Shown one piece after another: positions 1 through 59,555 of a stretch of DNA of 59,555 nt. This DNA is from a virus. The DNA lies in IMG/VR virus record IMGVR_UViG_3300036770_007637, positions 1 through 59,555 of that record; one strand, 5' to 3'. The notes under the pieces were generated by a model. That model had not been told where the DNA came from. It worked only from the letters and a program-made list of their open reading frames with translations, and made no database searches. Made by a program: the position numbers and the translations under genes. Each line of letters opens with the position of its first letter. Position 1 is the first letter of the stretch.

Positions 1-2910
1 ATAGGTATTGCTTTCGCGACCAAATGTTTCTAGCAAATTTTTGTCGCCCATGAACAGTATCAACTTGATGGGATCCACATCACCGCCCTTGAACGGCAGG
101 CTCACGCCCATGTGCAGGCCCGTTGACGAGTTGGTGTAGGCATCACCGGCACCATTGGCCCAGTCTATGATGCGACGCAGTTGCTCAATGGCTTCGGGTA
201 GTGGCATGGGAGGTGAAACAATCTCAAGACCATAATCATCTGAGTCGTCTGAATCCAGGCTGGAATCCGGTTCTATGATGTACTGTCCTTCGCGCCGGGC
301 AGCACCGTGATAGCCCGAACTCACACGCACAGGCATTCCGGTCACACGCTCCAGGCTGTTGCCGATGTCATTCCAGTCACGCTCGCCACCACTGCCACTG
401 CCATCAGTCCAGTAGGGCCAGTCCAGGCTGTATTCGTTGGAGACATCGTTCATGTAGTGCAGACCCTGTTGGTCTAACCAATCGGCTTCATCCAAGTCGC
501 CCATGTATGCATCGAAAAGTTCTTCTGACGCCATCTCGTACCAGGCTCCGCTGCGATCCCAGTCGCGTTCCACATCATCGCGGAACAGGCTCACTGCTTC
601 GGCTTCTATTTGTTCATCGGTGGCATCGTCATCAAGATTGGCACGGGCATCCTCGCGATAACCATCTTCGTTGTCAGGCCACACATTTTCTTCGGCCCAT
701 GACATGAAACGATCTTGGTCGAAATAGTCGTTGGCGAACTGCTCTCTGGCCCAGTCATAAAATTGTTCGGTGAGTTCTTGGCTCAGGCGATCAGCGGCCC
801 TGCGACCGATGGGATTGTCGCCGCCCTGGAAGAAGTCAATGATGTCCTGGATGCTGTACGCACGCTCGTCGGCGTCGAAGTCGGGCTCGCTCTCACCACC
901 ACCGTCGGGATCACTCTGTGTGTTGCGGAATATGAGCTCGGCTTCGAAGCCAGCACGGATACCTTCGGCTTCGGGACTTTTGAGGAACTTCTGGAACTCT
1001 GCGGGTGACATCTTGACTTCTAGGAGATCTTCGTCTTCGCCTGCCTTGACGCTTTCCAGTAGATTGGCCAGATTCTTCATCAGGAGATCGGGACGCCCTT
1101 GGCTGTCGGTCTGCAATCCTAGTTTGTTGGCTTCTTTGCCCAACTGTCCTGGCTTGATATCTACTGTGAGCGCTGTCTTGAAACGTGGATCCTTGGCTTG
1201 CTTCTTGGTGGGGATATAACCCGAAGCATTTTCACGCACATTCACGGGACCAGATATCACTACCGCGGCCTGATATCCATCACCAGCACGTTGCACTTGG
1301 TGCTCAGTCACACGCCATTGATCTTTGCTCATCTCTATGCTGCCGTGTCTCTGTTGTGCATTGGAGATCGCGGCGGCCAGTGCCTGTTCGTAGGCCTGTT
1401 CTATGGATGATCCACCGGCGGTACCTACTACCCTAGTGAGCTGTTGACCACGACCAAATATCTGTCGGCCTCCCACTGATGGAGACTGTCCACGTGCCAT
1501 GTCTCGCACGATGCCTTTGAGTTCTTCTTCTGCACCAGCACGGCTGAATATCTGTGGTGCGTTGTAGATCACGCGGCCTATGTTGTAAGCAGTGCTGGCT
1601 GGCGATTGTGCTTTTGCGGGTGCTTGACCCAGGGCCATAGCGCCAGCCAGAGCGGCGGCCCCTGCTGTTTTTTTCCAATTCTCTTCGAGATCCATTCCTT
1701 GGAACATCTCGGGTTCTTGATCGGCCCAGTGGCGCATGATTCGCCCGGCCATGGCATTGGCTGAATCTTCAAATGCGCTGCCTGTCTCGCCGGCGTCGTC
1801 AGGAAGATCCACTATCTCGTTCTGGCGAGCATGAGTCATCTCATGTGCCAGAGTACGCAGGATATCCACTATGTGCCGACCAGCCGTGGCCAGTTCTACC
1901 GTATGGCTGTCGGGATCATAACGACCAAATGTACCGTTGACTTGGCTCCATTGCGGATCTCTGCGCAGTCTGATGCGTGGCGGTTGTTCCATGCCCAGGA
2001 AGTCGCAACAGGATTTGGTGAATCGATCGATGATATCGCTCTGTGATTCCTGTTGTTCCTGTACGCTCTCGCCGCCATCTCCGCCATCTCCCCCGGCATC
2101 TCCGGTAGCGCCAGAGTCATTGTGATATCCAGGATAGAACCAGCCGCCGAAGGATCCATAAGTGAAACGCTTGCGAGATTTTTTCTTTTTCTTCTTGCGT
2201 TCTGCCAGACTCAGGCGTGCATCTTCGAGATCACTACGATGATCCCATAACTTCTTTATCAAGCCCTGGGTGCGCAACATCTTGAACGCTAGATTCTCAG
2301 GTCCGAACTCGCCACCTTCATCTAGACCGGCCTGGCGATATCGTTTGATAGTGTCTGTTATGTTCTTTATTTTATCTAGGTCATCGCTACGTAGTGCAAG
2401 CTCAATCAGATCTCTGAGTTTTTCGTATTTGGCCTTAGTAGATTTCTCGTCGAGATTACCGCGACGTTGCACAGGTATGCGTGTCCAGTCATCATTCCGG
2501 ATGCTGTATTCGCCTAGGCTGCGCACAGGCTTGTTGGCGTCTTGGACGTAGAGCTCGACGTCATAGCCTCTGACTTTGATGTCGTGTTGATCGTTGTACT
2601 GATATTTCTTAGCGTTGAACAGCTCTTGATAGACTTGGTCGGGATTGAGCTTGCTGAAATCTACTATGAGATGGAGATCTATGTCAGAATGTGGAGTGTA
2701 GCTGTAAGCGGCATTAGAGCCACTCACAGTGATGTCTTCTATGGCTAGGTCATCTATGCCCAGGAATTCGCGGAAATCGTCGGCGATACGGAGCAGGGCC
2801 TCTCGCACTTCGGGACGCATTCGGTCGCGTTCCCAAAGGCGAGGATTGAGATCAGAGTGGAACTTTACCGCGTCGGACAGGCGGTAGCTGTCTAATTCAT
2901 AGATGTCCAT
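1..2910 (-). CDS. Large multidomain protein, partial: nucleotidyltransferase + HExxH peptidase + amidoligase-like
   Basis: Open for 970 codons from the ATG at 2910 and runs off the left edge, so the C-terminus is missing. Three regions can be seen. Residues about 59-79 carry a GSxxxY...SDIDLHL pattern typical of the polymerase-beta nucleotidyltransferase fold. Around residue 354 there is HEMTHARQ, a zinc metallopeptidase HExxH signature. From about 653 (GFEAEL) through DSSL and GLEIVSPP (about 893) to TGLHMGVS (about 930) the sequence matches the order of motifs in amidoligase (COOH-NH2 ligase) domains. A Gly/Asp-rich linker and a short Ala-rich stretch separate the first two parts. The gene starts in the loop of an 8-bp hairpin behind a late promoter word. 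Domain calls rest on motifs only; substrate and virion location are unknown. Confidence 0.75.
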   Translation of the reverse strand, partial: MDIYELDSYRLSDAVKFHSDLNPRLWERDRMRPEVREALLRIADDFREFLGIDDLAIEDITVSGSNAAYSYTPHSDIDLHLIVDFSKLNPDQVYQELFNAKKYQYNDQHDIKVRGYDVELYVQDANKPVRSLGEYSIRNDDWTRIPVQRRGNLDEKSTKAKYEKLRDLIELALRSDDLDKIKNITDTIKRYRQAGLDEGGEFGPENLAFKMLRTQGLIKKLWDHRSDLEDARLSLAERKKKKKKSRKRFTYGSFGGWFYPGYHNDSGATGDAGGDGGDGGESVQEQQESQSDIIDRFTKSCCDFLGMEQPPRIRLRRDPQWSQVNGTFGRYDPDSHTVELATAGRHIVDILRTLAHEMTHARQNEIVDLPDDAGETGSAFEDSANAMAGRIMRHWADQEPEMFQGMDLEENWKKTAGAAALAGAMALGQAPAKAQSPASTAYNIGRVIYNAPQIFSRAGAEEELKGIVRDMARGQSPSVGGRQIFGRGQQLTRVVGTAGGSSIEQAYEQALAAAISNAQQRHGSIEMSKDQWRVTEHQVQRAGDGYQAAVVISGPVNVRENASGYIPTKKQAKDPRFKTALTVDIKPGQLGKEANKLGLQTDSQGRPDLLMKNLANLLESVKAGEDEDLLEVKMSPAEFQKFLKSPEAEGIRAGFEAELIFRNTQSDPDGGGESEPDFDADERAYSIQDIIDFFQGGDNPIGRRAADRLSQELTEQFYDWAREQFANDYFDQDRFMSWAEENVWPDNEDGYREDARANLDDDATDEQIEAEAVSLFRDDVERDWDRSGAWYEMASEELFDAYMGDLDEADWLDQQGLHYMNDVSNEYSLDWPYWTDGSGSGGERDWNDIGNSLERVTGMPVRVSSGYHGAARREGQYIIEPDSSLDSDDSDDYGLEIVSPPMPLPEAIEQLRRIIDWANGAGDAYTNSSTGLHMGVSLPFKGGDVDPIKLILFMGDKNLLETFGRESNTY

Positions 2911-2921
2911 GGTACATCTAT
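2899..2921 (-). promoter_or_regulatory. Start-codon hairpin at the large multidomain gene
   Basis: Perfect 8-bp inverted repeat, ATAGATGT and ACATCTAT, with a 7-nt loop that holds the ATG at 2910. The late promoter word lies directly upstream, so late RNA would start inside or after the upstream arm and could not form the full stem. Confidence 0.6.
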
Positions 2922-2929
2922 TTATTTAG
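2919..2929 (-). promoter_or_regulatory. Putative T4-type late promoter (CTAAATAAATA)
   Basis: Two overlapping TAAATA words 9-13 nt before the ATG at 2910. They also contain the stop codon of the preceding gene, so part of the match could be chance. Confidence 0.45.
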
Positions 2930-3824
2930 AACTTGCTTTGGCCTTTTTCGCTTTGGGTGCAGTTTGTGCCACTACTTTGGCCGTGGGCTTGGTAGTTTCG
3001 GCGATGATCTTGGTACTCACAGGTGCCGGGGCTGGTTGTTCTGCGGCGGGTAATTGTCCAGTGCGTTCCATCTCTGCTTTCAAGTCCTGGTAGAGCTTGG
3101 GCTGTACAGCATAGTCAAACACATAGGTACCTGTGTGCTTGAGCAACACACGCTTGTCTACCCACACCTCACCACCGAAATCACGCCAGTTTTCACAGAA
3201 AGTCCAGTCTTCACTGTAATAGCGATTTTCACGCACAGCAGTATCGAAATAGGTCTTCATATGAGGATCGAGTTCTTTGGGCAGGCCGATATCATTAGCG
3301 AATGTCTTCACGGCCGGATGGCGGGCCAGTTTCTCAAACACATGGCGCTTGATCAACATGAAACCCGTGCCTGTTTTCGAAACTTCTTGCAGATTGCCTT
3401 CTTCTTTGGCGCCATCAAACCCATTCACTACCCATTTCACGGGCATGGTCTTCATGGGATACAAGCCGCCGATGACATCTTTGTCTGCGTTGAGCAAGAC
3501 CAAGAGATGCCAGGGTTCCCAACCGATGTCAGCATCCACGAACATCAAGTGTGTGCTCTGCGGAGTGTTCAGGAATTTAGCTACCAATGTGTTGCGAGCA
3601 CGGCTGATCAATGATTCATTGGTCATGGTCTCGATGGTCCAATCCAAACCCAGCTGTCGGCAGGTGTTTGACCATTTGATGTAGCTCATAAAAGTGCTTT
3701 CAGTGAGCATACCACCATAGCAGGGCATGCAGATATGCACACGCTGTTGTCGCAGATAGTCCACGTTTACTTGGATCTGCATCTGTCCGGGCTGTGCTTG
3801 TTGTTCGGGTTGCTGTTCGGGCAT
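2922..3824 (-). CDS. Glycosyltransferase-like (GT-A) protein
   Basis: 300 residues. After a Gln/Pro-rich N-terminus (about 1-18) comes a GT-A type fold: 'VHICMPCYGG', then an SRARNTLV stretch and a FVDADIGW segment whose DAD fits the metal- and sugar-nucleotide-binding DxD motif. Then comes GGLYPMK, as in GT2-like proteins of T4-like marine phages. The C-terminal 40 residues are Ala/Lys/Pro-rich. The likely role is sugar transfer to a virion or cell-surface target, but the acceptor cannot be told. Its ribosome binding site (AAAGGA) lies in the outer stem of the structure at 3831-3893. Confidence 0.7.
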   Translation of the reverse strand: MPEQQPEQQAQPGQMQIQVNVDYLRQQRVHICMPCYGGMLTESTFMSYIKWSNTCRQLGLDWTIETMTNESLISRARNTLVAKFLNTPQSTHLMFVDADIGWEPWHLLVLLNADKDVIGGLYPMKTMPVKWVVNGFDGAKEEGNLQEVSKTGTGFMLIKRHVFEKLARHPAVKTFANDIGLPKELDPHMKTYFDTAVRENRYYSEDWTFCENWRDFGGEVWVDKRVLLKHTGTYVFDYAVQPKLYQDLKAEMERTGQLPAAEQPAPAPVSTKIIAETTKPTAKVVAQTAPKAKKAKASSK

Positions 3825-3830
3825 TGGATT

Positions 3831-3893
3831 TCCTTTGAAATAATATGCGTATATTTACGCCTGCTACGATTGTAGCAGTATTATTTCAAAGGA
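3831..3893 (-). promoter_or_regulatory. Three-way-junction RNA element with embedded late promoter
   Basis: Outer stem of 15 bp (3831-3845 with 3879-3893) encloses two hairpins: 3847-3860 (5 bp, 4-nt loop) and 3861-3878 (7 bp, 4-nt loop). All pairs are Watson-Crick. The minus-strand downstream arm contains the Shine-Dalgarno AAAGGA of the 3824 gene; the upstream arm contains the stop codon of the 5023 gene. A GTAAATA late promoter word sits in the inner hairpin, and its +1 would fall at about 3846, leaving the Shine-Dalgarno unpaired in late RNA. Confidence 0.85.
3852..3858 (-). promoter_or_regulatory. Putative late promoter GTAAATA inside the three-way junction
   Basis: GTAAATA on the minus strand. 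Five nt after the word would place +1 at about 3846, the unpaired base between the inner hairpin and the outer stem. Confidence 0.6.
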
Positions 3894-5023
3894 TCAACGA
3901 TCGTGTTCCAGTTAGAACGATTGTGTATCAGTCGCAAACCGCCCTGATCGAATCGCAGTCTGTAGCCCATCATCTGCAGTTCGTTACGCAGATCGCGAGC
4001 TTGTGCTGTGGGATCAGTTATAGAAGTGTTTTTGGCTATGTCCAGGATCTGATTGGCGATACCAGTAGCTTTGTCGAGATCAGGAGGCGCTTGTCGATCT
4101 GCAGGAAATTGTAGCACATCTGCTTCGTCGATATAGTCAGGATTTTCTTTGATCTGAGAAAGATCGATCTCTCGGCCCTTGGCTATGGGTCTGCGCCCTT
4201 GTTTGGCCATAAATCGTTCGTATTGTGCCAAGGCATCGACCATGCTCTTGACTACTCCACCTTGATACAGAGTGTACTGCAAACCAGAATAATTCTTGTT
4301 CTTGACCATGTCAACCATGGCGGCAAATTTGCGAGCTAGATTAGAAACTAGACTGGCTTCATCCCAGGTACCCATACCACCATCGGGCACTATCTGATGT
4401 CCTGCGTCCGGGTCATTGACTAATACAGCTTCTTCCACGGGTTTGCTGATGGTTTCATCGAACATGGCCACGATCTTGGCCGCGGCAGCATCATTACCTG
4501 CAGTGGAAGGATACAGCGTTTTGATCAACGCAATTTTTTGTTCGGGTTCCATCTCCGGCCATTTGGCGCGGATTTCAGTGGCTGAAGTCATGCCAGGCCC
4601 AAATGTGGCCACGGGCAGATAAGCTATGTAGGCATGTTTGTCAAATGTTTCGCGACCTGTTCTCTTGTAGGGCTGTAGATATGAAGCCGAGCCATCTTTT
4701 TTCACACCACCTGGGCGAGGTTGTGTGTCGCGGTCTTTTTCACTACGGACAAAGATCAACTGTGTATCTTTGGGATCGTACATCTGTGTGATCTCTTCGG
4801 CACGGAATGGTGATTTTACTTGTATGAATCTGTTGCCCGGTACACCTGCGGCCTGTGCCAGGGTCTTTTTTAGTTTGAAAGGAAAAGGTCTCGCGCTGGT
4901 ATCAGCAGTGGCAGCTACAAACACATCAGCTGATGGAAATGCTTCTCGAGCGGCATTATATAATGCCAAATGCCCTGCATGGAAAGGGTGGAAACCACCT
5001 GGCATGATCACTAATTTTTTCAT
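3881..5023 (-). CDS. Cytidylyltransferase-like nucleotidyltransferase with long C-terminal extension
   Basis: 380 residues. The N-terminus 'MPGGFHPFHAGH' (from residue 8) has the HxGH nucleotide-binding motif of the adenylyl/cytidylyl-transferase superfamily. A second motif, TSATEIR (about residues 151-157), matches the ISSTxxR position of that family. The first roughly 190 residues make the enzyme domain; the remaining 190, with TLYQGG and LAQYERFMAKQGRRP stretches, match nothing I recognise. The substrate (NMN, FMN, sugar or lipid head group) cannot be told from motifs. It shares the neighbourhood with other virion-region enzymes. The late promoter word is placed so that +1 would be the A of the ATG. 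Confidence 0.75.
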   Translation of the reverse strand: MKKLVIMPGGFHPFHAGHLALYNAAREAFPSADVFVAATADTSARPFPFKLKKTLAQAAGVPGNRFIQVKSPFRAEEITQMYDPKDTQLIFVRSEKDRDTQPRPGGVKKDGSASYLQPYKRTGRETFDKHAYIAYLPVATFGPGMTSATEIRAKWPEMEPEQKIALIKTLYPSTAGNDAAAAKIVAMFDETISKPVEEAVLVNDPDAGHQIVPDGGMGTWDEASLVSNLARKFAAMVDMVKNKNYSGLQYTLYQGGVVKSMVDALAQYERFMAKQGRRPIAKGREIDLSQIKENPDYIDEADVLQFPADRQAPPDLDKATGIANQILDIAKNTSITDPTAQARDLRNELQMMGYRLRFDQGGLRLIHNRSNWNTIVDPLK

Positions 5024-5028
5024 ACCAG

Positions 5029-5035
5029 TATTTAT
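5029..5035 (-). promoter_or_regulatory. Putative late promoter ATAAATA, leaderless spacing
   Basis: CATAAATA followed by five bases (CTGGT) and then the ATG at 5023. With T4 late spacing +1 is the A of the ATG. Confidence 0.55.
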
Positions 5036-5039
5036 GGGG

Positions 5040-5477
5040 TCACATGTTTTCCAACAGCCAGAGATACACTGGGCAGGTGAATTTCAATTGTACACGCCCA
5101 TTGCATCCCATATGCCCATAAAACTTGTGTATCGATTGGGATACTTCGGTTCCATTACCATCGTGTATGTATTGAGAAAGATCGATCATCAGATGATCAA
5201 TATTGATTTCGTCTATGGTGATATTTTTTACATCGATGATAGTATCTTCGATGATGTTTCCTTGCTCATCGAGTTTGGTATCTTGCTGTGTTTTCCCTTT
5301 CATCACGATGTAAAGGCAATGCTCAGCGTCATCCTCATTGAATTCGTGCAATATATGATGTGTACCGGGTGAAACCGTGCTGTCGAAAAACTTGAAATTA
5401 TCTAGACGTAATTCTATACCTACATTATGATTTTTAGAGGTGTTGATGACGTCCAGGCTGATCCGCACTTTTTTCAT
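5040..5477 (-). CDS. Uncharacterised phage protein, beta-rich
   Basis: 145 residues from MKKVRISLDV. I chose the ATG at 5477 because earlier in-frame starts lie inside the preceding gene, which ends at 5483. The sequence alternates hydrophobic and charged residues (IELRLDNFKFF; TIIDVKNITIDEINIDHLMIDL) as in small beta-sandwich proteins, and ends VYLWLLENM. It follows two other small virion-type genes with a 5-base gap and is probably co-expressed with them. No function is assigned. Confidence 0.75.
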   Translation of the reverse strand: MKKVRISLDVINTSKNHNVGIELRLDNFKFFDSTVSPGTHHILHEFNEDDAEHCLYIVMKGKTQQDTKLDEQGNIIEDTIIDVKNITIDEINIDHLMIDLSQYIHDGNGTEVSQSIHKFYGHMGCNGRVQLKFTCPVYLWLLENM

Positions 5478-5482
5478 TGCTA

Positions 5483-5854
5483 TCAGTAAGTAAGAGTGAC
5501 TAAAGTTATAGTACCGCCCACGAATCCTGCGACCTGGGCTCGCAACCAAGTGAAGTTGCCTTTTAGAGTCTGGCTGAAATCACCGGTTTGTGGAGTAGAT
5601 CCATCGCCATACGAATAAACATCAAACCATTGACTGTCTGTTTGAGGATCTGCATCCAGTGTACCCTGGATAGTGATCGTGCCAACAAATCCACTCAGCT
5701 GGAATCGTATAGATTGGGTGCTACTGCGTCTGCGGTAATAACCCACACCTTTTTGTTGATCGCCATCAAAAGCCGTGTCGGAGCTGCCGTCGTAATTGCC
5801 CGATGGTGTGCCATATACTGTCAGTGGTAGCAGTACTAAATTTTCTGTTCTCAT
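5483..5854 (-). CDS. Probable virion structural protein
   Basis: 123 residues, rich in Thr, Gly, Ser and aromatic residues, with alternating beta-type segments (SIRFQLSGFVGTITIQGTLD; FTWLRAQVAGFVGGTITLVTLTY). This composition is typical of phage fibre or baseplate accessory proteins and jelly-roll-like domains. The start overlaps the stop of the 54-residue gene upstream (ATGA), so the two are translationally coupled. The structural role is inferred from composition and position only. Confidence 0.7.
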   Translation of the reverse strand: MRTENLVLLPLTVYGTPSGNYDGSSDTAFDGDQQKGVGYYRRRSSTQSIRFQLSGFVGTITIQGTLDADPQTDSQWFDVYSYGDGSTPQTGDFSQTLKGNFTWLRAQVAGFVGGTITLVTLTY

Positions 5855-6015
5855 TCTGTAGCTATCTCGACCAGCACATTTGTACCTGCCAATTCTTGTA
5901 CCACTGCTTCCAAGCTGGCCACGGTTTCAGGGCTCATGATCGGCTGGACTGATTCCGAGTCCTTGAGCAATTTGCTGACTTTGATCACAAACAGTTCTTC
6001 GTGTAATTTTGCCAT
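5851..6015 (-). CDS. Small phage protein (54 aa)
   Basis: MAKLHEELFVIKVSKLLKD... ends VLVEIATE. It is acidic and probably helical. Support comes from its position: it has a late promoter word before its ATG and an ATGA overlap with the next gene. Function unknown. Confidence 0.7.
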   Translation of the reverse strand: MAKLHEELFVIKVSKLLKDSESVQPIMSPETVASLEAVVQELAGTNVLVEIATE

Positions 6016-6021
6016 AGTGAG

Positions 6022-6729
6022 TTATTTATGGTGTTTTATGGTCACTGTCTTCCTAATAGGACGAGGTAAGATCAGTGCTAACATCAGCTCGATCCTGTCG
6101 TCATCGTGATCTATGAAAAAGTTTTCTCGTACATAGTGCCAACGATCGTTGCTGATCCAATCCTGCAGGCTAGGACTCAATCTGACGTCCTCTTGGTTGG
6201 CCAGGAATTTACGCAAGGAATCGGCCTGAGATTCCGAAGGTTTCCAGGATCTCAGATAGCTCCTGCGACTATGCACACTTTTCTTGACCAGCACAGTATC
6301 TCGTTCTTGATCCACTACCGCACGGCGTAATTCCACAGGTGTGAGATAAGGCAATGTCTCTACTCTGCGCAGGAAACTCAGTTCATTGGAATACACATAA
6401 GCCCAGTCCTGGCTGAACCAGATTTTATAGCCAGATTCTTGTTGCAGGAAGTCCAACAATGCATGGCAGTTTTCGCGTACTTCTGGCGTTATCTCTCGCT
6501 GATGGCTGCGCCAGCTACCTCCAAAGTTCCTACTACCAAGCTGTCCTCTCCAGCTCTGTCGATGATCCAGTTCCATGTCTATGGCAGCATGGCTCTTGGA
6601 TCTCAACACACTGATTTCTGCCTGCTTGATACACAACACAAAATCATACTGGTCGTAGAAAGGCCGGTCCTTGGAAACCAGCTTTATGTTGAGCAGGCGT
6701 CTAGCCGACGACGACATATCCATTTTCAT
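6022..6729 (-). CDS. Uncharacterised phage protein
   Basis: 235 residues from MKMDMSSSARRLLNIK; the downstream Met at residue 3 or 5 is also possible. It overlaps the end of the ClpA gene by 29 bases. The protein is rich in Arg, Trp and aromatic residues (QSWRGQLGSRNFGGSWRSH; CHALLDFLQQESGYKIWFSQDWAYVYSNEL) and contains a central 'YLTPVELRRAVV' helix. No family recognised. The coupling to clpA suggests joint expression, not necessarily joint function. Confidence 0.75.
   Translation of the reverse strand: MKMDMSSSARRLLNIKLVSKDRPFYDQYDFVLCIKQAEISVLRSKSHAAIDMELDHRQSWRGQLGSRNFGGSWRSHQREITPEVRENCHALLDFLQQESGYKIWFSQDWAYVYSNELSFLRRVETLPYLTPVELRRAVVDQERDTVLVKKSVHSRRSYLRSWKPSESQADSLRKFLANQEDVRLSPSLQDWISNDRWHYVRENFFIDHDDDRIELMLALILPRPIRKTVTIKHHK
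6023..6030 (-). promoter_or_regulatory. Putative late promoter CATAAATA
   Basis: Ends seven bases before the ATG at 6015, predicting a leader of about two bases. A 5-bp repeat (CCATA/TATGG) surrounds it. It includes the stop codon of the 6022 gene. Confidence 0.4.
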
Positions 6730-8956
6730 CTACGCTGCCTGTGTGAGATTTAGCATGATCGAACGTGATAGAATCCTGTTTCCAACCTACGGTAAGAGTG
6801 CAGTCTCGGAGATTTTCAAACAGGATCTTCTTGCTGAGAGGAATCTTGATCAGCTCGTCGATCTTGCGGCTCAATGGTCGAGCGCCCATCTTGGGGTCAT
6901 AGCCCACTTCTGCTAGATGATCGATCAAGGCTTCGGTGAGATTCAAGGTAATGTTTTTCTCCGTCAAACTGTGCTTGAGCTCGTCTACGAATTTCACTAC
7001 CACTTTCTTGATCGATAATTTGTCTAAGCGATTGAACTTGCAGATCATGTCAAGACGATTGCGTAGTTCGGGCTTGAAATAATCTTTCACTGCACGATCT
7101 TCTTCGCCGGATTTTTCCAGGGTCTGACCAAATCCGATATTGTTGTTTTCATTGTCTCTGGCGCCCAAGTTAGAAGTCATGATGATGATACAGTTTTTGA
7201 CGTCTACTTTCTTGCCATTGCTTCCAGTGATAGTACCTTCGTCCATCATCTGCAGGAAGATATTGGCCACGTCAGGGTGTGCTTTTTCCACTTCGTCGAA
7301 CAGCAACACAGAGAACGGATGTTTAGACAAGTCATTGATCAACTTGCCGCCGCCCAGCTGGCTATCATCATATCCGACAAATCCCGGAGGGGCACCAAGC
7401 AACGAGCTGACCGTATGCCGATCCTGATATTCACTCATGTCATATCGCAACAGGGTCATGTCCAGGTTCTGGGCCAACAGCTTGGCCAGCTCAGTCTTAC
7501 CTGTACCAGTGGGTCCAAGGAACAAGAAACAGCCCACAGGGCGTTTTTGGCTAGCGATACCAGCATAGTTCACATAGATGCGTTCTAATACCTGGTCCAC
7601 CACTTGATCCTGACCATAGAGTCGTTGCTTGATGTTTGATTCCAGTTCTACTACTTTTTGGTTTACGTCGTTTTTCACGCGGTCTGCAGGAATGTTTGCC
7701 ACTCGGCCTACCTGATCCTGGATCATTTCAGCAGTGATCACCGCGCCTTCGAGATCTTTCACACGCTCACGTGCGCAGGCAGCGTCAACGAGATCGATGC
7801 TCTTGTCGGGATTTTTCTTGTCATGTAGATATCTCGTGGCCAAGTCTACTGCACGGGTGATGGCATCGGTTTCGATCTTCACACCATGGAAAGTTTCCAA
7901 TCGAGGTTGCAGTCCTGTGAGGATGCGGATAGTGGTATCATGATCGGGTTCGTCAATGCTCACACGATAGAATCTGCGCATCAGGGCACGATCTTTTTCA
8001 AAGCTCTCGTAGTACTCTTCCCATGTGGTACTAGCGATGACCTTGAGCAGGCCTTTGGTAATAGCGGGCTTGATCATGTTGGCAAAATCTAAACTAGAAC
8101 TAGAACCTGCACCAGCACCACGCATGGTATGTGCTTCGTCAATAAACAAGATCACTTTCTTTTTCTGCTCCAGTGCCATGATCACGGCCTTGAGTTTTTC
8201 TTCGAATTCGCCACGATACTTTGATCCTGCTAACAGGCTACCTATCTCCAGGCTCCATACTTCATGTTCTTTCAAGAACTCCGGCACATTGCCTTGATGG
8301 ATCATGGTAGCCAGGCCTTCGGCGATGGCAGTCTTGCCCACGCCTGGATCGCCCACCATGAGCACGTTTGATTTGAACTTTTTAGCTAGTACTGTGATGA
8401 TCTCGTTGAGCTCGGTGCCACGACCGATCAAGGGTTCTAGTTTGTCTGTCCTGGCTTTCTCGCTGAGGTTGATACAGTGTTCTTCCAAGATCTCGTCAGC
8501 CTGTTCATCGCTGATCATGCCACCTTTATTAGAATAATGTTCTTGCCAGAACTCTACGAATGTTTTCTTATCCAGTCCATATTTCAGCATGAAGTAATGG
8601 GCATGGCTGTTGCTTTCGTTCATGATAGCCAACCAAAGATCTACTGTGGTCACAGAACGACGACCGGTAAACAAGACCTGCGTGAGCGCACGATTGAATA
8701 CACGTTCCAAGGCATTGGTCTTTTTGGGTTCTACATCCTTGTCCATGTTGAGGCTCACGATGCTGTCGATATAGGATTCGATATCATTTTCTAATCCGTC
8801 TACCATCACACCAAATTTTGCCAGGACCGTATTGAAAGGTGCGTGCCGCACCAAGGCCAGAGCTAAGTGCTCCAGGGTAATATATTCATGTTTTTTAGCT
8901 CTAGCAATCTTCTGTGCATTGGCCAAGATATGTTCGATCTCAGGATTCTGTTGCAT
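6701..8956 (-). CDS. clpA: ClpA-type AAA+ unfoldase
   Basis: 751 residues, close to bacterial ClpA in length and layout. Residues 1-140 form a Clp N-domain. The first AAA module has Walker A GDPGVGKT (202-209) and Walker B FIDEAH (271-276). The second has GPTGTGKT (481-488) and LLFDEVEKAH. A loop with IGF (607-609) fits the ClpP-docking tripeptide. No ClpP gene is seen here, so it would need host ClpP or act alone as a disaggregase. The long middle coiled-coil domain of ClpB is absent. The family unfolds tagged proteins with ATP in the cytoplasm. The start overlaps the peptide deformylase stop by 17 bases. Confidence 0.93.
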   Translation of the reverse strand: MQQNPEIEHILANAQKIARAKKHEYITLEHLALALVRHAPFNTVLAKFGVMVDGLENDIESYIDSIVSLNMDKDVEPKKTNALERVFNRALTQVLFTGRRSVTTVDLWLAIMNESNSHAHYFMLKYGLDKKTFVEFWQEHYSNKGGMISDEQADEILEEHCINLSEKARTDKLEPLIGRGTELNEIITVLAKKFKSNVLMVGDPGVGKTAIAEGLATMIHQGNVPEFLKEHEVWSLEIGSLLAGSKYRGEFEEKLKAVIMALEQKKKVILFIDEAHTMRGAGAGSSSSLDFANMIKPAITKGLLKVIASTTWEEYYESFEKDRALMRRFYRVSIDEPDHDTTIRILTGLQPRLETFHGVKIETDAITRAVDLATRYLHDKKNPDKSIDLVDAACARERVKDLEGAVITAEMIQDQVGRVANIPADRVKNDVNQKVVELESNIKQRLYGQDQVVDQVLERIYVNYAGIASQKRPVGCFLFLGPTGTGKTELAKLLAQNLDMTLLRYDMSEYQDRHTVSSLLGAPPGFVGYDDSQLGGGKLINDLSKHPFSVLLFDEVEKAHPDVANIFLQMMDEGTITGSNGKKVDVKNCIIIMTSNLGARDNENNNIGFGQTLEKSGEEDRAVKDYFKPELRNRLDMICKFNRLDKLSIKKVVVKFVDELKHSLTEKNITLNLTEALIDHLAEVGYDPKMGARPLSRKIDELIKIPLSKKILFENLRDCTLTVGWKQDSITFDHAKSHTGSVDENGYVVVG

Positions 8957-9389
8957 TTTGTTCCTTTTGTCTGTCGTGCATCACTACGCCATCGAGATGA
9001 TCCAGTTCGTGCTGGAAACATCTCGCTTCTAGTCCTACCATGTCATCTTCGATCCAATCACCGTGGCGATCTTGATAGCGCACAGATATGGTATCGGGTC
9101 TTTTTATTATACACTCTTCTCCTGGAAAACTCAAGCATCCTTCGGGGAATTCGGTCAACACATCGCTCCGGAAAGTGATTTCTGGGTTGAAACACGCCCG
9201 TTCTCTGCCATGTATGTCCATGACGAATACACGTTTGGATATCCCGATCTGTGGTGCGGCCAATCCTATGCCCTGCTGTTCACGCATGAGTGTCAGCATC
9301 TGTTTTGCCAACCGTTCGGTCTGGAAATCACACCCTACGAAAACCCAAGGCTTGGCACGATTGTACAGCACACGCTTTGTCAATTTCAT
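8940..9389 (-). CDS. def: Peptide deformylase
   Basis: 149 residues with all three family motifs: GIGLAAPQIG (40-49), EGCLS (83-87, metal-binding Cys) and HELDH (127-131, two metal-binding His and the catalytic Glu). It removes the formyl group from the N-terminal Met of new proteins. Short phage versions, as here, often lack the C-terminal helix extension. It sits between a DnaJ-like gene and clpA, forming a protein-maturation group. The ATG directly follows a late promoter word with leaderless spacing; a 6-bp repeat (GTCAAT/ATTGAC) encloses promoter and start. Confidence 0.95.
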   Translation of the reverse strand: MKLTKRVLYNRAKPWVFVGCDFQTERLAKQMLTLMREQQGIGLAAPQIGISKRVFVMDIHGRERACFNPEITFRSDVLTEFPEGCLSFPGEECIIKRPDTISVRYQDRHGDWIEDDMVGLEARCFQHELDHLDGVVMHDRQKEQNATES

Positions 9390-9393
9390 GCAA

Positions 9394-10185
9394 TTATTTA
9401 TTGACCTGGTTTTTCCGTAATATTTCTATTATTTCTTCAGGTATGTGATCGGGCATTGATGCCTGCAAACGCACCATGAGATCTCCAGGATTGTGCCCTT
9501 GTCTGGCAAGTCCACGCCCGCGAGCTCGCAACATGGTACCGGGCCGTGTGCGTGGTGGTACTGTAAGCGAGATCTCACGCCCTTGTATGTCTCGCACTAT
9601 CAGATCGGTGCCTAGGATCAGCTGCCAGAAATCCACAGGCCGTTCGGTATAAAGGTTGAGATCATCTCTCGCCCAGGTCTTGTGGGGTTTTACCCGGAAG
9701 TTCACTACTAGATCATGTCCTCCTGGTGCCAGCCCAGAGTATCGCACATTTTCGTTGTCTTGTACGCCCTGCGGAATCATTATTTCTAGATTCACCGCGC
9801 CTTGATGTGTGGCCAGGCTCATGACCTTTTTGCCACCCGTGGCCACGTCTTCGAGATCTATCCATATGCTCACACGCTGATTGCGCTGGGCCTGCTGATG
9901 TCTTGGGTGCATCCTGGTACCGAACATCTCGAATATAGTGTCAAAATCAAACGCGGTATTATGGAAAGTACCACCATTGACGTTGACTCTCACACCGGGA
10001 TTATCGTATTGTTCTCGCTGTGCAGGATCGCTGAGCACACGATAGGCTTCCTCGATTTCCTGGAACCGCTGGGTATCCCCACCTTTGTCAGGATGATGTT
10101 GGGACGCTAGTTTACGGTAGGCCCGTTTGATTTCGTCGGCGGAGGATGAGCGTTCTACGCCCAGGGTACGATAATGATCTTTCAC
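9394..10185 (-). CDS. DnaJ-like (CbpA-type) J-domain co-chaperone
   Basis: 263 residues, GTG start. An N-terminal J domain (about 1-65) with the HPD tripeptide (in SQHHPDKGG) is followed by a G-poor linker, then by two C-terminal substrate-binding-like beta domains (from about residue 105; '[21 protein letters not shown]', then [17 protein letters not shown] and [17 protein letters not shown]). The Cys-rich zinc finger of DnaJ is absent, so it resembles CbpA. It should recruit an Hsp70 and stimulate its ATPase; no DnaK is seen in the window, so host DnaK is the likely partner. It stands upstream of peptide deformylase and ClpA. Confidence 0.9.
9395..9402 (-). promoter_or_regulatory. Putative late promoter AATAAATA, leaderless spacing
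   Basis: Five bases (ATTGC) separate the word from the ATG at 9389, so +1 would be the A of ATG. The DnaJ-like gene's stop codon lies inside the word. Confidence 0.5.
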
Positions 10186-10197
10186 AGCCTGTACTTA

Positions 10198-10545
10198 TTA
10201 GCTGTCTTTGTTCGTGCTAGAGCTTTTGCTGTCGATCCATTTGCTCAAAAGAGCAGATCCAGTCCAAGTGGCCATATAGCCAGCGAAGTACCATTCTGAA
10301 AAACGCTGGTCAACTATGAGATAAATGAATCCCCAAGTGCTGACCACGAATGCGGTAAACCGCATGAACTTGTTTGAGTTGATCTTGCCATCAACGCAGA
10401 TAAGATCTTTGATGTCTACTTGGTTGTTTTTGTCGCGCTGGAAGTTCCAGATGATCAAAGCGGCTATGACTACCACTATGGCGATGACCAGATTCATAGT
10501 CTGATGTGGTTCCATAGTCATGATCATTGATGCCGCTTCGTTCAT
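10198..10545 (-). CDS. Small membrane protein, holin candidate
   Basis: 115 residues with one strong N-terminal membrane segment (about 17-35, LVIAIVVVIAALIIW) and two weaker ones (about 64-82 and 86-103). The C-terminus is hydrophilic and Ser/Lys-rich. Position at the end of the lysis cassette suggests a holin or pore-related protein, but holins share little sequence and this is inference. Shine-Dalgarno AGGAAT precedes the ATG. Confidence 0.65.
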   Translation of the reverse strand: MNEAASMIMTMEPHQTMNLVIAIVVVIAALIIWNFQRDKNNQVDIKDLICVDGKINSNKFMRFTAFVVSTWGFIYLIVDQRFSEWYFAGYMATWTGSALLSKWIDSKSSSTNKDS

Positions 10546-10557
10546 TGTGATTCCTGT

Positions 10558-10788
10558 TTATTTCTTGCCGTCAGGGATAGCCGTACCTTCGTGCTTTTTA
10601 CGGATCTTCACTGTGGTACAGCTCTGCTTGGGTTTCTTGGTCTTGGGATCTATCACGGGTTTACCGTCTTTGCCCTGGACGTCCACACAAACTTGTTTGG
10701 TCTCGGGCTCTTTTTTGTCATGCTTGTCGGCATAGGCAGGATACGATACTGCCAGTGCTAGACCTGCGGCGAAAATGATATGTTTCAT
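10558..10788 (-). CDS. Small exported protein in the lysis region
   Basis: 76 residues. MKHIIFAAGLALAVSYPAYA is a signal peptide with an AYA cleavage site. The mature part (about 56 residues) is Lys/Asp-rich with two Cys (VCVDVQG, QSCTTVK) that could pair in the periplasm. Strong ribosome site AAAAGGAG. Its place between spanin-type genes and the holin candidate suggests a periplasmic role in lysis or virion release; function unknown. Confidence 0.7.
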   Translation of the reverse strand: MKHIIFAAGLALAVSYPAYADKHDKKEPETKQVCVDVQGKDGKPVIDPKTKKPKQSCTTVKIRKKHEGTAIPDGKK

Positions 10789-10800
10789 TGCATGCTCCTT

Positions 10801-11016
10801 TTATTTGATCTCTTCTAAAACATAAGTTATGGGTTGGCTGTGCCTCACCATTATGGTTTTCTTGTTCCAGTAGTCCCGGAACACTATGCAGGTGGGTTCT
10901 TTTTCAGTGAACCCACACACAAGGGTTTCATAGGCCTGATCACCTAACCAGTACGTGAGCCGGGCCTTGCTACGGAAAATCCGCTGCCACCAGGATAGTT
11001 CTTTTTCCTGGTTCAC
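10801..11016 (-). CDS. Uncharacterised small protein
   Basis: 71 residues, Trp- and Tyr-rich (ELSWWQRIFRSKARLTYWLGDQ). No signal peptide. Its ATG overlaps the stop of the o-spanin candidate by four bases, so it is translated with the lysis genes. Function unknown. Confidence 0.7.
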   Translation of the reverse strand: MNQEKELSWWQRIFRSKARLTYWLGDQAYETLVCGFTEKEPTCIVFRDYWNKKTIMVRHSQPITYVLEEIK

Positions 11017-11441
11017 TTCTTTTCAGCCTCCCGAGGCTCATAGTACTCTTTGTACTTGATGATTACGGCCCGCTGTTGTGCTATGAGACTGCGCAGTTCT
11101 GCTATAGTCAATGCCAAGGCTTCGTAGCCATTGTCTGTGATGGCGAACAATGCTGTGTCATCACCTTTTTCTTTGAGTCGTGCCCATACCTGTGGTGCGT
11201 TCTCTGGTGTGATGATAATCCACTCCACTTCTCTGGCCTGGAAAGGCGCAGGGTCTGGCAAATTGAGTCTGGTGCGCTCCTGTGCCTTGGTCTGCACTTC
11301 TATGGGCTTCACCGAAGATCCAAACAGACCTCCGAAACTGGCGCAACCGCTAACGAGCAGGGGCAGTATAATCGCTGTCAATAAGACCCGGACATTCACG
11401 ATTGGCCTCCGTTGGTGTTTTTGCTGATTTCTCTTTGTCAT
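11013..11441 (-). CDS. Rz1-like outer-membrane lipoprotein (o-spanin candidate)
   Basis: 142 residues with a basic N-terminus, a hydrophobic stretch and lipobox VSGC, giving a lipid-modified Cys33. The first 92 bases overlap the end of the Rz-like gene in another frame, the hallmark arrangement of Rz/Rz1 pairs. The mature part is longer (110 residues) than classical Rz1 and ends in a charged helix (LIAQQRAVIIKYKEYYEPRE). It would be anchored in the outer membrane and contact the inner-membrane spanin to fuse membranes at lysis. Confidence 0.75.
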   Translation of the reverse strand: MTKRNQQKHQRRPIVNVRVLLTAIILPLLVSGCASFGGLFGSSVKPIEVQTKAQERTRLNLPDPAPFQAREVEWIIITPENAPQVWARLKEKGDDTALFAITDNGYEALALTIAELRSLIAQQRAVIIKYKEYYEPREAEKK

Positions 11442-11829
11442 TCAATGGTGCTCCTGATGCCAGTTCCAGGCAGCGGAGTGCGTTGACAGACCCTCGATTG
11501 ACCAGTTTCTCGATCACTTCAGGTTTTTCTGCTGCCAAGGCACCGATATCACGTTTGTCAAATTTACGGCTAAGAGATTCGACGTCTTTCTTCTGGCGTT
11601 CGTTCTGTGCTGACAGTTCGGCATTGGTCTTCTGTATGGTGGCGATGTCTTCACGCATCTGGTCCATCAAAGCCTGTTGTTGCTGTATGCCTTCTTGCAG
11701 TTTGGCAGAGTTGGCTTCGCTCACTGCGAGATCGGCTCTCAATCCAGTGACGTACCATATCCCACCTGCGATCACTACCACGATGATCAGGGCCACTATG
11801 GCTTTGATCGCTCCACCTATTCCAAACAT
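11350..11829 (-). CDS. Rz-like inner-membrane spanin candidate
   Basis: 159 residues. One N-terminal membrane segment (about 7-29, IKAIVALIIVVVIAGGIWYV) leads into a long coiled coil (about 30-95, Gln/Leu/Ser rich), then RCLELASGAPL and a C-terminal NRECPGL, a tail often seen in phage Rz-type proteins. It overlaps the lipoprotein gene downstream and lies 1 base from the endolysin gene. Topology predicts an inner-membrane anchor with a periplasmic coiled coil. Confidence 0.8.
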   Translation of the reverse strand: MFGIGGAIKAIVALIIVVVIAGGIWYVTGLRADLAVSEANSAKLQEGIQQQQALMDQMREDIATIQKTNAELSAQNERQKKDVESLSRKFDKRDIGALAAEKPEVIEKLVNRGSVNALRCLELASGAPLNDKEKSAKTPTEANRECPGLIDSDYTAPAR

Positions 11830-11830
11830 A

Positions 11831-12457
11831 TCAGCCCTCTAGCACATGCAAGGCATGCTCATAATGCTTGATACGATCTTCAAGACCGATGAATCCGCCA
11901 TTGATCTTGCGTGTCATGGTCTTGATATCTTTGGCGTCAGCTTCTCGGTTGAGATTGTTTTGATCCCAGAACCAGCAGGCGCTCTGTACCGCTCCTTCGA
12001 ATGTCTGCAGATAGCCAGGGATTTCTTCCAGTGGAGTTTCTATAGACGCGGCAAAGATCGTGTAGTTGTTTTTTCCTGTAAGCTGGATCAAGCCACGACC
12101 ACGATAACGGAATCCATCGCCTGATGCTTCATCACCATTTCCCATACGGTTGGCGTAAATGCGATTGGCGATGGCTTCTTGTCTATTGGGTCTGGCGGCA
12201 TATTCTTCGGCCAAGGCATCTGTAGGGAAATACTTGGGGAAAACCTTGCGCAGGCTGGCTGCACGATAGTTGAGATTTTCCTGTAGGAACTGGAATCCAC
12301 CCGACTCATGAGCGCATTGGGCTATAAACGCTGCCACACGGGTGGGTGTGTTGATATCATATTCGGGCAGTATCGCGTTGAGAGCATTACACCATTGTGC
12401 AATGTATCGGTTTTTTGGTAGCAGTTCTACTAGTTGTTGTTCGGTTATCACGGACAT
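11831..12457 (-). CDS. GH19 chitinase-like endolysin
   Basis: 208 residues forming a single GH19 lysozyme/chitinase-like domain. The motif AHESGGFQFLQENLNY holds the expected catalytic pair Glu51 and Glu60; YRGRGLIQLTGKNNY is the conserved substrate-cleft segment. There is no signal peptide, so it relies on the holin for release to the periplasm, where it would cut peptidoglycan. It heads the lysis operon, with a late promoter and a clear AAGGAG ribosome site. Confidence 0.93.
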   Translation of the reverse strand: MSVITEQQLVELLPKNRYIAQWCNALNAILPEYDINTPTRVAAFIAQCAHESGGFQFLQENLNYRAASLRKVFPKYFPTDALAEEYAARPNRQEAIANRIYANRMGNGDEASGDGFRYRGRGLIQLTGKNNYTIFAASIETPLEEIPGYLQTFEGAVQSACWFWDQNNLNREADAKDIKTMTRKINGGFIGLEDRIKHYEHALHVLEG

Positions 12458-12475
12458 TGTGGGTCTCCTTCCGGG

Positions 12476-12482
12476 TATTTAG
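12476..12482 (-). promoter_or_regulatory. Putative late promoter CTAAATA of the lysis cassette
   Basis: CTAAATA 18 bases before the endolysin ATG, with AAGGAG in between. Predicted leader about 13 nt. A CTCCT just upstream of the promoter could pair with AGGAG of the ribosome site in read-through RNA, but only over 5 bp. Confidence 0.65.
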
Positions 12483-13640
12483 TCAGTGCATAGGAGTAAA
12501 AAGCCACTCATGATTTTCGTTTCGTATTTGATCTAATAGTTTGTTATATTGTTGACTTAGTTCTAATCTATTTTTTGGAGTTTTTTCCTGACTCTGTAGG
12601 ATTTTTGTGAGTGCATCAATGGCATCAATTTGAGATTTTTGTAATTTTGTACGCTCGAAACTCGCGAGATAATCTAATGCTTGTGTTTTCTGATCGTTGC
12701 TCAGGATATCCGGAGACATGTACATGGGCCATTGGCAAAATTGTATAAATTGAGTGCGACCATTGCTACGGTGGCTGTATTTGTATCCGAGATCATTTAC
12801 AAATCGAAACAATGGCTTCAGTTGGAAAACATTGAGATTCGTAACGATAGTGCCTATGTTTACCGACGGAGATATGTCAAACATTGTTTCAATATTACGA
12901 CTAACAACCGGCCATACTGTGCCTGCCCGGATTATTTCAGCTGCCGTTCCTACTGCGTCAAGGCTCAAAGTCCAATGTATGTTAGGCAGTTCTCTGGTGA
13001 TTTCTGTCCAATAAGGATCTGTAAAACTAGCGTTGCTGGTGATCATTACTTGTACATCATAAATTCCGTGATGTCTGATATGATCGATGATTTTTTTTAC
13101 CAGTGGTATTTTGGTTGGTTCTCCACCTGTGAACATCAGTCTTTTTATGTTGGATAAATTTTCTATTATCCAATGATAGTCTTCAAGTTCTGTCGAAGCA
13201 GTTTTTGAATCTGGCAATTTTAGATCGTGTAGATGATCATTTTTTATAGATAAAAAATCCTTCAATGATTTGTTGTGTTTTATTTCATTTGCGATTCCGT
13301 TGCTGAAGTAAGGTTCGCAACTCCGGCACTTAAAATTACAGATATTACTGGATCTATAATCTACATAATCAATCTGTGTTTCTGTGAATATTTCAGTGCC
13401 GTAATCTTTTATCGCACCCAGTCTGGTACTATGATTCGATTTTTTTTCGTTTTCGATGCAAAAACTACAACCTTCAGGTATTTTTCCTTGAAGGAATGAG
13501 GATTGTAATTCCTTTAGTTCTGGGCTTTTGATCCATTGTTCGACAGATACAGGAGACTGGTACTTGTAAGAACAGCAAGGCTTGACGCCTCGAGGTTCTA
13601 CAAACACATGTTTGAAGGGTAAAGGGCAGTAATTTTCCAC
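12483..13640 (-). CDS. Radical SAM protein with Cys-rich auxiliary region
   Basis: 385 residues, GTG start. The SAM-binding cluster motif CNFKCRSC has Cys101, 105 and 108. 'LMFTGGEPTKIP' is the GGE motif. Before the core domain, Cys residues at 5, 22-23, 58 and 61 look like a SPASM/twitch-type site for a second Fe-S cluster, placed at the N-terminus. Such proteins modify peptides or sugars by radical chemistry; they recur in T4-like marine phages. The local base composition is more AT-rich than its neighbours, which fits recent acquisition. Confidence 0.88.
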   Translation of the reverse strand: MENYCPLPFKHVFVEPRGVKPCCSYKYQSPVSVEQWIKSPELKELQSSFLQGKIPEGCSFCIENEKKSNHSTRLGAIKDYGTEIFTETQIDYVDYRSSNICNFKCRSCEPYFSNGIANEIKHNKSLKDFLSIKNDHLHDLKLPDSKTASTELEDYHWIIENLSNIKRLMFTGGEPTKIPLVKKIIDHIRHHGIYDVQVMITSNASFTDPYWTEITRELPNIHWTLSLDAVGTAAEIIRAGTVWPVVSRNIETMFDISPSVNIGTIVTNLNVFQLKPLFRFVNDLGYKYSHRSNGRTQFIQFCQWPMYMSPDILSNDQKTQALDYLASFERTKLQKSQIDAIDALTKILQSQEKTPKNRLELSQQYNKLLDQIRNENHEWLFTPMH

Positions 13641-13657
13641 CTACTATTTACAGTAGG
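13640..13657 (-). promoter_or_regulatory. Hairpin with late promoter word at the radical SAM start
   Basis: CCTACT and AGTAGG (6 bp) enclose the loop GTAAAT of the late promoter word GTAAATA (13645-13651). The GTG start at 13640 begins in the downstream arm, four bases after the word, one base closer than ideal leaderless spacing. Confidence 0.45.
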
Positions 13658-14163
13658 CCGGCTGCGCTTTGCAAACTTTTGATATCGCGTTCACGCTTAT
13701 AGATCTGCTTGACAGGCAAACCAGATGCATGGCGCATCTCATTGAGATCTTTTTCTTCACGCTTGCGATATTCTGCAGGACTAGTAGGAACCACACGGTT
13801 GAATGTGTCCACGGAGAAAGGATATTCCTCGCCGCGATAATGCATGGTCCAACCCGAGCCTTCGTGCTCTGTGAGAGTGTGGAAATCATCCAACAGCTCT
13901 TGCAGTTTTTCACCTGTGGTACTGCGACGCTTCATTTCTACATAAACGAGATAACGGTTGGGTTTGATTTCACCTGGACTCATGTCGGCGTCCAGAACGA
14001 AATCATAGCCCTTTTCAAACCAGTTCACTAGATCTTTGGCGGCCTGGCGATCACGCACGAAGAAGGACGCAACTACTATCTCATCGTCATCTCCCATCTT
14101 GGATGCGAATTCGTCTATGTGGATGGTAGGCTTCATCATGCCCACGAGATCTTTATATTTCAT
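13648..14163 (-). CDS. Uncharacterised phage protein
   Basis: 171 residues from MKYKDLVGMMKPTIHIDEF; this ATG follows the preceding stop by 4 bases and has a GAAGGG ribosome site. The fold looks like a mixed alpha/beta ferredoxin-like domain (EIVVASFFVRDRQAAKDLVNW; NRYLVYVEMKRRST), then a basic, helical C-terminus (YRKREEKDLNEMRHASG). No family recognised. It is paired with the next gene and lies by phoH. Confidence 0.75.
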   Translation of the reverse strand: MKYKDLVGMMKPTIHIDEFASKMGDDDEIVVASFFVRDRQAAKDLVNWFEKGYDFVLDADMSPGEIKPNRYLVYVEMKRRSTTGEKLQELLDDFHTLTEHEGSGWTMHYRGEEYPFSVDTFNRVVPTSPAEYRKREEKDLNEMRHASGLPVKQIYKRERDIKSLQSAAGLL

Positions 14164-14167
14164 CCCT

Positions 14168-14761
14168 TCAGATAAGAGGTGGGGCACCTGCAGGTCCTCC
14201 TGGTGATTGCATCTGTTGCTGGGTGTCCTGGGCTGAACCAGCATCTTGATACTGTTCTTGGTCTAGATCTTCTTGATATGCCGAATCTAGCTCTTCGAGA
14301 TCAATGTCTTGATCTTCTAGCTCGATGGATCCTGTGCGGATATCATTCATGAGATGCTTGGGCATGATGATCTCTACTAGCCAAACAGGTTTTTCAGTGA
14401 GTTTGGCTTTGTGTGTGCCAGGACGGAAATCTGAGGGCCGTTCCAGTTTCACGGGCACTTTGATCTTGGTCTTCTTGAATTTCACATCGCAATCAAAAGG
14501 CAGCAGTCTGCGGGCACCACGTGGATCGGGCATGAGATCGCCAGGCCACATGAATATGCAACCCACTTTGTAGGCGCCTATATCGGGTCCAGAAACCAGC
14601 TCACCTAGCTCCCAGTTCTGGAAAGCGTAGAGATCCATCTCGTCCAGCACACGCTCGAAATCCAGCAGTGTGGTTAGGCTTCCGTCTGACAAGTAGATAT
14701 CACGGATATTATCGGCTACCATCCAGTAGTCTGTGGCGCCTTTGAAGATCTTTGAGTCCAT
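14168..14761 (-). CDS. Uncharacterised phage protein with acidic Gln-rich tail
   Basis: 197 residues starting MDSKIFKGATDYW; the ATG at 14761 is preferred because the late promoter word lies just before it. The first 150 residues are compact; from about 155 the chain is very acidic and then Gln/Pro/Gly-rich (YQEDLDQEQYQDAGSAQDTQ), so disordered. Function unknown. Confidence 0.75.
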   Translation of the reverse strand: MDSKIFKGATDYWMVADNIRDIYLSDGSLTTLLDFERVLDEMDLYAFQNWELGELVSGPDIGAYKVGCIFMWPGDLMPDPRGARRLLPFDCDVKFKKTKIKVPVKLERPSDFRPGTHKAKLTEKPVWLVEIIMPKHLMNDIRTGSIELEDQDIDLEELDSAYQEDLDQEQYQDAGSAQDTQQQMQSPGGPAGAPPLI

Positions 14762-14765
14762 GATA

Positions 14766-14772
14766 TATTTAC
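14766..14772 (-). promoter_or_regulatory. Putative late promoter GTAAATA
   Basis: Four bases before the ATG at 14761, predicting an essentially leaderless RNA. Confidence 0.45.
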
Positions 14773-14881
14773 CTGCGGGCGAGATTTGTGTTTTTTTGGT
14801 GTGGTACTGTTTTTGGTGTAGCCTAATACTTAGCAGAGAAATCTCAGTATTCTGTCCTCTGATATGAGCGAAATCTCCCAC

Positions 14882-14888
14882 CTAAATA
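14882..14888 (+). promoter_or_regulatory. Putative late promoter CTAAATA for phoH (plus strand)
   Basis: CTAAATA on the plus strand, about 44 bases before the chosen phoH start. It is the only clear late word facing right in the window. Confidence 0.5.
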
Positions 14889-14931
14889 TTCATGTGAGGT
14901 AGCGCACATTATGTTCAAAGGAGAACCGACA

Positions 14932-15663
14932 TTGAGTAGAGCAAGAGGAGCGAAAGCTCAAAAACGCATGCAAACGCAAGAAAACACCATCAATTTCAAT
15001 CAAGCACTCCGCCAACAACCCAGGCCCATAGACCTGGTGCCAAAAACCCGCAATCAAGAACGTCTCATAGTGAATCTGTTAGATCCCGGCCAGCACATAG
15101 TGGTGGCTGTAGGTCCTGCTGGAACGGGCAAGACCTATCTGGCCATGCAAGCGGCCATCAAGGCTCTCAGATCAGGTTCATGTGACAGGATAGTTCTTAC
15201 CCGTCCTGCGGTAGGTGTGGAAGATGAAAAGCATGGTTTCCTCCCGGGCGACCTTATATCGAAGATGGAGCCGTGGACCAGACCCTTGCTGGATGTGTTG
15301 AGAGAATACTACAGACCTCAAGATATCGCACGGATGATGGAAGACCAGATCATAGAAATCTCCCCTTTAGCATTCATGCGGGGACGTACTTTCAAATCTA
15401 GTTGGATCATCGCTGACGAGATGCAGAATGCAACTCCAGGACAAATGAAAATGCTTTTGAGCCGTATTGGTACAGGCTCAAAAATAGTAGTCACGGGTGA
15501 CGTTGAACAGACCGACCGAAACAAGAAAGACAATGGCCTCCTAGATCTCTGTGAGAGACTGAAAGCCCAAGCGGCAAATGGCCTAACCGTGTGTACCTTA
15601 GGGAATCGGGACATCCAACGTCACCCCATTATTGATACAGTGCTAGGACTCTATGCAGAATAG
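14932..15663 (+). CDS. phoH: PhoH-like P-loop ATPase
   Basis: 243 residues from a TTG at 14932. I prefer this over the ATG at 14911 because the codons after that ATG spell a ribosome site (AAAGGAGA) seven bases before the TTG. Walker A is GPAGTGKT (61-68), Walker B includes SSWIIADEMQNA, and VVTGDVEQTD is the PhoH sensor region. Phage PhoH proteins are common; the biochemical role is unsettled, with proposals of RNA helicase/NTPase activity. It is the only plus-strand gene in the first 49 kb and converges with the HAD gene, overlapping it by 13 bases. Confidence 0.93.
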   Translation: MSRARGAKAQKRMQTQENTINFNQALRQQPRPIDLVPKTRNQERLIVNLLDPGQHIVVAVGPAGTGKTYLAMQAAIKALRSGSCDRIVLTRPAVGVEDEKHGFLPGDLISKMEPWTRPLLDVLREYYRPQDIARMMEDQIIEISPLAFMRGRTFKSSWIIADEMQNATPGQMKMLLSRIGTGSKIVVTGDVEQTDRNKKDNGLLDLCERLKAQAANGLTVCTLGNRDIQRHPIIDTVLGLYAE

Positions 15664-16268
15664 GAGGAACCAGTAATCCTACGGAAGATTTCAGCCCAGT
15701 TCTTGCAGATCAAGATGTCTGGGTGATCGTAGTTCATGTTGTGACCGTGCTCCAGCAGGATGGGTCGTAGCCCTGCTCGCCATCCTGCTAGGGCATTTTC
15801 GGGCTTGTCTTCGATCCACCAGCAGCCTGTGCCTTCGTATTCTTCCAAAGCCTCATCTTTGTGTGCGCCAGTGTCCAAGCACACTACTCGCTCAAACGCA
15901 GTGGAGCCATAGATCTTATGTAGATTCATCTCCCGCAGTTTCTGGGCGTTTTCATCCCGGCTTAGACTAGTGATACAATGGAACCTATAGCCGTATTCTT
16001 CGTGCAATCTTTTCACGTAATACACTGAATCGCGCAGAGCAGGAAGGAAGCCGATGCTGGCCGACTCGTTGAAGATCTTTATGAGCTTGCGGATCTGTTC
16101 TTTTGATGTGCCGTATCTGACACCCATGTCATAATGTAGCTTGGCATCAGGTTGTTCTTCGAATCCATGCTGTTGGACCCATACGTTGAAAGCCCACTCC
16201 CAATCCAGGAGCACGCCATCGCAATCAACTAGGATCAGGCGATCCAGATTTTTCCACCGAGATTTCAT
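15651..16268 (-). CDS. HAD-superfamily hydrolase
   Basis: 205 residues. LVDCDGVLLDWE gives the DxD catalytic motif (Asp15, Asp17). ITSLSR is motif II, and a later WWIEDKPENA is the acidic motif IV. The pattern is that of small phosphatases such as 5'-nucleotidases. The start overlaps the preceding gene by 44 bases; no closer Met precedes the catalytic motif. The substrate is unknown; nucleotide or sugar phosphates are likely. Confidence 0.85.
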   Translation of the reverse strand: MKSRWKNLDRLILVDCDGVLLDWEWAFNVWVQQHGFEEQPDAKLHYDMGVRYGTSKEQIRKLIKIFNESASIGFLPALRDSVYYVKRLHEEYGYRFHCITSLSRDENAQKLREMNLHKIYGSTAFERVVCLDTGAHKDEALEEYEGTGCWWIEDKPENALAGWRAGLRPILLEHGHNMNYDHPDILICKNWAEIFRRITGSSYSA

Positions 16269-16515
16269 AACCGTTTTCTTTGAACAAACGTTCTATTATA
16301 TTGGGATAGTGCTGATGATAAAAGCTGGCGATGCGCTGGAAGTCTTTGGGAATCACTGTACCTGCCAGGCTAGCTTTGACCACTTTGCATTCTTTGAAAT
16401 CCAAAATAACGGCCGCTGATTGCAGATCGCGCATCTTTACTCGCTTGGCCACAGTAGTGTTTTCGTCCATCTTGCCATTGGCTTTTTGGTAATAGTTGAC
16501 TATGAAATATCTCAT
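16225..16515 (-). CDS. Uncharacterised small protein
   Basis: 96 residues, MRYFIVNYYQKANGKMDENTT..., with a beta-type N-terminus and 'FKECKVVKASLAGTVIPKDF' in the middle. It starts inside the clamp loader stop (ATGA) and is thus coupled to it. T4 places a clamp-loader partner (gp62) next to gp44, but this protein is too short and shows no similarity I can see. Function unknown. Confidence 0.7.
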   Translation of the reverse strand: MRYFIVNYYQKANGKMDENTTVAKRVKMRDLQSAAVILDFKECKVVKASLAGTVIPKDFQRIASFYHQHYPNIIERLFKENGYEISVEKSGSPDPS

Positions 16516-17432
16516 TGCAGATTCGCTAGTTCAATCATGGTAGCGGCAAGATTGATCTCTTGATCTGCTACCATGGGTATGTTTACGATACCGTTGCGGA
16601 TTATCACGATGGCTTGATCCTGCTTGTGTGGATCTACACTCCAGAGGTCTAGATTATCATACATCCAGCGGAACACTTCTTCCATCTCTTCGGGTCGGGC
16701 CGAAGCACACATCAATTTGCGAGCTTCTTGGATACGCCCGGCTTTGAACAGTTGTACTACATCAGCTTTCCATTCTTTCACACCACCCTCGTCACCATGC
16801 GGAGCATCCAGACGACCTTCTGTACTGTTCATCTGGCACATGTTTAGGCATTTGCGCAGATCTGGGTATGTGGCTTTGACGTAGGTGTCTAGCGTGTCGA
16901 GATCGAATTCAACTGCTTCAGTGACAAGTACAGTAGCCATACGAGCAGTGAATTCAGTAACGTCAACCCGTTCAATGTGGAAGCCCTGGCATCTTGAATG
17001 TAGAGCAGGTATGACTCGATTGGGATAGTTACAAGTAAGGATAAACCTAGCACTCGCGTGATACGTCTCCATGACGCCACGCAACGCGGCTTGCCCGTTT
17101 GGCGAAATATAGTCTGCCTCATCAAGCAGGACCACCTTGAACGCACCGAACGGCATCGTCTGCACGAACCCTGTGATCTTATCACGGATGGTATCAACTG
17201 AGTTCTCCCTACTAGCATTTATCTCTAGTACGTCATAGTCATCTATGCCCAGTTCATTGATCAGGATCTTGGCCAAGGTGGTCTTGCCCACGCCTGGCGC
17301 TCCACTGAACAACAGGTGAGGAATCGCGCCCGACTTCACCCATCCTTCGACCTGTTTCCGCTGTTCATCATCGCGGAACACATAATCTGTGAGTACGCGA
17401 GGTCTATATTTTTCTGTCCAGAGTTCTTTCAT
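16512..17432 (-). CDS. Sliding clamp loader ATPase subunit (T4 gp44-like)
   Basis: 306 residues of the AAA+ RFC/gp44 type. It begins LWTEKYRP, the usual RFC box I. Walker A GAPGVGKT (44-51), Walker B with DEAD (104-107), and the SRC motif (146-148) for clamp contact are intact. The C-terminal third is helical, as needed for the collar. It loads the sliding clamp onto primed DNA at the replication fork. It is coupled by 4-base overlaps to the genes on both sides. Confidence 0.93.
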   Translation of the reverse strand: MKELWTEKYRPRVLTDYVFRDDEQRKQVEGWVKSGAIPHLLFSGAPGVGKTTLAKILINELGIDDYDVLEINASRENSVDTIRDKITGFVQTMPFGAFKVVLLDEADYISPNGQAALRGVMETYHASARFILTCNYPNRVIPALHSRCQGFHIERVDVTEFTARMATVLVTEAVEFDLDTLDTYVKATYPDLRKCLNMCQMNSTEGRLDAPHGDEGGVKEWKADVVQLFKAGRIQEARKLMCASARPEEMEEVFRWMYDNLDLWSVDPHKQDQAIVIIRNGIVNIPMVADQEINLAATMIELANLQ

Positions 17433-17629
17433 TCACTTCGTCCATTTGTGCAAGAATCTCCCCAGAGTTCCTGGGCCTGTTTCTTGTATTGTTCGATTTC
17501 CCATTCATTGAGTTTAGCACGATAATCGGATTCTGTCAACCCGTGCCATCCCATACATAGTCCGTTGGGACTGCGACCGCAACCACAAGGTACACCACCT
17601 TCTTGGAATTGGCTAGCTCTTACTTGCAT
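17429..17629 (-). CDS. Small Cys-containing protein
   Basis: 66 residues. An N-terminal CGCGRSPNGLCMGWHG segment has three Cys and a His that could bind a zinc ion; the rest is one helix (YRAKLNEWEIEQYKKQAQELW). ATGA overlap with the clamp loader and an AAGGAT ribosome site support expression. Function unknown. Confidence 0.75.
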   Translation of the reverse strand: MQVRASQFQEGGVPCGCGRSPNGLCMGWHGLTESDYRAKLNEWEIEQYKKQAQELWGDSCTNGRSE

Positions 17630-17643
17630 CTGATAATCCTTTT

Positions 17644-18015
17644 TTAGGTACCCGAGACGGCTTCCGAAATGGTGTCGTCGGCTGCTGGCGCTTCGTCTGA
17701 TACCAGCAGTATATCTTTTGGATCAATTTTGCGAATGGTCCGAACACCTTCTGTGTCTTCGATTTCTAACCCACGTGTCCAACGACCATGTGCCACGCAG
17801 ATCCACTGTCCTACCATGACATCTTTCTGTTCTGGACCAACAGCATATACCTGCCCCCAACGAGGGCGGATTCCAGATGATTTACCGTCGTCCTGAGGTA
17901 GTATGATCCCTGAACTCAAAGTACGGGTTTCTTTGAACATCATGTTGCTCACTATGACAGAGTCATTGAGAGCACGTAGATGAGAGATTCGGGTAGGTGC
18001 GTATGCGGCTTTCAT
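17644..18015 (-). CDS. GroES/gp31-like co-chaperonin
   Basis: 123 residues. The segment SGIILPQDD...GQVYAVGPEQKDVMVGQWICVAHG follows the GroES fold: mobile-loop region about 25-38, then the beta-barrel. Length is slightly over GroES (97), with an acidic tail. T4 gp31 replaces GroES on host GroEL to fold the capsid protein; this protein probably does likewise. It is coupled to the 146-residue protein upstream by a one-base overlap. Confidence 0.85.
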   Translation of the reverse strand: MKAAYAPTRISHLRALNDSVIVSNMMFKETRTLSSGIILPQDDGKSSGIRPRWGQVYAVGPEQKDVMVGQWICVAHGRWTRGLEIEDTEGVRTIRKIDPKDILLVSDEAPAADDTISEAVSGT

Positions 18016-18455
18016 TATATCTTAGTCACTCCAGATTGTTCTTGTTTGAGCTGCCGAGGAGTCTTGAGAGGCTCCTGTTTGATAGCCCGAGCTTTGGCGA
18101 TGGCAGCGGCTAGTCCACCTGCTGAATCAGCCGATGTGGTCTGTGGCTGTTCGACCACAGGCGGTGGAGATGCGACGGGTTCCACTTTGATAGATTGAGC
18201 GACCGGCGCTGGTTCGTCGGCCTTGGCCTTGCGGCTGGTCTTCACAGGTTCGTCTTGCACATTGCTGACCTGGCGATTGTATTGTCGGCTCACTTGTTGT
18301 GTGCGACTTTTCACGGACTTATTGCGGCTATCAACGATGTCGCCTCGGGCATTTACGCCCATGTTTCCCACAGCACGAGTGTTTTCGTTTTGTAGGATGA
18401 TACTGCCCAGATCCACTACTTTACCTTGGGCGGTTCGATAAATTTTCTTGGTCAT
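18015..18455 (-). CDS. Probable virion-associated or scaffold-like protein
   Basis: 146 residues. The conserved-looking head MTKKIYRTAQGKVVDLGSI is followed by basic RxxQ repeats (about 45-75) and a Pro/Val/Ala-rich tail. Such proteins recur in T4-like marine phages, where the role is not established to my knowledge. Low complexity suggests disorder. Good ribosome site AAAGGAG; a late promoter word lies upstream. Confidence 0.75.
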   Translation of the reverse strand: MTKKIYRTAQGKVVDLGSIILQNENTRAVGNMGVNARGDIVDSRNKSVKSRTQQVSRQYNRQVSNVQDEPVKTSRKAKADEPAPVAQSIKVEPVASPPPVVEQPQTTSADSAGGLAAAIAKARAIKQEPLKTPRQLKQEQSGVTKI

Positions 18456-18477
18456 TAGGGACTCCTTTGTTTGCGGT

Positions 18478-18484
18478 TATTTAA
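18478..18484 (-). promoter_or_regulatory. Putative late promoter TTAAATA
   Basis: 22 bases before the ATG at 18455, with AAAGGAG between. TTGC and GCAA flank the word, so it sits in a weak hairpin. Confidence 0.5.
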
Positions 18485-18993
18485 CGCAAGAATTCCTGGG
18501 GGTCTAAATCATAGTACATGCTATCAATCCGATGTACACCCAGGAGATACAGCACATAACTGGCCACGCTACTACCACGACCCACACCCCAGATCACGTT
18601 GTTTTGTTTCATCACATCTACGAGATACTTCATATAACGCAGGAGATCAAACAGATCATGTTGTTGATACAACAATAGTTCTTGACCCGCCCGCTGTAGT
18701 TGTGCTTGGGTATCGCACAACGACAGTATGTATTCGGCGATGTTCATGTCGCGATATTCATCGGGCATGTGCCAATGGCTTTGTTGCCGGGCATGAAATT
18801 CTGGAACCGAGCATGAATGGAATCGTTGTGCCAGCAGATCTGGTATAGGATCGATATTGTCAGGAAATTTAGAAAGATCCACAGCCTGATCTACGATCAT
18901 GTTTTTGATCCTTCGGATGTCGTGCCCTTGCATCACAAGATCGATCACATCATCTTCGGTGAAAATCATTTCTCCAAATTTATTCTGTTTCAT
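18481..18993 (-). CDS. Stand-alone fragment resembling bacterial DnaE (Pol III alpha)
   Basis: 170 residues. The last 50 residues (YMKYLVDVMKQNNVIWGVGRG then SSVASYVLYLLGV and a final DLDPQEFLR) align by eye with the DnaE palm-entry region around [20 protein letters not shown]. The protein stops before the catalytic PDxDxDF, and no downstream frame carries it, so this is not an intact polymerase. It could be a clamp- or polymerase-binding module kept by the phage. It starts inside the 3' end of the 202-residue gene. Confidence 0.7.
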   Translation of the reverse strand: MKQNKFGEMIFTEDDVIDLVMQGHDIRRIKNMIVDQAVDLSKFPDNIDPIPDLLAQRFHSCSVPEFHARQQSHWHMPDEYRDMNIAEYILSLCDTQAQLQRAGQELLLYQQHDLFDLLRYMKYLVDVMKQNNVIWGVGRGSSVASYVLYLLGVHRIDSMYYDLDPQEFLR

Positions 18994-19588
18994 CTTTGCG
19001 GAATGCCACTACTGTTTTGTTGGTTTCTTCTTGAGATTCTTGGTCCTCGTCGTCATCTTCCCAATGCAGATCTAGATCGCGCCAGGTGGTAGGTCGTTGT
19101 AGTTTTACCACTTTACCTCCGCCAGATATTGCACCCTGGGCTCGAGGTTCAGGATCTGTCCACCAACCTTCATTTTCAAATGGGCCTATTCCTTCGGATG
19201 CATCTTGATGATATACTATACCTTCACCTAGGCTGGAACTCACACTAAGCTGACCAATCTCCATATGATCTTCCATAGCGGCAGTGATCTTAGAGAATAG
19301 CATCATTCCCACGATCTGGTCAACCGGTATTTCGGGCAAGCTGATCACCCTCATTCCGGCTGATTCCAACTTCTTGATGGCCGCACGATCTTCTTCACAG
19401 GCAAATACCGAATTGGTCATCATGTTTTCCACGAGATATCGGATGCGATCCAATGCTATGTTGTGTTCTTGATTGTCCATGCTCATGGTGCGCATCTTGA
19501 CTACCAAGTGGTAGTGATTGAACAGCACACGATCTTCCCAATATACCGCGGCTAAGAAATCGGTTTCGTAATCTATGCGTGCGTTCAT
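18980..19588 (-). CDS. Uncharacterised phage protein
   Basis: 202 residues. The N-terminal part (about 1-115, MNARIDYETDFLAAVYWEDR...VGMMLFSKITAAMEDHMEI) looks globular and alpha/beta. The C-terminus is acidic (WEDDDEDQESQEETN). ATGA overlap with the upstream 77-residue gene. Function unknown; it stands with replication-region genes. Confidence 0.75.
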   Translation of the reverse strand: MNARIDYETDFLAAVYWEDRVLFNHYHLVVKMRTMSMDNQEHNIALDRIRYLVENMMTNSVFACEEDRAAIKKLESAGMRVISLPEIPVDQIVGMMLFSKITAAMEDHMEIGQLSVSSSLGEGIVYHQDASEGIGPFENEGWWTDPEPRAQGAISGGGKVVKLQRPTTWRDLDLHWEDDDEDQESQEETNKTVVAFRKDETE

Positions 19589-19818
19589 GATATTTTTATC
19601 TTGTCATCAAAAGATTGTTGTGCGGCTTGATACTGCTCGTCTTGCCGTTGCCGCATTTTGTTGCTGTAGCTCTCGATGGCCATCCGGATCTGATCACAGA
19701 GATATCCATTGCCACTGCGATGTGCCACGGAAAGTTTTCGGTGCAGATCGTTGATCTTTTCAGACAGTTGTTCTATGGTGAGCTCGTCTAAGTTGCCGAT
19801 CAGCGGATGTTCCATCAC
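19585..19818 (-). CDS. Small helical protein
   Basis: 77 residues with a predicted coiled coil from about 12 to 60 (LTIEQLSEKINDLHRKLSVAH). ATG overlaps the MazG stop by four bases. Function unknown. Confidence 0.75.
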   Translation of the reverse strand: MMEHPLIGNLDELTIEQLSEKINDLHRKLSVAHRSGNGYLCDQIRMAIESYSNKMRQRQDEQYQAAQQSFDDKIKIS

Positions 19819-20255
19819 AGATCTCCCTCTTTCCTGTTTTCTGAATAGTAGGGATCAAATGACCCGCCGGGATAACGGCTTTCTAGTTTGCGCACGTTTT
19901 CGGCTATGACTTCGTTAGGATCGAGGTGCAAGGCGCGGCAAGCATTGATCCAGTACCACATGATGTCGCCCAGTTCTCGCTTCATATGAAACACAGCTTC
20001 TTCGTTCAGTGATTTGCCTTGGAAGAAAATCTTCTTTGGAATCTCACAGAACTCGCCAGTTTCGGCTGCCATACCTAGAGCACCTGTGAGCAACAACGGA
20101 ACATTGATGTCTGGACCATGTCGCTGTTCTCCATCGAACACTTCGTAATTGGCATCCAGCCGATCCAAGGTGTCCATGAAAGTGGTAAGATTATTGCTGG
20201 CATCGCTGGTGACCTTTTCGACGAATTCGGTATATCGGTTTAGATCGATCTGCAT
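19815..20255 (-). CDS. MazG-like nucleotide pyrophosphohydrolase
   Basis: 146 residues. The helices AAETGEFCEIPKK and KRELGDIMWYW supply the ExxE and ExxD metal-binding pairs of the all-alpha NTP pyrophosphatase fold. The usual C-terminal helix 'DPNEVIAENVRKLESRYPGG' is present. Phage MazG proteins hydrolyse (d)NTPs or affect ppGpp; which applies here is unknown. It has its own sigma70-type promoter and a ribosome site (GAGGAG) that can be hidden by an upstream repeat. Confidence 0.88.
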   Translation of the reverse strand: MQIDLNRYTEFVEKVTSDASNNLTTFMDTLDRLDANYEVFDGEQRHGPDINVPLLLTGALGMAAETGEFCEIPKKIFFQGKSLNEEAVFHMKRELGDIMWYWINACRALHLDPNEVIAENVRKLESRYPGGSFDPYYSENRKEGDL

Positions 20256-20264
20256 AAATGAAAA

Positions 20265-20293
20265 CTCCTCTACACTACTTTAGCATAGAGGAG
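20265..20293 (-). promoter_or_regulatory. Ribosome-site-hiding repeat at the mazG start
   Basis: Perfect 8-bp repeat CTCCTCTA/TAGAGGAG whose downstream arm is the Shine-Dalgarno. The -10 element (20277-20282) lies in the loop, so RNA started here lacks the upstream arm. Confidence 0.7.
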
Positions 20294-20305
20294 CGGGTAT
20301 GTCAA
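20277..20305 (-). promoter_or_regulatory. Sigma70-type promoter of the mazG operon
   Basis: -35 TTGACA (20300-20305), 17-bp spacer, -10 TAAAGT (20277-20282). Confidence 0.75.
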
Positions 20306-20318
20306 CGATTTCTGAGAT

Positions 20319-21209
20319 TTAGGCGAAATCGCAACCATTGTTGCCCACAGCGTACCATTTTCCATTGATATATTGGAGCATGCAAGCATCGCCGCGTGTG
20401 TCAAAAGTGACAGTACCAGTGGCGGATGTGGACCAACCTGGGTTGGTCACTGTGACGACCATGTTACCGGCTGCTACGTTAGAGGCCATCAGCGTTTTGA
20501 GCTGTCCTTCGTAACCTGCAGCCAAAGTAGCTGTTTCGGCAGCTGCTGTAGTGAAATAGGCAGCGGTCTTACCCAGACTGATCGCGGCAGCATTGGCCAC
20601 ATCTTCGGAACTGGGCAAATAGATAGGATCTGTGTTACGGCTGAGATCTTCTACCACTATGGTAGTACCACCATCGCTGGTCGAAAACTGCAAGTTGTAG
20701 GTACCAGACTTGTTGTAAGTGACCACGTTGTTAGCATCGCAACCTTGCAAGGTAGCGTTACCCACAGACACTGCGGCTGGTAGTGTGACCAGATAAGGCG
20801 ACGATGGCTGTGTGAGTTGTACAGTCCACTCTGCATAGTTGCCTGCGCTGGGTAAGTTAGTAAAACCTAGAGTAACATTGCCCGTGAGCTGGCTGATCTT
20901 GTAATAGCTGCCCGCAGAAAAATCTATGTCGATGGAACCCGACGTGGCGCTGGGAGCGATACGTGTGTATCTAGTGCCTTGTAGCTTGGCGTTTTTTAGC
21001 AGTGCGCCACCCATGTCGTTGTCTAGGGTGGTACCTGTCAGTGCAGATTTCAGCAGGACCTTGCTCTGCAGATCATCGATTTCCTCTTCCGCATACTGGA
21101 AGTTGGTCTTGATGTTGGTGAAATTATCGCGGAAACCCTGCGAGTCATTGTCCTGGCCCGCTATAGGATAAGCGGTGTCGATGTTGTTTGGGTTGATGTT
21201 AGATGCCAT
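20319..21209 (-). CDS. Virion fibre/baseplate-type structural protein
   Basis: 296 residues. The head, MASNINPNNIDTAYPIAGQD followed by NDSQGFRDNFTNIKTNF, is a common N-terminal module of T4-like marine phage fibre proteins. The middle is beta-rich (Thr/Ser/Ala/Gly), and the tail RGDACMLQYINGKWYAVGNNG ends in a small C-terminal domain. Late promoter upstream. The exact role (short fibre, hinge or adhesin) is not determined. Confidence 0.8.
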   Translation of the reverse strand: MASNINPNNIDTAYPIAGQDNDSQGFRDNFTNIKTNFQYAEEEIDDLQSKVLLKSALTGTTLDNDMGGALLKNAKLQGTRYTRIAPSATSGSIDIDFSAGSYYKISQLTGNVTLGFTNLPSAGNYAEWTVQLTQPSSPYLVTLPAAVSVGNATLQGCDANNVVTYNKSGTYNLQFSTSDGGTTIVVEDLSRNTDPIYLPSSEDVANAAAISLGKTAAYFTTAAAETATLAAGYEGQLKTLMASNVAAGNMVVTVTNPGWSTSATGTVTFDTRGDACMLQYINGKWYAVGNNGCDFA

Positions 21210-21234
21210 CTCGTCGTCCTGTCAAATATGTCTA

Positions 21235-21242
21235 TATTTATG
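21235..21242 (-). promoter_or_regulatory. Putative late promoter CATAAATA
   Basis: 25 bases before the ATG at 21209; an AAATAT/ATATTT repeat surrounds its downstream edge. Confidence 0.55.
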
Positions 21243-21252
21243 AACCTGCACC

Positions 21253-23913
21253 CTATGCGCCAGTCAATTGTGGCGGGGGCGGAGGTGGTTCTGGAGGTCC
21301 ATAAAGTATGTTTACTTTGGGGAACAGCAGATACTTGTTGTATTGATCTGTAAGCCCGTATTGATCCACGGGTGTATTGAATCGCAAGCTGCCACCGTCA
21401 AAAATAGTGGCGCCATCGGCGATCAACACAGTCACAGTGATCAATGCACCCACTCCAAAACCTGTGACTGTGATAGGCGCTAAGTTAGCGAATACTGTGT
21501 TAGGATCCACTTGTCTATCCACGAATCCTTCGTATATCAGCTTTTCTATGCGGCCAGTTTCTGATACTTGCGTGACTGTGATCGTGAGATCATTCGTACC
21601 GTCGACACCGCCCAGATCAGAACCCAGGACCTTTAGTCGATCTCCTATCTGATAACCGGACCCTATCAGAGTATTGAGAGCTATGCTATAGTAAGGTAGT
21701 ATGTCAAATGTAGTGCTCTGGGCAGGTATCCATTCTCCAGAGATCGTACTGTCGTCGTAGGGTATCCAGTTCTTGCTGAGCTGCCGATCCAGGATATAAC
21801 GATCGACCTGGAAATCGATGAGATTCAATCTCTCACCCCATTGTGTGCGTATATTATAGGCCAGTTGCTCGCCTTTGCCCGGTACACAGTAAGCGATGAT
21901 GAACGCACGAGTAAATCCTAACACACGTCCATTTTCTTGTTTGGATGTCATCCAAAGAGGTAACACCTGTGCATACTGCCCGACCACATCTATGACCTGA
22001 TCTCGCATTTCAATCAAACTGTTGGGATAGACTTCGGTCACTGTTTCACCATCCACTGTGATAGGGAATGCTGTGTCTACAGTCTGAGGAGGGCTTTCGC
22101 CCCTCTCGTTCACTCCGGTATCTACTACGTTGGCGTAGACCACTTCATAGACCACATCTCCGGTGTTGTCTCTGCGGGCCTGGGCCACACGTATATCACC
22201 TAATATCAGCTGTTTGTCAAAATGATTGAGCTCTAGGGCCTGTACATATTCCTCCAGACTGGCGCTACGCAATCCATAGGCATGCACATAGATCACTCGC
22301 TGGGCACGACCAAAATAAGGATCATCGGGTCGGAACAGGAACTGAGGTTCTATGATGTCTTGATTCTGTAGCAAGCTGTCTAAGAGATCTCGATCGTCTT
22401 GTCCAGGCATGGCCTGTATGTAAAGACTTTCATAGGGTTCATTGAACTCACGATTCACACGAACTTCAAAGTCGCGGAACACTGATATCAAGCCATCTTG
22501 GCTGTAGCAGTTCACGGTAAAGCGGAATACCGAATCAAATGTGGTAGGTTCCACATCAAGGCGTGTGGCACGAGCCTGATCAAAAGTAGTGGTACCACCA
22601 TCCAGCGCGAATGTATTGAAACTCACACGACCGGCGATCACCCCAGATGGTAACAGTTGCAGTCCCTGCGGTAATTTGTTATACACTCCCGGCAATGCAG
22701 GATAATCACCGGGCTCCAATCTATAGAATAACTGCCGTCCTGAAGGATTGGTGGCTTCTATGACCAGCAGGCTCACAGCACCGTTGTCTATGGATCCAAG
22801 ATCCTGCGGTGTGAGCCAGACCACTCCGGTTTCTACGTCGCCGATAGTGGTCATGACATAGGTGTAAGCTGAGGAAATCAGTGTAGGGTTGTCTCGTTTG
22901 TAAACGAATACGTCCCACTCGAATTCAGTCTCCGTAGCACCTTGGTCGGGCAGATAACCGTAGAGCCAGCCCGTTTCCTGATTGAATGTCAGACCCGGCG
23001 GTAGATCGGCCGAATCGCCCATGGCGATCATGAATTGGTACGGATCTCCGTCGAGATCCAGGGCCTGGAACTGATAGGCAAAGAAGTTGGAGTGCCGGTA
23101 GGTACCAAGGTTGCCATCTTTGGGATAGTTGATAATAAACGGTGATCGTTGTGGTAATACATCAGCAGTGATGCGATCATTGTCCGCCGTGAAATCTGTG
23201 GTATCGGCAGTAAGGCTGTCACGGCTTACCACAAACATCTCAAATGTTCTCTGGCTGCGATCTTTGCCGTCAGATATCTGCAGAGTGAACTGATAGTTCT
23301 TGCTGATACTACGGCTGGAGAAATCAAACGGAAACTGATCATAGGTAGTACCATCACGGTCGTAGCCTGCGATGGCAGTATCAGGCAGTGGAGCCACAGG
23401 TGTGATATATCCTGTGATCAGGCCGTCTGTGGTCACTGACAATCCAGGAGGTAGTTCACCATCTTCCAGCGTGACCACTACCACATCGCCTGGATCTGAG
23501 TCGGTAAATTCAATCTGGAACTCCACTGTGTTGCCGTCATAAAACAAACCTATACTGCCGGCAGGTGTGATGAATTCTGGAAGATCCTGGCCTGTCACGG
23601 TGATCGAAAAAGTGCGGTCAGCGATCCTGCGTATGGATCCCGGAGTTTCCACAAATGCACGCACGGCAAATCTAGAAGTGACGTTTTCGCTGACCTCTGT
23701 GGGTACACCTCGCACTGTGGCGAAGGCCTGCGGAACACCTTCCACTACTCCATTGGTTTTGACTTGTATACCTTCGGGCAATGTGCCAGCGATCAAAGTG
23801 TATTTTACTGTACCACCATCGGGATCTATAGCTACCACAGGCGTAGAAAAGAACAGCCCTTCGGCTATGGTTCCCAGATCTCCAGGAGGAGTTATCCACT
23901 GTGGTTGTGCCAT
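21253..23913 (-). CDS. Large adhesin-like virion protein with Ig-like repeats
   Basis: 886 residues. At least four units of the putative-Ig (He_PIG) type are seen, each with an LPxGLxxxxxGxxxGxx core: LPEGIQVKTNGVVEGVP, LPPGLSVTTDGLITGYI, LPPGLTFNQETGWLYGYLP and LPQGLQLLPSGVIAGRV (about residues 50-450). The rest is a globular C-terminal half with a Pro-rich end (PPEPPPPPPQLTGA). Such proteins usually form fibres that contact the host surface. It sits between two fibre-type genes. Confidence 0.82.
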   Translation of the reverse strand: MAQPQWITPPGDLGTIAEGLFFSTPVVAIDPDGGTVKYTLIAGTLPEGIQVKTNGVVEGVPQAFATVRGVPTEVSENVTSRFAVRAFVETPGSIRRIADRTFSITVTGQDLPEFITPAGSIGLFYDGNTVEFQIEFTDSDPGDVVVVTLEDGELPPGLSVTTDGLITGYITPVAPLPDTAIAGYDRDGTTYDQFPFDFSSRSISKNYQFTLQISDGKDRSQRTFEMFVVSRDSLTADTTDFTADNDRITADVLPQRSPFIINYPKDGNLGTYRHSNFFAYQFQALDLDGDPYQFMIAMGDSADLPPGLTFNQETGWLYGYLPDQGATETEFEWDVFVYKRDNPTLISSAYTYVMTTIGDVETGVVWLTPQDLGSIDNGAVSLLVIEATNPSGRQLFYRLEPGDYPALPGVYNKLPQGLQLLPSGVIAGRVSFNTFALDGGTTTFDQARATRLDVEPTTFDSVFRFTVNCYSQDGLISVFRDFEVRVNREFNEPYESLYIQAMPGQDDRDLLDSLLQNQDIIEPQFLFRPDDPYFGRAQRVIYVHAYGLRSASLEEYVQALELNHFDKQLILGDIRVAQARRDNTGDVVYEVVYANVVDTGVNERGESPPQTVDTAFPITVDGETVTEVYPNSLIEMRDQVIDVVGQYAQVLPLWMTSKQENGRVLGFTRAFIIAYCVPGKGEQLAYNIRTQWGERLNLIDFQVDRYILDRQLSKNWIPYDDSTISGEWIPAQSTTFDILPYYSIALNTLIGSGYQIGDRLKVLGSDLGGVDGTNDLTITVTQVSETGRIEKLIYEGFVDRQVDPNTVFANLAPITVTGFGVGALITVTVLIADGATIFDGGSLRFNTPVDQYGLTDQYNKYLLFPKVNILYGPPEPPPPPPQLTGA

Positions 23914-23916
23914 ATA

Positions 23917-24180
23917 TTACCAGCTCGTGTCTAGTGCCACTCGTCCCCAGATCACAGACGAACCATCGTAGTCCTGGAAACAGATATAGAAAAATCCTGA
24001 ATCTACAGCATAGTTACCCACGATATCGCCTACTGAGCCCAAAGATGTTGTGGGCACAGAAGTACGTACTCGTGAATTCAAGAACGCGAAATTGTCGTTA
24101 CATTTGATATATGCTGTGCGCAGACCATCGCCTGTGCCGTCATTGGGTACTGTGCCTACGTTTATTACCTGGATCGCCAT
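23917..24180 (-). CDS. Short fibre-head-type structural protein
   Basis: 87 residues. Its start MAIQVINVGTVPNDGTGDGL matches the head of the 1081-residue fibre gene (INTGATANDGTGDPLRTAF), so it is a truncated or minimal member of the same family. The remaining 45 residues are beta-type (GFFYICFQDYDGSSVIWGRV). It is controlled by a late promoter within a repeat that overlaps its ribosome site. Confidence 0.78.
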   Translation of the reverse strand: MAIQVINVGTVPNDGTGDGLRTAYIKCNDNFAFLNSRVRTSVPTTSLGSVGDIVGNYAVDSGFFYICFQDYDGSSVIWGRVALDTSW

Positions 24181-24187
24181 CGTTTAC

Positions 24188-24211
24188 CTCGCTTTGAGTG
24201 TATTTAGCGAG
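24188..24211 (-). promoter_or_regulatory. Ribosome-site repeat with embedded late promoter
   Basis: Perfect 6-bp repeat CTCGCT/AGCGAG. The downstream arm overlaps GCGAGG, the ribosome site of the gene at 24180; CTAAATA (24201-24207) lies at the upstream arm and loop, with +1 at about 24195. Confidence 0.6.
24201..24207 (-). promoter_or_regulatory. Putative late promoter CTAAATA
   Basis: 20 bases before the ATG at 24180, inside the repeat at 24188-24211. Confidence 0.6.
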
Positions 24212-24221
24212 TTTTGCGGGC

Positions 24222-24926
24222 TTACAAGCCGTAGGTGGCTCGGGTAGCGTCGTAGTTTTGTAGGATTTCTGCAGCAGACAACACACGATCGTAGATAAAC
24301 ACCTGCCCTATATCTCCAGTAAATTGATATCCAGCTGTGTATGCTGATCGTCCAACCCAGAGTTCTTGAGGATTAGTTACTGATCCTGTGTAGGGATCTG
24401 CTCGTGTTGCCACTTGTGTACCGTTGACATAGAGATACCAGTTAGAATCGTTTCTGGTAAACATTACCAAATACCAACTGCCGTTATTGTAGTTGGTCAG
24501 TGAACTGGTGATTGATGCCTGAGTGGTAACTTGGCTCATATCACCGACAAGTTGTCCACCGTTTAGCCATACACGATAGTTCCATGGATTGCCAGTTGCG
24601 GTTTCTTTTGATAGGATCATTTTGATACCGCCAGCACTGGTTCGGAACCAAGCACCCACTGAGAACGATTCGGCACCCAAACTTTGATTGGTATCATCGT
24701 ATTGTGTAGAGCCATCAAAGGTAAAATAGGTTGAGTTATACGCAGGAGCACCTACCAATGTAGTGGAATAAGCATTGGGACTCAGATCAGTCCAAGTGGT
24801 GCCCGACCCGGGATAACTGGCAGGATCCGCCGCATCCAAATACAGTTGCAGATTGGCAGTGACCACAGTTGGTACAGCCACAGATGAGGCTATGTTGTTG
24901 GCCACCAACTGCATGATGCCACTCAT
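24222..24926 (-). CDS. LamG/concanavalin-like sugar-binding virion protein
   Basis: 234 residues. From about residue 24 the sequence follows the LamG jelly roll: LQLYLDAADPASYPGSGTTW, YFTFDGSTQYD, SFSVGAWFRT, WYLYVNGTQVA and GDIGQVFIYDRVLSAAEI. These proteins bind glycans and often sit on phage fibres. The gene abuts the end of the 1081-residue fibre gene without a gap and probably shares its mRNA. Confidence 0.88.
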   Translation of the reverse strand: MSGIMQLVANNIASSVAVPTVVTANLQLYLDAADPASYPGSGTTWTDLSPNAYSTTLVGAPAYNSTYFTFDGSTQYDDTNQSLGAESFSVGAWFRTSAGGIKMILSKETATGNPWNYRVWLNGGQLVGDMSQVTTQASITSSLTNYNNGSWYLVMFTRNDSNWYLYVNGTQVATRADPYTGSVTNPQELWVGRSAYTAGYQFTGDIGQVFIYDRVLSAAEILQNYDATRATYGL

Positions 24927-27900
24927 TTATGACACTCCGGTACCGTTGATGAACCAGGTATCTGTGGCCACTTTCATTATGGTGGCCATGCCAAAGGTGG
25001 TCACGTTCCTGTTGCCACTCGTAGCATTGCCGGCCAAGTATAGGCTTACGCCCGATCCCTGTGCTATGGTGATGTTGCCGGTGCCTTGGTTCACTATGCT
25101 GATGGCAGCACCTACCGCAAAACCTTGGCTGGCGTTGTTGGCTATGGTCAGGATGTAGTTGCTACTCTGTGTGGAGTAGTAGTGCTTGCCAGCATCGGTG
25201 GTGGCTATAGTAGCGTTGCCAGTGAATGACACCTGGGGAATGTCTCTATAGCCAATGGCAGCACCTACGCCAGCAGGCGAATTGACGAGGTCAATGTATA
25301 GCCCACGGGTGGTTCCACCATCTTCAAAGAATCTTAGCTGATCTCCATAACTGTCGATCACCACGATGTTGCCACTCAAGGTGGTATTGGCAGCGGCTGG
25401 CAACGACAGGTTAATCTCACCACCCTCGAGGCCGCTTTGATTGGAACTGACCAAGATATCACCGGTGATGGTTCCAGTGGCACTTATCAACCCACCTGTG
25501 ACTAAGTTGCCGCCGGTGATGTTGCCGGTGGCTACAATCTGACCAGCCGTGGTTAGATTCCCGCCAGCCACGTTGCCTGTGGCTGTTATAGTGCTAAATC
25601 CAGATATCGTGGGCTGCGGACTGGCATCTGCCCCGATCAAGGATTCTGAAACTATGACGTTGGTGCCTGAGATGTTGCCGGGTGCAGAGAGATCGCCAGT
25701 TGTATCAAACGTCCAGGTCTTGGCGGTATTGGACACATCGGTACTGATTTCAAGATTGGCAACAGTACTGATGGTGCTGTCTACCGTGTCGTTGAGTTGG
25801 ATGTAGGTATTGCTGTTGGGTTCGGCCTCAAGCACCAGAGTGCTGGAACTGCTGGTTCCAGTTATGTGACCCGCCACTGTGATGTCTCCTGACACCTCAA
25901 TATTACCAGGCGTGATAAGGTTGCCGGTGGCATCAAATTCCCACGAATAATCGTTACCATTGTAGTCGGTGCGTATGGTTATGGCCTCAACATTACTGGT
26001 GTTCCTGATGCTGACGAGGTCGTTGCCCTGGATCCTGACGTCATCTGTGACCTCTACGCGGAAATCTAGACCCGTGATCTCTACTTCGCTGTTGGCCGCA
26101 GTGATGAACAGGTCCTCTCCGTCTGGCGGTGACATCGTGGTATTGTTGAACGTGATGTTACCAGTCGAGGACGACACAAACGGAGCGCCATTGGCGTAGA
26201 AGTAGTTGTCAGTGAGTATGGCATTGGCTGAGACATTGCCAGGTGCTGTAAGATCGCCATTGGTGTCAAATGTCCATTCATATCCAGAGTTAGCACTGTC
26301 GGATCGCAGTTGCACATTACCGATGGCAGCCAATTGTGCTCGGTTGCCACTGTCGGTATCGAGCAGGACCAACCCAGCATTGTCATCGGCAGAAGGATAC
26401 AGGGAGCCTTTGTCAGGCAAGCCCAGTTGTCCATTGGAATCAAATGTCCAGATGGTACCGGCGTTGGTCTCTACCGTGACATTACCCGCATTGTTGACTA
26501 CCCGGAGATTGGCTGTGTTGGCAGTGGCGTCGTTGGGCACTTGTAGGAACGCCTGGCCTTCGGGGTTGGGGCTGATGTCAATGCCTGTGGATGCAGAACC
26601 ATCAACGAGTGTTATGTATCCACCAGCTAGGCTGAGATCGCCGATCTCAGCAATGTTGGTCACTACGAGATTGTTGGCTTCTAGATTACCGGTGACGTTG
26701 ACTGCCCCGGGTGTGTCTAAAGTACCATCGGCATTGAAGGTCCAGTTCCAGTTATTACCTTCGATGTCAGCATCGGTCTCGATCGAGACACCATAGGTCA
26801 ATGGTGCTATCACGCGGAATATATTGCCATCGGTTTCGTCACCAATGATTGATCCGCCACGGAAGTACACATAGTTGTTGGCCGTGATGTCTCCGGTGAC
26901 AGAGACGTTGCCAGCAGAGATGTTTCCAGTAGTGGAAACATTTGCAGTGCTGTCGTTGCTCAGCACAGGCTCGCCGTCTACTGTGAGTGTGTTGCCAGTG
27001 ATGCCCAGGGCCACACCACCGATGTAGATGGTGTTGGCAGCTACCCAGAGGTTGCTCCAGTAGTTTGTGGCGTTACCTAAACTGTAAACACCGTTGCCCG
27101 AGGGTATGATGTTACCAGCCCATCCTGCTTCGCCATAGGCCACTGCATTGGCATTGGCATAGGAACTGACACCGGTGAGCAGACTGCCGTTGCCGATGAA
27201 GTAGTTGGCCGAAATGTTGCCACCGCTGTTGATGTTGCCATTTACCCCTATACCACCATATACTAATAATGCGCCGGTGTTTTCGTCCACACTGGCAGTT
27301 TGTTTGGTTATCAGTACCTCACCACCATCGGGGGTGAGATATAAGTTGCCCGAAGATTCGATATTGATATCAGCACCAGATCCGCCAGCGGTCTTGATCA
27401 AGGCGTCCGTAGCGCCGGTGGCATCAGAATACAGTTCGAGATTGCCCAGGATCAGGGTATTGGTCAGCGAGGCGCTGTTGCCCGTTAGGTTACCGGTATA
27501 GGTAGGCAAGTATGCAGCCACGTTGGCGTTACCATAGGTGCTGACGATACCAGTAAGTTGACTACCATTGCCGATAAAGTAGTTGGCTGTGACATTACCT
27601 GCGACATTGGCACCGATATTGGTATGCCATTCGTTGTCAGTGCTGTTGTATAATAGTGTAGCTACATCGTCGTTGGCGCCCACTGTGATACCTGATCCGT
27701 TGGCCTGCGCATCTGTTGCGGCTGTGTTGGCCAGCTGTATGGTTTTGGCATCTGTGACGATGTTGCCAATCTGTATCACATCGCCTTCGACTATGAGATT
27801 GCCATTTACTGTGAGGTCTTCAGTGACAGTGACATAAGCAGCCGAGATGTTGCCCGTGACATCCAGACCGGCGGCACCCACATAAACTCCGCGCCAGCGG

Positions 27901-28172
27901 TTTGTTGTGCTACCTAGATACCATATGTTGTTGGCGTTGGGAACAGTGTTGTTGTTGAGACGCACATTGGCCACACCGTTGGGAGCCAGCACTAGGTCTT
28001 GGTTGACCTGCAGAGTGGTTATGGTGTTACCGGAAATCTGTACATTTGTACCCACTGGACCCGCGGCCCAGATCTGGTCAAAGTTAGAGTCTGTTTTTAT
28101 GAATGCTGTGCGTAACGGGTCGCCTGTGCCGTCATTGGCAGTCGCGCCGGTATTGATGATTTCTTGGGCCAT
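24927..28172 (-). CDS. Long tail-fibre-like protein
   Basis: 1081 residues, the largest complete gene in the window. It opens with INTGATANDGTGDPLRTAF, the T4-like marine phage fibre head, then has long runs of Asn/Thr/Gly/Val beta repeats. The unit ANYFIGNGSQLTG appears twice with small changes, and ITxxGNI/GNV turns recur throughout. The C-terminus is a compact domain (INGTGVS end). Probably a trimeric fibre shaft that reaches the host. It carries a late promoter inside a 9-bp repeat. Confidence 0.85.
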   Translation of the reverse strand: MAQEIINTGATANDGTGDPLRTAFIKTDSNFDQIWAAGPVGTNVQISGNTITTLQVNQDLVLAPNGVANVRLNNNTVPNANNIWYLGSTTNRWRGVYVGAAGLDVTGNISAAYVTVTEDLTVNGNLIVEGDVIQIGNIVTDAKTIQLANTAATDAQANGSGITVGANDDVATLLYNSTDNEWHTNIGANVAGNVTANYFIGNGSQLTGIVSTYGNANVAAYLPTYTGNLTGNSASLTNTLILGNLELYSDATGATDALIKTAGGSGADINIESSGNLYLTPDGGEVLITKQTASVDENTGALLVYGGIGVNGNINSGGNISANYFIGNGSLLTGVSSYANANAVAYGEAGWAGNIIPSGNGVYSLGNATNYWSNLWVAANTIYIGGVALGITGNTLTVDGEPVLSNDSTANVSTTGNISAGNVSVTGDITANNYVYFRGGSIIGDETDGNIFRVIAPLTYGVSIETDADIEGNNWNWTFNADGTLDTPGAVNVTGNLEANNLVVTNIAEIGDLSLAGGYITLVDGSASTGIDISPNPEGQAFLQVPNDATANTANLRVVNNAGNVTVETNAGTIWTFDSNGQLGLPDKGSLYPSADDNAGLVLLDTDSGNRAQLAAIGNVQLRSDSANSGYEWTFDTNGDLTAPGNVSANAILTDNYFYANGAPFVSSSTGNITFNNTTMSPPDGEDLFITAANSEVEITGLDFRVEVTDDVRIQGNDLVSIRNTSNVEAITIRTDYNGNDYSWEFDATGNLITPGNIEVSGDITVAGHITGTSSSSTLVLEAEPNSNTYIQLNDTVDSTISTVANLEISTDVSNTAKTWTFDTTGDLSAPGNISGTNVIVSESLIGADASPQPTISGFSTITATGNVAGGNLTTAGQIVATGNITGGNLVTGGLISATGTITGDILVSSNQSGLEGGEINLSLPAAANTTLSGNIVVIDSYGDQLRFFEDGGTTRGLYIDLVNSPAGVGAAIGYRDIPQVSFTGNATIATTDAGKHYYSTQSSNYILTIANNASQGFAVGAAISIVNQGTGNITIAQGSGVSLYLAGNATSGNRNVTTFGMATIMKVATDTWFINGTGVS

Positions 28173-28174
28173 CT

Positions 28175-28207
28175 GTCTGTTCCTTTTGTATATTTACCGG
28201 AACAGAC
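28175..28207 (-). promoter_or_regulatory. Ribosome-site-hiding hairpin with embedded late promoter at the fibre gene
   Basis: Perfect 9-bp repeat GTCTGTTCC/GGAACAGAC with a 15-nt loop. The downstream arm covers the ribosome site (AAAAGGAAC); the loop holds GTAAATA (28191-28197). Predicted +1 is about 28185, so late RNA lacks the upstream arm. Confidence 0.8.
28191..28197 (-). promoter_or_regulatory. Putative late promoter GTAAATA
   Basis: 18 bases before the fibre ATG at 28172, in the loop of the 9-bp repeat. Confidence 0.7.
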
Positions 28208-28215
28208 GGTTTGGA

Positions 28216-28539
28216 TCAGTATGGAGAGAAGCTAGATCCGCAGCCGCAAGATGTTTGAGCGTTGGGGTTATCTATGACGAAACTGGCACCCATGGTGTCT
28301 TCTTTCCAGTTGATAGTAGCGCCACGGAGATATTCCATGCTCATAGAATCCACTACTACTTTTACACCAGAGTACTCAAAATCAAAATCATCATCGTTTT
28401 GATCTTCGTCAAAAGTGAATCCGTATTGCATGCCGGAGCACCCTCCTCCTTGCACAAACACTCTGAGTTTGATGTTGGGATTATTTTCTTCGGCTATGAG
28501 TTCTTGTAGCTTAGAAACAGCTGGTTTTTCTAATGTCAT
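28216..28539 (-). CDS. A-type Fe-S carrier (IscA/ErpA-like)
   Basis: 107 residues with the three cluster-binding Cys at the family positions: Cys34 in GGGCSG, and Cys98 and Cys100 in SCGCGSSF. Length is typical. Such proteins pass Fe-S clusters or iron to client enzymes in the cytoplasm. Phage clients here could be the two radical SAM proteins. It overlaps the glycosyltransferase-like gene by 4 bases. Confidence 0.93.
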
Positions 28540-29258
28540 AGTTTTGTACTTACCATGTTCCAGGTATCCTGCATGAGATTTGCAGTAAGTTCTGGATTAC
28601 GTGTGCTGTGATAATGTAAGATACAGCGTGTTTTTTTCATATGATCTTTCAAATGGTCAAAGTCTCTCCATGGTCCTTGCTGTACGATGTACGATTGATT
28701 TTTGTCAATGTCGAGATCGGGCTGTTTCCAGAATAGATCTGTAAAAAGATCCTGTTCGTACCCATATTCATCATAGTTCCAGTTTTCTATACCTTGTTCC
28801 ATTTGTATCCAGAAATCATCATGTATGGTGTAGGGAAAATATTTTACTCCGCCATTGAAATATTGGGTTTTATTCACAGGGTTGTAACTAGTGAACATCC
28901 TAAACTCTCGGAAAGAGCCAAAAATATCCAACGGACTCACACACAATGTATCACAATCTGCATAAAGAATATTGCAAGGCCAATACCTATGCCATAGATC
29001 TTTGATCTGTTGAGATTGATCAATGAAAGCATGTTGTAGGCTAGGTTGCCTACCAGTAAAAAATCTTAGATCCCATTTTTTAGCAAGGTTGACACGGAAA
29101 CTGCGTGAACTCAGTTCATGCATCCTCTGATAATGATCCCAACTGTTAGAGGGAGGTTTTATCTTGATATCCGGCTGTTCTTCGATCTGGTATAGACTTT
29201 TTACAAGAAAGTTACGGATAGGATAATATTGTCTACTCGATCTGTCCAACACGGTCAT
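28536..29258 (-). CDS. Glycosyltransferase-like protein (GT-A, putative)
   Basis: 240 residues. The stretch [21 protein letters not shown] has a DCD that fits a DxD motif flanked by hydrophobic strands, as in GT8/GT-A nucleotide-sugar enzymes. Later FNGGVKYFP and [14 protein letters not shown] match the usual acceptor-side segments of such proteins. An IscA gene follows and a superoxide dismutase gene precedes, both overlapping. Its base composition is AT-richer than the fibre genes. The acceptor is unknown. Confidence 0.65.
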
Positions 29259-29805
29259 TCACTACATCCCAGTTGATTATCTTCCAGATATTGTCGAGAT
29301 ACCGCTCTTTGTCGCTCTGATAGTCCAGGGCCCATGCGTGTTCCCACCAATCAATAAGTAGGGCTATATCTGTGCGTACCTGATGATTCTTTATGGTCTT
29401 GATGTCTCCCGAAGTCGAGAGATAAACCCAACCTGAACCCTGTATCTTCATGGCTGCTTCTTTCACAGCATCTTTGAAAGCATCAAAGTCGCCGAACTTT
29501 TCTTCGATCAGCGCGAGAACAGCACCTTTTGGTCTGTTGGGGGTCTTAGGAGCCCTAAGCTGAGGGAAGAACTTATTGTGTAGAAAACTGCCAGCACGAT
29601 TAAAATCCGCATTTCCCTCTCCTGCGTTGTAGCGTTTGGCGTAGCCTTTGGCTAGATGTTCGTAGTGATAGTCGATGGTGGCTTTTGACATCACAGGATC
29701 CAGGTCCTTTTCGCCGTAGGGCAAAGGGGTAGTTTCCAGCTTGGATTCCCGTGTGGTGGCCTCAATGAGATCTATGGTTTCGCGTAGATGTGGTAGAGTG
29801 TCCAT
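29233..29805 (-). CDS. Fe/Mn-type superoxide dismutase
   Basis: 190 residues. The metal ligands of the family are present: His in DYHYEHL, His in FLHNKFF, and Asp plus His in DWWEHAWALDY. GSGWVYLS and the C-terminal WKIINWDVV are also as expected. It has a slightly longer N-terminus than SodB and no signal peptide, so it should act in the infected cell. The second His sits one place off in a simple alignment with E. coli SodB, so a small gap is needed. Located between virion-type genes. Confidence 0.88.
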   Translation of the reverse strand: MDTLPHLRETIDLIEATTRESKLETTPLPYGEKDLDPVMSKATIDYHYEHLAKGYAKRYNAGEGNADFNRAGSFLHNKFFPQLRAPKTPNRPKGAVLALIEEKFGDFDAFKDAVKEAAMKIQGSGWVYLSTSGDIKTIKNHQVRTDIALLIDWWEHAWALDYQSDKERYLDNIWKIINWDVVNDRVGQIE

Positions 29806-30167
29806 TATGTCTGCCTTATGACCAAACCGCCTGATGCGTTGTAATAGATGCCACCAACGGGTACACCGCCCGATGCGGCTGCTCCATCATTAGAGAAAGG
29901 ACCTGAAATAGTAAACTGTGCATCACCTTCTAGGATATCCTGTGTTCGTTGTGCCAAGGCATCTAGGGCCTGTGTGACGTTGGTTACGTTGGCTGCATCG
30001 GCCCAATTATTAGCGATAGCTGGAGTATAGTTTACATTACCCGATATGGAACCGGATACTGATAATGTACCTAGTGAAAGATCACCTAGATCTGCATCAC
30101 CGATTGAGCCCTCTAAAGGGTTTTTTATTGAACGTGCTTTGCCGTCATTGCCTTTTGCGAATCCCAT
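29805..30167 (-). CDS. Small fibre-type structural protein
   Basis: 120 residues, Gly/Ser/Ala/Asn-rich. MGFAKGNDGKARSIKNPLEG is followed by short beta repeats (LGDLSLGTLSVSGSISGNV) and ends GGIYYNASGGLVIRQT, a common motif of phage fibre tips. It ends one base into the SOD gene. The late promoter and start-site hairpin are described separately. Confidence 0.78.
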   Translation of the reverse strand: MGFAKGNDGKARSIKNPLEGSIGDADLGDLSLGTLSVSGSISGNVNYTPAIANNWADAANVTNVTQALDALAQRTQDILEGDAQFTISGPFSNDGAAASGGVPVGGIYYNASGGLVIRQT

Positions 30168-30185
30168 AAAGTCATTCCTTTATGG
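30164..30185 (-). promoter_or_regulatory. Start-site hairpin next to a late promoter
   Basis: Perfect 8-bp repeat CCATAAAG/CTTTATGG with a 6-nt loop; it covers part of the AAAGGA ribosome site and the ATG at 30167. The late word at 30186-30192 puts +1 near 30180, inside the upstream arm. Confidence 0.7.
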
Positions 30186-30192
30186 TATTTAC
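30186..30192 (-). promoter_or_regulatory. Putative late promoter GTAAATA
   Basis: 18 bases before the ATG at 30167 with a Shine-Dalgarno in between. Confidence 0.65.
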
Positions 30193-30407
30193 CGGCGGCG
30201 TGTGATACGGCCTTTGGTTAGATCATATGTGGATACTTCTATTTCCACCCGGTCTCCCAGCAGGATCTTGATGTTGTTCATGCGCATTTTGCCGGAAATG
30301 ATGCCGATGATGGGATTCTCCCACCCATCTATCAGCACACGGAACATCGCGTTGGGCAGTACTTCCATGATCTGCCCTTCTAGTTTTACACCTTCTTCTT
30401 TAGCCAA
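30189..30407 (-). CDS. infA: Translation initiation factor IF-1
   Basis: 72 residues, the exact length class of bacterial IF-1. [29 protein letters not shown] and [11 protein letters not shown] match the S1-like OB-fold along its full length. IF-1 binds the 30S A-site region at initiation. The start is TTG, overlapping the stop of the upstream gene by 8 bases, so it is translated by coupling at the end of a seven-gene early operon. A phage copy could retune initiation or supplement host IF-1. Confidence 0.95.
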
Positions 30408-30732
30408 TTGTGAACTCTATCCTTTTCATTCTATCCCACCGGAAACTGCGCCACTCACCTTTTTCGGTATCCCAAACCACGCATATATCTGGGTTGGGTC
30501 TGCGCTCGGTGGATTTATTTACTTGCGCCGGAATAACGCTCTCAGATAATGTGCAGTTCATCACACGGGTTTCACCGGTAGCCTTGGTGAACTCAATGGT
30601 GGCCTGCCGTTCGCGCAACAGTCCTTTGACCCATTGACGCATCTCTTCGCGCTCTTCTTCTGAAGCGTGGACATAGTAGCTAGCGGGTTCTCCAGATATT
30701 TCGCTCCAGGTCTTGAGTTGATCAGTGTTCAT
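30400..30732 (-). CDS. WYL_2/DUF2693-like small SH3-barrel protein
   Basis: 110 residues. The core [20 protein letters not shown] then SESVIP and [16 protein letters not shown] is the pattern of the phage DUF2693 (WYL_2) SH3-like family, often found in large T4-like phages. No enzymatic motif. The N-terminal 40 residues are helical. ATGA overlap on the upstream side, IF-1 downstream. Confidence 0.75.
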
Positions 30733-30971
30733 TGTTGTTCCTCGGGTAAAAGATAAGGTGTGGTTTTGGGTATGTGCGCGGACCAGCCTGCCATGAACAG
30801 CAAACGATCTTGCTCGTCCTGGAAGATGAAATCCATGTAATTTTCGTCTACATGGGTCTGATATCGGTCAGAATTGGGCAGTCCAAACACTTCTACGCAA
30901 CGGGCCAGCATTTCGTTCCAGCGTTCATTGTAGTCACCGGGACTCCAGTTGATACGGGCAGGGTATTTCAT
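30729..30971 (-). CDS. Uncharacterised early protein
   Basis: 80 residues, MKYPARINWSPGDYNERWNE..., acidic, with an aromatic-rich middle (NYMDFIFQDEQDRLLFMAGW). Both ends overlap neighbours by 4 bases (ATGA), so it is coupled. Function unknown. Confidence 0.75.
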   Translation of the reverse strand: MKYPARINWSPGDYNERWNEMLARCVEVFGLPNSDRYQTHVDENYMDFIFQDEQDRLLFMAGWSAHIPKTTPYLLPEEQQ

Positions 30972-31381
30972 CGACGCATGTGAGCTATTTCTACCGCTTC
31001 TTCATCTGAAAAGATAGGAACGGCATTTGACTTGTGCAAGGTACCGATGCCTTTGACTTTGGTACCTGTGTACACTTTGGGTGCAGGTGCGGTGGCCACA
31101 CCCATGCCAGAATCTCGGCTGGGTATGTTTTGTGGCTCACGTCCGGGCGGATATTTAGGTCCAGATTGCAGGGGACGGAATGCACCCCGCGGCATCTCTT
31201 GGGCAGGATATTTTTTCGTGGAGAACCTAGGAGCCAGTTTATCCCAACTCCGTTGCAGTTCTTCCCACTCGCGAGCCTGTTGCTCGGCTCGTTGTTTGGC
31301 TTCACTGCTGGCCCACTTCTTGTGGGGCTTTTTCGAATATTTCGTGGTGGTCATCCACGGGCCTTCAAGATGCATGGTCAT
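30968..31381 (-). CDS. Uncharacterised early protein, basic N-terminus
   Basis: 137 residues. N-terminal MTMHLEGPWMTTTKYSKKPH then a basic, coiled region (WASSEAKQRAEQQAREWEEL), a Pro-rich linker, and a C-terminal 'GIGTLHKSNAVPIFSDEEAV' element. It resembles proteins of unknown role in other large phages. Both ends overlap neighbours (ATGA). Confidence 0.75.
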   Translation of the reverse strand: MTMHLEGPWMTTTKYSKKPHKKWASSEAKQRAEQQAREWEELQRSWDKLAPRFSTKKYPAQEMPRGAFRPLQSGPKYPPGREPQNIPSRDSGMGVATAPAPKVYTGTKVKGIGTLHKSNAVPIFSDEEAVEIAHMRR

Positions 31382-31497
31382 CGTTTGTCTCCAACAGATC
31401 GTTTACTGAAATCACAGAGTTTGTGATAGCCCATCACATAGCAACCACAGTGCTGCCCCAATATCTTACGGGCTAACCATAGTCTAAACTTTAGCAT
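31378..31497 (-). CDS. Very short early protein (39 aa)
   Basis: MLKFRLWLARKILGQHCGCY..., ends KRSVGDKR. Highly basic with a CGC pair. Its ATG lies within the 3' end of the upstream gene and its TGA overlaps the next ATG, continuing the chain of coupled genes; that is the main evidence that it is real. Confidence 0.6.
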   Translation of the reverse strand: MLKFRLWLARKILGQHCGCYVMGYHKLCDFSKRSVGDKR

Positions 31498-31738
31498 TTT
31501 TTTCCTGTTCGTAGGCCATGACCATTCGGGTCAAGGATTCCATCTCTTTGATTATAACATCGGGCGATTTTTCGGCCAACCGCTCCAGATCATAATCTCC
31601 CGGATAGTGCCGGAGCAATCGATAGGCTTCGGCTCTGACCGCACGTGGCACACGCGGATAGATGGTGCGATCCTGCAGATCTCGCAAGAACTGCCGGGTC
31701 TGTCGGATGGCGCGATAGCGTTCGTCAGGTAGCGTCAT
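31484..31738 (-). CDS. BPSL0761-like small protein
   Basis: 84 residues. TLPDERYRAIRQTRQFLRDL, PRVPRAVRAEAYRLLRHYP and DLERLAEKSPDV recall the BPSL0761 family of proteobacterial and phage proteins of unknown function; recognition is by memory only. Helical, basic. ATGA overlap upstream. Confidence 0.7.
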   Translation of the reverse strand: MTLPDERYRAIRQTRQFLRDLQDRTIYPRVPRAVRAEAYRLLRHYPGDYDLERLAEKSPDVIIKEMESLTRMVMAYEQEKNAKV

Positions 31739-32076
31739 TTCTTTTGATCAAGTCGGTCGATGGATGCCTGTACAGCATCTAGGAAATTCTGTGCCACATC
31801 TCGTTTCAAGATGATGGTACCGGCCATGCGGCTCGAACCTGTGAATAGAATGCGGAAGGCCTCTCGGAAACGATTGAATCCCGATTCCCAGACAGGTGTG
31901 TACAGTTCTTTGTACAAGGTCAGGGTGATCTCATTGACTTCCTGGTCTGTTTCAACTTCGATCCATACGTCGAGATCATGGTCGAAACTATGACATTCGC
32001 AGGCCAAACGGTAAGCGTCGGCATCAGACCATTCGCCGGTTTTCATGATCATTTTTGCGGGTTGATTTTTATCCAT
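31735..32076 (-). CDS. Uncharacterised early protein, first gene of the IF-1 operon
   Basis: 113 residues, MDKNQPAKMIMKTGEWSDAD... The promoter's -10 ends six bases before the ATG, so +1 is the A of ATG: a leaderless mRNA. A Met at residue 9 is the alternative start but lacks a ribosome site. The sequence is a mixed alpha/beta domain with FNRFREAFRILFTG. Similar proteins occur in other large phages. Function unknown. Confidence 0.75.
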   Translation of the reverse strand: MDKNQPAKMIMKTGEWSDADAYRLACECHSFDHDLDVWIEVETDQEVNEITLTLYKELYTPVWESGFNRFREAFRILFTGSSRMAGTIILKRDVAQNFLDAVQASIDRLDQKK

Positions 32077-32082
32077 ACAAGT

Positions 32083-32111
32083 ATTTTACACGGAAAAGAT
32101 TTATTGGTCAA
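32083..32111 (-). promoter_or_regulatory. Sigma70-type promoter of the IF-1 operon, leaderless spacing
   Basis: -35 TTGACC (32106-32111), 17-bp spacer, -10 TAAAAT (32083-32088), then ACTTGT and the ATG at 32076. Confidence 0.8.
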
Positions 32112-32371
32112 CCACAGAGATCTGGATGTTTGAGACGGAAAATGGTCTCATTGTGCGGGTCTCGGAATTCCAGAAATGCCCGGATAGTGGTGGCATGAGC
32201 GGCAGTTCGGAAATGATCTGTGCGGATCTCCCAACCCGGTCCGGTCCAACGTGCTTTGCTTATGGCTCCCATACCGATCTGTCGACCTGTATTTTTGGTC
32301 TCTACTGGACCTAACCAGTCGCTCAATATCACTATGGCCTGATCGATCGATGCGTAATCAAGATTTATCAT
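32108..32371 (-). CDS. Uncharacterised small protein downstream of NAD synthetase
   Basis: 87 residues from MINLDYASIDQAIVILSDWL; this Met is 14 bases inside the nadE 3' end. Earlier in-frame starts lie deeper within nadE. It contains ISKARWTGPGWEIRTD and FLEFRDPHNETIFRLKHP, suggesting a beta-rich domain. Last gene before the next promoter. Function unknown. Confidence 0.72.
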   Translation of the reverse strand: MINLDYASIDQAIVILSDWLGPVETKNTGRQIGMGAISKARWTGPGWEIRTDHFRTAAHATTIRAFLEFRDPHNETIFRLKHPDLCG

Positions 32372-33125
32372 CGAAAGTGCAGACCGGGATAGGCTGCATC
32401 TTGTGCATGTTGCGGGCACGGATTTCCTGATAGCGCCGGAGATTTTTCTTGAGTTCTTTGTTGTCGCACTCTAGCTCGCCCGAATCTATCAGCATGGCCA
32501 CTTCTAGGTCAGCATAGCTCATGCCCAATTGATCCTCATCTGTCCGACCGTCGTCCCATAGTCCGTCTGTAGGTGCAGCCGTGATGATCTCTTCTATGAT
32601 GCCCAGTTCGCGACCCATGGCCCACACATCGGTCTTCATGCAGTCACCGATAGGGCTAATATCTACACCACCATCGCCATACTTGGTAAAAAAACCCACA
32701 CCAAAATCTTCCACGCGGTTACCGGTACCTACCACGATGCCACCTTCGTCCTGTGCGATCTGATAGAGACACATCATCCTCAGTCGACTGCGGCTGTTGG
32801 CCAGACCCAAGGCCGATGCACCATCCCAGATGCGTTCAAATTGCCGGAACGTGGGTGTGAGATCCACCATACGATGTCGCGCATTTTCAAAATTTTCCAC
32901 CAGCCACTGGCCTTGTGCTACGCTAAGGCTATGTGTTTTTTTGCTCTGATGGATAGGCATGCTCACGGCGATGGTAGGCAACCCAGTGCGAGCACACAAG
33001 GCCGATACTACTGCAGAGTCTATGCCACCACTGACTCCTACCACAAGAGCCTTGATCTTGTTTTTGGTAGCATAGGATTTGATCCATTTCGTGATATAAT
33101 TGATTCGTTGTTTGGGTGTGATCAT
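32358..33125 (-). CDS. nadE: NAD synthetase (ammonia- or glutamine-dependent core domain)
   Basis: 255 residues from MITPKQRINY; the ATG overlaps the previous stop (ATGA). The PP-loop VVGVSGGIDSAV (28-39) binds ATP; VVGTGNRVEDFGVGFFTKYG is the conserved second motif and DQLGMSYADLE the third. There is no glutaminase domain, so it would use ammonia or a host partner. It adenylates and amidates nicotinate adenine dinucleotide to NAD. Phage NAD pathway genes may support replication or counter NAD-depleting defences; that is inference. Confidence 0.93.
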   Translation of the reverse strand: MITPKQRINYITKWIKSYATKNKIKALVVGVSGGIDSAVVSALCARTGLPTIAVSMPIHQSKKTHSLSVAQGQWLVENFENARHRMVDLTPTFRQFERIWDGASALGLANSRSRLRMMCLYQIAQDEGGIVVGTGNRVEDFGVGFFTKYGDGGVDISPIGDCMKTDVWAMGRELGIIEEIITAAPTDGLWDDGRTDEDQLGMSYADLEVAMLIDSGELECDNKELKKNLRRYQEIRARNMHKMQPIPVCTFDDKS

Positions 33126-33586
33126 AATTCTACCGGGGGCATTTTCTTGAGTGTGGACCACATCTGTGATTTCTCTCGGCATTCGGCCAGCTTGGCTTCG
33201 TATTGTTCGCGCAAGATTCTGAGTTCGTCCCACTCTTTCTCCATCTCTTCGCTGACCTGCAGGATGTTGAGACGATCGCGGATTTCTCGCAACATGCCCA
33301 CCACGCTCTCACCATTGATCTCGATATCAGCGTTTTCGCCGTTGAGAGTGAGCTTGCCGGAGTTAGTGGGAGCAATCAGGTCGGAATCTGCGATCGTCCA
33401 AGAAGGACTGGTGTTGGTCCAACTGGGAGAGATAGATATCGTGTTGTGATTGTTTGGGTAGGTGTAAGTGGTACTGTCCCAGATGCCTGTGTATCCACCA
33501 GTTATCGATGTTGTCGTGTTATCATTGAGACTGATGGTGATATCATCGAAGTCGAGATTCAGCTGATCGTCTTTCGTATGGTCCAT
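33122..33586 (-). CDS. Uncharacterised phage protein with C-terminal helical segment
   Basis: 154 residues. The first half is Thr/Ser/Asn/Tyr-rich (SITGGYTGIWDSTTYTYPNN), like a beta-strand fibre linker. The second, GKLTLNGENADIEINGESVV then a coiled coil (MLREIRDRLNILQVSEEMEKEW), ends MWSTLKKMPPVEL. It resembles proteins seen in large T4-like phages. Despite virion-like composition, it sits within an early-type operon. Function unknown. Confidence 0.75.
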   Translation of the reverse strand: MDHTKDDQLNLDFDDITISLNDNTTTSITGGYTGIWDSTTYTYPNNHNTISISPSWTNTSPSWTIADSDLIAPTNSGKLTLNGENADIEINGESVVGMLREIRDRLNILQVSEEMEKEWDELRILREQYEAKLAECREKSQMWSTLKKMPPVEL

Positions 33587-33720
33587 GATCCGTCCTGGTT
33601 ATCGATCCATTCTAGTGGATCACCGATCTGCCAACCTAACTCTGTCAGCATCTCGTCAGAAAACTGGAGATAATGATCTCCAGTTTCCGTATCTTCTTGC
33701 ACTTCCAGTGTAAATCTCAT
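33559..33720 (-). CDS. AbrB-like swapped-hairpin protein (53 aa)
   Basis: 53 residues from MRFTLEVQED; the ATG overlaps the BI-1 stop (ATGA). LQFSDEMLTELGWQIGDPLE followed by W.DNQDGSWTIRK is the AbrB/MazE-type beta-hairpin pattern. Those domains bind DNA as dimers, so a small regulator is possible. It overlaps the next gene by 28 bases. Confidence 0.7.
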   Translation of the reverse strand: MRFTLEVQEDTETGDHYLQFSDEMLTELGWQIGDPLEWIDNQDGSWTIRKTIS

Positions 33721-34388
33721 TCTCGGTTGCCGAATAACTGCAACATACTGACAAAGATATTGATAAAGTTGATGTAGAGACTCAAAGCCGCGAACCATTG
33801 CATGCGACCGATCTCGTCGGCACTGGCACTCCAGAACATGTCGCGGATACGGTTCATATCATAGGCAGTGAGTCCCAGGAAGATCAGGATGGTCAACACG
33901 TTTAGAGTCATCTGTAGTGCAGTTGATTCCACGAACATGTTCACGACGGATGCGATGATGATGCCGATCACGCCAGCAAACAAGAATGGTCCCCATCCGG
34001 AGATATCTCGCTTGGTAAAGTATCCCCATCCAGCCAAGGCTGCGAAGCTCACAGTGGTACCCACAAGAGCCTGTGCGATTGATGCCGAAGTGAACACAGC
34101 GAACAAAAGACTCAAACTCAAGCCCATCACAGCCGCAAAGGCAAAGAACCAAGTCTTGATCGTGCCTTCTGCCATGTCCTGACCTTTCCAAGCCAGGAAT
34201 AGGCTCATGGCCAAGGGCGCAAAGATAATCACATAGCCCAGGGCGCTGGAAAACAGCACAGGCACCAGGCCCAGACTGTTGACCACAGCGGCCAAAACCA
34301 AGGTAGCGAAAACACCAGTGGCCATACGACCCAACACACCGGCTACCGCAGTGTTGAGGCTTTCAGCGGCCGAAACATTGAGATTCAT
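33717..34388 (-). CDS. Bax-inhibitor-1 family membrane protein
   Basis: 223 residues with about seven membrane segments, e.g. FATLVLAAVVNSLGLVPVLF, YVIIFAPLAMSLFLAW, FVFSA-type strands (LSLSLLFAVFTSASI), GIIIASVVNMFVES and VLTILIFLGLTAYDMNRIRD. The ending, TAYDMNRIR then SLYINFINIFVSMLQLFG, is diagnostic of YccA/YbhL-type BI-1 proteins. In bacteria they sit in the inner membrane and YccA modulates FtsH. A phage copy may delay membrane stress or protect phage proteins; inference. Part of the NadE operon. Confidence 0.93.
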   Translation of the reverse strand: MNLNVSAAESLNTAVAGVLGRMATGVFATLVLAAVVNSLGLVPVLFSSALGYVIIFAPLAMSLFLAWKGQDMAEGTIKTWFFAFAAVMGLSLSLLFAVFTSASIAQALVGTTVSFAALAGWGYFTKRDISGWGPFLFAGVIGIIIASVVNMFVESTALQMTLNVLTILIFLGLTAYDMNRIRDMFWSASADEIGRMQWFAALSLYINFINIFVSMLQLFGNRE

Positions 34389-34400
34389 TGTTGATACTCC

Positions 34401-34592
34401 TTACTTGGCTGCGGCCATGGCTTCTTTTTCCGCAGTGATTTCTTTGCGGCGCTCTTTGATAGCCTTTGACATCTCCTGCAGAGCTTTGCGAGCTCGAGCA
34501 GCCGCGGCTTTGACACCTTTCTGTGTGAACTTTTCGTTCTCTGCCACATAGGTCTCGAAAGCGGTTTTGATTGCGTCATGATTTGCTGACAT
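34401..34592 (-). CDS. Histone-H1-like basic protein
   Basis: 63 residues, Lys/Ala/Glu-rich and fully helical: FETYVAENEKFTQKGVKAAA then RARKALQEMSKAIKERRKEI. Resembles small bacterial histone-H1-like proteins. It may coat or compact DNA, or be a coiled-coil adaptor. Translated directly after the 59-residue gene, whose stop region (GGAGAG) acts as ribosome site. Confidence 0.75.
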   Translation of the reverse strand: MSANHDAIKTAFETYVAENEKFTQKGVKAAAARARKALQEMSKAIKERRKEITAEKEAMAAAK

Positions 34593-34594
34593 TA

Positions 34595-34774
34595 TTACTC
34601 TCCTTGGTTGAAATATTGTCGTCTGAGCTCCTGTTGACGCTCATAGTTTTCTTGGATACGAGAACGTAGCGTCTCGGGATCAGAGGTCGTTTTGAGTTCT
34701 TGATGCATGGCCAGATATTGGCTCATCAACGATTTGATCTCTTGGGCTAGTTGCTTTTTTTGTTCGTCATTCAT
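34595..34774 (-). CDS. Small coiled-coil protein (59 aa), first in the BI-1/NadE operon
   Basis: MNDEQKKQLAQEIKSLMSQY..., ends RRQYFNQGE. Strongly helical, charged. It has a near-consensus promoter 12 bases upstream and leads directly into the H1-like gene, two bases apart. Function unknown. Confidence 0.75.
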   Translation of the reverse strand: MNDEQKKQLAQEIKSLMSQYLAMHQELKTTSDPETLRSRIQENYERQQELRRQYFNQGE

Positions 34775-34785
34775 AATTTACTGTT

Positions 34786-34814
34786 ATTATGTATGCAGTT
34801 TTAGAAAATGTCAA
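34786..34814 (-). promoter_or_regulatory. Sigma70-type promoter of the BI-1/NadE operon
   Basis: -35 TTGACA (34809-34814), 17-bp spacer, -10 CATAAT (34786-34791), then 11 bases to the ATG at 34774. Predicted leader about 5 nt. Confidence 0.75.
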
Positions 34815-34820
34815 CGATTT

Positions 34821-35102
34821 TTACCACCAACCGTAGGCTCTTCCTAATCCAAAAGCATTGATTATGATAAAATAAGCAGTGAGCATCATGGGCCATGGTA
34901 GTCCCCGGCGATAGTATCCCCAACAACCGGTAGCGGCGCCAATCATGAATATAGGGTACACTATAGTCATATCAGGATTTTGGGCAGTCACGGCCAACAG
35001 TGCGCTTCCGCCCACAGTAAAGATGAAACTGGTTATCTCTAGGTAAAAAGCTCGGGGGTCAGATCGAAAACTGGCACTCCAGAATTCTCGGAATTTTTGC
35101 AT
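34821..35102 (-). CDS. Small membrane protein
   Basis: 93 residues with three hydrophobic segments (LEITSFIFTVGGSALLAVTA; IVYPIFMIGAATGCWGYY; WPMMLTAYFIIINAFGLG). The N-terminus MQKFREFWSASFRSDPRA is basic and probably cytoplasmic. No family recognised; a holin-like or inner-membrane role is possible. It abuts the next gene with no gap. Confidence 0.75.
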   Translation of the reverse strand: MQKFREFWSASFRSDPRAFYLEITSFIFTVGGSALLAVTAQNPDMTIVYPIFMIGAATGCWGYYRRGLPWPMMLTAYFIIINAFGLGRAYGWW

Positions 35103-35327
35103 CTAATTGATTTCTATGTGCCGACGATTCCAGCAATCCCATATTGTGATCTGGCGCCAATCTCTTGTCCAGGTCAAACGGAATCTTTCGAACATGTTGT
35201 GATTATATATGTGTAGTTTGTTGCCTTCAACATGTTTTGTGTCGGCACCATTGGCCCGGGCCCAGGTCAAGAGCTCGCTGTTGGCTTGTGATCCTCGATA
35301 GATCACGGTATAAATCGGTTCGGGCAT
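35103..35327 (-). CDS. Uncharacterised small protein
   Basis: 74 residues, IYTVIYRGSQANSELLTWAR then ADTKHVEGNKLHIYNHNMF, ending WDCWNRRHIEIN. Beta-rich and Trp-rich. Three bases from the upstream gene. Function unknown. Confidence 0.72.
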   Translation of the reverse strand: MPEPIYTVIYRGSQANSELLTWARANGADTKHVEGNKLHIYNHNMFERFRLTWTRDWRQITIWDCWNRRHIEIN

Positions 35328-35330
35328 GGT

Positions 35331-35597
35331 CTAGTGTAATGTGGTACCGGGTGGTACAGCGACGTCTAGTGCTATGTCTTGTTCTATATCTTCTAGCTCT
35401 GTTTCAAATTCAGGCCCCAACACCATGATCTCATCATCGTGTTGTGCGGCACTCTCTTCATCGATTCCTACCACACGCATGAGTCCACCCACATGGATTT
35501 CGGTGATGCCATGATGGTAAAGCACGGCGCAGATAGATGTCACAAGTTTACGGACTTCTTGTTCTAATAGAATTTCGTCCCAGGATTCTTTTTCCAT
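35331..35597 (-). CDS. Uncharacterised phage protein
   Basis: 88 residues from MEKESWDEILLEQEVRKLVT. The ATG at 35597 is preferred over an adjacent TTG because it stands seven bases after a late promoter word. The middle, YHHGITEIHVGGLMRVVGID, looks like a small alpha/beta domain, and the C-terminus is acidic. Function unknown. Confidence 0.75.
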   Translation of the reverse strand: MEKESWDEILLEQEVRKLVTSICAVLYHHGITEIHVGGLMRVVGIDEESAAQHDDEIMVLGPEFETELEDIEQDIALDVAVPPGTTLH

Positions 35598-35620
35598 CAA
35601 GATTATTTAGCCAAAAAGAA
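35586..35620 (-). promoter_or_regulatory. AT-rich start-site repeat around a late promoter
   Basis: 8-bp repeat TTCTTTTT/AAAAAGAA encloses CTAAATA (35604-35610) and the ATG at 35597. The upstream arm is also the U-tract of the terminator at 35612-35638, so this may be partly coincidence. Confidence 0.4.
35604..35610 (-). promoter_or_regulatory. Putative late promoter CTAAATA, near-leaderless
   Basis: Six bases (ATCTTG) before the ATG at 35597; predicted leader one base. Confidence 0.55.
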
Positions 35621-35638
35621 AGCGGCCGAAGCCGCTTT
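35612..35638 (-). terminator. Intrinsic terminator of the 36006 gene
   Basis: 8-bp stem AAAGCGGC/GCCGCTTT with a TTCG tetraloop, followed on the minus strand by CTTTTTGG. Confidence 0.85.
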
Positions 35639-35664
35639 GTGGGAGAGTCGAGCTCTCAGCCTGC

Positions 35665-36006
35665 TTAGGCGTTGGTGCTTTCAGCGTCGGCTTTGATAGT
35701 GGCCTTGACCACTTTCGAGGGCTTGACGGCCACCTTGACTTCGGCTCGCTTGGCGAGCTTGGTCTTCTCGGCCAGTTTGTTGGCGATGGCATAGCCAGCA
35801 TCGCCAGCGGCACCCTTCTCCTGCAGGAACTGCAGGGCCTCGAGCTTGGTCATGGCACGGGGAAGTTCCATGAGCTCGATGTTGGAGCAACCAGCCTTGG
35901 TCAGGATCTTGACACGGGCCACGAGGTCGTTAGCGAAACGAGCCTTGGTGGTACCATCAGGATTGGTTGCGGTGCCAGCTACGGTAAAGAGTTTGTCAGT
36001 TGCCAT
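35665..36006 (-). CDS. Uncharacterised, probably abundant early protein
   Basis: 113 residues: KLFTVAGTATNPDGTTKARF then NDLVARVKILTKAGCSNIEL, LPRAMTKLEALQFLQ and a Lys/Ala/Val-rich basic tail. It is a monocistronic unit with the best-consensus promoter in the window and its own UUCG terminator, which points to high expression. Small, basic-tailed; DNA or RNA binding is possible but not shown. Confidence 0.78.
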   Translation of the reverse strand: MATDKLFTVAGTATNPDGTTKARFANDLVARVKILTKAGCSNIELMELPRAMTKLEALQFLQEKGAAGDAGYAIANKLAEKTKLAKRAEVKVAVKPSKVVKATIKADAESTNA

Positions 36007-36085
36007 TTTGTGTTGCCTTTCTAAGTTGCCTATAAGAGAAATTTAAACTACTTGTTGCTGTATGCCAATTTCTTAGCATACCATT

Positions 36086-36114
36086 ATTATAGCAAAAGGG
36101 TGTTTATTTGTCAA
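36086..36114 (-). promoter_or_regulatory. Full-consensus sigma70 promoter
   Basis: -35 TTGACA (36109-36114), 17-bp spacer, -10 TATAAT (36086-36091): both hexamers match E. coli sigma70 exactly. The leader to 36006 is about 73 nt and contains a GTATGC/GCATAC repeat. Confidence 0.92.
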
Positions 36115-36454
36115 CCGCTTTTGCCTTCTTTGATTTAGCCATTTTAGCCTGTGGCTTTTTCGCCACAGTTTCAACAGCCTCGTCAAATTGGGTATCCAGC
36201 ACGGTCTGCTGTAGGGCATCGCGCTGACGTTTGAGTTCATGTAGTCCACGACACACCTCTTCGTAGGTAGCCCAGGTGCGATCGAAACGGAGTTGGGCCA
36301 TGTTCTTCACGGCCTCTAGAGCAGAGATCACCACTGCCTGATTGGTGTAGTCAGTACGCACCATCTCGATCACATCGTCGAGATCTTCGACCATGTTCCA
36401 GCATCGCAGGATGCCCTGCTCGAGATCAAAATTCTTTTCAATCACTGGTTCCAT
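36104..36454 (-). CDS. Uncharacterised early protein, helical
   Basis: 116 residues from MEPVIEKNFDLEQGILRCWN; an AAAGGAAA ribosome site supports this ATG over one six codons upstream. Mostly helical (VEDLDDVIEMVRTDYTNQAV; RGLHELKRQRDALQQTVLDT) with a Lys/Ala-rich basic tail. Last gene of the 37975 operon. Function unknown. Confidence 0.72.
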   Translation of the reverse strand: MEPVIEKNFDLEQGILRCWNMVEDLDDVIEMVRTDYTNQAVVISALEAVKNMAQLRFDRTWATYEEVCRGLHELKRQRDALQQTVLDTQFDEAVETVAKKPQAKMAKSKKAKAVDK

Positions 36455-36465
36455 TTTTGTTTCCT

Positions 36466-36918
36466 TTACCAACTTGAGTTGTAAAAAACCTTGAGCCCAG
36501 AGAAGAGCTCGGCCCGGGCATTCCGGATGAACTCTAGATCCTGCTCGCGGTAATATTCACTGCTGTCGTCACCAAAGAAGAATCCTCGTGTCGTGGGCAG
36601 TCCACCGTTGCGTACATCATACTCCAATCGGTCCAACATGTCCCAGGTGATCTCTAGTTCCACACCATTGAACATGTCAGAATCCGGATCCACTGGTGCC
36701 GAAGCATCCTGTGGTTGTTCAGGGTATTGATTGCTTCTCCATTCTTGCTCGAACCAACCATGCAGATTCGGATGCTTGCGCCAGTAGGCCAGCTCGCGTG
36801 GTCGGCTTACTTTGGGATTCACATATTCCCGTAAATCTGGATCAAGTTCGGCACCCTCGTAAAACTCATTCTGCTGACCTTTACGGGTGGCCACGTAAGC
36901 GTACATGTCTAGTCCCAT
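36466..36918 (-). CDS. Uncharacterised phage protein of the MGLDMY type
   Basis: 150 residues beginning MGLDMYAYVATRKG, a start shared by a widespread phage family with WRKHPNLHGWFE and FFFGDDSSEYYREQD segments. No catalytic role established to my knowledge. It overlaps the next ATG region by one base. Function unknown. Confidence 0.75.
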   Translation of the reverse strand: MGLDMYAYVATRKGQQNEFYEGAELDPDLREYVNPKVSRPRELAYWRKHPNLHGWFEQEWRSNQYPEQPQDASAPVDPDSDMFNGVELEITWDMLDRLEYDVRNGGLPTTRGFFFGDDSSEYYREQDLEFIRNARAELFSGLKVFYNSSW

Positions 36919-37253
36919 TATCTAATCCTCACTTCATCTGACATACGATCTGAATAAAATTTGTGTCCAATCCTGCGCACAGTATCTGCCATGGTCTGCG
37001 GACTGTCATTGAAGGCCCGGCACACGTCATCCACTGTGATACCGTCCTCTATCTCCAGCAGATAGATCTCATAGTGGCGTTGTGGATTGGCCTGTGCCCG
37101 TAGTCTCCAATGCATGAGATTGGGTTCTCTAGGAATGTCTCTAGCATCTCGACCTTTCAATGTATCCCAAACCCGCTGTCTGGAAATATCACTGAGATTC
37201 ACAGCGGCTTCCAGTCCGTTGCAATCCCACATCACCGCGATAGTATCACTCAT
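36918..37253 (-). CDS. Uncharacterised early protein
   Basis: 111 residues from MSDTIAVMWDCNGLEAAVNL; this start overlaps the preceding stop (ATGA). Alpha/beta pattern, with YEIYLLEIEDGITVDDVCRA and PQTMADTVRRIGHKFYS. Function unknown. Confidence 0.75.
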   Translation of the reverse strand: MSDTIAVMWDCNGLEAAVNLSDISRQRVWDTLKGRDARDIPREPNLMHWRLRAQANPQRHYEIYLLEIEDGITVDDVCRAFNDSPQTMADTVRRIGHKFYSDRMSDEVRIR

Positions 37254-37975
37254 ACAATCCTCACACGGTTGAGCTGAGTGGAATTTTCGCGATGTGCCTT
37301 CACAGTACCACGGATCCGGCACTGGTGGCCATTGCTGAGTCGATCGCGATAACTGAAGAACACCGCCCGCTTGTCTGCTGTGATTCCGGTAATGAAATAC
37401 ACACCATAGTTCTGGCTATACACCGACTTGACCACGGTGATCTCTGTGTCCACTTTAGAACCCACATCGGCCACGGGCTCGGCACTGATACCGTCCATAG
37501 CTCGTTCTAACTGAACAGACTCTTCGTAAGCCTTGATCTGGCTAGGAACCAGAGCCAACTCATAACGGGTGGTCCACTCGTCAAACTCTTCAAGAGCGAC
37601 CATGCCCTGGCAAGCCACTTCGAACTCTTTGACCACGGTACCTTTGAGCGTTTTCATCAGCAGGCTCTTGCTGAGCCAGTCGCGGGCACGATGACCCAGA
37701 TCACGATCTGCTTCGGTGATCAGGCTCTCGTCGTCCAAGGCACGTTTCATGAGATCGCGATTGCGTAGGCGCAGGACTCGGTCAGTCCAGAGCCCTTGAT
37801 CGTCCTTGGCATACTCGGGATCTTTGAGATACTCTCCACTGTTGGTGCGGTAAGCATACGCGGCAGAGGCCCATACAGTCTCGGCAGTCCAGACTACAGG
37901 ACGCTCAGTGGGTGGTCGGCGATTACGATTCACTTGGGCTGAAATGTTATATTTGGGACGATATCTGTTGTACAT
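37250..37975 (-). CDS. Uncharacterised early protein (possible paralogue of the 42274 gene)
   Basis: 241 residues, first gene of its operon. Basic start (MYNRYRPKYNISAQVNRNRR), then WTAETVWASAAYAYRTNSGE, then LKGTVVKEFEVACQGMVALE, and a C-terminal OB-like beta region (VDTEITVVKSVYSQNYGVYF). The layout (Trp/Ala segment, F..GMV segment, C-terminal beta domain) parallels the protein at 42274-42978. Function unknown. Confidence 0.75.
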   Translation of the reverse strand: MYNRYRPKYNISAQVNRNRRPPTERPVVWTAETVWASAAYAYRTNSGEYLKDPEYAKDDQGLWTDRVLRLRNRDLMKRALDDESLITEADRDLGHRARDWLSKSLLMKTLKGTVVKEFEVACQGMVALEEFDEWTTRYELALVPSQIKAYEESVQLERAMDGISAEPVADVGSKVDTEITVVKSVYSQNYGVYFITGITADKRAVFFSYRDRLSNGHQCRIRGTVKAHRENSTQLNRVRIV

Positions 37976-38005
37976 GTCTGCTCCGAATTTCTACTGTATG
38001 ACTCT

Positions 38006-38034
38006 ATTGTAGCAAATGGGCAAATATTGGTCAA
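38006..38034 (-). promoter_or_regulatory. Sigma70-type promoter, copy A of a duplicated cassette
   Basis: -35 TTGACC (38029-38034), 17-bp spacer, -10 TACAAT (38006-38011). About 44 bases around it are nearly identical to 39732-39760. Confidence 0.85.
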
Positions 38035-38044
38035 CCACATGGTT

Positions 38045-38058
38045 AGTAAGTACTTACT
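38045..38058. promoter_or_regulatory. 14-bp palindrome upstream of promoter copy A
   Basis: AGTAAGTACTTACT is a perfect palindrome 11 bases upstream of the -35. It could be an operator; it also includes the stop of the 38054 gene. Confidence 0.4.
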
Positions 38059-38284
38059 GACCAGGACGGAGACTCTGTGCTATCTTTTGTTCGGCTTCGA
38101 GCGCACGGGCCCGGAGTGCCTGATCTTGCTGTTGCCGGCGACGCCACTCCTGGCGCAACCACCAGCGATAGAGGCGGAAATATTCGCGTTCATCCAGCCG
38201 TTGACCGCCGTTGTAAAGCAATCGCTCTTCGCAATTCTCTATCCAGAGATTGTGTACCCAGCCACGGAATCCAGATGATTTCAT
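38054..38284 (-). CDS. Uncharacterised early protein
   Basis: 76 residues, very Arg/Gln/Trp-rich (YFRLYRWWLRQEWRRRQQQD), pI clearly basic. Four bases after the HNH-like gene. It could bind nucleic acid, but nothing specific is seen. Confidence 0.7.
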   Translation of the reverse strand: MKSSGFRGWVHNLWIENCEERLLYNGGQRLDEREYFRLYRWWLRQEWRRRQQQDQALRARALEAEQKIAQSLRPGQ

Positions 38285-38288
38285 ATCA

Positions 38289-38657
38289 TTACTTCCAATC
38301 TATTTTGATGGTTTTCACTACGTTTCTGGCCATCTCATAAAATTCTCTGTTGCTGAGCTCAGCTTTGATCTTGTTGGGTTTCCAGCAGGCTAGTTGGATA
38401 TTCCACCGCACATAACCTGCGGTATTGTAGATGCGATCTATAGTACAGGCATTGGGATTAGTACCGTAACCAAAACTGCCGCCACGAGTGAACTCTAGTT
38501 CCTGTCCAGTAAGAGCACAGCGCCCTTTCTGTTTCTTGAGCAGGTCCATGACATCATAGATATCAATATCAAAATCTAGTCCACGTTCTTCTCGGGCACG
38601 ATATTTGGTTTTTGAAAGAGTGGTTCTCAGAAACTTTTCAGCAGTGATAAGATCCAT
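38289..38657 (-). CDS. HNH-like endonuclease
   Basis: 122 residues. GRCALTGQELEF, CTIDRIYNTAGYVRWNIQLA and CWKPNKIKAEL follow the phage HNH/recombination-endonuclease-like layout (Cys...Asp-Arg-Ile...Gly-Tyr...Asn). The classical HNH His pair is not clearly seen, so activity is uncertain. One base from the upstream gene. Could be a homing-type or DNA-processing nuclease. Confidence 0.7.
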   Translation of the reverse strand: MDLITAEKFLRTTLSKTKYRAREERGLDFDIDIYDVMDLLKKQKGRCALTGQELEFTRGGSFGYGTNPNACTIDRIYNTAGYVRWNIQLACWKPNKIKAELSNREFYEMARNVVKTIKIDWK

Positions 38658-38658
38658 T

Positions 38659-39093
38659 TTAGCTCCCAGTGACCAGATGGAGTTCGTTGCCGTTCTTCAG
38701 CTCGAACGCTTCGATGAAGATATGATGCATGTCTCCGCTGTTTCGGATGGCCCAGTCGGCGGCACGATAGATGTCGCCCCAGGTGTTGCCAAACACAGGA
38801 ACATGACCACCTTGGTAGACCACAAACGCATCTGACGTGTAGGGATGGTCCCGCAAGAAGCCATGCTCTTCGAGCTCGTACATGGACCAGATGGCTTCGA
38901 GCTTGTGCTCGGCCTTGAATCGACCATAGTAATCCATCTTGCGATCGAAGTCTTGCTCTTCCTGGCGATAAGCGCCTGACAGGGCCTCGCGGATGGCCTC
39001 CACTGTGGCTTCGAGTCCCTTGTTGGGAGCGAAGCAGAGTGCGTTATGGATCCGGGTAAACTCTTCTGCGGTAAGGGTCACTGATGTATTCAC
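38659..39093 (-). CDS. Uncharacterised early protein
   Basis: 144 residues, GTG start with a GGAGCC ribosome site. Helical N-terminus (LTAEEFTRIHNALCFAPNKG; TVEAIREALSGAYRQEEQDF) then a beta C-terminus with GNTWGDIYRAADWAIRNSG. First gene of a three-gene operon. Function unknown. Confidence 0.75.
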   Translation of the reverse strand: MNTSVTLTAEEFTRIHNALCFAPNKGLEATVEAIREALSGAYRQEEQDFDRKMDYYGRFKAEHKLEAIWSMYELEEHGFLRDHPYTSDAFVVYQGGHVPVFGNTWGDIYRAADWAIRNSGDMHHIFIEAFELKNGNELHLVTGS

Positions 39094-39122
39094 GTCTGGC
39101 TCCTAATTTCTAACTATAGTAT

Positions 39123-39152
39123 ATTATAGCCGAAATACCATTTATTGGTCAA
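39123..39152 (-). promoter_or_regulatory. Sigma70-type promoter
   Basis: -35 TTGACC (39147-39152), 18-bp spacer, -10 TATAAT (39123-39128); drives the gene starting at 39093. Confidence 0.82.
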
Positions 39153-39303
39153 CCGGCTGTTCCAGGGCTTGTAGACGCAGATATTCCTGGTTCAGTTCCG
39201 CGATACGGCGCTCGTTACGGGCATTGGCTTCGAGATCCAGTTCGCCACGCACCTCGCACAGATAGATCAACTCTTCGATCACGTCATTCAGGTTCTTAGC
39301 CAC
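39142..39303 (-). CDS. Small helical protein (53 aa)
   Basis: GTG start with ribosome site GGAGGAAA, overlapping the end of the upstream gene. MAKNLNDVIEELIYLCEVRG... ends LRLQALEQPVDQ. Coiled-coil-like. Function unknown; the promoter of the next operon overlaps its 3' end. Confidence 0.6.
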   Translation of the reverse strand: MAKNLNDVIEELIYLCEVRGELDLEANARNERRIAELNQEYLRLQALEQPVDQ

Positions 39304-39700
39304 GGATATTTCCTCCTTGTTCGATCAGTTGGATGGCTTCGTCGATGCACATCTTGGCACGGACGGCATCGTCATGTTCCATGAGATGCTGGGCATCCGA
39401 CAGGATCGAGTAGGCCTGGCCCTCGGGTTCGAAGAAGAAGCCACGCTCGTCGCCGGTGTAGAATCGCTGGATGGTGATCTTCACGCGGTTCAAGTTCTGG
39501 CGAGCATCTTCCAGTTCGCCCCAGTTCAACTCCTTCCAGGCCGACATCAGCATGTGCATGATGACCTGCTTTGGTGTAACCCCAAAACCGGCAGTAAGAT
39601 AACTATCTACCGCGGCGTCCACATCTTGGCGGGTGGCACCAAACATGCGGATTTCGCGTTTTTGGGCGTCTGAGAGTGCTTCGTAGATCGCTGTAGCCAT
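39296..39700 (-). CDS. Uncharacterised early protein
   Basis: 134 residues from MATAIYEALSDAQKREIRMF; the ATG at 39700 lies downstream of the promoter (copy B), while longer starts would not. Helical, with FGVTPKQVIMHMLMSAWKEL and ARQNLNRVKITIQRFYTGDE. Function unknown. Confidence 0.75.
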   Translation of the reverse strand: MATAIYEALSDAQKREIRMFGATRQDVDAAVDSYLTAGFGVTPKQVIMHMLMSAWKELNWGELEDARQNLNRVKITIQRFYTGDERGFFFEPEGQAYSILSDAQHLMEHDDAVRAKMCIDEAIQLIEQGGNIRG

Positions 39701-39731
39701 GATCTGCTCCTTTTGTTTACTGTATGACTTA

Positions 39732-39760
39732 ATTGTAGCAAATGGGCAAATATTGGTCAA
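39732..39760 (-). promoter_or_regulatory. Sigma70-type promoter, copy B of a duplicated cassette
   Basis: -35 TTGACC (39755-39760), 17-bp spacer, -10 TACAAT (39732-39737). Copy A is at 38006-38034. Confidence 0.85.
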
Positions 39761-39808
39761 CCACCCCAAAATCCTGGGTTAGCAAGCACTAACTTAGCTG
39801 TTGTGTTT

Positions 39809-40783
39809 TTACGACACCTTTTCGGTCAGTCCGCGCCACTGTTTGATCGTGATCTTTTTACCGTTTTCTTTCCAGCCTCGGCCGGTCCACTCGGCCCGCA
39901 TAGGGAATGGCCAACTGCTATCCTGCTCAAACACTTCGTATTCGCCTTTGTGCTCAGGCTCGACGTCGGCTGGATACCAAGGTGACAGAGGAATACCTTC
40001 CCACTCTTCTGTGTCGGAATCAATCGCTTCCTGCGCCCATATCTCCTCGCCCTCCAACACCGGAACTTTGATTTTATCTAGTTCTTCAGCAGGATTCCAC
40101 TCTTCATCGCGGTACTCGCTTTCGTAGACCTCTTCGTCGCCCACAATATGGAACTTGTTTTCCGCCCATTTGCCAGTGGTGCTGTAGCCATCCTGCCCTT
40201 CGAGGTCTTGACCATCATATTCCACGCCGGTCACGATGTTCCACCCATCACCGTTGCCGTAGTAAATCTTCAAGAGTTTCGGATCAAAGGGTCGGGTCAA
40301 TGTGAGTTCAGCATCAAAGAAACAGCCCTTCTCGCCTTGACCACCCCAGAAAATCACAGTACCATTATCTAGTTCGTCGCTTTCAAAACCTTCACTGCAA
40401 TCTACCCCAATACCCTGACCTTCTAGGTGAGCGATGTCCAGGTTGGTCTGGAACAGGTCCTCCATGGTTTCATCGTTCATGACCGTGATCCAACTGCTGT
40501 CATCCATAGTAGCGCCTGAGGCATGGAACAGATCGTCGCATTCATAGGCTTCACCAGGATTGATAAAACGATTCTCGTCGGGGATATCCTGGAACAGTTC
40601 GTTGTCCCAATCGCCTAGATACTGATCGAGATCTACCCGGCGAGCTCTGAACACTTCGTAGTCTTGGCGACTCACTGAACCAATGTAGCACTCACCGCCG
40701 TAACCTTGGATCAAGAGTCGAGCCTTGATTGGAGTGAACTTCAAGGTGTCCATGAGTTCTTGTTTCTGTTTACGAGTTGCCAT
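39809..40783 (-). CDS. Large uncharacterised early protein
   Basis: 324 residues from MATRKQKQELMDTLKFTPIK, the start chosen because the preceding GAGGCC fits a ribosome site. Beta-rich and acidic throughout: LLIQGYGGECYIGSV, YECDDLFHASGATMDDSS, GTVIFWGGQGEKGCFFDAEL and YSTTGKWAENKFHIVGDEEV. Homologues are known to me only from other large phages, without a function. It overlaps the next gene upstream by 14 bases. Confidence 0.78.
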   Translation of the reverse strand: MATRKQKQELMDTLKFTPIKARLLIQGYGGECYIGSVSRQDYEVFRARRVDLDQYLGDWDNELFQDIPDENRFINPGEAYECDDLFHASGATMDDSSWITVMNDETMEDLFQTNLDIAHLEGQGIGVDCSEGFESDELDNGTVIFWGGQGEKGCFFDAELTLTRPFDPKLLKIYYGNGDGWNIVTGVEYDGQDLEGQDGYSTTGKWAENKFHIVGDEEVYESEYRDEEWNPAEELDKIKVPVLEGEEIWAQEAIDSDTEEWEGIPLSPWYPADVEPEHKGEYEVFEQDSSWPFPMRAEWTGRGWKENGKKITIKQWRGLTEKVS

Positions 40784-40922
40784 GAGTGGCCTCGGTATCA
40801 GAGAAACAATGTGGCGTCCAGCCACAGAAGGCCACGGTCCAGGCTATGGCCACCGGTGAGTCCCAATTTTGGAAGATCATCACAGCACATACCGCCGTGA
40901 CTGCCCAGGCTAGATATTTCAT
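40770..40922 (-). CDS. Very small membrane protein (50 aa)
   Basis: MKYLAWAVTAVCAVMIFQNW ... WTVAFCGWTPHCFSDTE. One or two hydrophobic segments. ATGA overlap with the upstream membrane protein, which supports translation by coupling. Function unknown. Confidence 0.6.
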   Translation of the reverse strand: MKYLAWAVTAVCAVMIFQNWDSPVAIAWTVAFCGWTPHCFSDTEATHGNS

Positions 40923-41176
40923 CTCTCTTTCCTTTCCAGTTCACGCTGTACGGCATTGAGCTCCATTTCATAGATGCTGTAGCTCATGCGGAACCACGAG
41001 ATGCCGGCGTCTAAGATAACTAGACCAGCACCAGTGGACGCCACGGTCATGACTAAGGCAGTGGGCGCCGCGAACAGCATCAACACAGTGGCCACGGCCA
41101 AGGCCAAGAAACCCCAGAAAGTAGGGCTGGCAAAACAGCCCCGGAACTGCCATCGGATAAATCCACGGATATTCAT
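40919..41176 (-). CDS. Small membrane protein
   Basis: 85 residues: two membrane segments (FWGFLALAVATVLMLFAAPT and ALVMTVASTGAGLVILDAGI) and a charged C-terminal helix. Function unknown; it pairs with the 50-residue membrane protein downstream. Confidence 0.72.
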   Translation of the reverse strand: MNIRGFIRWQFRGCFASPTFWGFLALAVATVLMLFAAPTALVMTVASTGAGLVILDAGISWFRMSYSIYEMELNAVQRELERKER

Positions 41177-41177
41177 A

Positions 41178-41441
41178 TCAACTCCATTTCATGTAAAAAG
41201 CGAAATAATCCTGTTCGCTGTCGAAATAAAAGATATAGCGTCCAGGTCTGGTATCAGTGCTCATCTCTATCAGTTGCCAGCGCCAATCCTGCTTGCATTC
41301 ACTCTTGCACCAGGCGATGATGTCATCTAACACACCACACGGTTTGATCACTTCTTGGGCATGGCGAAAACTTTCGCGTTCCCTTACATGATAACCGTTT
41401 TCTTCTAGAGCTCGGCGGTATGCTTCTCGTAGATGTTCCAC
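41178..41441 (-). CDS. Uncharacterised early protein
   Basis: 87 residues, GTG start about 4-5 bases after the predicted transcription start, so nearly leaderless. MEHLREAYRRALEENGYHVR, then RYIFYFDSEQDYFAFYMKWS. Alpha/beta. Function unknown. Confidence 0.72.
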   Translation of the reverse strand: MEHLREAYRRALEENGYHVRERESFRHAQEVIKPCGVLDDIIAWCKSECKQDWRWQLIEMSTDTRPGRYIFYFDSEQDYFAFYMKWS

Positions 41442-41866
41442 TGTTTGTCTATATTATAAGCAGGTTTGATTATGCGGTCAACCGCGGATTCCAGATATTG
41501 GATATCCAGCTTCCAATCCTGATATCCTTCTGCCAAAAGATCCAGATACCCCTGGGTGGGCTCGCCGGGCACAGGATCGTTCATGAGATAGACCATGAAC
41601 TCCTGACTGTCCTGCACCAAGATGCGCTTGCGATAGTAATAGGGATAGCCTTCGAATCGATCCAGACTGGCTTCGCATTCATCAGTGATTCGCCACAACA
41701 CTCCGGGTACTTCTTTGCCAGGATGCGGAGAGATCGTGGCATGCCCGCAGAGATCCAGTTGCCAACCTCTCAATCGGAATGCTCGCAAAGGCTGCGCCTG
41801 TGGGCACCGTACGATCATGCTTTCACGGCTCATGTTGGCGCCATAGGCAAAATAAAGTCTAGTCAC
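41405..41866 (-). CDS. Gamma-glutamylcyclotransferase-like protein
   Basis: 153 residues. YFAYGANM (5-12) is the substrate-loop motif; Glu72 in LDRFEGYPYYYRK is the catalytic acid position. Length is normal for the GGCT/AIG2 fold. Members release 5-oxoproline from gamma-glutamyl amino acids or from glutathione; the substrate here is unknown. The 3' end carries the promoter of the 41441 gene. Confidence 0.88.
   Translation of the reverse strand: MTRLYFAYGANMSRESMIVRCPQAQPLRAFRLRGWQLDLCGHATISPHPGKEVPGVLWRITDECEASLDRFEGYPYYYRKRILVQDSQEFMVYLMNDPVPGEPTQGYLDLLAEGYQDWKLDIQYLESAVDRIIKPAYNIDKQWNIYEKHTAEL
41453..41481 (-). promoter_or_regulatory. Sigma70-type promoter within the GGCT gene
   Basis: -35 TTGACC (41476-41481), 17-bp spacer, -10 TATAAT (41453-41458), 11 bases to the GTG at 41441. 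Confidence 0.82.
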
Positions 41867-42041
41867 TAATCTTCTCCACTGTTTTCACTTCGATTGGGCC
41901 TCGCCAGCGCCATGATTCTAGTATCTGTGCTCGGGCTTGTGCTTCGTTGGGTGCTTCTACTTCCTGGGTATGCGCCACCCAGTAGTACAGATCTGGGCAA
42001 CACTGATGTTGCTGGCTCCGGAACTTTACTCGCCATTTCAT
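41859..42041 (-). CDS. Small uncharacterised protein
   Basis: 60 residues, MKWRVKFRSQQHQCCPDLYY..., contains a beta/alpha/beta pattern (AQARAQILESWRWRGPIEVK). Overlaps both neighbours. Function unknown. Confidence 0.68.
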   Translation of the reverse strand: MKWRVKFRSQQHQCCPDLYYWVAHTQEVEAPNEAQARAQILESWRWRGPIEVKTVEKISD

Positions 42042-42274
42042 AGGTAGTGCCGGCGGATGTGTTTTTGCGCACGTTCACGATCTCTTTCGTAGAACAGGAT
42101 GTTGTCAGTGATGCCAAACTGATTGCAGAAGGCCTGTCCATATCGCAGACCACGCATGGCTTCGAATATGAACGCACGATCCCAGGCCCGGAAGGCTTCT
42201 TCGGTGAGTTCTTCCTGGGCAGTTCGTCCGTGGCGTGCCAACATAAGTTCTTCTACTAGGCTCTGGATACTCAT
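42038..42274 (-). CDS. Small helical early protein
   Basis: 78 residues from MSIQSLVEELMLARHGRTAQ, start at TAATG (the A of ATG shared with the previous stop). Helical, basic end (RAQKHIRRHYL). Function unknown. Confidence 0.7.
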   Translation of the reverse strand: MSIQSLVEELMLARHGRTAQEELTEEAFRAWDRAFIFEAMRGLRYGQAFCNQFGITDNILFYERDRERAQKHIRRHYL

Positions 42275-42978
42275 TAGATCAGTTCCACCGCGCTGAGATT
42301 CCAATACATATGATCATATCTAGCACCACGCTGTCGTGAATAATGCCAATTGGCTCGGATGCGGATGGGCTCTTTGCGATTATAAAGACTTTTCACCACG
42401 GATCCCAATGGATTGGTAGCGCCAGCGGCCCATAGCGTAGTACGCCCTTCACTGTCCGTGAACCAGTATTGATACGTTTCATGATTCTTCCTGCTGGCAA
42501 AAGTCAGGGCCACAGGAGTGATGGTGTCTTCACGAGTTTCTGCCAATAGAGATTCACGTTTGACAGACTGGGTGTTAGCGAATATATTATCCAGGGTGGT
42601 ATCCTCCACATAGAAGTATGGGATCTTCATCAAAATACCCATCTGGTCGCTCATGACGGGTCTCTCGCCGCTCACCATGCCATACAGAGTAGTCTGGAAC
42701 TCTGTGAGCGTTTTGCCTCGGAGAGCATCCATGGTATAGCGATCTCGGTAATACTTGCGAGTAACCTCGGCCATCTCTCTGTCATGTGGATATGCTTGCA
42801 CATCGTTGAGACTGACCCAGCGTTGACCTTTACGAGTCCACACACCATAACTGGCCCAACTCAGGACGATGGGATCGTCTGCAAAGATAACTTCCTTGGC
42901 AGGATCTTTTCTCAGCGTATCGCTCCAGTCATCAACGAGTTGTCGTATGCTGATAGGTTTTGTCACAGTCAATCCCAT
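42274..42978 (-). CDS. Uncharacterised early protein (possible paralogue of the 37250 gene)
   Basis: 234 residues. WASYGVWTRKGQRWVSLNDV, then LRGKTLTEFQTTLYGMVSGE, then a C-terminal beta domain (YQYWFTDSEGRTTLWAAGAT; IRIRANWHYSRQRGARYDHM). The segment order and the F..GMV motif parallel the protein at 37250-37975. Function unknown; the C-terminal part may be an OB-like nucleic-acid-binding fold. Confidence 0.75.
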   Translation of the reverse strand: MGLTVTKPISIRQLVDDWSDTLRKDPAKEVIFADDPIVLSWASYGVWTRKGQRWVSLNDVQAYPHDREMAEVTRKYYRDRYTMDALRGKTLTEFQTTLYGMVSGERPVMSDQMGILMKIPYFYVEDTTLDNIFANTQSVKRESLLAETREDTITPVALTFASRKNHETYQYWFTDSEGRTTLWAAGATNPLGSVVKSLYNRKEPIRIRANWHYSRQRGARYDHMYWNLSAVELI

Positions 42979-43694
42979 AGTGCCTCGTAGTATCGGCCAA
43001 AAAGTCGGAATCCGTTGGAGATGCGTTTCTGCACGGCCTCCATACCCTCCATGTCGATCTTGTGGGTATCGTTGGGCCCTTTTTTCATCTCATAATACTT
43101 GTGCTCGCCTTTGGCGACTTCGTTGCCATCTTTGTCCACGGGCACCCATTTGATGTCGATCTCACCCGAATGGAACTCGGCTTGCCAGTCATCCTTGGCC
43201 TTCATCTCGAAAGCGAAGATCATTTCGTCTAGCACCCAGTCCCAACGGAGATGATGATTGTCATCTGTGTCCCATTCGTTCTCTTTGGCAGGTGCGGCTG
43301 TGCTACGCAGATGCTCGGGCACATCTTCGTCGTCAACATTGGGAGATCCATGCTTAGTGGCCTGTAGTTGCCGAAGCATGGGCAACACGATGTCGGCCAG
43401 AGTATGATCCATCGACCATGTGTCCCAGCGATCGATCTTGACATAAGTGATTCTAGGATGGATCCAATCCAGTATTCGATTGATCGCACCTGAAACGGGT
43501 GTGAGTCGATCAGCCCAGCGGTCTACCCACTCAGGATGATCCACCCAGGCTGATTTCTCTCGCTTTTCATCTTCGAGCGTTTCGGTCAAAGTCCAACGAC
43601 TACATTTAGACCATTCAGTCCAGAAGAATATGCGATCAATGATCGTATAAGGTGATATCCAGTGATTGCGATATTTCGAAATGTAAACTTTCAT
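42969..43694 (-). CDS. Uncharacterised early protein
   Basis: 241 residues from MKVYISKYRNHWISPYTIID (ATGA with the upstream stop). Trp/Asp-rich, with FFWTEWSKCSR, RLTPVSGAINRILDWIH and a C-terminal MEGMEAVQKRISNGFRLFGR helix. Similar proteins are found in other large T4-like phages. Function unknown. Confidence 0.75.
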   Translation of the reverse strand: MKVYISKYRNHWISPYTIIDRIFFWTEWSKCSRWTLTETLEDEKREKSAWVDHPEWVDRWADRLTPVSGAINRILDWIHPRITYVKIDRWDTWSMDHTLADIVLPMLRQLQATKHGSPNVDDEDVPEHLRSTAAPAKENEWDTDDNHHLRWDWVLDEMIFAFEMKAKDDWQAEFHSGEIDIKWVPVDKDGNEVAKGEHKYYEMKKGPNDTHKIDMEGMEAVQKRISNGFRLFGRYYEALWD

Positions 43695-43885
43695 AACGGA
43701 CTGCTCCATAATTCTGTACCATGTGATTTTAGCAGGATCATGATTTCTTGTCTATCATCCAAAAATTCAATGGCCCAGTTGTCGTTGCGCCAGGCCCAAC
43801 GGAAATCTCTACCAATCTCAAGTCCTTGGCTCTCTAACCAAAGATACCATTCTCGGATGTTCCAATCACCGCGTAATTCCACCAT
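43691..43885 (-). CDS. Small uncharacterised protein
   Basis: 64 residues, MVELRGDWNIREWYLWLESQ..., Trp/Asp-rich. It abuts the neighbour upstream with no gap. Function unknown. Confidence 0.7.
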   Translation of the reverse strand: MVELRGDWNIREWYLWLESQGLEIGRDFRWAWRNDNWAIEFLDDRQEIMILLKSHGTELWSSPL

Positions 43886-44092
43886 TTACCAAACACTCAC
43901 GTCTGTGATATCTTGCGACACTATCTTGATACCGGTATCATAATGCACCGTGGTAGTGGGCCCTATGCCCGATCTAGAATCCTGCTCGATCTTTACCGAT
44001 TCTACATTGTCATTGAGATTGACATAAAGTATTATAGCATCAATTTCTTTTCGAGTCAACTCAACCCGATGCTGAGTCTTACCACGAGCCAT
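43886..44092 (-). CDS. Small uncharacterised protein
   Basis: 68 residues, beta-rich, MARGKTQHRVELTRKEIDAI... with VESVKIEQDSRSGIGPTTTV. Overlaps the upstream gene by 14 bases. Function unknown. Confidence 0.7.
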   Translation of the reverse strand: MARGKTQHRVELTRKEIDAIILYVNLNDNVESVKIEQDSRSGIGPTTTVHYDTGIKIVSQDITDVSVW

Positions 44093-44285
44093 CGTCGATC
44101 CAAACTCGGATGGTCAGGAAAAGGAATCCCATGGCCCATGTGCGCTCGTTGGGGCTGGGCCATTCCAGATTGGTTTCATCTCTGAACCACGGTAGAACTT
44201 TCCAATGCAAGGGATTCAGGTGCAAGGATACGCTCACACCCGAATACCGGATCCAGTCTATAATTCCACGATCTTTGGTTGCCAT
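44079..44285 (-). CDS. Small uncharacterised protein, Trp-rich
   Basis: 68 residues from MATKDRGIIDWIRYSGVSVS; overlaps the phosphoesterase gene by 28 bases. FLFLTIRVWIDDGSW at the C-terminus is hydrophobic. Function unknown. Confidence 0.68.
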   Translation of the reverse strand: MATKDRGIIDWIRYSGVSVSLHLNPLHWKVLPWFRDETNLEWPSPNERTWAMGFLFLTIRVWIDDGSW

Positions 44286-45103
44286 TGGTCTGCCCTTTCT
44301 TCGTATCCGATGTAGCCACGCGGATTGCATACCACTCGGGTGGTCCCGATCATGTAGTCGAAATCCTCGTGGGTGTGCCCGTGTGTCCACAGCACGATCT
44401 CCGGATGATCCAGGACGAACTCATCCATCTCGGATCGGAAACAGCCGTTGAGCAGGTGATCGTGCTGGTATTTTGGATGCACACTGGCCGCGCTGGGAGC
44501 ATGATGCCCGACCACGATCACCCGACGGCTATGATCGCCTTGTGTCCGACGGTTCTCGATCACGGTACGGATGTATTGTTTCATCGTACGGTGGTCATTG
44601 GCTGAATCTTCGGGCAAGAACTTCCAGTTGCCGCCAGCATGCCCTTTGGCTGTGTTCCTGACTCCACGGTAATCGTTCATCATGGTACCGGCCGCATGCA
44701 CGGTCAAAGGATCACCGCGGTTCAGATCCGTCCAGAGAGTACCACCGATAAACAAGTAGTCGTTGATGACTCGGACCTGTTTCTCCAAGAGATACACGTT
44801 ATGGCACTGGCCCGAATCCAACATTTCGCGGATGACAGTTTCGCTTTTGGAGAAGTCGCCGTGATAGTGTTCGTGATTACCCATGATCAAGATCACGTGC
44901 GGGAACCGATCGCTACATCTCTGGAAGAAGTCGCGCACACGTTGGCTACGAGCACCTTCCATGAAGTTGTCATTGTCAGGGCGACCAATGTCACGGGCCA
45001 CAAGTATGTCGCCGCCCAGTATCAGGACGTCGGCGTTTTCGGTATTGAGGATATCACAATCTCCAAATTCAAGATGGACATCGCTGGCTACTGCTATTTT
45101 CAT
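44258..45103 (-). CDS. Calcineurin-type metallophosphoesterase
   Basis: 281 residues with the complete motif set: SDVHLEF (Asp8, His10), LGGD, GNHEH, VVGHH and WTHGHTHE. It binds two metal ions and cleaves phosphomono- or diesters. The substrate (cyclic nucleotide, tRNA end, RNA) cannot be told. In phages such enzymes can remove 3'- or cyclic phosphates; inference. In the large 46419-41405 operon. Confidence 0.92.
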   Translation of the reverse strand: MKIAVASDVHLEFGDCDILNTENADVLILGGDILVARDIGRPDNDNFMEGARSQRVRDFFQRCSDRFPHVILIMGNHEHYHGDFSKSETVIREMLDSGQCHNVYLLEKQVRVINDYLFIGGTLWTDLNRGDPLTVHAAGTMMNDYRGVRNTAKGHAGGNWKFLPEDSANDHRTMKQYIRTVIENRRTQGDHSRRVIVVGHHAPSAASVHPKYQHDHLLNGCFRSEMDEFVLDHPEIVLWTHGHTHEDFDYMIGTTRVVCNPRGYIGYEERADQWQPKIVEL

Positions 45104-45116
45104 GGTACCTCTTTGG

Positions 45117-45464
45117 TTATGCTGTTTCTGCTTCTATCTGTGGCACTGTAGCACGGAAGCGTTTTACCACGTCTGGATCACCGGCCACGATCTTTATGGT
45201 CATGTCTCGGCTCAGGCGTTCGGCGAATTCTTCCGCGGTACGACCTTGTCCTAGGAACTGGTCCGTTTCATTGTCGAATATGTAGAAACAGCCAGAATAT
45301 TCTTCGATCTTTACCTGCTTGTATACCTTTTTGATCTCGGCGATTTCGGCGTCGAGTGCTTCGATCTTGTCCTGGAGATAACCTTGCGTGGCATTGCCCA
45401 ACACACGCAGAACAATCCAGCCCACGATGAACCAAAAAACAAAATCCAATACCGTTTCCATCAT
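45117..45464 (-). CDS. Membrane-anchored early protein
   Basis: 115 residues (or 114 from the second ATG). An N-terminal membrane helix (VLDFVFWFIVGWIVLRVLGN), a coiled coil (LQDKIEALDAEIAEIKKVYK), and a C-terminal alpha/beta domain. ATGA overlap upstream. Function unknown. Confidence 0.75.
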   Translation of the reverse strand: MMETVLDFVFWFIVGWIVLRVLGNATQGYLQDKIEALDAEIAEIKKVYKQVKIEEYSGCFYIFDNETDQFLGQGRTAEEFAERLSRDMTIKIVAGDPDVVKRFRATVPQIEAETA

Positions 45465-45982
45465 TTTAGTCCTTTGTCTCGCACACCTTGTTCATACCAT
45501 TCAGTGAGTGGCTCAGGTTCTTCTTCTCGCTCGATGCCGAACTCTTCAGCTGCCATCTCCCAGTAACGATCAGGATCGTCCTCATGGTTTACTTGATCAT
45601 CGTCGAAGTATTCGCCATCGTAGGTGTCCCAGCCCGCGAACATCATGCCCTCTTCCATATAGGCCAAGCGATAGGTCACGCGACCATCCTTCTGGGCCCA
45701 GTATCGAAAAGCTTCTATAGGCGGCCCCCAGGCAGTATCAAACGAGAACGTGATGGAGTCCTCCTCGGTATCATCTCCAATGAAGGCATTGGTAATGTCC
45801 CATTTTGTTCCCCAGTTCGACACGCACCAGTCATACCAGTTTTCTTCCTGGTCTTTGGGCATGGGCCGCATCCATTTCAACAGCCGGCTGTCTTGATCCT
45901 GATCTTCTAGTATGCTCCGGATCTCGTCGATCACAGGTTTGGGTGCGTTTATGGTCGCTGTGTTAGAACACCAATTAGGCAT
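45461..45982 (-). CDS. YubB/DUF1281-type ferredoxin-like protein
   Basis: 173 residues. It starts MPNWCSNTATINAP and has WYDWCVSNWGTKWDITNAF followed by FDTAWGPPIEAF, the pattern of the YubB ferredoxin-like family found in plasmids and phages. The C-terminal 35 residues are acidic. Function is not established. One-base overlap with the cupin gene upstream. Confidence 0.85.
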   Translation of the reverse strand: MPNWCSNTATINAPKPVIDEIRSILEDQDQDSRLLKWMRPMPKDQEENWYDWCVSNWGTKWDITNAFIGDDTEEDSITFSFDTAWGPPIEAFRYWAQKDGRVTYRLAYMEEGMMFAGWDTYDGEYFDDDQVNHEDDPDRYWEMAAEEFGIEREEEPEPLTEWYEQGVRDKGLK

Positions 45983-46419
45983 TATTGCTCCTCGGAGTGT
46001 TTTAGATACTTATAATGTGGACGCCAACTCATTTCCGGATGATCCAGGTCTAGCACGAATCCCCATTCACGCACTTTGGGACCGGGCATAAACAAAGTCC
46101 AGGCCGTGACACCGGGCTCTAGTTCGATACGGTGCAGGCTAGTAGGACGGCAAATACGGAAATGTCCAGGGCCTCGCCAGAATCTACCCTCGGGTGTGGT
46201 CTCCCAATAACCACCTCGCAAGATCAAAGTAGCATAGGGCCAAGGATGATCATGCAGATGGTCCGGATCGCCCTTGAGGAACTTGTGGACGAAGATGTTG
46301 AACGGGAACCGTTTTCTATCCTTTAGGAACACATAGTAGCGTTCCAGATAGGGTTCGTCGTCCTGGCGATCCATGATCACACGGTGTCGCCCTAAGCGTT
46401 GGAAGAGTCGTTTTAGCAT
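45982..46419 (-). CDS. Cupin-fold protein
   Basis: 145 residues. LHDHPWPYATLILRGGYWE is the cupin motif 1 (HxH-Hx4G), followed by PTSLHRIELEPGVTAWTLFM as motif 2. A single metal-binding cupin. First gene of a 12-gene operon with a consensus-like promoter; +1 falls on the A of the ATG. Could be an oxygenase, isomerase or binding protein; no substrate can be assigned. Confidence 0.82.
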   Translation of the reverse strand: MLKRLFQRLGRHRVIMDRQDDEPYLERYYVFLKDRKRFPFNIFVHKFLKGDPDHLHDHPWPYATLILRGGYWETTPEGRFWRGPGHFRICRPTSLHRIELEPGVTAWTLFMPGPKVREWGFVLDLDHPEMSWRPHYKYLKHSEEQ

Positions 46420-46425
46420 ACTCGT

Positions 46426-46454
46426 ATTATACGAGAAATTGATTTATCGGTCAA
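46426..46454 (-). promoter_or_regulatory. Sigma70-type promoter of the 12-gene early operon, leaderless spacing
   Basis: -35 TTGACC (46449-46454), 17-bp spacer, -10 TATAAT (46426-46431), then ACGAGT and the ATG at 46419. Confidence 0.85.
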
Positions 46455-47343
46455 CCTGCGTCCAGGTGAAATCGGGTTGTCCTTTTTTACAATGCATCTT
46501 GCAAACATCATGAGCATTGGCTGGATCATCTAACACTTCTTTCTTGAACTCTGCTAACCGGGCCCGGGCCTGATCTAGATTTTGATTGCGTATGTCCCAA
46601 AGATCTCGTTGTTTCCAGAGTTTGGTTTTGTGCAGGGTATAAAAAGATGAAATCATGCAACAAGGCCAATAGTATCCGTCGGCAGAAATATATTCTAGAT
46701 CGCTACATCTGGGATCTAGTTCCACTATCTGGTCGGGTGTATATCGTCTCATCACCGACATTGATCCTTCGATGCTGGGTACTAAATCATCATCTCCATA
46801 GCGATTTGTGTCATCTGCTACAAAAATCATGCCATGAGACTCAGCGACTGATCTGATTTGATCGATTTCATGCTCGTTATAGGAAAATATCAAAGTCTTC
46901 CAAATCAATTTCGCTCCGCTGGTTTTCATGATCTCTATGGCTTGCATGATGCTGGGCCAGTCCGAGTTCCGGCGATAGAGATGATTGTTGTGTTCGAGTC
47001 CATCTATGCTGAAAAAAACGGTGTCTCTTTTATCCAGAGTCTCGGCCAATCTTGTCCAAAAGCGTTTGGTCTGATGACTGCCATTGGTTGATAATTTGAA
47101 CTTCTTTTCATCACGAAAAGTTTCCAACAGATCAAACAAGTAAGGATAGTAAATCGGATCCCCATGATTGCCATTGAATGTCAATGAAGGAACTTTTCTC
47201 CCCGATTCACAATCTAGAAATCTTGCCAAATCATCGACGATCAAATCCGATTTAGGAAATGGGCGATTGAATTTCTCAGAGAACCAGGTGCGAGGACATC
47301 CTGGACAGCCTAATGTACACCGAGTCGTGCCTTCTATGATCAT
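46444..47343 (-). CDS. Radical SAM protein with C-terminal twitch-like Cys region
   Basis: 299 residues from MIIEGTTRCTLGCPGCPRTW; Cys9, 13 and 16 bind the SAM cluster. NGNHGDPIYYPYL takes the place of the GGE motif, and VFFSIDGLEHNNHLYRRN follows. At the C-terminus YWPCCMIS and CKMHCKKGQ provide four more Cys, as in twitch domains. Longer upstream starts were rejected because they cross the terminator at 47358. It probably modifies a peptide or sugar; the target is unknown. Confidence 0.85.
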   Translation of the reverse strand: MIIEGTTRCTLGCPGCPRTWFSEKFNRPFPKSDLIVDDLARFLDCESGRKVPSLTFNGNHGDPIYYPYLFDLLETFRDEKKFKLSTNGSHQTKRFWTRLAETLDKRDTVFFSIDGLEHNNHLYRRNSDWPSIMQAIEIMKTSGAKLIWKTLIFSYNEHEIDQIRSVAESHGMIFVADDTNRYGDDDLVPSIEGSMSVMRRYTPDQIVELDPRCSDLEYISADGYYWPCCMISSFYTLHKTKLWKQRDLWDIRNQNLDQARARLAEFKKEVLDDPANAHDVCKMHCKKGQPDFTWTQVDR

Positions 47344-47357
47344 GATATTACTTAAAC

Positions 47358-47383
47358 AAAAAGCCACCGAGCGGTGGCTTTTT
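47358..47383. terminator. Bidirectional intrinsic terminator
   Basis: 11-bp stem, AAAAAGCCACC paired with GGTGGCTTTTT, 4-nt loop. Oligo-T follows on both strands. It ends the 47423 gene transcript on the minus strand. Confidence 0.85.
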
Positions 47384-47422
47384 GAGATGTGGACCGGTTG
47401 AAAGGTCCAGCGACTTTTACTA

Positions 47423-47695
47423 TTAGACCAAACCCATCGCGATGGCTTTGTAGCCAGCAGCCACGAGCTTACGGCTGGGCTTGCCCAGGACGTATTCGGT
47501 GACTTGGACACCGTTGCCAGCAACACGGCTGTTGGTGTAAACTGCATGGCCAGCTTGGCGGATGCGGCTCACTTCGGCAGCCAGATTACCAATGCCCATT
47601 TTCTTGGCTTTGGATGCTGTCAGTGCCTCACCCTGGCGCAGGGCAGAGAACACACGGAAGGTTTTGGTTTCAGGATTGATAAAAAGTTTGCTCAC
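47423..47695 (-). CDS. Small winged-helix-like DNA-binding protein
   Basis: 90 residues, GTG start with an AAGGAAAC ribosome site. ALTASKAKKMGIGNLAAEVS then RIRQAGHAVYTNSRVAGNGV reads as helix-turn-helix plus wing, ending EYVLGKPSRKLVAAGYKAI. It stands as a single gene between its own promoter and a terminator. A 12-bp palindrome overlaps the -10, so autoregulation is plausible. Confidence 0.75.
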   Translation of the reverse strand: MSKLFINPETKTFRVFSALRQGEALTASKAKKMGIGNLAAEVSRIRQAGHAVYTNSRVAGNGVQVTEYVLGKPSRKLVAAGYKAIAMGLV

Positions 47696-47747
47696 AGAAG
47701 TTTCCTTTCAGTTAGTTAGGCAAAGCAGATGTCAGCGACATCATGTG

Positions 47748-47759
47748 TGTAATATTACA
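47748..47759. promoter_or_regulatory. 12-bp palindrome overlapping the -10 (operator candidate)
   Basis: TGTAATATTACA is a perfect palindrome centred on the -10 region of the HTH gene promoter. Confidence 0.55.
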
Positions 47760-47780
47760 TTATGCAATCTTATACTGCAA
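47752..47780 (-). promoter_or_regulatory. Sigma70-type promoter of the HTH gene
   Basis: -35 TTGCAG (47775-47780), 17-bp spacer, -10 TAATAT (47752-47757). Confidence 0.6.
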
Positions 47781-47810
47781 CACATTTTGGACATCTGTTT
47801 TGCCAAAACT

Positions 47811-48863
47811 TTATTTTCCGGCTAACTCAGGTTTGTACACACTCTTGAATCCATATGCGGCATCGTGCCATTTGACCAAAGTCTGTAATTTGGATTTGGT
47901 GATGTCTTTTTGTAATCCGTTTACTACTCGTGATGCTTCTTCACCCAACACCCATTCATACTTGCCGGTGTCTTTTTCGATTTCAGCAAGCACATCGGGT
48001 TTGGTCACTATGGCGGCTAAAGCCCGACGCAGGCGATCAGTATTGGGATTTCCACGATCGACCCATAGAGCTTTTTGTATCACATCGCGGAAGGCCCGGC
48101 TGAGACGATAGGCCTCATAGAACTCTCCTTTGGGTTCAACACCGTATTTCTTTTTGAACAATGCTTCAAACTGATAGCCTGGGGGAAAATTGGCATCGTC
48201 AGATTGCTTTCCGGTACGGATATCTCGGATACCATGATGGAACCAAAGCTCGTTTTCCGGTGTATTAGTATAGAACTTGAACCAAGCGGCTACCGATTCA
48301 CGGGTGGTGTTGAACTCACCACGCAGGAATCCAGTACGACGTTCACCGCCTTTGAGGCCATTCACCCAGACGACTTTTTTCTTCCAGCACTCAAGATAAG
48401 CATTAGTGTCAGGGAGATTGCCACAGATCAACATAGCGATGGCCATACCATCGGTTTCCATACCCGATCCTCCGGCCATCTTCACCGGATTCTTGGAAAA
48501 GTCTTCGCCTTTCTTTTTGCCCATAATGATGTTGAGATTCATCATACCGATAGCATCATAGTTTTTATAATCATAATCCACACGGTCCACTAGATAACTG
48601 ATACCGTTGCCACCGTGGCTGACCATGATCACTTTGGGATCTTTACGGAGTTTGTTATGAAACTCGTTGAAACCGGGAATATCTTTGGCTCCAGGAATGT
48701 GCTGGATAGTTACAGGTTCTCCCAGTTCCTTGCTGAGATGCCGTGCGATGATCGATGCCCAAACCGAAGTGCCAGCTCCGGGTTCTTGCGGAACGATCAT
48801 ACGGAAATCGGCCCAGGCCGAAGTGGCCGCGAACATGGCCAGTGTTGCTAAAAGTTTACGCAT
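47811..48863 (-). CDS. TctC/Bug-type periplasmic binding protein 1
   Basis: 350 residues from MRKLLATLAMFAATSAWADF; the ATG follows AAAGGAAA. The signal peptide should be cut after AWA. IVPQEPGAGTSVWASIIARH and GEPVTIQHIPGAKDIPGFNE correspond to the first two TctC segments (VPFAPGG... and VxNxPGAGG...). No lipobox. It would bind a small organic acid in the periplasm and deliver it to a TctA/TctB permease. It is a clear paralogue of the protein at 51195 and both differ from standard TctC by small insertions. Confidence 0.88.
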   Translation of the reverse strand: MRKLLATLAMFAATSAWADFRMIVPQEPGAGTSVWASIIARHLSKELGEPVTIQHIPGAKDIPGFNEFHNKLRKDPKVIMVSHGGNGISYLVDRVDYDYKNYDAIGMMNLNIIMGKKKGEDFSKNPVKMAGGSGMETDGMAIAMLICGNLPDTNAYLECWKKKVVWVNGLKGGERRTGFLRGEFNTTRESVAAWFKFYTNTPENELWFHHGIRDIRTGKQSDDANFPPGYQFEALFKKKYGVEPKGEFYEAYRLSRAFRDVIQKALWVDRGNPNTDRLRRALAAIVTKPDVLAEIEKDTGKYEWVLGEEASRVVNGLQKDITKSKLQTLVKWHDAAYGFKSVYKPELAGK

Positions 48864-49452
48864 TTGTTTTTCCTTTATAAAGAGTGACCAAGACATCTGG
48901 CCATGTGCGTGTGATCTCCAGAGGCTGTCCGAAATTCTCTCGGATCCATCTGGAGTTGAACGAACTCCACTGGAGATCGTGTTGGTTAGCCCAGACCAGC
49001 ATGGCCTGGTTTTGCTGCGAGATGCCAGCCATCATGCCGCTCTCATCTCGATATTCTTGATAGTTTGGGTAAGCAATATCAAATCCACCGGCCTTGTACC
49101 ACCATGCGAAACTGACCATGTCAGGTCGATAGACCAACATGATCCAGTCATTAGGGAACGCCGAAGCCACTTCATCTAGCTTCACTGCCCAGTTATGGCT
49201 TTTGACTATCCGGGTCCCTCCTGGTTGACTCCAAGCCGAATTGATATGATTTTCTTCTAGTAGAGGTTTGCGCTCCATGCCCTCGCCAAAATACGCACCT
49301 CGATGCCCAGTGAATCCATCTAAATGTGCATCGTAAAATCTAGAATCATCATGGTCTGATGTGTTGATTCCGTCGAGTCGTTCTAGTTCCTGGCTTATGC
49401 CCGACCATTTGGATCCAGGAACTCCTGTGAAAAATATTTTATCGGGTAGCAT
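48856..49452 (-). CDS. Sulfotransferase-like protein
   Basis: 198 residues. FFTGVPGSKWSGISQELE (from residue 7) is the 5'-phosphosulfate loop; KSHNWAVKLDEVASAF and LVYRPDMVSFAWWYKAGG fit the 3'-phosphate-binding segment of PAPS-dependent sulfotransferases. Shorter than host enzymes. Such genes occur in T4-like marine phages. The acceptor may be a polysaccharide or small molecule. Overlaps the TctC gene start by 8 bases. Confidence 0.78.
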   Translation of the reverse strand: MLPDKIFFTGVPGSKWSGISQELERLDGINTSDHDDSRFYDAHLDGFTGHRGAYFGEGMERKPLLEENHINSAWSQPGGTRIVKSHNWAVKLDEVASAFPNDWIMLVYRPDMVSFAWWYKAGGFDIAYPNYQEYRDESGMMAGISQQNQAMLVWANQHDLQWSSFNSRWIRENFGQPLEITRTWPDVLVTLYKGKTNA

Positions 49453-49696
49453 AGAGATAGATCAATCCTGGTATGATGATAAAAAACTGTGGGAGAAAAT
49501 TAGTGATAATAGCCTTTTCATTCCATTTCCACCCTACATATACCCAGCCGCTGGCGCCAACTAGTTGTAGCATAGAATTCCAAGGAGTTATTCCCAGAAC
49601 ATGTAATACCATGGCACAGAGTATGGTAAAGGCACTGACCCATTTGACTATTCGAGTATAGTCGTGATTTTTGTTCTCAGACGTGATTGTTTGCAT
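49439..49696 (-). CDS. Small membrane protein
   Basis: 85 residues with three hydrophobic segments (KWVSAFTILCAMVLHVLGIT; WNSMLQLVGASGWVYVGW; NFLPQFFIIIPGLIYLYA). It overlaps the sulfotransferase-like gene by 14 bases and is divergent to the methyltransferase. Despite lying near tctA it does not resemble TctB (four segments, about 150 residues). Confidence 0.75.
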   Translation of the reverse strand: MQTITSENKNHDYTRIVKWVSAFTILCAMVLHVLGITPWNSMLQLVGASGWVYVGWKWNEKAIITNFLPQFFIIIPGLIYLYATR

Positions 49697-49705
49697 AATT
49701 ACTGT

Positions 49706-49734
49706 TATATACCAAAAAAATCTTTTCTGGTAAA
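49706..49734 (-). promoter_or_regulatory. Putative sigma70-type promoter, minus strand
   Basis: -35 TTTACC (49729-49734), 17-bp spacer, -10 TATATA (49706-49711), nine bases before the ATG at 49696. Confidence 0.45.
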
Positions 49735-49740
49735 TTTTTT

Positions 49741-49749
49741 TGCTAGAAT
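49741..49749 (+). promoter_or_regulatory. Extended -10 promoter, plus strand
   Basis: TGCTAGAAT (TGn plus TAGAAT) before the methyltransferase gene; no clear -35. Confidence 0.4.
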
Positions 49750-49762
49750 CAAGGAAAAAATA

Positions 49763-50488
49763 ATGAACACTAAAATTTTTGCTCTAATCACAGAAAATTT
49801 ACAGCAGGCATTTTCGTTGCCCAAATACGCCGATATCAAGATTGATCGCGATACCCAGATAGACGCTTTGCCCTGGACTCCGGCTAGATTTGCAAAATTC
49901 AAACAAAAGATACAGCAGACACTCGATCTTGAATCAGAATTCTCGGGCACTGTGGAAGAAACAGTAAACGACTTTGATAAAAAATATCTCAATAGGTTCT
50001 TTGGAGAGATATGGAAACCAAAGACTGAGAAGTACGGTTATACTGGATGGGGCATAGTGGACGAAGTCATGAAATATCATCCCAAGAAAGTACTAGATGT
50101 GGGTTGCGGCTACAATCAGTTCAAAGGACGTATCCCCAATCTCATTGGTATCGATCCCTACAATAACTGTGCTGATTACATGGTTGATATATTGGAATAC
50201 AATGTAGGACTGGGCACTTACGATGCTATCATTGCGCTGGGATCCATAAACTTCAACAGCCAAGAAGATATCGAAGCACGAGTAGAACAATGCGTCAAAC
50301 TCATGGCTCCAAAAGCACGTATGTATGTGAGGGCCAATCCTGGTATACAATGGCCCAATGGACCGTGGGTCGATATCTTTGCATGGAGCTTTGAAAAAGC
50401 CCATGAGATAGCGGTCAAGTTCGATCTTGAACTAGAAGCATTCAAGAAAGATCAGGACCGCTTGTACTGGGTTTATATCAAGCGTTAG
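49763..50488 (+). CDS. SAM-dependent methyltransferase
   Basis: 241 residues from MNTKIFALITENLQQAFSLP; an AAGGAAAAA ribosome site precedes this ATG. VLDVGCGYNQF is motif I of class I methyltransferases; LIGIDPYNNCADYMV gives the acidic loop after strand 2, and YDAIIALGSINF is motif IV. It transfers a methyl group from SAM to an unknown target. It is the second plus-strand gene in the window and converges with the oxygenase gene, sharing 4 bases. Confidence 0.88.
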   Translation: MNTKIFALITENLQQAFSLPKYADIKIDRDTQIDALPWTPARFAKFKQKIQQTLDLESEFSGTVEETVNDFDKKYLNRFFGEIWKPKTEKYGYTGWGIVDEVMKYHPKKVLDVGCGYNQFKGRIPNLIGIDPYNNCADYMVDILEYNVGLGTYDAIIALGSINFNSQEDIEARVEQCVKLMAPKARMYVRANPGIQWPNGPWVDIFAWSFEKAHEIAVKFDLELEAFKKDQDRLYWVYIKR

Positions 50489-51198
50489 ACTTCGATAGCA
50501 TCCACACTACGAGCTAACTTTAGAAATTCCTCAGTCTTTGGACCACGCACTCCCGTGGTCACTAAGCTCACTCGAGGTGCCAGTCCCGCATTGGCTGTGC
50601 AGTGGGGAACATTTTTCCAATCAAAGTAGTGTATGTCCCCAGCCTTCCACCCTTGATAGGTATAGTTACCGTATTGATAAAAATGTCCGGGTTCCCAATC
50701 CGTGAGCATGATCATTATACGCATGATCTTATCGGGATCTTCAGGATAGATACGACCTAACTTGTCGATGTGCTTGGTAAACACTTCTCCGGTCATTTGG
50801 GCATGTGCTTTGTCATGCCCATTTTCCAAACCAATCATGTCGCACATCTTTTTGAGAGTAGGCGGAAGCTCGTGTCCCATGCGACACAGAGTAAGGCTAG
50901 GATCACCGCCGGCTTTGATGATATCATACTCTTCAGCATCGATCCAGTTGTTTGGAGGTGTGTTGGTACCGCCATCTCCGCGATCGGTATTGCCGCCATA
51001 TACACGAGTCCGCCATGAACTGGGTTTGCTGTGCTCGATTACCCATTCTATCTCATCTTTCCAATCTCCTATGAAACGACCAACAGGAAAGATACAATCG
51101 TATCTATGATCGAATCGTGTGTTATCAAAATGATAGAAGCTCTGTGCTTTGGTTGATTCCCAACTGCTCTTGATATCTTTATACTGTATATCGCTCAT
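50485..51198 (-). CDS. 2-oxoglutarate/Fe(II)-dependent oxygenase-like protein
   Basis: 237 residues. The iron facial triad is probably His143-x-Asp145 (FTKHIDKLG) and His199 (VPHCTANAG); Arg209 (APRVSLVTTGV) suits 2-oxoglutarate binding. FYQYGNYTYQGWKAGDIHYF is the central jelly-roll strand pair. It resembles aspartyl/asparaginyl hydroxylase-like phage enzymes. Substrate unknown. ATGA overlap with the second TctC gene, so the two are coupled. Confidence 0.82.
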   Translation of the reverse strand: MSDIQYKDIKSSWESTKAQSFYHFDNTRFDHRYDCIFPVGRFIGDWKDEIEWVIEHSKPSSWRTRVYGGNTDRGDGGTNTPPNNWIDAEEYDIIKAGGDPSLTLCRMGHELPPTLKKMCDMIGLENGHDKAHAQMTGEVFTKHIDKLGRIYPEDPDKIMRIMIMLTDWEPGHFYQYGNYTYQGWKAGDIHYFDWKNVPHCTANAGLAPRVSLVTTGVRGPKTEEFLKLARSVDAIEV

Positions 51199-52241
51199 TT
51201 TTTCACTAGCTCTTTCTTATAAACTGCCCTGACATTGTAGGCTTTTTCGTGCCACCAGACCAAGGTATCGAGATTGCGTTCGTTGATCTGGCGAAACAGA
51301 TTTTTTGCTACCTGATTGGCTTCTTCTCCGATGATCCACTGATAGCGACCGCTGTCCCGTTCGATTTCTGTGGCTGCCACAGGATCTTTGAGCATATTAC
51401 GCACTGCTTGGCGGATCTTTTCTGTGTTAGGATTTCCTTTGTTGACCCACAATACTTTTTGTAGTACGTTGTTCCAGCGACGTGCCAACACATAGGCTTC
51501 GTACACATCGCCCGAAGGTTGTACACCCCAGGTCTTTTTGTACACGTCGTCGAATTGGAATCCTACAAAATTAGGATTCTCGATCTCTCGATCGGTTTTG
51601 AAATCATACACACCATGTGTGAACCACATGCGAGCCAAAGGTTCTTTTTCGTAAAATTTGTACCAACTAGTAGGAGGATCGCGAGTGACATTGAATTCAC
51701 CGCTGAGGAAGTTGCGGCGTATCTCACTACCTTTGACACCATTGACCCAAACCACTCGATCTCGCCAGCAAGCCAACATAGAATCTCGATCTTTTTGTGG
51801 ACCACACATCATGAGGCCCATAGCCATGCCATCTACCAAGGCGTTGCCAGCACCGAAACGTAGTTTCTGTGTTTTGGCATCAAAGTCTGTACGCTTGGCC
51901 ACAAACAGATCCAGATTCATCAACCCGATAGCATCATACTGGCCAAAATCGAAATCCACTGGAGTGACCAGATAGTTCACTGCATTGCTGCCTAAACTGA
52001 CCATGATGGTCTTGTCTTCGAATCTCAGTTTGTTATGGAATTCGTTGAATCCTGGAATGTTGCGAGCACCGGGAATGTGCTGGATAGTCACTGGTTCACC
52101 GAGGTGTTTTTCCAGATGCTTGGCGATCACCGCGGCCCATACAGCGCCACCGGATCCTGGTTCGCTGGGAACCACTAGTTTGTAATCTGCCCAGGCAGTG
52201 GAACCTACCAACATCATCAATGCTAAAAGTAATTTTTTCAT
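51195..52241 (-). CDS. TctC/Bug-type periplasmic binding protein 2
   Basis: 348 residues with signal peptide MKKLLLALMMLVGSTAWA. VVPSEPGSGGAVWAAVIAKH and EPVTIQHIPGARNIPGFNEF match its paralogue at 47811 closely; both share 'VVWVNG[L/V]KG' and 'VLWV[D/N][K/R]GNPNT' near the middle and end. The two may differ in ligand preference. It lies directly downstream of tctA and upstream of the oxygenase. Ribosome site GAGGAAAG. Confidence 0.9.
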   Translation of the reverse strand: MKKLLLALMMLVGSTAWADYKLVVPSEPGSGGAVWAAVIAKHLEKHLGEPVTIQHIPGARNIPGFNEFHNKLRFEDKTIMVSLGSNAVNYLVTPVDFDFGQYDAIGLMNLDLFVAKRTDFDAKTQKLRFGAGNALVDGMAMGLMMCGPQKDRDSMLACWRDRVVWVNGVKGSEIRRNFLSGEFNVTRDPPTSWYKFYEKEPLARMWFTHGVYDFKTDREIENPNFVGFQFDDVYKKTWGVQPSGDVYEAYVLARRWNNVLQKVLWVNKGNPNTEKIRQAVRNMLKDPVAATEIERDSGRYQWIIGEEANQVAKNLFRQINERNLDTLVWWHEKAYNVRAVYKKELVKK

Positions 52242-52250
52242 TTGCTTTCC

Positions 52251-53696
52251 TCAGTTATAATCTATACCGCGTCCGCGTCTCGTGAATGACCATATCAACA
52301 ATACCACGCCTAATATTATCAGAGTCAGTGTTATGGGTCTGGTAAAAAACACAGTCCAGTCATACAATGTAAATGCCTGTTGTGTATAATTCTCTAGCTT
52401 TTCACTGACTATGAATGTCAAGAGCACAGCAGGTCTGCTAATCTGGAAATATTTACATGCTATACCTATGGCACTGCAAATAAAGAGTATGTAAAAATCG
52501 TTGACTGTCTGTGTGTACTGGAAACAAGCCCATGTGATTACTGCGATGATCAGAGAACTGTAGATCCAATAAGGTATCTCTAAAATCTTCACGATCAATC
52601 TAGTGGCAAACAACCCAATCACACAACTGATTATCGTGGCCGCTACGAAACTGCCGCCCACTGCCCAGATCATGCGATCGTCTTCTAACAATGAAGGTGT
52701 CCCTAGCTCAAGCCCGAAGTACATGCAAACCGCCATGACCACTGCGGCAAAAGGTGCAGCAGGAATGCCAAACAGCAAAGTAGGAATCATGCTAGATGCT
52801 TTTTGTGCGTTGTTTGCTCCTTCACACCCTAGGAGGCCTTTGGGATTGCCGTTGCCAAACTTTTCATTGCTGTGCTTGGCCACAGTGGACCCGTAGGCCA
52901 CGATATCACCTATGGTACCACCGGCACCTGGTAGCATACCTGTGATGAATCCTATCACTCCGCCACGCCCTACATCACGCCAATTCTCCCGACAATCTCT
53001 CCAGGCCTGGCGCATCTGAGACCAATAAGTTTTCTTATCTATAGATTCTATACGCATATGCCTTTGATGCCAACCTTCGATAAGTTCAGGCACAGCAAAC
53101 AATCCAGCGATCATTGGAATAAATTGTATGCCAGCTTCAAGGTACTCCCAACCAAAAGTAAATCTCGGTGCGGCTGTGCTGGGATCCAACCCGATCAATC
53201 CCAAGAACATGCCCAGTGAGATCGCTACTGCGGCTCGGATATAACTCTTGCTGGTTATCAAGCCCACACAGGCCAAGCTCAAGAAAATAAACGCCGCGAA
53301 TTCTGGTATACCAAAGTACAGCACTATTTTACTGTAGTATGGCATGAAAGCGAACGCCAATGTGCCCCAGATCAAACCATTGATGGTACTGTCGATCAAT
53401 GCTATGCCGATAGCACGAGCTCCTTCGCCGCGTTTGGCCATGGGATGGCCATCGATGATCGATGCGGCAGTCTGTCCTCCCCCGGGGATACCTGTGAGGA
53501 TAGAAGTATAACTGTCGCCGGTACTAGAAGCTGCCACCAGACTGATAAGGAAAGCCAATCCTAGATACGGGTCTGCCTGGAAGAAATGGGCCAGACTGAA
53601 CACTGTCAGCAACCCAGTGGTAGCTCCAGCCACTGGTATCACGCCAATGACGAATCCATAGATGCTACCAATCAAGCACCAGATGATATATTCCAT
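52251..53696 (-). CDS. tctA: TctA-family permease (tripartite tricarboxylate transporter)
   Basis: 481 residues, about 10-12 membrane segments. ILTGIPGGGQTAASIIDGHP and PMAKRGEGARAIGIALIDST correspond to the first TctA signature; ITGMLPGAGGTIGDIVAYGS to the second, and the third, FGIPAAPFAAVVMAV, is also clear. The family moves tricarboxylates and other organic acids using a cation gradient together with TctC and the small subunit TctB. No TctB gene is seen in the window. Transcribed with the second TctC gene (9-base gap). Confidence 0.92.
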   Translation of the reverse strand: MEYIIWCLIGSIYGFVIGVIPVAGATTGLLTVFSLAHFFQADPYLGLAFLISLVAASSTGDSYTSILTGIPGGGQTAASIIDGHPMAKRGEGARAIGIALIDSTINGLIWGTLAFAFMPYYSKIVLYFGIPEFAAFIFLSLACVGLITSKSYIRAAVAISLGMFLGLIGLDPSTAAPRFTFGWEYLEAGIQFIPMIAGLFAVPELIEGWHQRHMRIESIDKKTYWSQMRQAWRDCRENWRDVGRGGVIGFITGMLPGAGGTIGDIVAYGSTVAKHSNEKFGNGNPKGLLGCEGANNAQKASSMIPTLLFGIPAAPFAAVVMAVCMYFGLELGTPSLLEDDRMIWAVGGSFVAATIISCVIGLFATRLIVKILEIPYWIYSSLIIAVITWACFQYTQTVNDFYILFICSAIGIACKYFQISRPAVLLTFIVSEKLENYTQQAFTLYDWTVFFTRPITLTLIILGVVLLIWSFTRRGRGIDYN

Positions 53697-53697
53697 A

Positions 53698-54258
53698 TCA
53701 GACCTCCAACAAGCGTGCGATAGGATTAGTCAGGACAGGATGAGTTTGGCGTTCTGGGTGCCATACTATGGCATGTATAGGCAATGATTTGTGGCTAAAC
53801 GCTTCGATCCTGCCATCATTGTCCCAAGCCTCTGCTAAGAAATCTGGCCCAATGGAATCGATGCATTGTGTATGATAACTGTTGACCTCTAGCTTTTCCG
53901 ACTCAATGATCACTGTATGCGTGGTACCATGATGTCCTTCGCAACGACCATTTTTACCGCCGCCGAGATCATTGATAACAAACGCACCATGACAGATTCC
54001 GATTATGGGAATGTTATTGATCACTGCCCAAGCGTAGGCGAAATCTTCAGTCATGTGCCGTGCATAACTGTCCGGGCCGCCGGTTATCAGCAGGCAATCC
54101 ATGCCAAGTGATCCAAAATCCTTCTGCAAGAGATTTGGTATGGTCACTAGCTCGTGCCCTTGTAGAAAATCATACCATACTCGTTCCAGTGCATCAAATA
54201 CAAATTGGCCTGCGGTGTTTTCTATGACTACTTCTCGTTGTGTAAGAGCTATGCGCAT
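53698..54258 (-). CDS. Class I glutamine amidotransferase-like (PuuD/C26-type) protein
   Basis: 186 residues. LLITGGPDS, the nucleophile elbow IIGICHGAFV (Cys89) and WHPERQ (His and Glu near residues 166-168) form a full Cys-His-Glu triad. The length and RWY-type start (LERVWYDFLQGHEL) recall gamma-glutamyl hydrolases such as PuuD. It may hydrolyse gamma-glutamyl amides or act as amidotransferase subunit. One base before tctA. A late-type terminator lies just upstream. Confidence 0.85.
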   Translation of the reverse strand: MRIALTQREVVIENTAGQFVFDALERVWYDFLQGHELVTIPNLLQKDFGSLGMDCLLITGGPDSYARHMTEDFAYAWAVINNIPIIGICHGAFVINDLGGGKNGRCEGHHGTTHTVIIESEKLEVNSYHTQCIDSIGPDFLAEAWDNDGRIEAFSHKSLPIHAIVWHPERQTHPVLTNPIARLLEV

Positions 54259-54260
54259 AT

Positions 54261-54296
54261 AAAAGAAAAGGGGTTAAGTATTTCTACTTAACCCCT
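54261..54296 (-). terminator. Intrinsic terminator after the ferritin-like genes
   Basis: 12-bp stem AGGGGTTAAGTA/TACTTAACCCCT, loop GAAA, followed on the minus strand by TTTTCTTTT. Confidence 0.9.
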
Positions 54297-54317
54297 GGGT
54301 TGACGCTGATCTAAATT

Positions 54318-55046
54318 TTAGATAGCTACACGCAGTTCACGTGTGGGCTGACCATAACTCTCGATCATGATGTCTTTCATTTCTTGTGTGGGAGCAGTGT
54401 TGCTCAAGCAAGAAACTTCATACAGGTCCCAGTACATGTCTTTGACCAGGTCCATGACTTTCTGTTGTGCTTCTGCAGACTGACAGAGCTGTTCTAGTTT
54501 CATGCGACCAATCTTGCTGTGGAACTTCTCATCACGAGCGATGCGAGCATAACGGCTGGCGACGAACTGATCTTCCACGATGTCAGCCATGGTCTGCCAT
54601 ACCACGGCAGCACGACCTTCGGCCAAGAACTGATATACAGCAAGGACCATAGGGTCGTTGTGTGCTTCGTACTTGTCGATCAGGCTAGCACCCTGGCTGG
54701 GGTTCTTGGTACCATGTGTACGCTGGGCATCATAGATATCAATAGGACCACCATTGATGTGCTCCAGCACTTCCATAACGAGTTGGAAATGCTTGGCTTC
54801 GTCCATGGCCTGCTTGGAAAGCAACAGGCACTCTTTGGGATCGGTGTCCACAGGCAGAGCGGCCACTTTCTGGCTGATCTCGACCATGTTCCAACGCTCG
54901 TTGAACATCTTGCGCTTGAAATGCTCAAGCAGTGATTCTTTGCTGGGCTTGCTGTTGAAGTATTCGCGGGCAACAAGATCGCTGACCTTGTAGATACCCT
55001 GGAAATCTTGCTCCAGTTCGTCCAAGAAAATTTTGACTGGTTTCAT
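54318..55046 (-). CDS. Ferritin-like diiron protein A
   Basis: 242 residues from MKPVKIFLDELEQDFQGIYK (AAGGAACC ribosome site). Four-helix-bundle ligands can be placed: Glu50/Glu56 in NERWNMVEI, ExxH at 83-86 (DEAKHF), Glu143 in AEGRAA, Glu158 in VEDQF and ExxH at 173-176 (DEKFH). This is a carboxylate-bridged diiron pattern. It could store iron, oxidise Fe(II) or be an oxygenase; the length exceeds classical ferritin. It is a paralogue of the gene immediately upstream. Confidence 0.82.
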   Translation of the reverse strand: MKPVKIFLDELEQDFQGIYKVSDLVAREYFNSKPSKESLLEHFKRKMFNERWNMVEISQKVAALPVDTDPKECLLLSKQAMDEAKHFQLVMEVLEHINGGPIDIYDAQRTHGTKNPSQGASLIDKYEAHNDPMVLAVYQFLAEGRAAVVWQTMADIVEDQFVASRYARIARDEKFHSKIGRMKLEQLCQSAEAQQKVMDLVKDMYWDLYEVSCLSNTAPTQEMKDIMIESYGQPTRELRVAI

Positions 55047-55062
55047 TTTTCGTGGTTCCTTA

Positions 55063-55764
55063 TTATGCGACCTGGCCATAGGCGTCTTCGACCATGGCTT
55101 TGGATTCGGGCAACATGCCACACTTGAGGCAGTTGATGGTGTAGAGATCACGACGCATACCATCGATCACTGCCAACACACGCTGTTGTTGTTCTTCGTC
55201 TTTGCAGAGCTGGAGCAGTTTGCGCTTGCCGATATTGCTGTGGAACTTCTCATCACGAGCGATCTTGGCATACGATTTAGCAACAAATTCGTCTTCTACG
55301 CACTCGGCCATCATAGCCCAGTTACGAGCAGCACGACCTTCAGCAACAAACTGATACAGAGCTAACATGAGTTCATCATCGGCGGCTTCGTATTTGTCTA
55401 GCAGGCTTGCACCTTTGCTGGATTCGTTACCACGCTGGCTTTCCACAGCGGCCTCTACGTCAATGGGCGCACCATTGATGTGTTCGACCACACGCTTGAC
55501 CATGCGGAAATGATTGGCTTCATCGAACGCTTGCTTGGCCAGCAGATAGAGATCATCAGGGTTGGCATTACTACCAGCCTGGCTGATGTTTCCACTGATT
55601 TCTACCAGGTTCATACGCTCGTTTACCATACGGTTGATAAAGTGCTCAACCAACTCTTCTTTGCTGGGTTTGCTGTCAAAATAAGCCTTGACTTGCAATT
55701 CGCAGGCGCGGAACAGGGCTTCATTTTCCTGCTCCAACTTCTCAATAAAAGTTTCGACTTTCAT
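55063..55764 (-). CDS. Ferritin-like diiron protein B
   Basis: 233 residues from MKVETFIEKLEQENEALFRA; the ATG after AGGAAACCC is chosen between two adjacent Met codons. NERMNLVEI, FDEANHF, VAEGRAARNW, VEDEF and ARDEKFH repeat the ligand pattern of protein A. Roughly half of the residues are identical by eye, so this is a tandem duplication. A late promoter word stands further upstream. Confidence 0.82.
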   Translation of the reverse strand: MKVETFIEKLEQENEALFRACELQVKAYFDSKPSKEELVEHFINRMVNERMNLVEISGNISQAGSNANPDDLYLLAKQAFDEANHFRMVKRVVEHINGAPIDVEAAVESQRGNESSKGASLLDKYEAADDELMLALYQFVAEGRAARNWAMMAECVEDEFVAKSYAKIARDEKFHSNIGKRKLLQLCKDEEQQQRVLAVIDGMRRDLYTINCLKCGMLPESKAMVEDAYGQVA

Positions 55765-55816
55765 CATGGGTTTCCTATTCATAAAATGTGAGATCGATCA
55801 GTGCAATCCACAATCA

Positions 55817-55823
55817 TATTTAC
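55817..55823 (-). promoter_or_regulatory. Putative late promoter GTAAATA for the ferritin-like pair
   Basis: About 52 bases before the ATG at 55764. Confidence 0.5.
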
Positions 55824-55831
55824 CGATCTCT

Positions 55832-57013
55832 CTAGGTGTATTTACCTTTTTGGCAGGCTTTTTTGAGGTGCGTAAACGTCAGATGATCCGGCAACAGTTC
55901 TAAGAGCTGATCGCGATGATCAGCAAAGTTCAAGAGAGTAAGATCATCAAGCATGGCGACCCAAGGATTTCGTTCTAAAAAGTATACGGCTAGATTTGAG
56001 CCCGACGATGTCTTGGTTTTGAATCGATGATAGTAAGGGTCCTTGGTCCCTCGATATATGTAGTCCTTGGCTGCTTGTTTGTAATTTCCCACCGTATTCC
56101 CGTATTTTGCTCCATGCATATTGCTGGCCATCGACCAGAGCTGATACTCCTGCGTATCAAACCATGTTATCATGTGATCAAAGTAATCTCGGGCATTGTC
56201 CGAGCGACTCCAGCCTCCCCAAAGGAGAGTTCGTAGCTTGATAGAAACCCAGCTGTAGTTGAAAAATGTCCACCAAAAAAAATCATGATAGGAATTCACC
56301 GGAACATCCACAGATCCGAGATTTTCCGTCACAGTTTCATAATACCAACGACCAAATTCCTGATTATTTCTACCTAGATATTTGATGAGATCATCGGGTT
56401 CTTTGAAAATACTCTTGCTCATTGATTCTTTGTCATCTAGCATCATCATCTGGGCTATGCTACCGGCAAACAGCTGATCGGCGGGCTCGCCATTTATAAA
56501 AAAATGCTGATCATCGACATTGTGTATCCAATGGGATGAATCCAGGACTCTGAAGTTGGGTCTGATGAATTTGTTGAAGAACCATGGATATTCTGCTATA
56601 CTACCATGATTGCAGGCTATGCTGATGTTGCCCCAGTCGGACTTGGGTATGTTTTTCAGGATACTACAGACTATGGTCGTAGAATCGATGCCACCGCTCC
56701 AAAAAACGATCCAGGGAAGATTCCATTTTTGTTGTCTCAGTTCCAGGCATCGTAGATCGGTGGCCGCACCAAAATCCAGTGAGAAATCAGGTTGGAATTT
56801 TGGCATGCGCCAGCCAAGGATGTCTACGATATCGTTGGAAAATGGAAGATTGTTTTCTCCGGCCCTGACATATAGACTCTGTGTACCAGGATCAAAATTA
56901 GTATTGCAGAACTCAAGGCAATGCCAAGGATATGAAAAAGAATCTAGCAAGTTTCTAGATTCTGTATCTGCCAACAGAGATTGCTGATTCAAATAGATAA
57001 TTTTTTTGGCCAA
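55832..57013 (-). CDS. Asparagine-synthase-like PP-loop protein
   Basis: 393 residues from a TTG, with AAAGG ten bases upstream. VFWSGGIDSTTIVC (104-117) is the PP-loop that binds ATP; GEPADQLFAGS is the GADELFGG-type motif of the asparagine synthase family. No N-terminal glutaminase domain is present. Related stand-alone proteins form amide bonds, e.g. in peptide maturation. The gene is AT-rich relative to its neighbours and overlaps the 57618 gene by 25 bases, so the two form a pair. Confidence 0.8.
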   Translation of the reverse strand: MAKKIIYLNQQSLLADTESRNLLDSFSYPWHCLEFCNTNFDPGTQSLYVRAGENNLPFSNDIVDILGWRMPKFQPDFSLDFGAATDLRCLELRQQKWNLPWIVFWSGGIDSTTIVCSILKNIPKSDWGNISIACNHGSIAEYPWFFNKFIRPNFRVLDSSHWIHNVDDQHFFINGEPADQLFAGSIAQMMMLDDKESMSKSIFKEPDDLIKYLGRNNQEFGRWYYETVTENLGSVDVPVNSYHDFFWWTFFNYSWVSIKLRTLLWGGWSRSDNARDYFDHMITWFDTQEYQLWSMASNMHGAKYGNTVGNYKQAAKDYIYRGTKDPYYHRFKTKTSSGSNLAVYFLERNPWVAMLDDLTLLNFADHRDQLLELLPDHLTFTHLKKACQKGKYT

Positions 57014-57618
57014 CTCTCATAACCTTTTTTTAGTATGTCAGATGATTCTATGGTACTTTTTATCTTGGAGATTACTGTTGCATAATCTCTTTCAAGATAA
57101 AACAATGATTTCGTCAGATTTCCAAATTCAGATATAGTTCTATAGTTGCTTTCAGTGTCTAACAACAACATCTGATCTACAAATTGTTCGACTCGATACC
57201 AAGGATAAAAAACATTTTCTAACTGAGACTGGAAAAGAGACCAATGCCATATGGCTTGCATCCAATCTTTTTCTGCCTGTAAATCCCAATCACATGAACG
57301 ATCTACTGGAATCAACATGTTGGGTTTTAGTATTGATTCGTCTCGGTAAGAATGAGTGAGCCTGATATCTTGTTTGTTATCGATGCTCCAATTTTCACAG
57401 CAAGTGTTGTCTAACAATGTATGAGCATGATTCTCAGCCAGGGTCAGATCAAAAATATAGAGACTGAATCTCGATGACATCAGATCTTTGATTTTTTTGG
57501 CTATTTCCAGATCGTCGATAGTGAAAACGAATCGATCCAGGACTGGTTGATACAACCCGTAGTGCGGTTTTGCTGGATCATCTGGATAGCCGTATTCAAA
57601 AAATTTATCTGAAATCAT
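56989..57618 (-). CDS. Uncharacterised partner of the asparagine-synthase-like gene
   Basis: 209 residues from MISDKFFEYGYPDDPAKPHY. Aromatic- and Asp-rich, alpha/beta (LEIAKKIKDLMSSRFSLYIF; WHWSLFQSQLENVFYPWYRV). No motif recognised. A 15-base palindrome (57635-57649) lies just upstream of its start. Function unknown. Confidence 0.72.
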   Translation of the reverse strand: MISDKFFEYGYPDDPAKPHYGLYQPVLDRFVFTIDDLEIAKKIKDLMSSRFSLYIFDLTLAENHAHTLLDNTCCENWSIDNKQDIRLTHSYRDESILKPNMLIPVDRSCDWDLQAEKDWMQAIWHWSLFQSQLENVFYPWYRVEQFVDQMLLLDTESNYRTISEFGNLTKSLFYLERDYATVISKIKSTIESSDILKKGYESWPKKLSI

Positions 57619-57634
57619 ATATTCTATGTATAAA

Positions 57635-57649
57635 AGATCATGATGATCT
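57635..57649. promoter_or_regulatory. Palindrome upstream of the 57618 gene
   Basis: AGATCAT-n-ATGATCT, 7-bp arms around one base, 17 bases before the ATG. Operator or hairpin; undetermined. Confidence 0.4.
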
Positions 57650-57650
57650 A

Positions 57651-57678
57651 ATAGAAAAACCGCCCATTGGGCGGTTTT
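57651..57678 (-). terminator. Intrinsic terminator of the small exported protein
   Basis: 10-bp stem AAAACCGCCC/GGGCGGTTTT with a 3-nt loop, followed by T residues on the minus strand. Confidence 0.88.
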
Positions 57679-57699
57679 CCGGAATCGATCCAAAACCAA

Positions 57700-57879
57700 T
57701 TACTTCTTGGCTTCAGCTTTCTTCTCTTCCTTCTTCACTTCTTTTTTGGCTTCTTTCTTCTCTTCCTTCTTGGCTTCTGCCTTGGCAGGAGCGGCAGGGG
57801 CTGCGGGTGCTTTGGCGGCATCGGCAGCAAAAGCCGATGTAGCAATACCCAATGCGAGGGCGGCAACTACGTTTTTCAT
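57700..57879 (-). CDS. Small Lys/Ala-rich exported protein (59 aa)
   Basis: Signal peptide MKNVVAALALGIATSAFA, then a mature chain made almost only of Ala, Lys, Glu and Pro (AKAPAAPAAPAKAEAKKEEK onward, with four KKE repeats). It resembles acid-shock-type or filler proteins of the periplasm. It has its own late promoter and terminator. Function unknown. Confidence 0.75.
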   Translation of the reverse strand: MKNVVAALALGIATSAFAADAAKAPAAPAAPAKAEAKKEEKKEAKKEVKKEEKKAEAKK

Positions 57880-57897
57880 GTTTTACTCTCTTTAGAA

Positions 57898-57939
57898 AAA
57901 TACTGCGTTGCGCTGGGACCTTCCCAGCGTGGAGTATTT
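57898..57939 (-). promoter_or_regulatory. Nested stem-loop in the leader of the small exported protein
   Basis: Inner 8-bp hairpin CGCTGGGA/TCCCAGCG (57911-57929, 3-nt loop) is enclosed by AAATACT/AGTATTT (57898-57904 with 57933-57939). The outer upstream arm overlaps the late word, so only the inner hairpin would be in late RNA. Confidence 0.6.
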
Positions 57940-57941
57940 AC
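57935..57941 (-). promoter_or_regulatory. Putative late promoter GTAAATA
   Basis: 55 bases before the ATG at 57879. Confidence 0.5.
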
Positions 57942-57960
57942 TGGGCATATTTCTCGGCCA

Positions 57961-57986
57961 TAAAAAATCCCGGAAATTCCGGGATT
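57961..57986 (-). terminator. Intrinsic terminator of pstS
   Basis: 8-bp stem AATCCCGG/CCGGGATT with a 5-nt loop, followed by TTTTTT on the minus strand. Confidence 0.88.
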
Positions 57987-58028
57987 AGTGCTGACCATTT
58001 GGCCTATTGTACGCTGTCAGCGAGCGAG

Positions 58029-59042
58029 TTACTTGTTGTTGATCTGGCTCCAAACACGCTCGCGGATCTGCTGTGTGAGGCTGTCTGGCAATGGCACATA
58101 GTCTAATTCTAGTGCAGCCTTCTTGCCGTTGCGGAATGACCAGTCAAAGAACTTCAGCACTTCTGCTGATGCTGCCTTGTCGGTAGGATCACGATACATG
58201 ATGATGAAACTGGCTGTGCTTATAGGCCAGGTATTGGCACCGGGTTGATCCACGATGGAGATACCCATGCCCGGAGTTGAAAACCAGTCTGCACCGGCAG
58301 CAGCCGCGGCAAAGGTCGTGTCATCTGGGCGTACGAACTTGCCATCTCGGTTCTGCATCTGGAAGTAAGGAAGATTGTTCTTCTTGGCATAGGCATATTC
58401 CACATAGCCGATGGCACCCTTGATTCTGGACACGTTAGCGGCCACACCTTCGTTGCCTTTACCTCCCATGGAACTTGCAGCAGGCCATTTGACAGCGGCA
58501 CCCTTACCAACCTTCTCTGCCCACAGTTTTGAACTCACAGTGAGATAGTCTGTGAAATTGAAAGTGGTTCCAGATCCGTCTGCCCGATGCACCACGGTGA
58601 TGGTCTGGTCCGGCAGCCGCTTGCCCGGATTCAAGGCAGCGATCTTGGGGTCGTTCCAGTTCACGATCCAGCCCATGAACATTTCAGCCAGCACAGCACC
58701 GGTGATGCGTAGTTCGCCCTGGGCAAAACCATCCAGATTGAAGATAGGCACTGTACCACCGATGATGGCAGGGAACTGTATCTGTCCTTTTTCTGCCAGT
58801 TTATCGCCCGCAACAGGAGCGTCAGTGGCTCCAAAGGTCACGGTCTTGCCGTTGATCTGGCGGATGCCGCCCGATGAACCGATGCTTTGATAGTTCAGGG
58901 AGACACCGGAATCTTTTTTGTACATTTCAGCCCATTTGGCGTAGATGGGATAGGGGAACGTGGCACCTGCACCAGTGATAGTCTGTGCCTGGGCAGTCAC
59001 AGCAGTGGCAGCCAGCACCGCGGCAATAATATATTTGAACAC
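58029..59042 (-). CDS. pstS: Phosphate-binding protein PstS
   Basis: 337 residues from a GTG with a TAGGAGA ribosome site; the ATG eleven codons earlier lacks one. A signal peptide (AAVLAATAVTAQA) precedes TITGAGATFPYPIYAKWAEM, the standard PstS start; GSSGGI, FGATDAPV and HRADGSGTTFNFTDYL form the phosphate site. It binds phosphate in the periplasm for the host PstCAB transporter. A Pho-box-like repeat upstream suggests control by host PhoB; it has its own terminator. Confidence 0.95.
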   Translation of the reverse strand: MFKYIIAAVLAATAVTAQAQTITGAGATFPYPIYAKWAEMYKKDSGVSLNYQSIGSSGGIRQINGKTVTFGATDAPVAGDKLAEKGQIQFPAIIGGTVPIFNLDGFAQGELRITGAVLAEMFMGWIVNWNDPKIAALNPGKRLPDQTITVVHRADGSGTTFNFTDYLTVSSKLWAEKVGKGAAVKWPAASSMGGKGNEGVAANVSRIKGAIGYVEYAYAKKNNLPYFQMQNRDGKFVRPDDTTFAAAAAGADWFSTPGMGISIVDQPGANTWPISTASFIIMYRDPTDKAASAEVLKFFDWSFRNGKKAALELDYVPLPDSLTQQIRERVWSQINNK

Positions 59043-59062
59043 TTGAAATCTCCTATGGAAAA

Positions 59063-59076
59063 AGTGCGATCGCACT
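59063..59076. promoter_or_regulatory. 14-bp palindrome in the pstS leader
   Basis: AGTGCGATCGCACT, perfect palindrome between the Pho-box-like repeat and the pstS ribosome site. Hairpin or operator; role unknown. Confidence 0.4.
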
Positions 59077-59084
59077 AGGAAATA

Positions 59085-59117
59085 CTTAGTGACAATTATA
59101 TTACAATATTATGACAC
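59085..59117 (-). promoter_or_regulatory. Pho-box-like triple 11-bp repeat upstream of pstS
   Basis: Minus strand reads as three consecutive 11-mers: GTGTCATAATA, TTGTAATATAA, TTGTCACTAAG, each with TGT[C/A]A at the same position. This matches the spacing of PhoB binding units (CTGTCATAAAT type). The central unit is weaker. Confidence 0.65.
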
Positions 59118-59124
59118 GATCCTG

Positions 59125-59555
59125 TCATACGACGGGCACGAGGTGGTCTCGAAAAATTTCCCAGGCTCGCTGCCATGACCAACGCTGGCTACCTTGCCAT
59201 ACCGATCTACGATCCAACTCAATGGCCTGCTGTGTGGCCCGCCAGAGATCCGCATGCATCACGCCTGTGACGCCGGCGTCGATCACATCCAAGGGACCGG
59301 CGGCAGGATAGGCCGCCACTGGAGTGCCACAGGCCATGGCTTCGATCATGACAATGCCAAAGGTCTCCCAGCGGCTAGGGAACACGAAGGCATCTGCCAT
59401 CTGATAGTACGAGGCCAGTTCTCGCCCTGTTTGGAATCCCACGAACTCTACCGCAGGATAACGGCGTTCATACTCTGCTCGCATGGGTCCGTCCCCCACC
59501 ATGATCTTCCTGTAGCCCGGGGCGGGCATGGCCAAGAAGTCCACTAGATTCTTTT
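59125..59555 (-). CDS. GT4-family glycosyltransferase, partial
   Basis: The reading frame is open to the right edge, so the N-terminal part lies outside the window. Visible: MVGDGPMRAEYERRYPAVEF, ADAFVFPSRWETFGIVMIEA and MACGTPVAAYPAAGPLDVID, the nucleotide-sugar-binding half of a GT-B enzyme. The E-x7-E pattern (FVFPSRWETFGIVMIEAM) is intact. Similar to bacterial mannosyltransferases. Probably modifies host surface glycans or a phage glycan; the position beyond pstS suggests an accessory segment. Confidence 0.88.
   Translation of the reverse strand, partial: KNLVDFLAMPAPGYRKIMVGDGPMRAEYERRYPAVEFVGFQTGRELASYYQMADAFVFPSRWETFGIVMIEAMACGTPVAAYPAAGPLDVIDAGVTGVMHADLWRATQQAIELDRRSVWQGSQRWSWQRAWEIFRDHLVPVV

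Follow-up and report, generated by a model that had tools for sequence, protein, structure and literature searches.

On upstream transcripts of bacteriophage T4, the Shine-Dalgarno (SD) sequences of genes e, soc and 49 are hidden in a helix, while the late promoter lies within the DNA of the 5' strand of that helix and late transcripts lack this strand (PMC3014915). Hairpins carrying the promoter in their 5' arm have also been described for I-TevI, I-TevII, I-TevIII, segB and Aeh1 mobE (PMC2988022). The locus described here, positions 3831-3893 of a viral DNA, shares with the e, soc and 49 systems a late promoter that is predicted to lie inside an SD-sequestering RNA structure, and it probably controls when the downstream gene is translated, as a gate of the type known from T4 gene e, soc and I-TevI.

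The window, meaning the whole stretch of DNA analysed, is a virus record of 59,555 bases, and its source is a large uncultivated T4-like phage. Nearly all of its long genes lie on the minus strand, including the two genes flanking the fold, so the transcript of interest runs from 3893 to 3831. All features below are on the minus strand.

Structure of the fold and flanking genes

The earlier note had described a perfect three-way junction at 3831-3893, and the sequence bears this out: stems of 15, 7 and 5 bp give 27 Watson-Crick pairs with zero mismatches. The 15-bp outer stem pairs 3879-3893 with 3831-3845. Its 5' arm (TCCTTTGAAATAATA, 3879..3893) reads, in transcript sense, as codons CCT-TTG-AAA, the stop codon TAA of the upstream gene (3883-3881) and two extra bases, and it includes the conserved A-tract promoter element GAAATAATA. 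The 3' arm (TATTATTTCAAAGGA, 3831..3845) ends in the SD sequence AAAGGA (3836-3831), 6 nt ahead of the downstream ATG at 3824, so that the upstream stop and the downstream SD sequence occupy opposite arms, as had been claimed. Within the outer stem, the left hairpin CTGCTAC-AATC-GTAGCAG (3861..3878; arms 3861-3867 and 3872-3878) comprises 7 bp, and the right hairpin GCGTA-AATA-TACGC (GCGTAAATATACGC, 3847..3860; arms 3847-3851 and 3856-3860), the second in transcript sense, comprises 5 bp and contains the GTAAATA of the late promoter -10. Both loops have 4 nt and are tetraloops in that sense, but neither is a stable GNRA or UNCG loop.

The predicted minimum free energy (MFE) of 3831-3893 is -30.4 kcal/mol on the plus strand and -30.7 kcal/mol on the minus strand, and none of 200 dinucleotide shuffles was as stable (z -8.0), in agreement with the claim that the fold lies far beyond chance. 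In a composition-corrected scan of minus-strand 63-nt stretches starting at every third base, it ranked first with a z of -7.5, with the runners-up, terminator-like hairpins among them, ranging from -5.3 down. Raw MFE values without this correction are similar for several other stretches of the window, and the designation as strongest fold thus rests on the composition-corrected z. Among perfect inverted repeats within 80 nt in the window, the outer arm was the longest found, and the record holds no second copy of the fold. The suggestion of a tRNA-mimic-like fold found no support, as ARAGORN returned 0 hits in its tRNA search and an Rfam scan of 2500-5500 gave no match up to E 5.

The downstream, putatively gated gene (2922..3824, 300 aa, phrog_1574) encodes a GT-A-glycosyltransferase-like protein with a DADIGW motif recognized by eye, for which no solved relative was found by sequence. 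The upstream gene (3881..5023, 380 aa) encodes a protein with a cytidylyltransferase-like N-terminus containing HxGH, just under the Pfam cut-off, and has its own TAAATA (ATAAATA) 10-11 nt ahead of its ATG. KTAAATA lies 10-13 nt ahead of an ATG at 63 of 156 gene-preceding motif sites in G001, G003, G004, G006, G007 and the window (5034-5023 in the latter), a spacing partly favoured by the start choice of the script; with the start placed as in T4, late mRNAs from these sites would have little or no leader. Elsewhere, this phage record encodes a full-length TctA membrane subunit of a tripartite tricarboxylate transporter (52251-53696; PF01970, E 6e-103), adjoining a glutamine amidotransferase/peptidase C26-like gene (53698-54258), as well as a PstS-like periplasmic binding protein (58029-59075; PF12849, E 4e-35).

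Late promoter and late sigma factor

The T4-type, gp55-like late promoter core GTAAATA occupies 3852..3858 (TAAATA at 3857-3852), inside the inner hairpin as the earlier note had placed it. Homologues of the downstream gene were gathered from viral contigs, yielding 85 distinct upstream regions, and TAAATA is present in 81 of them, almost always 29-34 nt ahead of the ATG; it is absent from the 90 nt ahead of the start in the homologue of cyanophage ACG-2014f. Genes for a gp55-type late sigma factor (phrog_12791, phrog_234) were identified in the records of 9 of 12 relatives, with E values of 2e-62 to 8e-74 for phrog_12791, and the three records lacking one are shorter. The evidence for these genes thus comes from relatives' records rather than from the window itself, a 59.5-kb fragment. 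The gp33 family PF16805 had no match anywhere, a result that is uninformative because its control gave no match either. With T4 spacing, transcription is predicted to start 11 nt past the initial T of TAAATA, at 3846, which is the sole unpaired junction base and coincides with the start proposed in the earlier note.

Homologues of the gated gene share a conserved A-tract (RAAAAWWWW) that lies at a fixed distance from the late promoter, 22-30 nt ahead of TAAATA. The tract is much weaker at other late promoters and is possibly an UP-like element specific to the gated gene. A sigma70-like -10 (TATAAT-like), which visual inspection placed about 12 nt ahead of TAAATA, was discarded because the alignment columns were too weak.

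Predicted accessibility of the ribosome site

As a timing gate, the locus would operate as follows. RNA from the upstream gene, presumably made early in infection as an early/middle or read-through transcript, would hold both arms and fold into the three-way junction, locking AAAGGA in the 15-bp stem and leaving the downstream gene poorly translated. A gp55-like late sigma factor would subsequently fire from the GTAAATA inside the fold, and the RNA beginning at about 3846 would contain neither the 5' arm nor the inner hairpins, freeing the SD sequence. Consistent with this, the SD sequence is predicted to be paired in a helix of the read-through RNA, in which opening the SD sequence would cost 10.1-10.5 kcal/mol, compared with 1.4 kcal/mol in RNA from 3846. 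A start two bases further up would leave the late RNA somewhat more folded, with an SD opening cost of 3.25 kcal/mol. The high predicted cost in read-through RNA, along with SD-directed pairing that is conserved across the family, agrees with the proposed sequestration of the ribosome site.

Conservation in close relatives

Pairing is conserved among relatives for the outer stem and the lock on the SD sequence, but not for the detailed junction. The three-way shape is confined to the window and L002, the nearest relative, in which the left hairpin differs; it was therefore rejected as a conserved RNA family. The outer stem persists in other close relatives, with differing interiors: of seven close relatives, three have the complete right arm, and the left inner arm is paired in 52% of the cells of this comparison. 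In distant relatives, unrelated single hairpins take the place of the junction. The close relatives L002, L022 and L025-L028 keep TGAAATAA..TTATTT(C/T)A, and in all of these except L028 the SD sequence is additionally locked by a short CC/GG pairing; in L028 the outer stem is absent from the predicted minimum-energy fold. In the window alone among the close relatives, the coding sequence reads CCTTTG instead of CCAATG, which converts the two mismatches between these elements into U-A pairs. The outer stem shows 7 invariant pairs and one pair with a double change in the seven closest sequences, and its own covariation is weak because the stem barely varies.

Family-wide selection for pairing over the SD sequence

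In a swap test, the promoter-side flank was exchanged between homologues, with conserved motifs and composition all retained. Own flanks formed stronger duplexes than swapped ones (-10.2 vs -7.5 kcal/mol; 54 clusters, p 5e-7), and a far-upstream control segment gave p 0.86. The effect was present in the promoter-proximal part (p 3e-4), whereas the distal segment, which forms the outer stem in the window, showed no own-over-swap gain across the whole family (p 0.33). The family-wide rule is thus a promoter-proximal hairpin, of which the clade of the window has its own longer version, and pairing between the distal A-tract and the U-rich leader was dismissed as a family-wide rule.

Selection is likewise apparent in the predicted SD opening cost, which averaged 5.0 kcal/mol in read-through RNA, 1.2 kcal/mol in late RNA and 3.0 kcal/mol with a swapped 5' flank over 80 homologous regions (own vs swapped, p 2e-7 over 53 clusters). 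The gain over swaps was significant solely at -18..-5 before the ATG, peaking at -15..-5 on the SD sequence and the bases just upstream, with no gain at the ATG or within the coding sequence. Opening -9..-5 costs at least 6 kcal/mol in about 36% of cluster representatives vs 9% of individual swaps, and stems scoring at least 9 occurred at 32 sites vs 6.1 in swaps. The best of 210 column pairs, (-2, -11) with a z of 5.4, matches the pairing register that visual inspection of the hairpins had shown. All of these p values are approximate, as the clusters were formed by sequence similarity and not from a tree. Little pairing is present in some homologues, such as L029, L030, L064 and L080. Compensatory change appears in the wider family and is weak for the outer stem of the seven close sequences. 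Overall, there is good evidence that relatives keep the function rather than the shape.

Other late promoters

A further putative gate of this kind, GTCTGTTCC-gg-TAAATA-tacaaaa-GGAACAGAC (28175..28207), precedes a tail-fibre-like gene (28172..24927). At the corresponding gene, G001 has a CCTGTTCC / GGAACAGG stem of the same design in other letters, and long stems occur in L166 and L170. A permutation test on this gate gave p 1.5e-4 (n = 11), with several of the 11 lacking a convincing stem. Among 49 SD-type late promoters from six genomes, pairing was modestly enriched (z -2.7 to -3.5) and six ranked first where about one would be expected; this modest enrichment suggests that a minority of such promoters carry the gate and that it serves particular genes rather than all.

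Gene 24180 of the window was considered as another gate and rejected, since its 6-bp promoter/SD stem is not kept in G001. This CTCGCT/AGCGAG stem (24188-24211), which links the late promoter and the SD sequence of the gene, resembles that of T4 I-TevII. In addition, a tandem GTAAATA pair (55844 and 55822) stands before a single gene at 55782-55850, with a GAGATCG/CGATCTC stem surrounding the second copy, and the gene behind it has no homologue in the genomes compared.

Alternative explanations

The stop codon inside the 5' arm could point to translational coupling, in which a ribosome terminating at the UAA (3883-3881) would cover much of the arm, melt the stem and free the SD sequence, setting stoichiometry and not timing. 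However, initiation at the late promoter, which lies within the fold, would circumvent any dependence on upstream translation, and SD-directed pairing persists in homologues with other upstream genes, where the promoter often forms the 5' arm, as well as at the tail-fibre-like gene, which lies behind an unrelated gene. Coupling is thus an unlikely primary role, although it could act in addition to a timing gate: on completing the upstream gene, a ribosome would arrive at the 5' arm and might open the gate, and coupling via the upstream stop would then weaken it under efficient translation of the upstream gene. It is also conceivable that the palindrome acts as DNA, as a dimeric regulator site or a cruciform at the late promoter, with RNA folding being incidental. 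Constraint at the RNA level should favour G-U over A-C mismatches, yet the two are equally frequent in strong stems (14:14), so this RNA-specific signature is absent and the asymmetry was abandoned as proof of RNA-level selection; moreover, own-over-swap pairing is detected on the opposite strand too (p 7e-5). Nevertheless, the pairing gain peaks on or just upstream of the SD sequence rather than on the promoter symmetry axis, and stem sequences are unrelated between homologues, indicating that there is no common binding site and rendering a DNA-level function improbable.

Even less probable is an origin in shared descent and composition, with a conserved A-tract that happens to complement the U-rich leader and a window that drifted to a perfect match. 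Both elements are conserved in their own right, and the distal segment alone carries no own-versus-swap signal, as this would predict, but the fold ranks first in the window (z -7.5), and the promoter-proximal segment and SD opening are under selection when measured against the same composition. As for a role in RNA processing or stability, a 15-bp helix with two hairpins would on general grounds be a plausible substrate for an RNase III-like enzyme, or might protect the RNA 3' of it. The fold is too plastic for this in relatives, some of which have single short hairpins, and conservation tracks the SD sequence with no Rfam match, leaving such a role scarcely credible. The translational timing gate remains the preferred reading.

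Comparison with known systems

More tentatively, RNA gating at selected late promoters may be a standing layer of temporal control in this clade, with stems turning over under functional selection. If so, simple promoter hairpins, SD-covering stems and the perfect three-way junction would be changing forms of one gate, and the target genes, glycosyltransferase-like and tail-fibre-like, would keep the gate and not its sequence. The classic T4 cases, mostly the lysozyme gene and homing endonucleases, would thereby be extended to a widespread uncultivated clade, with gating reaching apparent structural or modification genes, and dozens of natural variants are available for addressing the gate strength that is required and the way in which gates evolve.

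The type of phage timing switch is a known one; here it would take a new shape and recur across a clade of giant phages. Relative to T4 e, soc and 49, the window has a perfect three-way junction, with its 5' arm supplied by the 3' end of the upstream gene, the promoter reads GTAAATA instead of the T4 TATAAATA, the gene is different, and the host of the element is an uncultivated giant phage known from sequence alone. The T4 I-TevII record contains a CCTCGTAT..ATACGAGG hairpin around TATAAATA, similar to the single-hairpin form of the distant relatives. However, whereas the I-Tev, segB and mobE hairpins guard homing endonucleases, those described here precede glycosyltransferase-like and tail-fibre-like genes.
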